From: Diabrotica undecimpunctata
Lineage: Eukaryota; Arthropoda; Insecta; Coleoptera; Chrysomelidae
Assembly (NCBI RefSeq): GCF_040954645.1
Contig: NC_092803.1
Location: 69,175,427 to 69,239,426, forward strand
DNA: 64,000 bases
Reading direction: 5' to 3'
In this document: positions 1-64,000 of the stretch, piece after piece
Layout: each line of letters starts with the position of its first letter
How positions within the stretch are numbered: the first letter of the stretch is position 1
The notes under the pieces: generated by a model
The model's input: only the letters and a program-made list of their open reading frames with translations
Told to the model about the DNA's origin: nothing
Database searches by the model: none
Translations under genes and position numbers: made by a program

Positions 1-99
1 ATTCTGCAAATTGATTATTTATTAATCGTTATACTATTCAGCAATTTCATCAAAACTTCAAATTAGATTATCTCTAAATGTTCATTTTGACTATTGTTC

Positions 100-400
100 T
101 CACCAGACTATATGTTTGGTTGTTAATTTTTCATCACAGTTGTCACATCTTGGTTCTTGTTTGCTGGAGAACACGTAGCTATTAGTTAATCGCGTATGAC
201 TCAGTCGGAGTCGCGTTAATATTACCTGGTCTCTCCGACTTATTGGTAATGTGGGCCAGGGTTTTATCGATTTCTTAACATAACGTAGCTCGGCCGTTGA
301 CACTTTTCATTTTTCTTCCCACATATATCGCACTTTAAATTTAGCCGCCGCTTTCACGTCCGCACTCGTAAATGTTTTAGTACACTCAGCACTATCACTG
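100..400 (-). pseudogene. LINE pol C-terminal tail fragment
   Basis: The minus-strand reading at 303-100 contains RRDQVILTRLRLSHTRLT followed by a C-x2-C pair and a TTKHIV segment. This is the conserved tail found after RNase H in I/Jockey-group polyproteins. It is cut off from the RNase H piece by the insertion at 400-817. Confidence 0.7.
382..399 (+). repeat. Left target-site duplication of the RTE-tail insertion
   Basis: An 18-bp sequence starting ACACTCAGCACTATCACT recurs at 818-835 with one mismatch (CAG versus CCG). The two copies bracket a plus-strand LINE tail sitting in the minus-strand LINE, as expected for a target-primed insertion. Confidence 0.7.
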
Positions 401-817
401 TTAAAAAACATGTTATGATGTTACGAAAGCAAAAAAACTAAGGCGAATCTATGGAGCAGTAAATGAAAATGGTGTCTGGAGAAGACAATACAACTTAGAA
501 CTCTATAGAATATAGCAGGAACCAGATATCGTAAAACACATTAAGATAGGATGTCTGAGGTAGGTAGGCCATGTAACGCGGATGGAGCAAACCGACCTAG
601 CTAGAAAAACGCTCCTTGATAGGCCTATTGGTCAAAGAAGAAGAGGAAGACCCAGAACAAGATTCCTAGATAAAGATCAAGATATGAGAAATATGGAAAT
701 ACGTGCTTGGCGGAGGAAGGCGATGGATAGGGACGACTGGAAAAAAATCTTGGGGAGGCTAGGACCCACACAAGGTCCTGTGTTAAAGGCTGTGGTCCTA
801 AAGCCAAAATGATGATG
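400..817 (+). mobile_element. 5'-truncated RTE-type LINE tail inserted in the older LINE
   Basis: The plus-strand reading (best at 582-812) has the GHVTRM..TDLARK..., GQRRRGRPRTRF and WRRKAMDRDDWKKIL pattern of the C-terminal tail of insect endonuclease-reverse transcriptases. It ends in a short GATGAT run, the microsatellite-type 3' end usual for RTE elements. The 18-bp duplication at 382-399 and 818-835 marks the insertion. Only the last part of the protein is present, so the copy cannot be mobile. Confidence 0.75.
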
Positions 818-1000
818 ACACTCCGCACTATCACTACTTGCAGCTTCTTTTGCAGCATTGTCTGCCTCTTCATTTTCTGGAATTCCGATATGGGATGGTA
901 TCCAGAATAATATAATATTTTTTCCATTCAGTTGAGCGGTATGGGTTTCTTATTTTATCTTAATGACTAAAGGACTAGTTGGGTAGACATATTGGATTGA

Positions 1001-1231
1001 CTATAAGGAACTTCGAGAGTCTGTGAGTATAATATAATTGGTATTATTGGATGCGTTGACATCAAGGGTTGCCTGGTATATAGCATATAGTTCAGCTGAG
1101 TAAATAAAGTACTCTGAAGGGAGTTTGTATTTATTTGTCGATGTTGGGGTTATGATTGCTGCACCAGTACCTACATTTGATTTAGATGTGTCTGTGTATA
1201 TATGTGTATAATCCTTGTAGTTGTGAATCAT
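1001..1231 (-). pseudogene. LINE RNase H domain fragment
   Basis: The minus-strand reading contains YTDTSKSNVGTGAAI, then SAELYAIYQA and ILTDSRSSL. These match the three conserved acidic stretches of LINE RNase H (first Asp, catalytic Glu in SAELYAI, and the TDS Asp). It is separated from the reverse transcriptase by a degraded gap of about 200 bp. Confidence 0.75.
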
Positions 1232-1433
1232 ATCGTCGAAGGCGGATTTGATTAACTGTCGGTTTGTTGAATGTTTGTCGAAAGAAATGAGGCGGGTAAG
1301 GCACTGAGGGTTCTTTATTTGTCATGGAGGAATTGAGGACGATTGGAAGGAAAAGCATTCTGAAACGTGTAGTTTAATCGATTTAAATAGCTTCTAATCC
1401 TTGCCTAGAAAGGTTTGGCGGTTCTTGGCTTAT

Positions 1434-2486
1434 TTATGAAGAGATTTGGGAACTTTTCTGTAGAACAATTGTGAATAGTATGCTACACTTAATTAAATAA
1501 AGTCTTCTGTCTTGTAAGGACGGTTCACCAACTTTACAATAAATACTTTCGATTGGTGTTGTGCGAAAAGCTCCAGATATTATACGTAAAGATAGGTTGT
1601 GAAGACTGTCAAGTTTTCTTATCAGTGTCTTAGTGGCTGTAGAATACATAGTAGATCCATAATCTAATTTTGATCTGAATAATGTTCTATATAACATTAA
1701 AAGTGTTTGGCTATACGCACCCCATTCTTTATTGGCCAGAGTTTTTAGCAGATTTAATCGCTTGTGACAAGATAAGATCAAATTTGTTATATGAAGTTTC
1801 CAGCTTAGAGTTTTTTCGAACGTCATACCCAAGAATTGTCTTGACGTTACACGCTTTAGGTTCTCATCACTAGTCTTAGGTTGGGGGTGTTTGTGACATT
1901 TTTCTTGGAAAACAGGATGAAACGAGTCTTTTCAGTGGAAAAACAGAAACCTGCTTTTTGTGACCAGAGTTCTAAGTGTTGTATAAAGTTTTGTGTGTGA
2001 CAAAATATATTTTGTATATTTTTACCTTTGCAAAAAACTACAAGATCATCCGTGTAGACGCGTGCCTTTATAGGCGATTTTAGATTTTTAAGAATACCAT
2101 TGATTGCCACTATAGAGAGCGTAGGATTGCCATTTTCTGGATACATTGTATCTGATTGATGTGTTATTTATCCTTACTCTGAAAGCTCTATTTTGAAGAA
2201 AGTTTTTAATAAAGAAGAAACAGTGACCTTGGATGTTCCAACTATGTAATTTTTTTATTATATAATCGTGCCAGGCTGTATCGAAAGCTCTTGATATGTC
2301 AAAGAAAACCGCTAGACATTTAGTCCTTAGTGCGAATGCTTCAGAAATGTCACTTTCTAAATATATGATATTATCTATGATTGACCTTTGGTCTCTAAAA
2401 CCACTTTGTTCTGGAATAATTAAATCTTGTCTTTCCAGGTGCCATCTTAGTATATTATTAATAATTTTTTCTAGTAACTTATACAT
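1434..2486 (-). pseudogene. LINE reverse transcriptase, frameshifted
   Basis: Three overlapping minus-strand readings together form most of a LINE reverse transcriptase. 2486-2088 has the palm start FFDISRAFDTAWHD. 2146-1856 has the catalytic-type YTDDLVVF motif. 1832-1434 has the thumb signature (MGMTFEKTLSWKLHI, then SKLDYGS). At least two frameshifts separate these pieces, and the region that should carry the VPQGS motif is garbled. It is a pseudogene of a self-copying element, not a host gene. Confidence 0.8.
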
Positions 2487-3464
2487 GGCTCATGTTAAAG
2501 ATATCCGTCGGTATGACTCGGAACTTGTTTTAATACTATTAAGTTTTTGTATAGGTATAACTGGGGATTCATGCCATTTTTCAGGAGATTTGTGCTGGGC
2601 CAGCTGTAGTTTCTTTGAGCTTTGATAATGCTTCTGTATACTATAATTGAGAAATGGCTAAATTTAACGGTTCATTTGTGTAAGGAAAAATGCTAATATT
2701 CTTATTTGCTTCCTGCTGTTTGTAATTAATGAAAGACTTTTTATAATTAATATTACTGGATCGGTTTTTGTATGTGTTAGCAAGGATTTTGGTAATCTGT
2801 GTATTACTAGTAACTGCCTTCCCATTTACTTCAAGGCTTTTTTGATATTCTGTTTGCTATTTAATCCGGATATTCTTAGGATTTTGTTCCATACTTTAGT
2901 CATGGGAGTGTTTACATTTAACGTTGATACATATTAAGTCTATGATTGGTATTTGGCATTTCTCGTTGTCTTTTTGGCTATAGCACGTTGTTTTCTGTGT
3001 TCAATTTTGTTCTTAACAGTTTTGTAGCTCTTGTATTGGTTAAAAGCTCTTTTGCTAGATTAAACTGCTGTTTTGCATTCGTGATTCTACCATGGGACAG
3101 GGTTGCGTTGTTTTATGCATGTAGTCTTTCCTATTGCTTGCCGCTTTTGTGATAATGGTAACAAGGTTCTACAGTGGCTCGTCTATATTTGATGTTTTTT
3201 TTAATGTGGTCATACTGCTTTCGATTTAATTTGAAAAACGATTCCAGTTAGAGTTTTTTAAATTCCATTTTGGAGTAAATGTCTGTCCACATTGCTTTTT
3301 GTTATTATGAATAAAGCTGGCCTATCCCAGGTGAGCTGTGGGGTCAGACCTGGTTTGCATATCGTAAGGTCTTTACATGAAGATTCACCGTTGTGTATAT
3401 TAAATCTAGTGGGCCTGCCGTCGTTTAAGACTGAAAGGGTGGACTGTTCAAATGTCTCGTCTAG

Positions 3465-3765
3465 CTATCTTCCCCTAGTATTTATAGTAGAAGAACCCGA
3501 TAAAAAGTTGTGGGCATTAAAATCTCCGAAAATAAGTCTGGATTGGGGAATTTGTTGTAACAGTTCAGTTAATGCTTCTGAGCCTACATGCGTTGATGAA
3601 GGTAGGTATAAGTTACAAACGCAGATATTTGGACTTGAGTTAAGTTTAATGCAAATTGCTTTTAGATTAGTTTGGAGAGAAATTACAGTGGTTTCAATTG
3701 ACTTTTTTACCAAGATATCTACTCCACCACTGGCTTTTTCTTGGCTAGTTCGATTTTTACAGTAA
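3465..3765 (-). pseudogene. LINE AP-endonuclease fragment
   Basis: The minus-strand reading contains CNLYLPSS and then LIFGDFNAHN, the GDFNAH motif of the exonuclease-endonuclease-phosphatase fold used by LINEs to nick their target. The N-terminal part of the domain is missing or scrambled beyond 3770. Confidence 0.7.
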
Positions 3766-3889
3766 CTTTTAAATTGTTTTAAAACTTGTATTTTTTCATT
3801 TTTGAAATTAGTTTCCTGAAGACAAATTCAACAAAAAAAAAACAAAGAAATATAAAAATTATAATCCTAAATTATTGTATTTAAATTTT

Positions 3890-5400
3890 TTAAGATGGTT
3901 TACCATCCTGGTCTTTTTGGCAGTAGTTGCATTTAATTTTACACATGTCACACCTTTTTGAATATTTATTGTCACTACCCCTACAAGAATAACAACGACC
4001 TCGTTTTGTTGCAGATTGCGGCACTTCTATTTGCTTTTTTACACTAACACCGGTGGTCTCTATTGCCACCGGATTTATGGTACCTGGTGGGTTCTTCTTG
4101 AATTGCTTCAGCTCTTCGTTTTATATTGGGCGAAGTTAATTGTTTTCCAAGCTTCTCTAGAAATAGTTTTCTGCGATGTTTTATATTTACTTGGGTGTTT
4201 CATTCCGGTTTTTTCATATTCCATAGAACGAAAGCATTGTAGCATGCAATATCCAAAAAGTTTAAAAATATACGTAAAGGCCATCTTTTTATTGCTCTTT
4301 TACATGTGTACTCTCGGATCAATTTATCTGAAATAATAACTCCACTTTTGGTTTTGTTGTAATCCAAAATAATCTTTGGTTTAAACTTTTGGCCTTCACT
4401 AGAAATTTCTTGTTCATTGTGTAAAATCCATAATCCATAACTTGTTAGGCTTGGTTACAATATGAAACTAAAGTAAGGTTTCTAGGGAAAAAAATTTTGA
4501 AGAATACAGTGAGCGATCTCTCATGTCAAGAAATGATTTGGGTAAACTCTTCCTATTTTTTCTGATAGTATCCAAGATTGTTAAATTTTTGGATAAGAGT
4601 TCTTCAGATAAAGCAATGTCGGTAAAAAAATTATCAGTTGTGATATTTCGACCAGACCTATACCAATGTTTTGCAAGTGTTTTGACAACTCTTGGGCCTT
4701 GGTTACGTTCAGATTGATCACCAAATTTTCCAGTATATATCTCAAACTTACAGCAATAAAAATTTTCAGCGTCACATAGGGTCCACGTCGTTATTCCGTA
4801 GTTTTTCGGTTTATTAGGTATATAAATCAGAAATGGACAATGTCCCCTAAAATCTGTAAGCTGATCGATAGTAGATATGTTTATATGTTTCCCTACAATT
4901 TTCAAGCTCTGGAATAGGAGCTAATTTATCTCGTTATCTTCTTTCTGCTCTCGTATCCAAATTATCAAAGTAAATATACTTCAAAATACTAATAAATCTA
5001 TCCCGGCTTAAAAATGCTTTATAAATAGGACGCGTAAATGCATTATTTGTATTGAACCATAAATTATGCAACTTCTCATGAGACTCTCTAAACCTTCCAT
5101 ATAATATAAGTATACCAATGAAAGCACGTCAATCCAATTCTTCATTTTTTTCTCGTTTTTACTGTTACACGCAGCTATGAACTCAATAGCTCTCTTATTG
5201 GTATACTCGAAAATCATTGACATTATACTATCAGAAAAAAATAAATTGAAGGCATCCATGCATGTCTCAATATTTTGACTTTTCGTGGTGAGACCTATGT
5301 TTTTCTGTAAGAAATTACGTGCCAATGTCATACCCTTTTTGGGAGCTAAATAACGCCATGTTCGTCCTTCGCACATAACATCAGACACGTTAGATCGTGT
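3890..5400 (-). pseudogene. piggyBac-type transposase, decayed
   Basis: On the minus strand the N-terminal part (5388-5008) and the catalytic part (4905-4468) resemble piggyBac DDE transposases. The catalytic part includes DQLTDFRGHCPFLIYIPNKP, the TLCDAENFY stretch and the TDNFFT motif with one of the acidic residues. The far end (about 4005-3895) is Cys-rich (pairs of C-x2-C read on the minus strand), matching the usual piggyBac C-terminal zinc-binding tail. Several frameshifts and stops break it. It lies directly beside a broken Tc1 transposase on the opposite strand. No TTAA-flanked ends could be fixed by eye. Confidence 0.75.
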
Positions 5401-5404
5401 TTTA

Positions 5405-6005
5405 AGAATTATGGTTGTAAATCTCGAAACAGCCGCTGCTACTGTTGCATTGCTTCAAGACGTAAGAAGTGAACTATATGTTGGTCAAAAGTATCAAATA
5501 TCCAGTAGTACTGTGCACCGTATTTTTACACGTTTCTTGGCGATTGGACTTAGACTAGACAACCTGGAACCGGTTCCCAACGATGAACTAGTGCTCGTGA
5601 TGATCGCTTCATCATCTTAAAAAGTCTACGAGATCGTCGTGCCACGGCTGTACAAATCAAAAATCAACTTCAATATCAACTGAATATTCAGAAATCAACT
5701 CATTTTACTGTAAATAATTGGAGGCACGTTTTTTTTACCGATGAGTCCAGGTTTTTCTTGCGGTCTCCAAATAGCCATGAGAGAGTATGGCGAAGATCAC
5801 CTGAGCGTTTTGCAGAATTTACCTTCAGTCCTAGGGTAGGCTATCAAGCGTGCTCAATTATGGTGTAGGCTGGAATTTCTCTAGAGGCACGTACAGGTAC
5901 ATTGATGAAATTCTCCATTTTGTTGTGCCTTATGCTAGTTTTGTTGGAAATGACTTTGTTCTGATGCATGATAATGCCGAGTCTCACAGTGCGAAAATCA
6001 CTTAA
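5405..6005 (+). pseudogene. Tc1/mariner transposase, decayed
   Basis: Plus-strand frames give a helix-turn-helix piece (STVHRIFTRFLAIG), then DRFIILKSLRDRRATAVQIK, then FFTDESRFFLRSPNSHERVW with the first catalytic Asp, then LMHDNAESHSAKI-like text with the second. These are Tc1 transposase landmarks in the right order. Frame changes near 5560-5610 and 5860, plus stops, inactivate it. It ends where the fold-back element at 6050 begins. Confidence 0.8.
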
Positions 6006-6049
6006 CAGTTTTTAAATAAAGTAAACATTCTTGTAATGGATTGCTATTA

Positions 6050-7200
6050 TATGGCGATGTTCAATAAAATTTGTATCAGCTCGACGGTCAAGATTTGATA
6101 TCTTTTGATTCTAATGTTCTATCGACAAAAATCAAGATGAGTTTTAAAAGCACGGAGTGCAACTTTCGTATGCAGTTTTAAGTATTCTATTTTTATGTAT
6201 GTATTTTGGCGAGAATAAACTCAGTTGTTATAAAGGTGTTAAATAAATTAACGTGGTGAGATTTTTGCCATTTTTTAGGTTTCTCGTGAGATCAATAAAA
6301 TTGATCACTTTCATTGACCAGTTATAGTAAAATTTCCATTTTTAGAGATCAATCTTTAAAACCTATGACATGAAATTTCAATTTTGGGTTATGCTAACAA
6401 ATATAAGGCATGTGAAACATGAATAAAAAACGCAGAATTTAATGTTTTACATTAAAAACGATCACACGTCACGGGAAATGCATTTAAGAAGACGGTTTTG
6501 GGTGTAGTTTATTGCAAATGTTTTGTTCTTTTAAAAAACGTGCTAGTGTATGTAAGTTTGTTATATGAAAGTTTAAATCTAGCGTTTTTTAAACAAATTT
6601 CAAATTTCTCACATTTGTTGCCAAAACTCAAAACTAAAATTAAATGCTATAGGTTTTAAAGGTTTGGCTCTAGTTATCGAAACGTCATAGTGGCCAGTAA
6701 ATGAAAGGAACAAATTGTATTGGTCTTGTGAGAATTATAAAAATGGCAAAAATCTCGTCACGTTTATTTACTTAATACCTGTATAAAATCTGAGTTTATT
6801 TTCGGCAAAATGCAAAGACTACATACAAAAGCTGAACTCTTTACCTTTAAAACGCATCTTGATTTTTGTCGATAGGTCACTTGAATCAAAAGATATTGAA
6901 TTTTTATCTTCGAGCTGATACAAATTTTATCAAACATTGACATACGCGCGCGTAACTGACATGCAAAATTGACGGTCACTTCAAAACATTTTTGTTTTCA
7001 TCTCAGTTACATTTTTTATTTGAAATATTTTTTTCTACGGTATACAGATTCTTGGTAAATCGATTTTTTTTTGCGATTTTACCCCACTGCGAGGGGGGTT
7101 TAGGGCGAAGTTCAAAGGTAAAAGTAGTAAACTTTTTTGCAAAGATTAAAATAGGACAATTACTTAATTATTATCTTCAGTACAATGCGGATTACGCTTG
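6050..7200. mobile_element. Fold-back (long inverted repeat) element, copy 1, left end truncated
   Basis: The stretch 6050-6340 reappears inverted at about 6690-6945. Landmarks are AAATTTGTATCAGCT and ATCGACAAAAATCAAGATG on the left and their reverse complements on the right. The right arm continues outward to about 7200 and its outer half matches the outer arm of the element at 21743-24153, so both are copies of one family. The matching outer left arm is absent here and the Tc1 remnant abuts that edge. No protein is encoded. Confidence 0.7.
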
Positions 7201-8550
7201 ACATATTGGACACTGCTCTTATGTTCGCTTTATTAAGCGAACGACTAATAAATTGCGCCTGCCTCCTTTTTTTTATTTTTTGGCTCGGCTTGATTTTCTT
7301 GCTCTGAAGTATTTATTCGACATGCAACTATTGCTCTGTAAGTGTTTCACAATCGATGTATTCCCGATAATTTTATTGGCATTATCAACTGCCTCTTTGG
7401 TGGAATTGTGTGACAATATTAATTCTGATTTTCTATTTTCTTAATCTCAAACAGACTTTGTGTAGACAGGATATGGAGCAGTTTGTTTTTCTTTGGTACA
7501 TACGATACCATTGCAACTTTTCGAACCTATTTCGAAACATAAATTCAGACGAGAAAACAGCTCAAATTCTAGAACTATATAAGTCCTTTGGAGTGTCGAG
7601 CTTGTTTTTGCGAATAGTTCCAAGCAGGGTTAGAGTTTTAGTCAGAGAAATTCTGCCAATTCTAGAGACGTAAAAAATTTTTCGGTAGTAACTTATCGAC
7701 CAATGTCGTATAAAGGAGACGCTAAATCGGTTACTACCCTAAAACCTTAATTTTACTTAGGTTCCGCTCCTGGTTGCTTGCCTGTGTAAATTTGCAAACT
7801 ATGCAGGTATGTTGTTTTCACGTCTGCTAGTGCTTTGAGCTCATATTCTGTTTGAATGAGCACTTTCCTCGAAAAGTTACCCACTGTTCATCCAATTACT
7901 TAGTCAAAGGGAACAAACTCCTGTTTACAATTCGTAGCAAAAAGGTCCTATATATGTCCTAAATGAAGAAAAATTGTCTGTTCCAGGCCTTTTTGTCTTG
8001 TCGATTCAACATCAAATCGGATAAAATTGCTGGCCTGAGCAAATCTGTTATGAGGCATTGATGCTGAGAATATGTTAGACGAATTAATTAACCTGAAAAC
8101 TTCTGCTGAAAGCTCCTGCTGTAATCAAAATTCCATTAAATGTATCGACTTCTCATATTAATAATATCATTCCATATGTGTACGCTAGTTGCTTCTTGAT
8201 TGGTATGTTTACAGATACTTGTCTTCATGTCATGAGTCAAGAAAATGTTAAAAATTTTAAATATTTTATTGGCAATGATTAGCAAAAAATTGCTAATTGG
8301 CAAAAGCCGTTTGCCCTGGTTTGGTAATAACAATATTTCTTGAAAAACGTGGAGATGAAAGAGGAGCGTCACAGCGCCACACACGTCTAGATTTTTTATT
8401 AGTACACTTATTCTCCTAAATAACCAGTACAAAAAAACAAACAAGAATGAAAAAACAACCGTCAACTAATTCTAATTACTTCAGATTGAGTGCCGCGCTG
8501 AGTTGCCGGCAGTGCCAGCTAATAAGATGAATATTAATAGAACTAGGTAG
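7200..8550. other. No recognised feature
   Basis: AT-rich sequence with only short chance reading frames on both strands. I see no conserved protein, terminal repeat or RNA gene here. Confidence 0.5.
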
Positions 8551-10030
8551 AAGAAATAAAATAAGACTTACTCACAATCAATTTAATTTTACTACCAAAA
8601 CGACTGGTTTCGCTTTCTACACTTTGCAAAGCATCTTCAGGTCAAACGGTACAAAGTAAATTAAATGCTGAAATTATAAAAAGTTCATATTAGGGTGCTG
8701 TCTTATAAAGATAAAGATAAAAAATTACAGTAATTATGCCAATATTACATGTTTGTGTTTATTAATATGAATAAAATTGATTAAGCAGACAAAGTAAAAA
8801 CCCACAAATTGGTAAGAGATAATCTATTGAATTGTAATAAATTAGTAAAAAACAAAATACTACTTACTTTCCGATACAAGAATTATTAGTTAATGATTCG
8901 GGAAACATAGTTCAAGCTATTCTGTATTGCTGATGATGGGTGATCTTTAGTTTTTATTGTAACTTTTTGATAATTAGCGGAAGTTTCTTGAGGGGAGAGA
9001 TGTTAACAATTGAAATAGGAATAATATATATATGTGATTGTTTGTTAAATGAAAGTGATGTTTTATATTACTTAAATTATTAAAAGTTATCTATAGTTAT
9101 TCAAGAGATATATTTTAGAAATGTGTGTTAATTTATTGAAATATTTTACAATAAAATTACGTTTGTATGGCAAAGAATGAAATTAGATGTGCAATTTTGT
9201 GGGTGTGCAATTTCTTTAACTTGTAATTATCAAATTTTTGATAAAGTGATTTTGATTTCTGTTTTGGCAGAAAATTGTGTCAGATATGTTAAAATTATTA
9301 AAACCAAAACAATTAAGCCACTACATCACTTTGTAGGAGAGGAATTGGTAAAATTGAGTTATTTTGTTGTCTACTAGAGTTTGAAGAGGTAAATTTGACA
9401 AGCTAATGTAAGTTAAAGTGTGACAGTTCTTCTTCTATTTCTTAGTGTTGTAACTAAAGTTAACTAGTTTTTTAAACAAACAGACATTACTGAAATAGTA
9501 ATTAAACATTTAAATGGAAATTGTAAGCTAATATGTATAATGTTGGCATACTTTTAACAATCACTAAATGAATTAAATTTAAATGTGACAATCAAAATAA
9601 TTGAAATAATTTCTTATATAAGATAATTTAAGGAGTCAGAATTACAAAACAAACTTAGGTAAGTATTTGGTAACAAAATATTGATCCATGTAATAAATAT
9701 ACAAATTTTTTTTGAAAAACTTATGCTTGAATGAGCCATCTGTAATGGTACGTGTAAAAATTTTTTATTTTAGTTCTAATATTTTAATGTGGAAACTAGA
9801 GATATATAGTAGATAAATTGTTGATAGCAAATTAATCAACAAATTCCAGAAATTAACTGAGTTATTACAAAATAATAAGACAGCACCATAATATGGACTT
9901 TTTATAATTTCAGCATTTAATTTACTTTGTACCGTTGACCTGAAGATGCTTTGCAAAGTGTAGAAAGCGAAACCGGACGTTTTGGTAGTACAATTAAATT
10001 GATTGTGAGTAAGTCTTATTTTATTTCTTT
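8551..10030. mobile_element. Non-coding inverted-repeat element with Penelope-like ends
   Basis: Arms of roughly 155 bp at 8551-8708 and 9874-10030 are inverted copies of each other. The outward-facing text includes CCTGAAGATGCTTTGCAAAG, then GCGAAACC, then TTGATTGTGAGTAAGTC. A hairpin followed by GCGAAACC is the kind of 3' end I associate with Penelope-like retroelements, whose terminal repeats can be inverted. The 1.1 kb between the arms has no convincing reading frame, so this would be a non-autonomous copy. A DNA-transposon MITE is the alternative. It lies 470 bp upstream of the protease promoter region. Confidence 0.55.
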
Positions 10031-10502
10031 TACTCATTTAAAATGGACTCACACTAGCAACACATTCATGATTTGAATAATAGAACAATACAGAATAATA
10101 GTACTAGAAGAAATATGTCAAGTCAGTCAGAAAAAAGTCTCGTATGTACTAGATCGTTTGATAAGTTTGTAACAGTACTTAAAAGTCTTAATTAGCGCCA
10201 AAAATTAAAAAACAATACTTATCCGAATATGTAACGTAAAATACTCTAGAACCTCACTGATCAAATGCAGTTTTCATTGATGTTAATTATTGAAATTTAG
10301 TGCAAGCTATTAGAAGTTGGGTAAAAACCTTAAAAACTCAGGTATACAAGACTTCAGGTATAAAATTGGTCACTGGAGGTTGAAAAATATGGTCCTGGGG
10401 TCCCAAAAGGAACCCACGTCGTTGCTTAAGAGTAAGTAGAAGTTAAAATGTAGAAGTTATGATAGACCTGTTTGTATTTGATTTTATTTGAACTATATTT
10501 TT
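10031..10502. other. No recognised feature
   Basis: Intergenic sequence between the inverted-repeat element and the region shared by the two protease promoters. No gene or repeat recognised. Confidence 0.5.
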
Positions 10503-10766
10503 ATGACACTTTTTACAAAAAAATAAGTACGAAATCATGGCCCGCATGACTAGGTTATAAAATGGTAAACGTATGTGTCTATTTAGTATTATCTTTAATT
10601 TGTTTCTATTTTCATGAAATTTCTTGCAAAAATAGTCACGAAATCATGTCTTCCACGTGAAATTTTTAATCACTAAAGATATGTGGCTACTATATAAGTG
10701 ACTGGATATGTTTGTTGTATTTACTTATTTTTTTTGGACTAATTTGACAAATCCACTAAATTTGCT
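10503..10766 (+). promoter_or_regulatory. Protease promoter and 5' leader, duplicated at 61357
   Basis: This block aligns along its length with 61357-61628, upstream of the second exon-1 copy, so its edges are set by the duplication. TATATAA at 10691-10697 is a good TATA box, about 70 bp before the ATG. The element ACGAAATCATG occurs at 10529-10539 and again at 10638-10648, each preceded by an A-rich run, giving two spaced copies 109 bp apart. The second promoter keeps recognisable versions of both. These are candidate regulatory sites; no known factor is assigned. Confidence 0.65.
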
Positions 10767-27793
<17,027 letters not shown>

Positions 27794-27921
27794 TTGCTAC
27801 AGAAACATCTTTTTCACCTATTACTTCATTTGTCGCAAAATAACTCTTTATAAAATATTTATACTTTTTGTGGAAGCAATTTCAATTAAAACATTTTAAA
27901 CAATTATAACAAACTAACTTT

Positions 27922-27960
27922 AATAAACAAAAAATTTTTATCTAAAAATATTTGAATAAA
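27922..27960 (+). terminator. Protease polyadenylation signals
   Basis: AATAAA occurs at 27922-27927 and again at 27955-27960, about 130-165 bp after the stop codon. These are the likely 3'-end processing signals. Confidence 0.6.
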
Positions 27961-28107
27961 AAGATGCTGCATATATAATGTTTTACTGTATATTCCTCAT
28001 TATATGTGTATGTCTTTCGACAAAAGTTATATTGATCATTGCTGACTTAGTTGATTGGTACTGTGTGGTATGATATTAAATTCAAACTTTTCACGTCTGA
28101 ATCAGAA

Positions 28108-28290
28108 TCAAACTATATAAGAGATAACAGTTATTTCAGTATCTATACTTCGATGGGATACATCATTTTCAGGATGATAGGAGTCTGATTCCCCATAAGA
28201 TATATCACTATCAAAATATTCATCGCTGTCTACTTCCTCATAAAGTTTCAAAAGACGTTTATCTTCTTTTGGATTCATTGCTTGTTTCAC
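28108..28290 (-). pseudogene. Acidic N-terminal fragment, possibly piggyBac-like
   Basis: The 60-residue minus frame (KRLLKLYEEVDSDEYFDSDI) is acidic and looks like the poorly conserved N-terminus of some piggyBac transposases. No catalytic domain follows. This is a weak call. Confidence 0.3.
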
Positions 28291-28619
28291 AAATAAACAC
28301 CCTGTATATTTTTTATTCTTTTACACACAAAAATAACTAATCAAAACCATACGCCACTGAATATTATTCAAAATAACAATTTCTACAATGTCTGAGTCAA
28401 CAATAACAATACATGTGGTATTCCGGTACAACTGCCGGTTCAGACCGGTGGATTCAATATGCAAAATGGCCAGAACATCGAGGCCATAGATGAAAATGGT
28501 ATGTATAAATACCTCGTAATAAAGCAAGCGCGGAAGATTGACCAAAAGCGAATGAAAACTGAAATAACTGCGTAAAAAATTAGAAAAATCGATTACTAAT
28601 TAAAGAACTTATTTTCAGG

Positions 28620-30150
28620 TGCAAGCTGAGACATCTACTTCACATCGCGCGATTTGTGCAGTAGATGATACAACACCGATCAAACTGAGGGAACCAGAGA
28701 TGCGCATAAACCATCTTACTAAGGAGGAAAAAAGTGCACCTAGATGAGTAAACCTCTACACAGGCAACATCCCAATGAAGTCAGTCAAGACTATGTCGAC
28801 AGTATAGCGTCGAACTATTGGCTGACATCAGGAAAGATGTTCCCAGAAACGAAGCAAAAATTGTGCTTGACTTTTGGGTGGCACTTTCTGTCTGTGGACG
28901 CGGACTATAATTTTAGTGATTTTTTATATAAGCTTGTCTGTATTTTCAATAAGGCATTTCCTTTAATTACAATTAAGTCCAAACATCTCAAACCCTGGAC
29001 TACCAAAGGTATCCTCATATCAGCCAAGATTATGCGTTCACTACTGTACATCAAGAAATTCACTACCAATGTCTTTGTCACTGAATATATCTCCAAGTAC
29101 AGAGGAACTTATCTAAAACTTATCGAAATAGCTAAAAAAATGTACTGTAAGAATCGTCTGGGAAACTCTAAAAATGCTGCAAGGGAAACTTGGTCAATAA
29201 TAAACTATCTTCAAAGTAAAACTAACAACGAGTTAGAGAAAATGATACTGACTTTAGTCATAAAAGTATTGTATGTGGAGTACCACAAGGTTCAATACTG
29301 GGTCCCCTACTTTTCCTTATCTTTATAAATAACATCTCTAACTTTAAAATTGATGGAAAAATTTTTGCTGATGACACCAGTATTACCTGGAGGAACTCTA
29401 ATATTGCAACTCTTCATGTAATTATAACTTCTGATCTACTTAAAATAAAAACCTGGTTCGGCTCTAATTTACCCTCTTTTAACGTGGATAAGACAGTAGC
29501 ATTATCCTACAAAGGAACTCTTCAATCCTTTCTTCTTAATAACAACCAGATCAGTTGATTCTGTAAAATTTCTTGGTATTTTTATAGACAGCAACCTTAA
29601 ATGGTCCCTTTATATCGATTTGTTAACTAAGAAACTAGCCTCAGCCTGCTATGCAATAAGATCTGTTTCGAAGGAAATCGAAGCAACCGAGGAAATCTGA
29701 AGTAGAATAACACATTACAGGAACTGCTTCAAAAATCACGGGATTTTAACTCTTCCTCTCTATAAGTATATTCTAGAAACTGTTTGCTTAATTCGTATAA
29801 ACACCTACGTGTTTTCCCAGCAAAACCTACTCCGCCAGATATTCAAGCTTTGATGTGTATTTACCGATCCCGTCCACCGAGTTAATAAAGAAATCTATAT
29901 TATATTCCGCATAAAAATTATACAACCATCTCTCTTTGCAACTTAAATCTACAACTTCTTTCCTTAAGTTTCGTAAATTGACAAACGGCTACCTATCTAA
30001 AAGACCATATTATATAGTGGAAGAGTATCTGAACGAATAACTAAGAAATTACAGCACATTTAGGTGCAAGCAACAAAATATTTTTATATACAGATTGAAC
30101 GAATTTAAAACGGAACATACGAAATCAATGTATTTCGGCTCAACTCCGCT
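28620..30150 (+). pseudogene. CR1-like LINE polyprotein remnant
   Basis: 28880-29250 encodes a pre-RT linker (PWTTKGILISAKIMRSLLYI, YCKNRLGNSKNAARETWSII). It then jumps to CGVPQGSILGPLLFLIFINN (29275 onward), FADDTSITW with the catalytic Asp pair, and a thumb region (FLGIFIDSNLKWSLYI near 29570). The segment between the linker and VPQGS is deleted, and stops and frameshifts follow. The order fits a CR1/L2-type LINE. The sequence just before 28880 is not assigned. Confidence 0.7.
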
Positions 30151-30331
30151 CTAGGTGGTAGGCCAACAAAAGGTTGTCAAATAATTATATTATAAAAATC
30201 CAATACTTCAGCGGGCTGCTGGATTCTGAATTCATTCAAGAACAAGTCAAAACTCCACCCAAATAGGTTGCCTAGAATCACTGTGAAAACTAGACTACAC
30301 AAGCAGTTATTATGCTGTCAAACCACTTATC

Positions 30332-32882
30332 GCTTCCTTATAGTCCAAGAGATAGAGCCGAAATTTTGAACTGATCAGTAATATGACATTTCTCTATTGG
30401 AATATATTCATTGTAACTGGGTTAAGACTTTGCCTTACAGACGGACGCCCCTCGTGGTACAGGGGGTGGCTATACAGGGATGAAGTTGTAATTTTTTTCA
30501 GAAAAATTAACGATCGATAATATGGCTGAAAATTTGCCCAGAGTAAGATCTTGGTATAACCAGACGAAGTCCCAAAGGGCGAAAGCGAGAGTGGATACAT
30601 AAGGGGTGGCGGACAGGGGTGAAATTGCAATTTTTTGGGGAAAAATTAACGATAAGTAATATGTCCGCCATTTTCATGGCTCATTATTTAGCCCCTAAAA
30701 ACTCTAAATCCAAAAGGGCGGACAGCTGGGTTGGTACAGAGAGCCATAAAACGGGGTCAAATGTACCACTTGCCTGCCCATTTTAGGTCTCGGTAACAAT
30801 TTTCAAACTGATTTTATTATGATATTTTTATACTTTTATATTATAATATTTTTTATATTTTTTTATATTTATATTTTTATATTATTATATTTTTTTATAT
30901 ATATTTTGAAAATTTGTATGCTCACTTCTGTTACTATTTTGAGAAGCGTCAAGTAGAGATTTCCTTAAAAGTTTCCAAAAAAATTTCCGTAAATGAAAAT
31001 TTTCGTAATTTTTTGAGGTAAAATCTAATTTATAGAATCCTTTCGATTTTCTGTAAGTTATACCATGATTTTTTTCCAAAAATTTTCAAACGATTTTTAC
31101 GATAAGAAAAAAAAATTAGAAAAACTTTTCTAAAACATTTGATAAAACTCTACGTCATCGTCTGAATCTTTTATAGAATATTTTGTAGTTTTAAAATGAT
31201 ATTATGATAATGTTTTTTTTTCAAACTAAAGTCATATTTACTTTACAAATCACATTTTTTTCTTAAATATAAATATTTTACGAATTAATTTTTAATTGAA
31301 TAAATGTTTGATATTTGATATTTTATTAAATTAAAGTAATTTTATAATGTTAACTATTAAATATTTTTGGTATAACAAATAGTAATTTTACTTATTTTTT
31401 ATTACAATAAAAAGGTTTTTAAATTTATATTGCATAAATAATGGTTGTTCAGATATAAGAAAAATTTGATTTATTATTACATTAATAATCAAATGCAAAA
31501 TATATTATTTCTATTTATCAATAGGTAAAATTAAATTTGTAGAATTCCTTTAACATTTTACAAATAATTATTAATAAAAATCAATTTAATAGTGGAATTA
31601 TCAATTTTTTAAGTTTTGAAATTTACTTTGTACTTAGATATTTTCAATATTTTTTTTAACTTTCAAATTGATTGAATTTTTTTTTCATAAGTTAATTATA
31701 ATTTTACAAATTCTGTTTGGACATTAATTTTGCATCACTATTATTTTAAAATATTAAAATAATAATGATGCGCGTTCCATTTAGATCAGTAATTCTAGAC
31801 GCATGCGCTAAATGTAATAAGTATCAAGATGCTTTTATCCAACTTGATGAAACTGACTTCGATTGTAATGAAGTTTTTGAAACCTTAGAAACTTTCATAT
31901 GTCACTTATATGGAACAGGACTGACGAGAACAATTCCAAAAAGAAAAGTAAACGATGTCAGATTTTCACTATTTAACCGGCAGTATAAGTTGCATGATAT
32001 GAACGAGCCTTTAAAAAAAAAACTAAAAAATTTCGATGCTTCAAGCTTACCACCATGTCAAGATGAATTACACCAACATCTACTGCGAGCCCATTATATT
32101 TCAAATATTTGGACAAATGCTCATAAAAAAAGTACCAACAGAATTGATTGTTGAAGAACATGGTTGGGAGTTTGAAGATGAAACATATAAATTCAAATGG
32201 TTTAGTGGACCTCAGATGCCAGAATCAATTCGAGAAGTAGTGATTGAAAATGAAGCAGATAATGAATGTGATATTATTATTAAGTTTTTCTAAATTTTTT
32301 TTTCTTATCGGAAAAATCGTTTGAAAATTTTTGGAAAAATTCATGGTATAACTGACAGAAAATCGAAAGGATTCTACAAATTAGATTTTACCTCAAAAAA
32401 TTACAAAAATTTTCATTAACGGAAATTTGTTTGGAAAATTTTGAGGAAAACTCTACTTGACGCTTTTCAGAATAGTAACAGAAGTGAGCATACAAATTTT
32501 CAAATCAATCGGTATAAAAATATCATAATAAAATCAGTTTGAAAATTGTTACCGAGACCTAAAATGCGCAGGCAAGTGGTACATTTGACCCCGTTTTATC
32601 TTTTGGATTTGGAGTTTTTAGGGGCTAAATAATGAGCCATGAAAATGGCGGACATATTACTTATCGTTAATTTTTCCCCAAAAAATTGCAATTTCATCCC
32701 TGTCCGCCACCCCTTATGTATCCACTCTCGCATCCGCCCTTTGGGATTTCGTCTAGTTATACCAAGATCTTACTCTGGGCAAATTTTCAGCCATATTATC
32801 GATCGTTAATTTTTCCGAAAAAAATTACAACTTCATCAAACTTCAAAATTTCGGCTCTATCTCTCCGACTATTAGGCAAGCT
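30332..32882. mobile_element. Long-armed fold-back element carrying a gene fragment
   Basis: The left arm at about 30332-31125 and the right arm at 32288-32882 are inverted copies over 550 bp or more. Shared blocks include GAGATAGAGCCGAAATTTT, TTGCCCAGAGTAAGATCTTG, GGCGGACATATTAC (inverse on the left) and GTTACCGAGACCT. The right arm lacks about 120 bp between its outer end and the TTCATC block. The central 1.1 kb holds a frameshifted gene fragment. The left arm abuts the CR1-like remnant. A 33-bp inverted match outside the arms (30092-30124 and 33019-33051) suggests that the duplication reaches further. Confidence 0.75.
31765..32293 (+). pseudogene. Frameshifted transposon-borne gene fragment of unknown function
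   Basis: 31765-32154 encodes 129 residues including FETLETFICHLYGTG and FDASSLPPCQDELHQHLLRA. A second frame, open to 32293, continues with EEHGWEFEDETYKFKWFSGP and an acidic C-terminus. A run of seven A at about 32125 marks the likely frameshift. The CHLYG, then SSLPPC..L.QH..RA, then GW pattern is one I recognise from uncharacterised proteins repeated across insect and cnidarian genomes. Its function is unknown to me. It sits between the fold-back arms and was probably captured or is the element's own remnant. Confidence 0.6.
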
Positions 32883-33051
32883 CCTCTTTCCTTTAAAGGA
32901 GACAGATAGTTGAACGATATTTTATACAATGTCTATCACCGGGTATGGATTTATTTTTGTCCAAGTTTTATATTGGTCCACTATTTCAAATGCAGTTCAA
33001 ACAGACATATATTAAATTGTATGTTCCGTTTTAAATTCGTTCAATCTGTAT

Positions 33052-33241
33052 ATTTGGGTAACACATGCAGCAGCTTAAACATATTCGTAAACTAGTTGGT
33101 AAGGTTTTATTATGCAATTTGCAATTTAGTGAATTTTATAATGGATTGTATATATATTTTTTTTATTTAAACATAGAGAACCCACATCAACCACCAAGGG
33201 TTATTAGTGGGGGGACATACACAGTAGTACAGTTTGATAAA
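33052..33241. other. Short unassigned spacer
   Basis: Sequence between the fold-back region and the end of the LINE tail. It may include the LINE 3' UTR. Confidence 0.4.
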
Positions 33242-33559
33242 TTAAAGTTTATTATAAATGTTTATGTCTTTTAGAAACTGCAATAAATCCGAGATATTTG
33301 TCGTCAGCGCACTTCTCAGGTTTCCACTAATTCCTCGGCATGTTCTCTGAGGTTGGAACTGCGGACAGTCGATTATCAGATGCTTCACGGTGAGTTGAGT
33401 AGAGCAGTAGGTACAAATAATCGGAGCTGGTTCTTTATTTAGAAGGTGTTGGTATGTAAGTATTGTGTGGCCGATTCGAAGACGATTTACGATTACTTGA
33501 TCTCTTCTTTTTCCTTGTTGTGGTAGGCTGGCGTCTATTCGAGGCTTTATTGTTTTCAA
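33242..33559 (-). pseudogene. LINE pol C-terminal tail
   Basis: 105 residues with KRRDQVIVNRLRIGHTILTY, a C-x2-C pair and LTVKHLIIDCPQF. Same domain as at 100-303 in the other LINE, ending at a stop at 33242. Confidence 0.75.
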
Positions 33560-34281
33560 TTTAGAGTCTGTTGCGTCCCAGGTTGCTTGCCATAAATTTA
33601 TTATATGATTTATGGACTGTCGTTTATGGTCGGGTTGGGGATATTTAGTAATTTCTGGAACAGTTTCATTTCTGATGGATTATAACGCCAATTGATCAAC
33701 TTCCTCGTTGCCTTTAATGCCAATGTGTGAAGGTATCCAGATAAATGTAACCTTTTTATTTATATGGTGTAGTGCATTAAGTTTATTTCTTATGTTTTGT
33801 GCAATAGGATGGCTAGGGAAAAGTTGAATTCCATGAATTGCGCTGAGTGAATTTGTGATGATTAAAATATTATTTTCAGTCGTTAAAGAGGAGTTTTTGA
33901 TAGCTTCTCATATCGCTGTGGTTTCCCCGGTGTAAATACTGCAGTGCTGTGGAATTCTAATGGCATATTTGTAATTTTTATTTGTGAAGGCTATTCTCAG
34001 TTTTTGATGTATCTGTGTATATTATGTGGTGATTTGGATACTTCTCCATAATTTCTTTGAATGCATTAATGATAAGGTTAGGATTTGTGGTATTTTTTGG
34101 GTACTGCGTTAAAGTTAAATCGGTAATAGGTAAGGGGGTAAGCCATGGAGGAAAGTCTAATTTTGTGGTTATGGATAATTTGAATTCATTGCAATTGAAT
34201 CCTTCATGAATGAATTGAATTCATTGCTCAGAATATAATGAGTGCTTTTTGTTATAAGATATTCTTGCTGTATAATTTAAA

Positions 34282-35152
34282 CTAAGTAGATGTCGTCTTA
34301 GATGTAGAGGGGGTTCTCTTGATATTACTTGTAAGCTGCTTACAGGAGTGGTTCTGAAAGCACCGACTGCTAATCTTAGAGCTGTTTTTTTTAATTGTGT
34401 TAAGGTTTTTTAGGAATGTTTTAATTGCTGTATCGTAGCATATTGCAACGTAGTCCAGTTTACTGCGAATAATTGATTTGTAGAGGCTAATCAGAATACT
34501 AGAATCAGCTCCCCATATATTACTGGATAGAATTTTCAGCAAGTTTACTCTATTTTGACAAGTTAGTTGTAAATTCGTAATGTGGGTTTTCCAGTTTAAT
34601 TTGTAATCAAACGTTAGGCCCAATATTTTGACCGTTAAATATTACCGAAACAGGAATGGTATTCTTACGTTTGCTGAATACTGTGTAATGTGTCTTATTA
34701 GTTGAAAAGAGGAAGCCTGTTTTGGAAGACAATTCTTCGATTTTGTATAGAAGTTTCTGTAGTATTTTAGCCCCAGATGTAATATTTTTGCATTTAATAT
34801 AGACAACTAAATCATCAGAGTACAAGTTTGCTTTTATAGGAGGCGTCATTGTATTTATTACGTCGTTAAATGCAATTAAAAATAAAGTTTTGCTTAAAAT
34901 AGAACCTTGTGGAACACCGTTGTCGAGTATTCTAGTGGTAGAGGTGTATCCATTTACTCTTACTTGTATTTCCCTTTTATTCAGAAAGGTTTTTATAAAC
35001 GCAAGCATATGTCCTTGAACTCCCCATTTATCAAGTTTATTTAATATGAGGTATCTCCATGTTGTGTCGAAAGCTTTATTCACATCAAAAAAGACTAGTA
35101 TAATTTTCTGATCTAGTAAGAATGCATCATAAATAGTTGATTCAAGTGCCAC
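34282..35152 (-). pseudogene. LINE reverse transcriptase
   Basis: 35152-34607 has FFDVNKAFDTTWRYL, DNGVPQGSILSKTLFLIAFN and YSDDLVVYIK, the palm motifs with catalytic Asp pairs. 34623-34282 overlaps in another frame and gives the thumb (MGLTFDYKLNWKTHI, then SKLDYVA). A frameshift therefore separates palm and thumb. Upstream palm sequence continues in broken form to about 35500. Confidence 0.85.
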
Positions 35153-36072
35153 TAAGTTGTCGTTAGCAGATCTTCCTTGTTAAAAACCACTTTGGACTGT
35201 GGTCAGGAGATTTTTATTTCCTAGATACCATGTAAGCCTGTAATTTAAAATCTTCTCGAGAAGTTTACACATGTTCAGGTGAGGGAAATAGGACGGTTAG
35301 ATGTGGGACAATCTTTTGGATTGTATTGTTTATAAATTGGGATTATAATAGCTTTGGTCCAATTATCAGGAAAGTAATGATTTAAAAAGATGTGATTAAA
35401 GATGTCTAAAAGCATCTTTTTGCCTTTTCGGGGAAGATTTTTTAAAAATATTGATGGAATATCATCAGGACCTGGGGATATGGTTTTTAAGTTTAAAAGA
35501 GAAAAATCTAATTCTTGGGTTTATTTATGAGAGGGATCTGGTTGCGAATTTTGATGTCTATAGATTCTGTGGTAATCTTGTGTGTAGAAAAGATCGGATC
35601 TAGTACAGAATCGCTAGAGTTTTTTTGAAATACGTCTACTAGAATTTCAGGAATTTCAGGAGATAATTTGGTTATTATATGAAAGTGCATTTATTGAGTA
35701 AGGTAAACTTGATCCTTTTATTTTCTTTATTTTGTTTCAAATTATATTTGCTGGGGTAGATGTTTTAATGTTACTAACATATTTAATCCAGATCTCCTTC
35801 TTACTCTTTTTTATTAAAAATCGTGTACTAGCTCTCAATCTCCTAAATGTTATTAGGTTTTCCTCTGTTTAGGCGTGCTTGCTAGCAGCCAAGGCCCGAG
35901 AGCTTTCTTGATTCCACTAAGGTACCGGTTGCCTTTTACACGGTTTAGTTTTTCCTACAAATGTAGATGCACAATTTAAGATAATGTTGTTAAAGTCCGT
36001 GACGGTTTTGTGAATGTCATTTGTTATCTCATAATTTTCCATCTCGTCTTCCAAGTATTTTTGAAAAAGGTC

Positions 36073-36474
36073 CTAGTTTGCTGATTTTATTTTCCATCTT
36101 TGATATGCATTCGGATTAAGAGGTTGGTTTGTCTCAATTGAGATAAGTAAGGGGAAGTGGTCACTGTCGTGCAGAGTTTTTGCTGTGTTCCATTGAAACA
36201 TGTGTGCTAGTGATGGGCTACACAGGGTCAGGTCAATTGCAGAGAACGACCCGTTATATGAATTGAGTCTTGTTGGCTTTCCAGTATTTAATAAGATTAA
36301 ATTTGATTTATTTGTGAGACTGTATAGAAGGTTGCCACATTTATCGATTTTTTGGCTACCCAATCCTGGGTGATGGCAGTTAAAATCGCCTAGAATTACT
36401 TTGGGAGGGGGTAATTTTTCTATGAGTACTGTTAGTTCATTTATGTCGTCTTGGTTAGGATGCGGTAAGTATAT
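36073..36474 (-). pseudogene. LINE endonuclease, C-terminal half
   Basis: The reading includes VILGDFNCHHPG near 36400, then SAIDLTLCSPSL and HDSDHFPLLISI, the GDFN and SDHxP motifs of the AP-endonuclease fold. The upstream half of the domain lies on the other side of the Gypsy insertion. Confidence 0.8.
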
Positions 36475-36878
36475 TGTTACGTAAAAATATGAGTCATAGT
36501 TTTAACCTGTAAACATGTTTTTATTTACATGTTTATGTTTTAGATTTTACGAGAGGCTTCTATTTACCTGAAGGGACCTTCCAGAAACGGTCGAGCCGAT
36601 GTAAAAAAATACCCGTTTGCCTTACCGTTATAATTTCGCCGCTAATCAAGAAGGCTGTCGATGGTTCTAGCGTGAAGGCAATGGCATATATTAACAGGAC
36701 ATTTTATTTGGAAGGGACAGTTAATTCTGAAGAGCCGCGGCCGCGATTTTAATTGTTACGCTCGCCTTTAAATAAATTATGTATTTTTAGTGATAAATAA
36801 ATTAATATAAGTTATCGTGCTTTTTTAATAAATTAAAATAAGAACCTTTTAATAAAGACATAAATAAATTTCACAACA
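36475..36878 (+). repeat. Gypsy 5' LTR
   Basis: 404 bp, TGTTAC...ACAACA. It holds AATAAA-type signals near its end. The ATAT before it matches the ATAT after the 3' LTR. Confidence 0.95.
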
Positions 36879-36880
36879 AA

Positions 36881-36898
36881 TGGTGTCAGAACAGTGGA
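36881..36898 (+). promoter_or_regulatory. Gypsy primer-binding site
   Basis: TGGTGTCAGAACAGTGGA begins two bases after the LTR. A leading TGG pairs with the CCA end of a host tRNA. The tRNA is not identified here. Confidence 0.75.
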
Positions 36899-36955
36899 AT
36901 ACTTAAGATAAATTGCGAAAAAAAATTACAAGTGAATATAAAATAATTTGTGAAA

Positions 36956-38260
36956 ATGGCTACGATTTATGAGCTGACAGTGACTAATTTAAGAAGACAT
37001 CTTGAAGACAGAGAATTAGCGTCTACCGGAAAAAAGGCTAAGTTAGTCCAACGACTAAAGAACGCTTTGCTAGAAGAAGGACTAGATCCAGAGACTTATA
37101 TATTTGAAGATGCTGTCCTCTCGTCGATTTCGAAAGTTTCTGGTGATGTAGCCAAAGTTTCTGGTGACATCGCATCATTAGAGAACAAAGTTTCCGGTGA
37201 TATCGCATCATTAGAGAACAAAGTTTCTGGCGATATTTCGAAAGTTTCCGGCGACATCGCTTCTTTAGAAAGCAAAGTTTCTAACCAGATTTCTTCTCTG
37301 GAAAGCAAAGTTTCTGCTAACATCTCTAAAGTCACTTCTGAGATGACTGCTCTTGACGATAGAGTGACTTCGTTAAAAAACCAAGTTGCTGCCGATATGT
37401 TGGCCTTCGAAGAAAAGATATGGAAGGAGATGGAAAAGAAGCTGGAGGAAACAGGGACAGCAGAGAGAAGAAACAATCCGATTACAGTGGAGATAAAAGA
37501 AGACGAGACGAAATGTAAGTTGGAGACACGGCCGAAATTTGAAGGAAGTGGAGGTTCTATTCATGTTAAAGTCCCAACTTTCGACGGAAAATCATCATGG
37601 AACAACTACATGAAACAGTTCGAATCAGCCGCAAGAGCGACTGGATGGTCTGAAAAAGAAAAGGCGGTAAACCTGACTATCGCTCTTCGAGGAGATGCCT
37701 TAGATGTGCTTCAGACCATAGCCGTAGAGGAGACCGATGATTTCGAACAACTGAAGAAGAGGTTAAATATGCGATATGGCCACGAACATTTGGAGCATGT
37801 ATATCAGTCGCAGCTTAAAAATCGTAGACAGAAGAAAGATGAGGCTCTTCAAGAATATGAGGTAGATATTGCCAGATTAGTACGATATGCTTATCCAACA
37901 GCTCCCGAAGACATGATGGAAAAATTGGCCGTTCAAACGTTTATTGATGGTCTTCGTGATCATGAAATGCAGAGAACACTACGATTAGCTCGTCACAAGA
38001 CGCTGGTTGATGTCTTATCCGCCGCCCTCGACTACAAGTCAGCTACGCAGGCCTCTGGCGGGTACAGTAAAGTTAGAACTGTAAAAGAGGAAGAAGATGA
38101 AGATAAACTTGACCAGCTTGTTAATATGATGAAAAGCATGGCATACAAGAAAACGAAGACCATCAGATGCTGGAATTGTGGCGAAATAGGACACGTGCAA
38201 AGCTCCTGTAAGCACCCTAGGTACGACGCAAATCAAGAAACTCACCATCAGGAAAACTAG
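36956..38260 (+). CDS. gag: Gypsy gag with SAP-like domain, coiled coil and zinc knuckle
   Basis: 434 residues from ATG 36956 to TAG 38258-38260; an upstream in-frame GTG at 36950 is not used. Residues about 4-45 form a SAP-like helix pair (LTVTNLRRHLEDRELASTGK), a DNA/RNA-binding fold. Residues about 55-125 are an 11-residue repeat (KVSGDIASLEN and variants) that predicts a long coiled coil. The middle contains a retrotransposon gag core (WNNYMKQFESAARATGW onward). Residues near 405-418 are a CCHC knuckle (CWNCGEIGHVQSSC). Gag would assemble the particle and bind element RNA. This frame is fully open. Confidence 0.9.
   Translation: MATIYELTVTNLRRHLEDRELASTGKKAKLVQRLKNALLEEGLDPETYIFEDAVLSSISKVSGDVAKVSGDIASLENKVSGDIASLENKVSGDISKVSGDIASLESKVSNQISSLESKVSANISKVTSEMTALDDRVTSLKNQVAADMLAFEEKIWKEMEKKLEETGTAERRNNPITVEIKEDETKCKLETRPKFEGSGGSIHVKVPTFDGKSSWNNYMKQFESAARATGWSEKEKAVNLTIALRGDALDVLQTIAVEETDDFEQLKKRLNMRYGHEHLEHVYQSQLKNRRQKKDEALQEYEVDIARLVRYAYPTAPEDMMEKLAVQTFIDGLRDHEMQRTLRLARHKTLVDVLSAALDYKSATQASGGYSKVRTVKEEEDEDKLDQLVNMMKSMAYKKTKTIRCWNCGEIGHVQSSCKHPRYDANQETHHQEN
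37122..37334 (+). repeat. Coding tandem repeat in gag
   Basis: Repeats of 33 bp and shorter units such as AAAGTTTCTGGTGA. They encode KVSGDIASLEN-type hendecads of the coiled coil. Confidence 0.85.
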
Positions 38261-38276
38261 AACGGGTCAGCCTTAG

Positions 38277-40283
38277 GGGGGCAGCTTCGACCCAGAACTT
38301 TTCCAAACTCTCATACTAATAGCTTCTTTGAAATGTCGTGAAGATAGTGTATATGTAGATGGAGACATAAATGGTAAAAAGCATACGTTGTTGGTGGATA
38401 CCGGAGCGACCAGAACCATTATACGCCCGACAGTTATAAACAGCCGAAAGAAACTGTTACCAACGAGGTTGCGACTTCGGACCGCTACAGGTGAAAATGC
38501 CAACATTCATGGAGAAATCCAGGTACAATTGGGAATTGGAGCAGAAAAGTTTGTCCATACTGTTATAGTTGCTGACATCGAAGAGGATGTTATATTAGGA
38601 ATGGACGTAATGAATATGCATGGATTCCAATTGGATTTTAAGAATAAGGTAATCAAAGTTGGCAACGAGGAAGTATTTCTCCATCCACATAATGACAACA
38701 CTGTGCAAGCAGCCATTAAAGAAGATACAGTCGTGCCTGCGAGAAGCGAAACGATCATAGTAGCGCGGCTACAGGGAATTGTGGACGAAGGGAGACCTGT
38801 TATGATGGAGCCTTGGAACCACGACGATGAGGTTGGCCGTGGAATCATAATTGGAAAGGAATTGGTGACTTTGGCTAAGGAAATTCCTGTGAGGCTTATC
38901 AATGTCAATGACTACCCAGTGACCATCAAGAAAGAGACAAAGGTAGGAACTTGTGTACCTGTGACATCCATAATCCGTCAGGCGACAACATCTGATAATG
39001 CCAACGACAAATTCGACCAAATGGTTGCAGTTGCAGGACAGTCTCTAAATCAGATGGAGAAAAGGAAATTAAGGGAATTTCTTCGGCAGTATCGTGATAT
39101 TTTCGTACCGAAAGGAGGAAAGACGGGAAGAACTACCGTTGTTAAGCATAAAATTGATACTGGTAATGCTAAGCCAATTCGTCAAACAGCTCGACGATTA
39201 CCACAGGCGAGAAGAGAGGAAGCTGAAACGATTGTTCAGGAAATGAAGAAAGACGGGGTGATAGAACCTTCTACGAGCCCATGGGTCTCTCCGGTGGTCC
39301 TGGTTAAGAAGAAAGACGGAACGACGAGGTTCTGTGTGGATTACCGTTTGCTGAACAACGTTACCAAGAAAGATAGTTTTCCTCTGCCTCGGATCGATGA
39401 CACATTGGACACATTGGCTGGAAGTAAATTGTTTTCTACTTTGGATTTGAAGTCTGGATACTGGCAGGTAGAAATGGACCCAGTAGATAAAGAAAAGACA
39501 GCCTTCACCACAGGATCTGGATTGTGGCAATTCAACGTTATGTCATTTGGACTCTGTAATGCTCCTGCGACATTTGAGAGGCTTATGGAAAATGTGTTGA
39601 GAGGGTTATCTTGGAAAACATGCCTGGTTTATTTAGATGACATAATCGTCTTGGGGGAGACATTCGAAGATCATTTGAGGAATTTAGAAAACGTTTTTAA
39701 TCGACTTAAAGCTGCCCAATTGATGCTAAACCCCAAGAAGTGCCAGCTATTTCAAGGTAGAGTCAATTATCTGGGTCATATAGTCAGTAAAGAAGGAGTG
39801 GCCGTGGATAAGGGAAAAATAGATTCCATTAAGGAATGGCCAAAACCAACTGACAAACATCAAGTGAGAAGTTTTCTTGGACTATGTACTTACTACCGGA
39901 GGTTTATTAAGAAGTTTGCAGATATCGCTAAGCCATTAACGCGACTTACGGAGGAAGCAAGAGATTACCGCTGGGATACAGACTGCCAAAATGCCTTTGA
40001 GACCTTGAAAAAGCATTTAGTAACAGCACCAATTTTAGGCTATCCACTGCCAGAAGGAGAGTTCATCTTAGATACAGATGCAAGTAATGTGGGAATTGGA
40101 GGAGTGCTGTCTCAGATTCAAGGAGGACAGGAACGAGTCCTCGGATATTTTAGTAAAGTTCTTTCAAAACTACTACTACTACTAAGGATTTCCACAGTTT
40201 TCACTGTCTTCCTTCACTCAACCGTTTTCTCCAATTTTCCCTGTCATTCCAGTCTCCATCTCGCAGGGTTCTTTTCTCCATAG
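38277..40283 (+). pseudogene. pol: Gypsy pol, 5' part: protease, reverse transcriptase, start of RNase H
   Basis: The frame is +1 relative to gag and opens after a TAG at 38274-38276. Motifs in order are the protease active site LLVDTGATRTII, reverse-transcriptase FCVDYRLLNN, FGLCNAPATFERLM and VYLDDIIVLG, the connection FLGLCTYYRRFI, and the first RNase H motif FILDTDASNVGIGGVLSQ. The catalytic residues look intact. The natural frame ends at 40160-40170, where a foreign LINE tail enters. The last 40 or so residues before the stop at 40281 come from that insert. How pol is expressed past gag is unclear (see findings). Confidence 0.9.
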
Positions 40284-40396
40284 CCTCGTCGATTTCATCT
40301 CTGAATGACCTTCGGGGTCTTCCTCTCTTTCTTCTTCCAATCGGGCTCCATTCTGTGATTTTGTTTATCCAGCGTCCAGCATTTATCTTTCAAAAC
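40160..40396 (-). mobile_element. RTE-type LINE tail inserted in Gypsy pol
   Basis: TCTTTCAAAAC occurs at 40160-40170 and 40386-40396 as an 11-bp target duplication. Between them, read on the minus strand, is RWINKITEWSPIGRRKRGRP followed by a basic tail and a run of AGT triplets, the C-terminal tail of an endonuclease-reverse transcriptase with a microsatellite 3' end. The net 226 bp shifts the pol frame and adds stops. It is the third layer of nesting. Confidence 0.85.
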
Positions 40397-42435
40397 CTGA
40401 GCGGAATTATTGTGTCACGAGAAGAGAACTTCTAGCAGTAGTTAAATCAGTAGAGCACTTCTATCAATACCTCTATGGCAGAAAGTTTCTAATCCGAACC
40501 GACCATGCCGCCCTTAAGTGGTTGATGCAGTTTAAGAATCCAGAGGGTCAGATAGCCAGGTGGATCGAACGACTCCAAGAATACGATTTTAAGATTGAGC
40601 ACTGGGCCGGAGTTAGCCACAGAAACGCTGATTCTCTTTCCAGAAGGCCATGCCCAGCAGAGTGTTCCCACTGCAACAAAACGGAATCCAAGGAAGCAGC
40701 AGTGCTAAGAACGACGATTGTCAACGACGACTGGACGCCTACTAAGATAAGGGAAGAACAAGAGAGAGATCCAGTTATACAGAAAATCCGAAAATGGAAA
40801 GAGGAAAGCCGTCGACCACCTTGGCACGAAATATCAAACCTATGCTCAGTAGTTAAGACGTATTGGGCCCAGTGGGACTCATTTATCATCGAAGATGGCT
40901 TGCTCAAACGAGTCCTGGAAAATGATGACGGTTCAGAGAAGAGAAGACAGTTGGTGATCCCAAAGAGCAGAATAGCCGAAGTACTTCGTCAGTTACACGA
41001 CAGTCCATCGGGAGGGCATTTTGGTGTAAGGAAAACCCTTCAGCGAATTCGGGAACGGTTTTATTGGATGAACAGTTCCGACGATGTAAAAGACTGGTGT
41101 AAGAAATGTACTATTTGTGCCACGAGTAACGGGCCTTACCGAAAAAGGAGAGCTCCTATGAGACAATATAATGTTGGAAGCCCGTTTGAAAGAATAGCTT
41201 TGGATATCGCTGGGCCATTTCCAGAAAGTGAAAATGGAGGCAAGTACATGCTGGTAGTAATGGATTACTTCACTAAGTGGGTCGAGATTTACGCACTTCC
41301 AGACCAGAAGGCCGCCACCGTTGCAGATAAGTTGATCCAAGAATATATCAGCCGATTTGGAGTGCCTTTGGAGATCCATAGTGACCAAGGCAGGAACTTC
41401 GAAAGCGATCTATTCCAAGGAATATGTGATAGACTAGGCATGAAGAAAACAAGAACTACGGCGTATCATCCGCAATCGGATGGTATGGTAGAACGAATGA
41501 ATAGGACAGTTGGCAAGTATTTGACAAAGATGGTGTCCGATCATCAGCGAGACTGGGACCAATACCTTCCGTTCTTCACAATGGTCTACAGATCTGCTGT
41601 TAACGAATCAACAGGCCAGACACCAGCCAAAGTCCTATTCGGACGCGAAATGCGACTACCTTGTGATCTAGAGTTTGGGTGTCGACCTGGAGAAGATGTA
41701 GCAGGTGAAGATTATGTGATCGAATTACGAAGAAGAATGGACGATGTACATGAGTTGGTCCGTTCCCACCTTCAGATCGCTAGCGACCGAATGAAGAAAC
41801 GGTACGATACACAAGCCGAAAAGGGTTGCTTTAAGAAGAACGACAAAATCTGGCTGTATAATCCCAAGAAGCGAAAAGGTTGTTCTCCCAAATTACAGCA
41901 GTTTTGGGAAGGTCCATACCTCATCATGGAGAAGATCAACGATGTCATCTACCGAATAAGCAAGATTCCGAGGGGAAAGCCGATGATAGTACACCATAAC
42001 CGGCTGGCGTCTTTCGAAGGTGACCACGACGTAGATGAAGAAGTGGAAGTAAACCAAGTCCAAGATGTGTCTGACCTCACGTTTGAGGAATTCATGGGTG
42101 CCTATGGAGGTACCGGTAAAGCGAGACATGGTGTTACCACTGAAGAAAAGCAAGATCTACTCGCGCTCCCCGATGACTACTCGCTGGCCCTTACCATCCC
42201 GGCCAGTATTAAAGACGCACCAGGGTTGGCATCCGTCTTTCGAAGGAAGTTTGGTCGAGTTGCAGAACTTCAATGCCAGGTGCCAGCTCCCGGTAAAACC
42301 TTGAAACTCCAAGATGCATCACGTTACCTTTTCTACCTGGTAACAAAAGACACTGCCCGTGACCAACTTACCTACCGAGATGTATGGGAAGCCTTACTTC
42401 AACTGAGAGAGCACGTACTAGAGTCCGACGTGTAA
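40396..42435 (+). pseudogene. pol: Gypsy pol, 3' part: RNase H, integrase, first part of macrodomain
   Basis: After the insertion the pol frame resumes with the rest of RNase H (CVTRRELLAVV, RTDHAALKWLM). It continues with the integrase HHCC zinc finger (HDSPSGGHFGVRKTLQRI, then CKKCTIC). The DDE core follows: LDIAGPFPES, IHSDQGRNFES and a Glu in YHPQSDGMVERMNRT. A GPY/F-like module comes next (WEGPYLIMEKINDVIY). From about 42166 the text is not retroviral: DYSLALTI, LASVFRRKFGRVAELQ, SRYLFYLVTK and LTYRDVWEALLQLREH align in order with TARG1/OARD1-type macrodomains. An in-frame TAA at 42433-42435 interrupts that domain. Confidence 0.88.
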
Positions 42436-42738
42436 AAGTTAGCCATGCCAAAGTTGGAGTGCCGCCAATTAGATTGGAGGGTTATCCGAAATATGGTGGA
42501 GGAGATCTTTAAAGACACCGAAGTCCAGGTGTTAGTCTGTTGCAATCCGCACAGTTACTGGTGCGGAGAGAAAACCGTCCCTTGTCATTTTTATACAACT
42601 GGAAGTTGTAAAAGAGGGTCCAGTTGCCGATACCAGCATACCGTTCCAGTTCTAGTCCCGACAAGGTTCCAGGAGGAACCATCTTTTGAGAGGGGGGCAA
42701 TGTTACGTAAAAATATGAGTCATAGTTTTAACCTGTAA
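42436..42738 (+). pseudogene. End of Gypsy macrodomain plus CCCH zinc finger
   Basis: In frame with the preceding pol, directly after the TAA. It opens with KLAMPKLEC and LDWRVIRNMVEEIF, the last strand and helix of a macrodomain, then QVLVC. At 42583-42639 is C-x7-C-x5-C-x3-H, a CCCH zinc finger of the RNA-binding type. The frame ends at 42738, 38 bp into the 3' LTR. The first ATG after the stop is at 42445. Compared with active TARG1-type domains, the loop after MPKLEC is about two residues short and lacks the usual GCGLD motif, so hydrolase activity is doubtful. Confidence 0.75.
42685..42700 (+). promoter_or_regulatory. Gypsy polypurine tract
   Basis: GAGAGGGGGGCAA abuts the 3' LTR, the standard position for plus-strand priming. 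Confidence 0.75.
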
Positions 42739-43104
42739 ACATGTTTTTATTCACATGTTTATGTTTTAGATTTTACGAGAGGCTTCTATTTACCTGAAGG
42801 GACCTTCCAGAAACGGTCGAGCCGATGTAAAAAAATACCCGTTTGCCTTACCGTTATAATTTCGCCGCTAATCGAGAAGGCTGTCGATGGTTCTAGCGTG
42901 AAGGCAATGGCATATATTAAGAGGACATTTTATTTGGAAGGGACAGTTAATTCTGAAGAGCCGCGGCCGCGATTTTAATTGTTACGCTCGCTTTTAAATA
43001 AATTATGTATTTTTAGTGATAAATAAATTAATATAAGTTATTGTGCTCTTTTAATAAATTAAAATAAGAACCTTTTAATAAAGACATAAATAAATTTCAC
43101 AACA
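42701..43104 (+). repeat. Gypsy 3' LTR
   Basis: 404 bp, with six visible substitutions against the 5' LTR. Followed by the ATAT target duplication. Confidence 0.95.
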
Positions 43105-43430
43105 ATATATTGCAAACATTGATGTTTTTACTGTAGGTAATTGAAACAACCACAGCTTCCAGGTTTGTAGTAAGTGGAATAATTTTTGCTTCAGTGTCAT
43201 TTCGAATGAAAGTAGCTACTCCACCACTAACATGCATTCCATTTGTGCTTGTAAGAAATGACACATAATTTCTAAGTGTTACAGGATTGTTTTTAAAGTG
43301 AGATTCTTCCAGACAAATTACAATGGGGGAGAAATTGTTTATAAGAAGTCTTAATTGCTCAAGGTGGGTGTAGAATCCGTTTAGGTTCCATTGAATTAAA
43401 AATGTATCAGATATTATTTATCCTGACTAA
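43105..43430 (-). pseudogene. LINE endonuclease, N-terminal half
   Basis: Minus-strand reading begins LIQWNLNGFYTHLEQL and continues PIVICLEESHF and VSGGVATFIRN. These are the Asn and Glu motifs of the endonuclease fold. It breaks at the 3' Gypsy LTR boundary. Confidence 0.75.
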
Positions 43431-43705
43431 TTATGTCGTTGTCAAATTCTTCTGTAGATGAATAATAATTTGTGGATAATTTTTTCTTAATAGTTGTAAT
43501 TGTTCTTTTTAAAGAGGGATTTTGAATACTTGAGTAAATAAAAGTAAGGATGTCAATAATTTCGGATATTTCATTGGTTTACACTTGTAATCTAAAAAGG
43601 TGTATTCTTTTGCTATAAGTTCAGGGTTTTTAGAGTTAGTGGCATTTTCTAAAAATAGGCATATTTCTGAATAACCTATAGGAAAGGGCGGATTTTTTTG
43701 TTCTA

Positions 43706-44620
43706 TTAAGTTTTTAATAGAGTCGAGGACAGCAAATGTGTTTTCTGTCCTCTTCTTTGGTTAAACCATAAAAAAGAGCCAGTCGACTTGGCTCTTTTTT
43801 TTGGTTTAGATGTTTTGGGAATAGAGAAGACGTCTTGTGATGTGGGAATATCAGAAACATTTGGAGAATTTGACAATTGTCTTTTGGCCTTATCTTTATT
43901 TAAAGGTGGGTTATCGTTGCTAGTTATAGATAGGGTAGAAGCTGGAGAGTTATAGGGAATGTTTACTTCAGAAAGAGTTTTATTGGTGGTTTCAGTTAGC
44001 TGTATATTGGTTTGGTTATTTGAATTAGGATTTTCAGGTACTTCTGTTCCCATTTGTTCACTGGGCGAATCAGTTTTATGAATGCAATCAACTTCTCGGT
44101 ATTCTGTTGTTCGACATTTAGAACAATTAAATTGATCTACAGAAAGGTATATTCGATATGTTGTGGAATCAAAAGAAATGTTGAAAGAGTCTATTATGGA
44201 TAAGTTTTCTAATGGATTGATGTAGATTTTCTGCCAAAAACTCAGAACATATTTTGTCTCAGACATACCCACTCGAAGAAATGTCATTTTTGATATGGCT
44301 ATAATTCCCGTTTTCTTGAGTTTGTCTTGTATAACTTCGTTTGGAATGGTTGGACAAACATTCGACATGACTAATCTTAATGCTGGAGCTATTAATCTGC
44401 GGACTTCTACTTGCACGTTGCTAATTTTAACGTGTTTATGTGAATCAATGAGTTGGTCTACTATTCTTTTAGAAGAAAAATAAATGCAAATGCGGTTGTT
44501 TGCAATTTTCGAGGGAAAAACTATGTTCTTTGGAAGGACAAGTGATCCAATGGCAACTATATAATCATGAATTTTAATTCCTTCTATGGCAGATAGTACA
44601 ATAGCTTGGTCTTTTGCCAT
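43706..44620 (-). CDS. LINE ORF1 (gag-like) protein
   Basis: A 304-residue open frame starting at ATG 44620. The N-terminal 170 residues are mixed alpha/beta in character (IHDYIVAIGSLVLPKNIVFP, FLRVGMSETKYVLSFWQKIY) as in nucleic-acid-binding ORF1 proteins. A FNCSKC pair with a further Cys suggests a partial zinc knuckle near residue 170. The C-terminal half is Ser/Asn/Thr-rich with a basic stretch (PKKRAKSTG). It lies upstream of the endonuclease of the same LINE. I infer RNA binding from position and composition only. Confidence 0.6.
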   Translation of the reverse strand: MAKDQAIVLSAIEGIKIHDYIVAIGSLVLPKNIVFPSKIANNRICIYFSSKRIVDQLIDSHKHVKISNVQVEVRRLIAPALRLVMSNVCPTIPNEVIQDKLKKTGIIAISKMTFLRVGMSETKYVLSFWQKIYINPLENLSIIDSFNISFDSTTYRIYLSVDQFNCSKCRTTEYREVDCIHKTDSPSEQMGTEVPENPNSNNQTNIQLTETTNKTLSEVNIPYNSPASTLSITSNDNPPLNKDKAKRQLSNSPNVSDIPTSQDVFSIPKTSKPKKRAKSTGSFLWFNQRRGQKTHLLSSTLLKT

Positions 44621-45200
44621 TTGAATTTAGTTAGTATGTTTGAGTACGTAGACGGTGTGGTGTTTTGTGAAGGATTATTTTCCTTTGGATTCATTTGTAG
44701 TTAATAATTTTTGTCTTTAAATTTATTTATCATAGTCAATTTTTTACCCGTGCCAATCCGGCTCTGTATTAATTATCAGCAGACTTTTAAATAAAAGTCG
44801 CTCTGGGAACCGGTCGGAGCGGCCTTTGTAATAATTTTGTTGACTTTCAGAATATGTTTTATTTTGTATTATTGAAAATATTAATTGTACCCACTGCAAT
44901 TTCAGGGCAATCGATGAAAAGCACTGTAGATTTTCTAGTAAACACTTTTAACTATTTTTGTTCACTTTAATCTATTAGATTTAAACGATATTATCGGAGC
45001 TAACCTAAATGTGGTTTGTTAAACCAAGGTCAGAGCCGAATCCCCATTGTATATTTTATTGTATATTTTTTTATGTTTTATTTTGCGGTGTTGACGATTT
45101 TTGTATTTTTAGTAAATTTTAAATGTTATTTTTTTTTACTTTTTGTAAGCTTTGTCCATAAAATTGTACAATTTTCAGTGACAATAAAGCATATTTCTAT

Positions 45201-45830
45201 TCTATTCTATATATCAAACTGGGTCTTCTTCAAGCAAACCATCTCTCATATTATCAATACGTCCCAGAGATTATGCTTGAAAATTACAACTTTAAGCTAT
45301 ATTGGGACCGCACTGTGCTCACAGACCAAACAATAGCACACAATGGACCAGATCTCGTACTAGTTAATAAGCTAAGAGGCAAACAATACGAATCAACGTG
45401 GCGATACCTAACAACAATAATCTGCATGTTAAATATAACCAAGTACAGAGATCTAGAAATACAAATAAGGAGACAATGGAGAATGAAAAGTACCTAGACG
45501 ATACCTGTAATTCTTTCTACTACTGGAGTCGTTTCTAGAAAACATAAAAAAGCAGGGTCTGAATGGACATCTGTATAAGGCCATGCAGAAAGCTGTACTA
45601 CTCTCGACGATCAGATGTGTACGAAATTTTTGGAAGATACTCCAGCATACCAAGTCACCTAGGGCTGGATAACACGGAAAGAGCTCCACCAGAGCTCAAT
45701 CCTTTTGATACCGTAGGTATCTGCGATGAGCGAATTTTCCCCTTAGAGGGAGTGTGAGCCGTATGGCTAAATCTTGATAATTATAATAATTAATAACAAT
45801 TTAATAATAATAATATTTATTAATTTGTTT
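45201..45830 (+). mobile_element. 5'-truncated LINE tail, decayed
   Basis: Plus-strand reading YYQYVPEIMLENYNFKLYWD, then VLTDQTIAHNGPDLVLVNK, KYRDLEIQIRRQW and a broken TIPV..STTGV segment match the C-terminal region of a common insect LINE reverse transcriptase. Stops follow. The AT-rich end has ATAATAATA-type repeats. Confidence 0.65.
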
Positions 45831-47790
45831 TGTTAATTTTTTAGGGGATTTACGTATTTTGTATTCTTGTTCTGCATGATATGTCATCAAAGGCGTAAAT
45901 AACACAGGCCTACATTTTGTTTTTTTTTGCATGAAAAAGTGTTTTAAGTTTAATAGGTGTCCTATAGTAAATGGGATGTGCTGATCACGAATCTGTACTG
46001 TTTTTTTCCAGCACTTCAGGTTTTCAAGAAAAGTGTGTTTAAAATTTTTCATAGAAACTGCCAAAAATACTGAGAATATATTTATTGAAACTTAATTTAA
46101 TGCAAAATTACACTGCAAAATTGAGTTTTTCTTAAAAAAAAAAGAATTCAGTATAACCTACGTTAGACAATACTTGTTTTTTTATACCGTTTTCTTTTTA
46201 CATGAAAACTGCGTTTTGTGGTCTTCTTTTTATGGATTTTTGTGATCGAGTCTCTCTTCAGGTAATGTTCAGCAGTAATCAGTCATCAGTTTTAGATCCC
46301 ATCTTTTTTGGTAACGTCTTTTTATCTCCTTTATATCTTGATGGAACCTCTCTTCATGCTCCTCGCTGACAGCTCTAAGAGTTTCGGGAAAATAGTCAAG
46401 GTGGGAATCCAGAAAATGAAGTTTGACACTCATATTGCGTCCCAGTTTTGTATAATTTTCGACCATGTTGGCTACAATTTCTGTATATTTTGGAGACCTG
46501 TTGTTTTCAAGGAAACCGTCTATGACTTTCACGAAAGAACTCCATGTTTTAGATTCATCCTGAGTCATTGTATTCTGGAACAATCTGTCCGATTTTTAGG
46601 TTCGAATTTGAGGGCATACAAAAATTCCTTGTTTAAGTTTAGCTTCAAAAAGTGCAGAAAATTTGTCGCACAAATATTTAAAGCAGTCACTTTGTTTATC
46701 TAAAGCCTTGTCAAACTACTTTATCAGTGCTAACTTTATGTGAACATGAGGTAAAAGAACTAATTTTGGGTCAACTACTGTATCACGTTGCACATTTTTT
46801 TGGCCCGGTACAAGTCTTTCTCTGAGTGGCCACTCTTTCTTAACGTAATGTAAATGTTGTGCCTGACTGTCCCACTCGCACAAAAAACATGGATACTTTG
46901 TGAATCCAGACTGCTGACCCAAAAGCATGGATATTATTTTGAGATATCCACAGAGTTGCCAACAATATTCGCTATACTTAATTTTATTTAGCAACAGCTC
47001 AAGATTTTCATATGTTTCTTTAAGTTGCACGGAGTGAGCAACAGGCACTGAGGCATAAGCATCACCATTGTGCAACAGGACACCTTTCAGACTTCTCTTA
47101 GAAGAATCAATAAATAACCGCCATGATGTGAAATCGTAATTATCGTCAGCTCCCAGTTTCATGACTACTTCAGGAATATTATGAAAATACACCAGTGAGC
47201 CCTCTTGAGAAAAATATTTCGCGAACTCTTTTTTACGATACCTATACCACGAAAATGTGGTACCAGGAGCCAATAGCGATAGGCCCAAGTCTCTCACTAA
47301 TCATAAGTTCAGCTTGGATAAACTTTTGAGGTTGGACTATCTCAGGATTTAATTTCATCGGTTTTTTCGTCTGAACTTGCATCTGTTGAATGGTCTAAAG
47401 AAAAGGTAGAGGATTAGGGATTCCTGGTCCATAAGAACCAGGTCGTTTAGCAGAAGGTAAATCAGGATATTGAATTTTGTGTTTATTTTTTGAATTGAAA
47501 CTGTTGATATCGCAGGAGCAAAAGTAGCAGTCGTCTCCATGGTTTCTTGGTTTCCTCAATACCGTAGGAATGCCGAAGGGTAAAGAGTGACACGTATCTT
47601 TTGTCCATTTTCTCAGTAGTTCGACACACTGAAAGCACTTTTTGTGTGGAGTCCAAGGTTTATCCTAATCACCAAGTTTTACACTGAAGTAAGCATGATA
47701 AACTTTCTTTATCGGATCTTTGTCGGATCGGCTTCTTAAGGCTTCTCCTAACAAATTCGTTTATGGTCTCCTCGCCAATTTTGGAAAACT
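45801..47790 (-). pseudogene. DDE-like transposon protein of an uncharacterised insect family, broken
   Basis: From 47790 down: WTPHKKCFQCVELLRKWTKD, FGIPTVLRKPRNHGDDCYFC, DFTSWRLFIDSSKRSLKGVL, CGYLKIISMLLGQQSG, PHVHIKLALIK, FLDSHLDYFPETLRAVSEEH and ERFHQDIKEIKRRYQ. I recognise this order from uncharacterised proteins repeated in insect and Hydra genomes. FIDSSK, GDLK and the SEE..ERFHQD region look like a DDE-type triad, and here the second Asp is Tyr (CGYLK). At least three frame changes (near 47350, 46730 and 46270) break it. The superfamily name is not known to me. Confidence 0.6.
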
Positions 47791-47859
47791 CATTATCCTA
47801 AAATATAAATCAACATGTAACAGTAATATAACTACCCCACAAACTTGATCATCCATACT

Positions 47860-48350
47860 TAATCATTTTAGCTTAAACTATCTAATAAAAAATCAGCCTC
47901 TGTTACAAAATCAATTAAACGTTCATTTGCAAATTTTGGTTTCTCATAACCATGGTAAATGCCTATTAAATCTACAATTTTTGGATATGTAAACAAATTA
48001 CACAAACTAGGATAAAACTGACTACTAAAACTCTTTTGTAGTGGGATTCCATCAAAATTTACACAAATGTTTATACCATTGTTTCTTTGCGGTATCAAAA
48101 TGAGGATCTGAGTATTTGTTCTCTGGGTGAAGCAAGAAGGGTTCTAGCATCTGAAGGCAAATGAGAAAGATTATCAGAAATAGTATTAAAGGACAAAGTC
48201 TAGTTGCATAACTTATTAGAAAAATTAAAAACATCTGGATAAGGTTCTCGTTATAACCATGTTTAGACCCTTCTTCAGTTTCATTGAAAGAAGAGCTTTG
48301 TAAAGTATCACCAGAATAGTCGTCCATGTGATTCATTTGGATTATTTTAG
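47860..48350 (-). pseudogene. Fragment of a Tnp2-like transposon protein
   Basis: Minus-strand pieces give a garbled LPSDARTLL-type segment (near 48150), then NFDGIPLQKSFSSQFYPSLC and IGIYHGYEKPKFANERLIDF. The DGxPLxKSSxxQFWPI, then GxxHGxxKPK pattern belongs to a widespread transposon protein family. The C-terminal half is absent. Confidence 0.5.
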
Positions 48351-48739
48351 GTACTTATCATGATGTTAATAAAAAGTTAAAATTGGAAGTATTGTAACCT
48401 GAACTATTTGTACTGAAACTCTCATCAAAATGATCAGTTAGGAATTCCGAAGAAAGGTTTGAAGAAGATGGAATTACGGGGGTTATTAATATTTCCAACA
48501 ATATTCTCTAGATACGTTTTTTATAACCATCCTCTGTTAATGACGCTTAGAAACAAATCGTTTTCTTTTAAACATAACTAATTTTAGGAAATATTACACT
48601 TACCTTTTTGTAATAAAATAACCAAACTCGGAGGTAACCTAACAAATGGTACCAAATATTTAACAATATGCTATAACTAAAGCAAGCATCAAAAAAAGTT
48701 ACTAATTCACACTATTCGCACTGTATACTGCTTAAATAT
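48351..48739. other. No recognised feature
   Basis: AT-rich gap before the terminal repeat of the next transposon. Confidence 0.45.
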
Positions 48740-48781
48740 AATTGAAGACTACAGGGGAAAAACGCTGTAAGTCAATTTTTA
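48740..48781 (+). repeat. Left terminal inverted repeat
   Basis: 42 bp, perfect inverse of 51210-51251. Confidence 0.92.
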
Positions 48782-49112
48782 TCGATTTCTTGAGGAATAC
48801 ATTTTTCGATACTTGGATACACGTAGTACAATCCACAAATATCAAACAAAATAAAAGTGCAATAAGTCAAACGTTACAAACGAATAAAATAATGCTGTAC
48901 AATGGAAGAGCGCTGCAAGTCAAGGTTAAACTAGGCAACAATGCTATAAGTCAGATTTAAGTGCTCAATGCGCCTGTCCGTAGGGACAATTTACAACGGA
49001 AAATCACAGTCAGTGTTCAGCATTCATACAAGTTGTTTATTTAAGTATCAATATTATCATAATCACAGTTTGTTTTTTAACGTTTGGTAAGTTTGAACTA
49101 TTGTTTATTAAT

Positions 49113-50804
49113 ATGGAAAGTGAGGACAGCGAAATTGAAGAGGCTTTACAGTCAAAAACTACAAGAAAACGAAAAAGTTTTGGGCGAATACGTGATGTAG
49201 CTAAAGCGCTAAAAGTGCAAACTCACGAAACAGGCGAGGACTGCCGTTGTAAACGTTACCAGTGTTTTGAAAATATAACGGTTGAACAAAGAAATACAAT
49301 TATTCGTAATTTTAATTCTATGCTGAATTGGGACGAGCAAAGTATGTATTTGGGTGGTCTAATATCCATACTTCCTGTAACTCAAAGAAGGCCAAGAAAA
49401 GATGAAGAGAATTGCAACGTAAGAGATGGCTCTTTTTATTACAGAATTCGCCTTGCGGTAACTAATGATGAGGGGCATACATCACCTGCAAAAGACGTTC
49501 AGGTTTGTCAAAAAGCTTTTGTTGCTCTTCATGGCATATCCACGAGAAGATTACAAACTGTACAAAAAGCCCTAAAACATGGTGCAACCGCCAAGGACAA
49601 TAGAGGTAAACATGGCTCAAGACCCAATAAATTGTCTGAAGAAACTATGCAGTTAATTTTAAATCACATAAAATCATTCAAAGGACGCATGAGTCACTAC
49701 AGCCTAAAAAAATCTAGCAGGAAGTACCTTCCAGAGGAACTTAACATTAAAAAGATGTACAAAATGTTCCTGGAGAAACATCCCAATAGAGCAGTGTGCT
49801 ATGAAGTATATAGAAAAACATTCAACACACGCTTTAATATCGCCTTTGGGTATCCCAGAACCGACACTTGCAGCATTTGTGATGCTTCCAAAATAAAAAT
49901 AAGGGAATGTAAAGATGAAAAATTAATTAATAAACTTAAAACAGGGCAGAAACTTCACTTGCTGAAAGCACAGACATTTTACAAACGAAAAACAAAAGCT
50001 AAACTACGAGCAAGGACCTCAAGAGAATATGAAGTCATAGCAATGGACTATAATAAAAACCTTCCAATGCCTAATATTACGAGTAACGACGTGTATTATA
50101 AAAGGCAGTTGTCTTTCTACTCCTTTAATATCCATCGACTTAGTGATAATGATGTTGTTATGTACTCGTACCCTGAGACAGTAGCTCGAAAGGGTGCCAA
50201 TGAAGTTTGCTCATTTCTGTATGACTATGTGACAATCCAGCTTCCTCCTGAAGTTCGTAACTTAGTGATTTTCTGTGATTCGTGTGGAGGCCAAAATAAA
50301 AATTGGACGGTATTCCGGTTTCTACATTATTTAGTCCATAAAATAAACAGATTTGACTCTATTTCAGTGACCTTTCCTATAAGAGGTCACTCTTACATGG
50401 AGACGGATAAAGATTTTGGTATCGTTAATCAAAAAAGTGCAGCAGAAACCCCAGAAGATTGGGAAGCAGTGTTACGATTGGCTCGTCAAAAACCTGTGCC
50501 TTATAAAGTAGAAGTGGTTGATAACTACTTGGTGCGTAGCTGGGACACTTTTCTTGCACCTATGTATGTTACAAAAGCACCTTTTAAAACTAGACCAATA
50601 AGAGAATTAAGCATTTCAAAGCAACATCCCAGACTAATTTATTTCAGAGACACCTACAATGGAACAATGGTTTCGGCTGTCATTAACAAAAAAGTGACTG
50701 GTAGGGAACCACCGTATACTGGAAAAGAATTCGTTTTTCCTTCTCGATCCTATACTGAGTCACTGCCCATTCCAATGGCAAAATACAAAGATCTCCAAGT
50801 TTAA
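49113..50804 (+). CDS. DDE-type transposase, intact (DUF7869-like family)
   Basis: 563 residues from ATG 49113; upstream in-frame TTG codons are not starts. The N-terminus is basic with a Cys cluster (CRCKRYQC). A C-terminal catalytic half carries EVIAMDYNKNLPMP, VIFCDSCGGQNKNW and IRGHSYMETDKDFG, which I read as the D, D and E of an RNase H-fold transposase. A Cys-containing motif (YPRTDTCSICDASK) lies between them and the N-terminus. I recognise the order from uncharacterised insect proteins (I believe DUF7869 in Pfam, not checked). It is flanked by perfect terminal repeats and is the only complete transposase here. The fragment at 15850-16860 is a relative. Confidence 0.8.
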   Translation: MESEDSEIEEALQSKTTRKRKSFGRIRDVAKALKVQTHETGEDCRCKRYQCFENITVEQRNTIIRNFNSMLNWDEQSMYLGGLISILPVTQRRPRKDEENCNVRDGSFYYRIRLAVTNDEGHTSPAKDVQVCQKAFVALHGISTRRLQTVQKALKHGATAKDNRGKHGSRPNKLSEETMQLILNHIKSFKGRMSHYSLKKSSRKYLPEELNIKKMYKMFLEKHPNRAVCYEVYRKTFNTRFNIAFGYPRTDTCSICDASKIKIRECKDEKLINKLKTGQKLHLLKAQTFYKRKTKAKLRARTSREYEVIAMDYNKNLPMPNITSNDVYYKRQLSFYSFNIHRLSDNDVVMYSYPETVARKGANEVCSFLYDYVTIQLPPEVRNLVIFCDSCGGQNKNWTVFRFLHYLVHKINRFDSISVTFPIRGHSYMETDKDFGIVNQKSAAETPEDWEAVLRLARQKPVPYKVEVVDNYLVRSWDTFLAPMYVTKAPFKTRPIRELSISKQHPRLIYFRDTYNGTMVSAVINKKVTGREPPYTGKEFVFPSRSYTESLPIPMAKYKDLQV

Positions 50805-51209
50805 AAAAAATTTTGTTCAGAAAAAGGAAGAATGTATTTTGATCAGCTAACAAAAATTTGACTTATTTTTTATCTTAAGAATTTTACAATGTTATCGATT
50901 CATTTAACAGATAATATTAATGTTTTTAGCTTTAGTTAAGTTAAACAAGTCTAGTTCTGTTTATTTTTTTCTTTCGTTGAATTCATATTATATTATTTTG
51001 TCAATTACAGCGTTTTTGCCTTTTTCCTCCAGACCTTTGGTTGTTTTTTTTTTAATTTCTCTTGTTACCTACTGTACATGACAATTTCAATTTTATAATA
51101 TCATACTCTGTATATATGAGTTGTCAAATACTCAATACAATAGTGTTTTAGCATGTTTATTTATGAATTATGAAGTTTTGAATCTAAAAATCGCGTTTTC
51201 CAAAAATTT

Positions 51210-51251
51210 TAAAAATTGACTTACAGCGTTTTTCCCCTGTAGTCTTCAATT
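51210..51251 (-). repeat. Right terminal inverted repeat
   Basis: 42 bp, perfect inverse of 48740-48781. Confidence 0.92.
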
Positions 51252-51688
51252 CTTTTATTTCTTTTAAGCATTAGTAATATTATAATTAAACAAAAATTAA
51301 ACTGTGCCATTTGTTTAAATAGGTATGGCATGACAATCTCAATAATTGATATCATCATTTTGCCAGTTGCCACATTTGTTTGTTTATCTTCAAGATTCAT
51401 CATGTTGATAAAAATTACATTTTTACTTTTAGCAAACTTATATCATCGTGGTAACTAGAATAATAAAACAATTGTAAGTGTTTACACTTTACCTAAAAAC
51501 AAAAACATGTTTTGGATATATTAAACTGTACAATTTTTAATTAATCATGATTTAACCTTTTCGCTTTTAATTATTTTATTAACTTCGTACGTCCCAAGTA
51601 GTTCTTTTTGGTTTCGAAAATTAGTTTAGGGATTTATTTATCAGATGTCGCTATTGCGTCCAGATTCAAGCCATTTTAGTGTTAATAA
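51252..51688. other. No recognised feature
   Basis: AT-rich spacer without an assignable gene. Confidence 0.45.
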
Positions 51689-51800
51689 AAAATACAAACA
51701 TTACTAATGTTTGTATTTTGAGAACGATTTCCGAAGTGGAAATTGAAACGTCAATAAACGTACTTTAACCTTTAATTGTGGCTTATTCTAATTTAAATAG
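51689..51800 (+). repeat. Perfect palindrome and Penelope-like 3'-end remnant
   Basis: 51689-51719 is a perfect palindrome with 15-bp arms (AAAATACAAACATTA) around a single C. It is followed by ACGATTTCCGAAGTGGAAAT (itself a hairpin) and GAAACGTCAATAAACGTAC. A hairpin followed by GAAACGT resembles the ends of Penelope-like elements. Confidence 0.45.
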
Positions 51801-52268
51801 TAATTACCTTAAAATGTCACAAGAAAATAGCTTCAGAACAATTTTAGTGTTGCTTCTACTATGACAGGAAAGATTGTTTTCACGTTCAGAGCGTTCAGAG
51901 CGAAGGGATATGTAGACAACGTGGCCCGACACGATTCTCAGTGATACATCACCTTTCGCGCGGTAATTACAGTTACAGTGAGACCTTTTGTGTTTTGTCT
52001 ACCAAAACTAAGTATTTTTAACGAATTGTTTCTGTTATCACTTAAATATTAATATTATCACGTATTTCAAAAATGCTTATGTAATCGTCGCAGTTTAGAG
52101 ATTATAATAATCTTATATGTTTTTGTATAGGTTATGCTACTTCGTGCCTGCGACAGTCTTATTATCAAAATGGCGGGGTGGGGACGGTTGTAACGATTTT
52201 CATGGAGACGGTTGTAACAATAATTTTAACATTACTGTAATTTTATAGGCACTATTTTTGTATTACAG

Positions 52269-52619
52269 ATGCCTAGGCAACGCATAAGAAAGACCTCGAA
52301 AGGTGAAAACGACATATTATTGTTGTACACGAACGCTTACGATGAAATTAAATTAAGTGCTTCTTTAAGAAGAGTAGCAGATGAGTACGGCGTTAATTAT
52401 GTTTCTCTTTTGAGATACAAGAGAAAGAGAGATGCAGTAAATGAAAATGACCAGGAACAGCTGGAAAATATTAAAATGGGATATGTGGCTCATAACAGAG
52501 TTTTTAACGAAGACCAAGAACGGCAATTAGCGAAGTATCTCATTCGTTGTGCTGATATATATTTTGGTCTCTCCACAAAAGAGGTAAGAAAGTTGGCCTT
52601 TGAACTTACCGTAAAATAG
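52269..52619 (+). pseudogene. pogo-like transposase, DNA-binding part
   Basis: 116 residues from MPRQRIRKTSKGE. A psq-type helix-turn-helix is visible (KLSASLRRVADEYGVNYVSL), and then EDQERQLAKYLIRCADIYFG and LSTKEVRKLAFEL, the start of the CENP-B-like second domain. The frame ends at TAG 52617 and the domain continues in other frames. Confidence 0.75.
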
Positions 52620-53205
52620 AATTTAAACGCTCCTTTCACTTGGCTGGAAAATAAAATGGCTGGAAAAGAATGGTTTCGTTCATTCATGAAGAGAAATTCC
52701 GAAGTTTCAACCGATATAATGTCAATATGTTTTATAATAATCTTAACACTCTTATGGATCGCGATCACTTTGAACTTTAGGATATATATAATGTCGACGA
52801 AACCGGCGTTGCTACAGTACAGAAGCCTGACAGAGTTATTGCAACACGTGGCTCAATTCAGCTGGGCGCAATTACCTCTGCTGAACGAGGCACTTTAGGC
52901 AATTAGGCAACGCCATTCCACCTATGTTTGTGTTTCCTCGAATAAGATATCAAGAGCATTTCATTAAAGATGGACCAGTGGGATCAATCGGTGCCGGTAA
53001 TTCATCAGGGTGGATGCAAAAAAAATCATTCATTATAATTCTTAAACATTTTCAAAAACATACGAATGCCTCTTTGCATCATAAGATATTATTGGTGCTA
53101 GACAATACCTCGTCCCATATACATATCAACTCCTTAGATTTTTGCAAAGATAATGGGATATTATTACTGTCATTTCCGCCCTACTGCCATTTATACTGCC
53201 TGTGA
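52620..53205 (+). pseudogene. pogo-like transposase, DDE part, frameshifted
   Basis: Pieces in three frames give KMAGKEWFRSFMKRN, NVDETGVATVQKP with the first catalytic Asp (near 52790), and SAERGTLGNATPPMFVFPRI. They continue with SSGWMQKKSFIIILKHFQKH and LLVLDNTSSHIHI with the second Asp. At least two frameshifts lie between 52740 and 52930. This matches the pogo/jerky DDE_1 order. Confidence 0.75.
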
Positions 53206-53700
53206 TGCCCTGATGCAAAATCATCCAGAAAAAGTCATGACTATTTACGACATACCGGGTATTATAACTATCGCAATGCCACTTGCTCTCACTTAGGTCA
53301 ATTTTCAGGCCGGGTTTCGAAAGACAGGGATCTTCCCAATCAACCGTGATTTGTTTCAAGAAATTGATTTTGCGCCATTGTTCACGACAGACAGGCCTAA
53401 TCCAAATGCTACTGAAGAGGTGGGCATTTCTAATCAACATAACATTAGACTTGTACCTGATGACGAATCACTATCACCTTTGTTATTGAATGAGAATCCA
53501 CCTTCATTCAGCGCATTAAGCCCAACTGAGCCCGAAAATAGAGCTTCAACTAAAGGGGCTGCATCGCAGCCATTTACTAATAGTGATTCAAATATCATAG
53601 CATGCCCAGCCAATCCTAAAAAGGAAACATTCATTGACCATCAAATGCTTACACCAATTGTAATAGCTGAGCTCGAAGCAACAAAAACACCGCCTAGATA
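53206..53700 (+). pseudogene. pogo-like transposase, C-terminal part before the LTR insertion
   Basis: Reads through QAGFRKTGIFPINRDLFQEI (near 53310-53370) and a Ser/Pro-rich tail, up to the AGATA target site at 53696-53700. The GFRKTGIFPINRDLF motif is diagnostic of pogo/Tigger transposases. Confidence 0.75.
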
Positions 53701-54752
53701 TGTTGCGTTCTGCACATACGATGACCTCAATATAACAATTTTGGTCATCCTGAAGGGGGAGAGAAGATATTTTGTTCAATCTAGAACTCGCTGGTTTCCC
53801 CCTTTCGGATTGGGTATGTATATTAAAATAAAAGAAATGAAATGAAACCAGTGGACTGTATAAAACTCTATTTTAAAAAGAGATAAAATTAAACATAGAT
53901 ATACATAACCCAATATACAATTATAAATAAAGAAGAAGAAACTTAAAGGAAGAAGAATATATGTAGTACAAACTTACACACAAAAAGAGAACCATAAACA
54001 AAACAAAACTGTCGATTGTATATATATACCACGTTATAGATAGAAATAATATACAACAAATAAAAAATATGAATATATATGTCATATAAAAACAAATTAT
54101 TAAACTCAATGCAAAAGTATACTCATAATACACATTATGAGTTAATATTAGGTAATAAAATACACAACACTGTGATATATATACAAAAAGAATAGTGAAA
54201 TTATTATAATATAAAAAATATACAAATCTACATAAAGGTAATGAAATGTTCTCAATCAAGTTCAATCGCGATCGCGGCACAACAGATAAAAGTTCGAAGC
54301 AAATATGACATCTATATACCAAGTAAACGTACTTGATATATGCAGCAACAAAATTATGGTGTATTGTAGCTTACCCCATAAATCACAGCACCAACCGCTA
54401 TTACCAACGTCTTCATCGACGTACACCAGGAACCACAAAATTCATGCAACTTGTCTGCATCAAACCGACTTCCTCGGTCAAAGGACCGATGCAAAGTGTC
54501 TTAAGGTACTCTTAACCCAAACGCACACACATGTGTGTGGTTTGAGAGATAAAACTCGACCCTGATTGTGTAGATGCATCGCTTATCTCCAATACACATC
54601 TGTGTCATTTTGAAGATTGCCCGTCTCGTAGCATGTAGTTTTTAACCCAGATGCACCCTTATACATGAAATCTTGATATACGGGGAGAATCAAAACTACC
54701 ATAAAGTCGTAATATTTAATAAATGTTTATTAACAGTTGCGAAACTGCAACA
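53701..54752 (-). repeat. BEL/Pao LTR (3' LTR in element orientation)
   Basis: 1052 bp, TGTTGC...GCAACA. Small open frames within it are repeated in the other LTR and are not genes. Confidence 0.95.
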
Positions 54753-54775
54753 TTCTCCCCGCGTTGGCATACGTG
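54753..54775 (-). promoter_or_regulatory. Candidate BEL/Pao polypurine tract
   Basis: On the minus strand GCGGGGAGAA abuts the LTR, the expected site for plus-strand priming. Confidence 0.55.
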
Positions 54776-55775
54776 CCAATAAAACATAACTGTACTTTGT
54801 ACTCCCGACGCACTGTACAAATTAGGAAACCGTAAACACTTCTTCGGTTACGAAACGAACGCCACACTTACAATCCTACAAAGCTATACATTTACAAAAG
54901 AGCACAAAGAATAATAACTTATACATACAACAATAAACTTATACAACAAACGATAATAGGTTACAAATACATAACTACATACTAAATATACATCACTACA
55001 ATTATACAATTCTCAGTACTATACATAAAACAGATTTCCTCTCTTATAGGAAGTGCATTCCTCTATTATCCTAGGATACAATACATGAACTTGACGCCAT
55101 CGAGATGTGACTACTCAAGCGAATCCTCAGGATATCATGGACGGACCAGTTAACCAACGGAACCGTATGAAAAAGAACGAGGAAAGAAAGAAAAGTGATG
55201 TATATGATTAGAAGGCAACAATCAGAATGTCTCGAACACATGATGAGAGACCGCGCTCAATACAAATACTACAAATAACCTTCTAATAATTCTCGAAAAG
55301 CAAAGAAATGGGAGAAGACAAATACCCTGGTTAACAAACCCAAGGAAATGGTTCTCCGCAACTACATCCAAGTTAAGGACAAATAAACAGAATATTTGTA
55401 GCCCGAATGGCCACTAAAATATTCGAAACGAATAAGCAGCAAAGGCAAAAGAAATATCGTATGAATTATAACACTGTCCCTAGATATTAGCAATCTTCCT
55501 GGACTGACATAATCATGACGAAAATGTGAAAATGTAAAGAAAAGAAACTATATTCTTCCATAAGCTTTATCCATAAAAGATAATTATGATAATTTAAACA
55601 ACAATAAGCAAATTATATCTCAGGTTGAGACTCAGCTCTCTCTCGATAAAAAGCGGTGAATAACTCTAAGCTAGGAGTAGACTTAGACAATTAGAATAAA
55701 TCAAAATTACGATAAATAAGAAATAAAGAGAATAGATAAAATACGAACATTTATGCTATTCAATAAACAAGGCTT
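54776..55775. other. Internal BEL/Pao sequence without a recognised gene
   Basis: About 1 kb between the open frame and the LTR. No integrase core (DDE) could be read in any frame. Confidence 0.5.
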
Positions 55776-57413
55776 TTATACATAGTAATGCAATTTTGAA
55801 ATGAACAAAAACAAAAATGGTGCGGCTCCTAAGAATTCTTTGTACCTAAAGAATTCGTACAATGTCAATAGAAAATGTCTTAACTCTCCAAACGTTGAAA
55901 CCGTTATTTTATTATAACGTGGCGCAAATACATAAACAAATAAAGCTACGCAAGCTTTAAGCAAAAAGTCTATCCCATAATCTATGGCAATAAACAGAAA
56001 TCTCGAACTGGTAACACAATGATAGATGGGACTCTCAACATTATAAAATGTGCAACAACTAAGTCCGAAATTATTTCTACAATTGGACGTACCTTGGAGC
56101 CTTACATATCCCAATACGTGTATTTCAAACATCTTTAGAACAACTAGATTGTTCGAAGAAAGAAGAAAGGTATGCTTTTGAGCATAAGGAATGGTAGCAT
56201 TTCTCAACATACCGCTAACTTTCGCACGGTGAATAATTTCCTCTGGAATTAAATTCGGAATATCCAACTGATTATCCGGATTGGCAATACCGGATGGCAA
56301 CGATTCCAATATACGAGGAAACGAGAGACTTTTTAAGTCTTGAACAATAAGCAATTCGGCTTGCTTTTTACGAACGTTTCTAATATAACAAAACACAAAT
56401 GCCTTTACTCGGCGTAAACGAGAAAGATAGGAGTACATTTTAAACATATGTACCCCGATTGCTAAATCTAGAGATGGGTGTAATGCCACTCTAGGAACTT
56501 TTGACCCAATTAGGGTCGCAATATCTAAGTTATTAGATTCTTTAAAATTGTCTCTGTCTCGAGACGATAAGAATTTTGGCTCACAATGCCAAGATTTCGA
56601 TCGAGCAAGTGTATCGGGGTTAGCTCCCCGCGAAGCTGTATCGGCAGCGTCATCACCAGACACCCCATCATGGAAGTCGTGCAAAGAAAAATCCTTAGGT
56701 AAGGATTGAATATTAGAATGGACCTGAGGTCCAGAGAGATGTAAATCATTAAAGGATAGCCCCGTAGAAGAACTCGCGTTTGTATGAGCGTCACGAGTCT
56801 TGTAGGACTCTCTATCATTTACCACTGCAACAGGTGGAAGGGAATATGCAATACTGCTAAGGCCAGTAGGTAACGCCTTAGGGTCAGTATCTACATGAGC
56901 TAAAGTCGAGGATAGCTGACCTGACGAACTAGGCGCCATCACCGGAGGTATTTGAGATGTAGATGTCTCGAAAGAAGGTTGAGGTTGTGAAATAGATGAG
57001 TTTTTTGACATATTATTTTGAGAAGATTTAACTACATTGAGTAGATGGCATAAATCTGAAATAAGTGTGGAAGGTCTTTCCCCCACATGTAACCTAGAAG
57101 AACAATGGGATGCACTACCTACTTTATAATACGTAAAGGATGAGAGGACGGGCTCCCATATTATAAGTCCCATTGCCTTACAAAACAAATCATCTACAAT
57201 GTTTCGATCCTCGCTATCTTCAGCGGAATCTACCAATAAGTTCTCGATTGCATCCTGTGCGCATTCATATTTATCATACTCAACCTGTAAATACTCACGT
57301 CGAACTTTCAAAAGATAATCAATATCGACCAATGAAACATTTTCTGCAATCCAATTACAGTGACGAATAATTGCATTCTTTGCAGACCGTCTCTTGAATT
57401 TGAGGGTGTCCAT
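55776..57413 (-). CDS. BEL/Pao gag fused to a pre-integrase pol remnant
   Basis: 545 residues, one open frame, ATG at 57413. The N-terminus (LKFKRRSAKNAIIRHCNWIA, VRREYLQVEYDKYECAQDAI) matches BEL/Pao gag. Residues about 130-290 are Ser/Pro/Asp-rich and low in complexity. From about residue 310 it becomes pol-like: YLSRLRRVKAFVFCYIRNVR, LLIVQDLKSLSFPRILESLP, IPYAQKHTFLLSSNNLVVLK. This is the stretch just before the integrase zinc finger in BEL pol. Protease, reverse transcriptase and RNase H between the two parts are missing, as if by an in-frame internal deletion. The last 90 residues are hydrophobic and unlike either domain. Confidence 0.75.
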   Translation of the reverse strand: MDTLKFKRRSAKNAIIRHCNWIAENVSLVDIDYLLKVRREYLQVEYDKYECAQDAIENLLVDSAEDSEDRNIVDDLFCKAMGLIIWEPVLSSFTYYKVGSASHCSSRLHVGERPSTLISDLCHLLNVVKSSQNNMSKNSSISQPQPSFETSTSQIPPVMAPSSSGQLSSTLAHVDTDPKALPTGLSSIAYSLPPVAVVNDRESYKTRDAHTNASSSTGLSFNDLHLSGPQVHSNIQSLPKDFSLHDFHDGVSGDDAADTASRGANPDTLARSKSWHCEPKFLSSRDRDNFKESNNLDIATLIGSKVPRVALHPSLDLAIGVHMFKMYSYLSRLRRVKAFVFCYIRNVRKKQAELLIVQDLKSLSFPRILESLPSGIANPDNQLDIPNLIPEEIIHRAKVSGMLRNATIPYAQKHTFLLSSNNLVVLKMFEIHVLGYVRLQGTSNCRNNFGLSCCTFYNVESPIYHCVTSSRFLFIAIDYGIDFLLKACVALFVYVFAPRYNKITVSTFGELRHFLLTLYEFFRYKEFLGAAPFLFLFISKLHYYV

Positions 57414-57539
57414 TGTTTAGACAAAAATGGAGCAGCTTATATTTAAAACTCACAAGACAAACAAGAAAAAGATTGTGAATGAGTAAGAGTAATTGTAAAT
57501 CACTGGATTTGTTACAGAAACAAACCAAAGAGATACTTG

Positions 57540-58960
57540 TAATAGTCGAAAGCAGGTCTCTATAATAAGACAACTACAAACAAAATAAAAAAGAACAGTC
57601 TCCACAGACCACGTATCTTATCAAGGAAAAGATATATCCCAACATAAAACGATTACAATCTGTTACTAATGTCCCTATAATCAGGAAAAATTAAACAAAG
57701 AAAAATGGTTGCATTAACCCAAAATATTTTTTCCACCCTCACAAAAACACCAGCGAACACAAAAGAAGAAATGTCTCTACAGACTGGGTATCTTTTTTCA
57801 CAAAATAAATACGCCAATGTAAATGGTTATACTAACCGCAAAAAGGTCTCTAGCATAAGAAAACTCTGAAAAAGTAAAAATAAGAATGTCTTTCGGCAGA
57901 CTGAGTATATGCTTAGACAAAAGAAATACTCCACTAAAAGCACTATGAAAAAATCAGAAAGAAATGGGTATAAAAAATACCGGAAAAGGCCTCTGTCATT
58001 AGAGCACCTTGAATAAAGTATATAAAAAAGAAATAGTCTTTCGACAGACTAGTTATCTTTCAGTATAAAAGAAGTCTCAATGTAAGATGGTTATAAAAAC
58101 CTTAAAAAGGTCTCTGTAAAAAGAGCACCTTGAAAATTAATTAATGTAAAGTACAAAATCGTCTTTTTGCAGACAACTGGATATCTTTTAGTATAAAAGA
58201 TATACCGTAATGTAAAATGGGTATAACAACCGCAAAAAAGGCCTCTGTCAGAAGAGAACCTCGAAAAAGCAATGTAAAAAAAAGAAATAGTCTTTCGGCA
58301 GACTAGGTACCTTTTAGTAGAAAAGAATTTTATATACAATAAATGGTTATAACAACCGCAAAAGGAAGGTCTCTGTCAGAAGAGCACCTGGAACAAAGAA
58401 TGTAAAGAAGAAATAGTCTTTCGGCAGACTAGGTATCGTCTTTCGGCAGACGAGTAGGTATCTTTTTACATAAAACAAATACCTGACTATATAGTTATGA
58501 TAACCGCAAAAAGGTATACAGTAAATAAACCTTGTACAACGTAAAAAGTCAAATGTCTTTCGGCAGACTGGGTAACTTTTCAGATAACAGAAATACCCGA
58601 CTATACTATGGTTGTGATAACCGCAATAAGGTCTCTAGCATAAGAGAACCTCGACAAAGAAATAGTCTTTCAGCAGACTAGGTATCGTCTTTCGGCAGAC
58701 GACTGGGTATCTTTTCAGTATAAAAGAAATACCCCAACAAATAGTTATCACAACCAACTAGGCTCCTACCATAAGGAACCCGTGAGCAAGACAAATAAAA
58801 TGGTTATCATAATTGATAAGGTCCCTACCATAAGGAAACCGTAAACAACGACATATTAAATGGTTATCATAACCGACAAGGCTCCTACCACAAGGAAACT
58901 GCAACTAGACATAACAAATACACATAGAAAAAAAGGTATCTACTAGCAGAGAACCCTAAA
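57540..58960 (-). repeat. Array of hairpin-bearing repeats in the BEL/Pao leader
   Basis: Diverged units of about 110-130 bp. Each holds up to four short inverted repeats in fixed order: GGTCTCT..AGAGCACC, GTCT..AGAC, GGTAT.TTTT..AAAA..AATACC, and GGTTAT..AACC. The GTCT..AGAC hairpin appears 11 times (57598, 57773, 57888, 58036, 58161, 58290, 58416, 58438, 58555, 58665, 58687). Loops vary while stems are kept. Confidence 0.8.
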
Positions 58961-58990
58961 CCCACAAAAAAACAGAAAAAGAAGAAGAAA

Positions 58991-59008
58991 ATCCGGCTCG
59001 AAGGACCA
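58991..59008 (-). promoter_or_regulatory. BEL/Pao primer-binding site
   Basis: On the minus strand TGGTCCTTCGAGCCGGAT lies three bases inside the LTR. The TGG start and position fit tRNA priming and fix the element's orientation. Confidence 0.8.
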
Positions 59009-59011
59009 TTA

Positions 59012-60063
59012 TGTTGCGTTCTGCACATACGATGACCTCAATATAACAATTTTGGTCATCCTGAAGGGGGAGAGAAGATATTTTGTTCAATCTAGAACTC
59101 GCTGGTTTCCCCCTTTCGGATTGGGTATGTATATTAAAATAAAAGAAATGAAATGAAACCAGTGGACCGTATAAAACTCTATTTTAAAAAGAGATAAAAT
59201 TAAACATAGATATACATAACCCAATATACAATTATAAATAAAGAAGAAGAAACTTAAAGGAAGAAGAATATATGTAGTACAAACTTACACACAAAAAGAG
59301 AACCATAAACAAAACAAAACTGTCGATTGTATATATATACCACGTTATAGATAGAAATAATATACAACAAATAAAAAATATGAATATATATGTCATATAA
59401 AAACAAATTATTAAACTCAATGCAAAAGTATACTCATAATACACATTATGAGTTAATATTAGGTAATAAAATACACAACACTGTGATATATATACAAAAA
59501 GAATAGTGAAATTATTATAATATAAAAAATATACAAATCTACATAAAGGTAATGAAATGTTCTCAATCAAGTTCAATCGCGATCGCGGCACAACAGATAA
59601 AAGTTCGAAGCAAATATGACATCTATATACCAAGTAAACGTACTTGATATATGCAGCAACAAAATTATGGTGTATTGTAGCTTACCCCATAAATCACAGC
59701 ACCAACCGCTATTACCAACGTCTTCATCGACGTACACCAGGAACCACAAAATTCATGCAACTTGTCTGCATCAAACCGACTTCCTCGGTCAAAGGACCGA
59801 TGCAAAGTGTCTTAAGGTACTCTTAACCCAAACGCACACACATGGGTGTGGTTTGAGAGATAAAACTCGACCCTGATTGTGTAGATGCATCGCTTATCTC
59901 CAATACACATCTGTGTCATTTTGAAGATTGCCCGTCTCGTAGCATGTAGCTTTTAACCCAGATGCACCCTTATACATGAAATCTTGATATACGGGGAGAA
60001 TCAAAACTACCATAAAGTCGTAATATTTAATAAATGTTTATTAACAGTTGCGAAACTGCAACA
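59012..60063 (-). repeat. BEL/Pao LTR (5' LTR in element orientation)
   Basis: 1052 bp. Visible differences from the other copy are T/C near 59168, T/G near 59845 and T/C near 59950. Confidence 0.95.
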
Positions 60064-60068
60064 AGATA

Positions 60069-60530
60069 AACATCTCTAGAACCTAGCCAAGAATGGCAAG
60101 CTGATACAATGAATCTGGAATCAGAAGCTCTCCTATTGATGCTGTTTTGTGTCAGCCATCAAAACCGTCTACAAGTAAGCAGTCTGTATTCTCGCCTGAG
60201 ACATTACGACCTTACTCTAAAGCTCTACCTAGAAAACTAGGAAATGTAAATAATTTTGGTTCTTCAGTCGTTTAGAACAGTGTATGTTTGTTGAAAAACT
60301 AAGTTCTTTCTACCCAATATATTAATTTTCGAATTGTAAAAATTGTTTTCATAACGGTTGAAAAATAGACAAACAAAGAAAAAAGTACTCGAATCATCTA
60401 CTGGAAAGGTAATCAAAAATAAAGGGAAGGGAAAAGCGACGAAAATGAAGATTAATACATCATCAGAATTATCATCAGAAGAAGAATATTATTGTCTTAT
60501 TTACTTAGAGTCTATTCACCGATAATTTTT
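60069..60530 (+). pseudogene. pogo-like transposase, C-terminal end after the LTR insertion
   Basis: The reading includes SPETLRPYSKALPRKLGN, the proline-rich SPE..RP.PKA motif of pogo-family C-termini, and a later Lys/Ser/Glu-rich end. It is separated from its other half only by the BEL/Pao insertion. Confidence 0.7.
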
Positions 60531-60939
60531 ATTAATAATTTGATTTTGATTTTGTTTGGTTTTTTTAGATATAATAAATTTTATTAAAAATAATAAAACT
60601 GATTTTATATGTGTGATTTAAGTATGTTTTTTTAATGTTACAACTGTCCCCTATTCGTGTTACAACCGCCCCCGGTATGGGGTCGGTTGTAACAATCACA
60701 CACACTTATTTAAACGACATATTCCCTCCAAACTATTTTGCTTGAACTATTGGTTTTGACATTAATTTAAAGACAAATGAATATTACTTCACATCAAAGA
60801 CTTTGATCGTTTGTGCTATGAAGCACTAAAGGAAAATTGTTACAACCGTACCCAGTCTACCTTATCCGCTCTGAAGATACCTTTTAGGGTGAAATACATA
60901 TAATCGGATACACAGACGCACTATACGTAAAATCAAATC

Positions 60940-61340
60940 TTAACTGTCTTTCCTTTTATTTCGATATACTTTTTATGAGTACGAGAAACCAATTCGCTAA
61001 GGATTTTTGCTTAGAGTGCATCATTATCTGCAGTCTTAATATCTGCAGTCTCCCACGCAGTTTTTCAATCTCTCAGTCAAAAATAATTCAAATATTTTTG
61101 ACGCTTCAATGTATAGTCAATATTGCTGATCTTTAAGATCACTTGGTAGTTAATTATACACATATTCAATAGCCCATAGAACACCGACAACGGCCATCTT
61201 CGGCTGTTACGGGAAACGTTGTATGTACCTGATAACTGGTTATCGGTGTCCACCCCTCCCTTAATAACATTGTAGAATGTGACTATTTTTGATTTCCTAG
61301 CGTTTTCCATAGATGGATCATCATGGTTTAGTGTCCTCAT
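60940..61340 (-). pseudogene. piggyBac transposase C-terminal fragment
   Basis: The minus frame 61340-61077 contains KSKIVTFYNVIKGGVDTDNQ, the last conserved block of piggyBac transposases (an invariant GGVD with the third acidic residue), then SRRWPLSVFYGLLNMCIINY. The N-terminal two thirds are absent. It directly abuts the duplicated protease promoter. Confidence 0.8.
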
Positions 61341-61356
61341 AGTTTAGGATAATTTG

Positions 61357-61719
61357 ATGACATTTTTTACAAAAAATTTAGTAAAGAAATCATGGCGCGC
61401 ATGACTAGGTTATAAATTGTAAGCGTATGAGGTATTGAATGAGTATATTGGGTAATTATTAATTTATTTCTATTTTCACGAAATTTTTTGCAAAAATAGT
61501 CACGCAGTCATGCCTTGCACGTATAATTTATAGTCACTAAAGATATAAGGCACTTATATAACTTACTGAATATGTCTTTTGTATTTACTTATTTTTTTGA
61601 TCACTTTTACAAATCCATTTAATTTGCCATGAATAGTTTAAAATAGAATATTGTACTGTTGGTTTGTGTTTTAGTGCACAAAATCAATATCGCTAGTGCA
61701 GGTAAATATATTATTATTA
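61357..61719 (+). pseudogene. Duplicated protease promoter and exon 1, nonsense-mutated
   Basis: Aligns with 10503-10860. The copy keeps a TATATA box (61555-61560), the two spaced promoter motifs in altered form, the ATG at 61629, the exon length of 73 bp and the donor CAG/GTAAAT at 61701/61702. Codon 6 is TAG (61644-61646) where the functional gene has TGG. No downstream protease exon is seen before the window ends. A hAT element begins about 15 bp into its intron. It is a duplicate of the family's first exon, either a pseudogene or a gene whose remaining exons lie beyond the window. Confidence 0.85.
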
Positions 61720-62291
61720 GACTTCGGCAAATATGCATATTGCATATTTTGCATATTGTGCATATTTTATGCAAATATTTCATATTTTGGCATATTTGTA
61801 TAAAAGTTTGCATAAAGTGCATAAAAGTTCAGATTTTTATACTGTATTTGAAAATTTTTAAACATAGCAATTTATTTCAATTCTTGTATAAAATTTTGTA
61901 GTCATTTTAATCAAGAAATGATTAAAGTACGTAATCTCTACAGGTACAAAACATTTACAATTTCAAAGAAGATCAATTTAAGTAGCCCTCAACATTCTTA
62001 GAAAGTCTCGGTCACTGAGGCATTCAGTTATTGGATAATCGCTAAGGGTTCGCTCATTTGCATTTTATGATCTAATCCCCAAATCTATCTACAATTTATT
62101 GTATCTTAACAGCAGGTAAACGGCTAATAGTTTTGTTCCTAATTTAGGGATTTTCCAAAATCTCCCAGTTTATTGAATTAGGTACCTAAACATTTCTAAT
62201 TTAATGCTCAGATTTGTAAATCATTTTTGTTTTGATATTCAAAGCGTAAACACTCGTTGTGCGTAACAAAAAGGAAGATTGTGATTTTATA

Positions 62292-64000
62292 ATGCCTAAA
62301 ACAACCAGTGCTTCAACTTGGATTAAACCTTATAAAGAGCTGTCAATGGATATGGGAAAAATCTACTGTTCAGTCTGTGGCAAAATTGTAAGTATCTAAT
62401 ATTTTCTATTAAATATCTAATATTTCATACATACAGGGTGTTTCCAAATGACACTTACAACGTTTGACTGTAGATACTTCTCGAAAAATTGAACAAAACG
62501 ATATAGTTAATGAGGGGTCAAACTTATTTACTTTTCGAGATACAGGGTGTTAAAATTAAAAAAAATTAAATTCTTTTAGTTAATAACAACAATAACTTTA
62601 AAACCAATAAACGTATTTACTTGAAATTTAGTACTCGTAGGTTGTTTTTAAATGAAAAATAGCTTCCTTTAGTGAGAAAAAATTGTCCATGGTACAATAC
62701 AATGGTGTGTATTTAGAAAAATTTTTCACCTTTACTTTTTTTTATAAAGTCAGCTATTCTAAAACACAATTATTTTTATTGTAATTTGTAATTTGTATAA
62801 AAAAAAACTTTTGTTGAATTTTAAAATAAGTTATATGATGTACTAATGGTTAGTAACAAAAACTAATTTGTGGATTAATACTGCATTTAAAACACTTAGC
62901 GAGTGTTTTTTTTTCCAAACCAGTTATTTGATTAACCAAAAACACCTTGTATATTTTTATATTTTAAAGGTTAGGTTAAAATAAAGGTTTTTATTTTTAT
63001 TTATAGATAGCATGTGAGAAGAAATTTCAGATAGACCAACATGTGAGAACTGCTTCACACATTGCAAAAAAAGGAAAAATAGGAGGAAAACATCAAACTT
63101 CAATGGCTAAATGTTTCCAATCTACTTCAAAAAAATTAGATGAGCAAGAAACTTTTAATGAAGACTTGTGTCGCGCATTAGTGTCTGCAAACATACCGCT
63201 TTCAAAATTAGCAAATGTAAATTTTAGTTCGTTTTTAAAAAAATATTGCAAACTTAATGTTCCAAGTGATCGGTCTCTAAGAAGAAATAATGTGAACGGG
63301 CTATACTCGTCGGTGTTAATTAATATTAAGGAAGAAATTGCAGATAATTATTTTTACATATCTGTAGACGAAACCACTGATTCCTCAGAAAAGTATATTG
63401 CTCATTTATTGATTGGTGTTCTTAAAGAAGATACCTTACCAAAATCTCATCTTATTTCATGCCAGCAACTTGAGAAAACAAATGCTTTAACAATTTCGCG
63501 TTTTATACAAGAAACATTAGCAACTTTTTTTCTTCCGACAACTATTCCTTCTAATAAATTACTGCTTATTTTATCGGATGCTGCTCCTTATATGGTGAAA
63601 GCAGGACAAAATTTAAAAATATTTTTCCCAGATTTAATACATGTTACTTGTGTAGCACATGGATTAAACAGAGTTGCAGAGGAAATACGAAAAAAGTTTC
63701 CTCTTGTAAATACCATGATATCCAGTGTCAAAAAAGTATTTCTTAAATCTCCTATAAGAATTCAACTTTATAAAGAAATGCTACCTAACATTCCTCTTCC
63801 ACCACAACCTATTTTAACGCGATGGGGAACATGGTTAGAAGCAGCTAATTTTTATGCAGATCGTTTTGTTAAAATAAAGAACATAATTGATACGTTAACA
63901 GATGAAAGTTCCCAATCTCTTTTGGATTCTAAACAAACTTTTCAGAGTAACTTGCTTCAACAAGAACTTTCATTTATAAAATCAAATTTTAGTTTTGTTC
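62292..64000 (+). CDS. hAT-family transposase (CGGBP1-like), 3' end outside window
   Basis: Exons 62292-62387 and 63007-64000 (open to the end) join in frame over a 619-bp GT..AG intron. The N-terminus is a BED-like zinc finger split by the intron: YCSVCG and then QIDQHVRTASH (C-x2-C, H-x5-H). The body has FYISVDETTDSSEKYIAHLL with a catalytic-type Asp, LLILSDAAPYMVKAG with a second, CVAHGLNRVAEEI and RWGTWLEAANFYADRF, all hAT landmarks. The resemblance is to the CGG-repeat-binding/DUF659 branch. No stop or frameshift is visible in what is present, so the copy may be intact. Confidence 0.85.
62431..62952. mobile_element. MITE-like insertion inside the hAT intron
   Basis: ATACAGGGTGTTT at 62431 and its near inverse AAACACCTTGTAT at 62940-62952 bracket about 520 bp without a gene. 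A second ATACAGGGTGTT lies inside at about 62541. It makes up most of the 619-bp intron. Confidence 0.55.

Follow-up and report, generated by a model that had tools for sequence, protein, structure and literature searches.

Evidence for a TARG1-class macrodomain and a CCCH zinc finger at the pol C-terminus of Ty3/Gypsy retrotransposons in Diabrotica

Does the pol of a Ty3/Gypsy retrotransposon in the leaf beetle Diabrotica undecimpunctata end in a macrodomain, and if so, what might such a domain do behind an integrase? The question is raised by a 64,000-nucleotide stretch of contig NC_092803.1 (the window, whose first letter is position 1 in all coordinates below), in which a first-pass annotation had read a TARG1-like macrodomain and a CCCH zinc finger at the end of a Gypsy pol frame. 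The element occupies 36475-43104 and is a Ty3/Gypsy LTR retrotransposon with LTRs, gag and pol in the order protease, reverse transcriptase, RNase H and integrase all present. Its features are as follows.

36475..36878, plus strand: 5′ LTR (404 bp); ATAT stands on both outer sides of the LTR pair
36956..38260, plus strand: Gag with SAP domain, Retrotrans_gag and CCHC knuckle (open reading frame; Pfam PF02037, PF03732, PF00098)
38277..40151, plus strand: Pol part 1, protease, reverse transcriptase and start of RNase H (open reading frame, Pfam; colinear with residues 1-586 of P0008, a related pol described below)
40152..40377, plus strand: insert splitting RNase H in the window copy (approximate limits, from the alignment break between P0008 residues 586 and 587; a short repeat lies on both sides)
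40378..42018, plus strand: Pol part 2, remaining RNase H, H2C2 zinc-binding domain, integrase core and GPY/F-type module, the last at 41911-42009 (PF17917, PF17921, PF00665, PF22938)
42019..42135, plus strand: acidic linker from the GPY/F module to the macrodomain
42136..42432, plus strand: N-terminal part of the TARG1-class macrodomain, with the Lys84 equivalent
42433..42435, plus strand: in-frame stop codon (TAA) within the macrodomain of the window copy
42436..42540, plus strand: C-terminal part of the macrodomain, with the loop shortened at the position of TARG1 Asp125
42583..42639, plus strand: CCCH zinc finger, C-x7-C-x5-C-x3-H (Pfam PF00642)
42701..43104, plus strand: 3′ LTR (404 bp)

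The two LTRs agree at 398 of 404 bases, with six differing positions. The window copy is broken twice, by the insert of about 226 bases in RNase H and by the stop codon in the macrodomain. The first-pass annotation had described a single uninterrupted frame after the integrase; it overlooked the TAA, and RNase H is also split by the insert. Its remark that the frame runs into the 3′ LTR is true of the frame after the stop. The start that it gave for the region, 42166, falls inside homologous sequence and is slightly too late, since TARG1-like sequence begins near 42136. Pfam scans of the element pieces and their relatives returned no chromodomain family (E up to 1; up to 0.1 for family B and the probable host gene L049, both introduced below); the chromodomain after the integrase that marks a chromovirus appears to be missing from the element and the relatives scanned. 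Three further observations concern other parts of the element and its flanks. The SAP domain at the Gag N-terminus scored 24.4 bits against a Pfam cut-off of 23.9 and is followed, by eye, by heptad-like repeats. The RNase H insert (about 40152-40377) has CTACTACTACTA at one of its ends and is flanked by a short repeat; by eye it looks SINE-like. Minus-strand frames at 34282-36501 and 43097-44626 resemble, again by eye, the endonuclease and reverse transcriptase of non-LTR retrotransposons; their presence on both flanks points to a LINE as the insertion site of the Gypsy element.

Next, we compared the pol tail with known macrodomains. The piece upstream of the stop (42145-42432) matched five PDB sequences of TARG1/C6orf130 at E=1.5e-11 to 2e-11, with the next match at E=0.99, and the piece 42436-42672 matched TARG1 weakly (15.7 bits, E=0.11), though in the expected order. 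The CCCH finger was recognized by PF00642 at 30.9 bits (cut-off 20.5; E=2.5e-7). A 419-residue open protein of Diabrotica virgifera (P0003), 88% identical to the window copy in its first part, aligned through residues 226-366 with residues 4-146 of human TARG1 at E=1.3e-22 over 141 residues, with integrase and CCCH matches alongside. P0008, a 1,339-residue pol from another assembly with the same tail, matched TARG1 at E=5e-21, and family B matched it at E=1.2e-29 without gaps across 136 residues. A five-sequence profile reached TARG1 at 2.7e-23 to 4e-23 (next match, 1.6). The PADLOC profile of DarG gave E=1.9e-10, with human TARG1 as a control at 3.7e-19; of the window pieces taken singly, one had no match and the other 0.06. 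The NCBIfam DarG model matched at E=1.4e-8, but at 34.4 bits, far under its own cut-off of 250 bits. Pfam Macro was silent on the window pieces and on P0003; since it gave human TARG1, as a control, just 27.2 bits (family B, 16.6 bits), we discounted this silence as a test. AlphaFold models were poor (pLDDT 36.5 for the whole of P0003 and 49 for the domain); their structural matches, headed by TARG1 and DarG, agree with TARG1 and are not relied on as proof. The structural match on which the annotation had also staked its claim was, with such models, a weak test. Together, these results, with whole-domain similarity to TARG1 in the open relatives, support the assignment of the pol C-terminus as a TARG1/OARD1-class macrodomain of the ALC1/TARG1/DarG class followed by a CCCH finger. 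The motif order and the finger position of the first-pass annotation thus stand, and its central claim was borne out by the open relative, the TARG1 and DarG profiles, and the further copies and lineages described below.

Protein searches, which required shared five-residue words and a length range and may have missed distant insect relatives, gave one match among 447 candidates, four among 17 and one among 575. The matches to D. virgifera proteins were 88-91% identical, and no relative was found at the search threshold among viral contigs or prokaryote genome contigs. Pieces of the transposon tail also occur in four D. virgifera gene models, P0004 and P0005 (OARD1-like), P0006 (tachykinin receptor 86C) and P0007 (uncharacterised). 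The first two bear the database name 'ADP-ribose glycohydrolase OARD1-like' and are, by sequence, fragments of the transposon family; these models combine host and transposon sequence through annotation or, possibly, exonisation.

We then searched the host assembly (1.74 Gb, 2,867 contigs) with the protein query 42019-42432. All of the best-ranked 150 of 5,203 candidate places matched the first part of the macrodomain region, and so the idea that no other copy of the family has the tail, which the annotation had named as a finding that would count against it, fell away. Among the matches listed, the window was 100% identical and the remainder 99%, and dozens had an open frame of 1,422 residues; as the best 150 ranked by likeness, these places are uninformative on older copies. 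Reading 48 loci across the macrodomain-CCCH stretch gave 47 copies of this family (family A), the window included, after L009 was dropped as a duplicate of L008. The frame is open through the CCCH finger in 44 of them, the exceptions being L001 (the window copy), L006 and L042.

A second genome search used human TARG1 as the query, and the best 150 of 4,786 candidates were scored. The top match, L049 (G000:C3:100934206-100934631 plus flanks), is 48% identical to TARG1 and lies in an open frame of 760 residues that matched no Pfam family at E up to 0.1; it is probably a host gene. Downstream of it, a second and more diverged macro-like stretch can be seen by eye. From the remaining 149 places 29 were fetched, and all but L098 were readable in register. 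These 28 make up a second Gypsy family (B) in the same genome that carries the same macrodomain-CCCH tail: many rows among the matches listed have frames of 1,413 or 1,414 residues, and copies read with their flanks show the order GPY/F module, linker, macrodomain and CCCH finger, as in family A and P0008. Between families A and B, identity is 67% in the integrase stretch compared (131/195), 42% in the macrodomain (57/135) and 41% in the CCCH stretch (14/34); the corresponding values for P0008 against P0003 are 84%, 66% and 59%. The tail has therefore been inherited in families A, B and P0008 and is not a one-off. A tree of seven tips placed the element domains in one group, separate from human TARG1 and L049 (SH-aLRT 97.1, UFBoot 98). 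With a single host gene in the tree, this result falls short of proof; a single capture of the macrodomain is nevertheless very likely. One locus, L056, has the family B tail after coiled-coil-like coding text (perhaps gag, by eye) with no integrase in frame, and represents either a rearrangement or a novel fusion.

What has become of the active site? The catalytic residues of TARG1 are described as Lys84 and Asp125 (PMC9411070, PMC5087735), and we counted their equivalents by alignment position, not by motif. L049 retains both. In family A the Lys84 equivalent is present in 47/47 copies, and the loop that should hold Asp125 is two residues shorter and without the Asp in all 47 (45 share one form of the loop, one differs at a residue and one has a stop), so that the retained Lys and the shortened Asp loop first read in the window copy hold throughout the family. 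Glu replaces G121 in family A, and P0003 and P0008 agree with its loop and Lys. Family B has Arg at position 84 in 28/28 copies and keeps Asp125 in all of them, as GHALD in 27 and GHAVD in one. As aligned, none of the 47 A copies, the 28 B copies or P0008 has a complete Lys84-Asp125 dyad, and the two families have broken it in opposite ways. The first loop is altered in both, G41 being replaced by Ala in family A and by Thr, Asn or Ala in family B, whereas TARG1 D20, L21, T83 and P118 are kept in all five aligned element sequences. The first-loop changes, together with Glu at G121 in family A, mean that ligand binding itself may have been lost. The zinc ligands of the finger are kept in 47, 46, 47 and 47 of the 47 family A copies, in P0008 and in 26/28 family B copies.

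Selection was assessed from variants among copies. For family B we used 27 copies (the 28 in register minus L054, which loses its frame behind the macrodomain; the A-B pairwise figures include it). The macrodomain had 36 synonymous and 40 nonsynonymous variants (pN/pS 0.31, P=8.8e-7), and variants present in at least two copies numbered 14 and 7, respectively (pN/pS 0.14, P=1.4e-5); these copies share ancestry, so the variants are not fully independent, and their ranking by TARG1 likeness may lower the nonsynonymous count, a weaker bias than that in family A. The family B CCCH stretch had five synonymous and 15 nonsynonymous variants (pN/pS 0.86). In family A, the N-terminal part of the macrodomain (one nonsynonymous against 19 synonymous) was set aside because ranking by likeness to the query strips nonsynonymous changes. 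Outside the ranking query, the C-terminal part of the family A macrodomain gave pN/pS 0.46 (P=0.14, not significant), the CCCH stretch 1.02 and the tail 0.94. Thus, of the properties expected of other family copies by the annotation, presence held throughout and an uninterrupted frame in 44 of 47, whereas purifying selection in family A did not reach significance. Pooled pairwise figures for family A (macrodomain C-terminal part 0.24, CCCH stretch 0.375, tail 1.04) were not used, as they cover fewer copies and recount shared changes; the integrase C-terminal part (0.11 from 7 of 8 loci, L004 dropped) was likewise left out. Between lineages, P0003 and P0008 agreed at 40/48 positions shared with TARG1 against 56/96 others (P=0.0019), and families A and B agreed at 31/63 positions common to TARG1 and L049 against 22/66 others (P=0.049).

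The sequence comparisons allow us to propose that the captured macrodomain acts as a non-hydrolytic binding module on the integrase or pol, a reading to which, taken whole, we give a probability of roughly 0.55. A Ty3/Gypsy clade, probably of leaf beetles, would have captured a cellular TARG1-type macrodomain and carried it with the CCCH finger as a C-terminal extension of pol directly behind the GPY/F module of the integrase. The domain would have been retained while the TARG1 hydrolase dyad broke in two ways in two families; its ligand may be ADP-ribose or a similar group, carried by a host factor or a nucleic acid, while the finger contacts RNA, and the two may jointly position the integration complex. 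We favour a binding module on the integrase because the tail sits directly behind GPY/F, at the site where chromoviruses carry their chromodomain. The parts of this proposal differ in strength. The residue losses make it probable that the element domains no longer perform TARG1-type hydrolysis, whereas the odds that they still bind a ligand look about even, and that they help to guide the integration complex is less likely than not. The opposite dyad losses fit selection for binding without turnover, or plain release from the need to hydrolyse. A bolder version, in which an eraser became a reader twice through opposite halves of the dyad and, placed on the integrase, directs insertion towards chromatin or nucleic acid that bears ADP-ribose, for example at sites of DNA damage, is rather unlikely; if true, it would describe a new kind of integration-targeting module comparable to the chromovirus chromodomain.

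Dyad loss is no proof of inactivity, since DarG, which has only the Lys, and SCO6735, which lacks both residues, are described as active (PMC9411070). The domain could then be a working ADP-ribose eraser, DarG-like or water-driven, that counters PARP-based repression or the ADP-ribosylation of DNA or RNA during retrotransposition, and the Lys kept in every family A copy read would suit it. Mobile elements are also described as tending upward in PARP-1-null Drosophila, where a second list has 9/10 elements of Gypsy type; that list failed the paper's own false-discovery threshold, and its authors allow an indirect cause (PMC7712786). Elements of this kind may thus encounter ADP-ribosylation, but repression by PARP-1 could run through transcription alone. 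The phosphate-loop residues that surround the Asp are moreover gone from family A, family B has Arg for Lys, and one would expect an eraser under selection to hold to a single mechanism in different families, all of which leaves this explanation unlikely. We consider equally unlikely that the macrodomain has ceased to bind ADP-ribose and serves as a scaffold for a working finger that binds element or host RNA. Such a scaffold would accommodate the loop changes in both families and the conservation of zinc ligands and spacing in A, P0008 and B amid surroundings in which A and B share only 41% identity, but family B shows constraint on the macrodomain and none on the CCCH stretch, and D20, L21, T83 and P118 persist in the five element sequences. 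That the tail is a transduced host fragment hitch-hiking without function is very improbable: the macrodomain does evolve faster than the integrase, and in family A variation beyond the ranking query does not depart significantly from neutrality, yet the frame has stayed open as A, P0008 and B diverged, shared variants in family B are depleted of nonsynonymous changes, and P0003 and P0008 preferentially keep the positions shared with TARG1. Finally, chance resemblance, for which the silence of Pfam Macro on the window pieces and P0003 and the weakness of the second window piece alone might speak, is refuted by the TARG1 matches of P0003 and family B, the profile matches and the other copies and families, with Pfam Macro scoring even human TARG1 and family B low and TARG1 and DarG topping the structural lists.

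A clade of DNA-integrating retroelements, abundant and young in its host, has thus kept a captured ADP-ribose-handling domain through the divergence of at least three lineages, and its tail links ADP-ribosylation, a signal of defence and repair, to an integrase. The probable host gene L049 with both catalytic residues, family A with Lys only and family B with Asp only also offer a natural series for a change from eraser to reader, measurable with small purified domains.

Among known systems, human TARG1/OARD1 (C6orf130), of the ALC1/TARG1/DarG class, is the closest in sequence, with 33-39% identity across the domain; D20, T83 and P118 are common to both, family A shares Lys84 and family B shares Asp125. 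Unlike TARG1, the element domain lies inside a retrotransposon pol, is followed by a CCCH finger, and has an incomplete dyad and changed loops. Coronaviruses and alphaviruses also make viral use of the fold; their macrodomains belong to another macrodomain subfamily, from RNA viruses, and stood low in the structural lists of our poor models. A precedent among LTR retroelements comes from fish epsilon-like endogenous retroviruses, described as carrying macro-domain ORFs (Basta et al. 2009, cited in PMC4977317); as far as that citing description goes, those are additional ORFs, whereas here the domain extends the C-terminus of a Gypsy pol in frame. We found no report of a Gypsy element with a macrodomain in the literature searched. 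The chromovirus chromodomain, described as a captured cellular reader at the integrase C-terminus (PMC3605345, PMC5348765, PMC5408687), is alike in position and in its origin by capture; the tail found here has a different fold, and its targeting role is putative.
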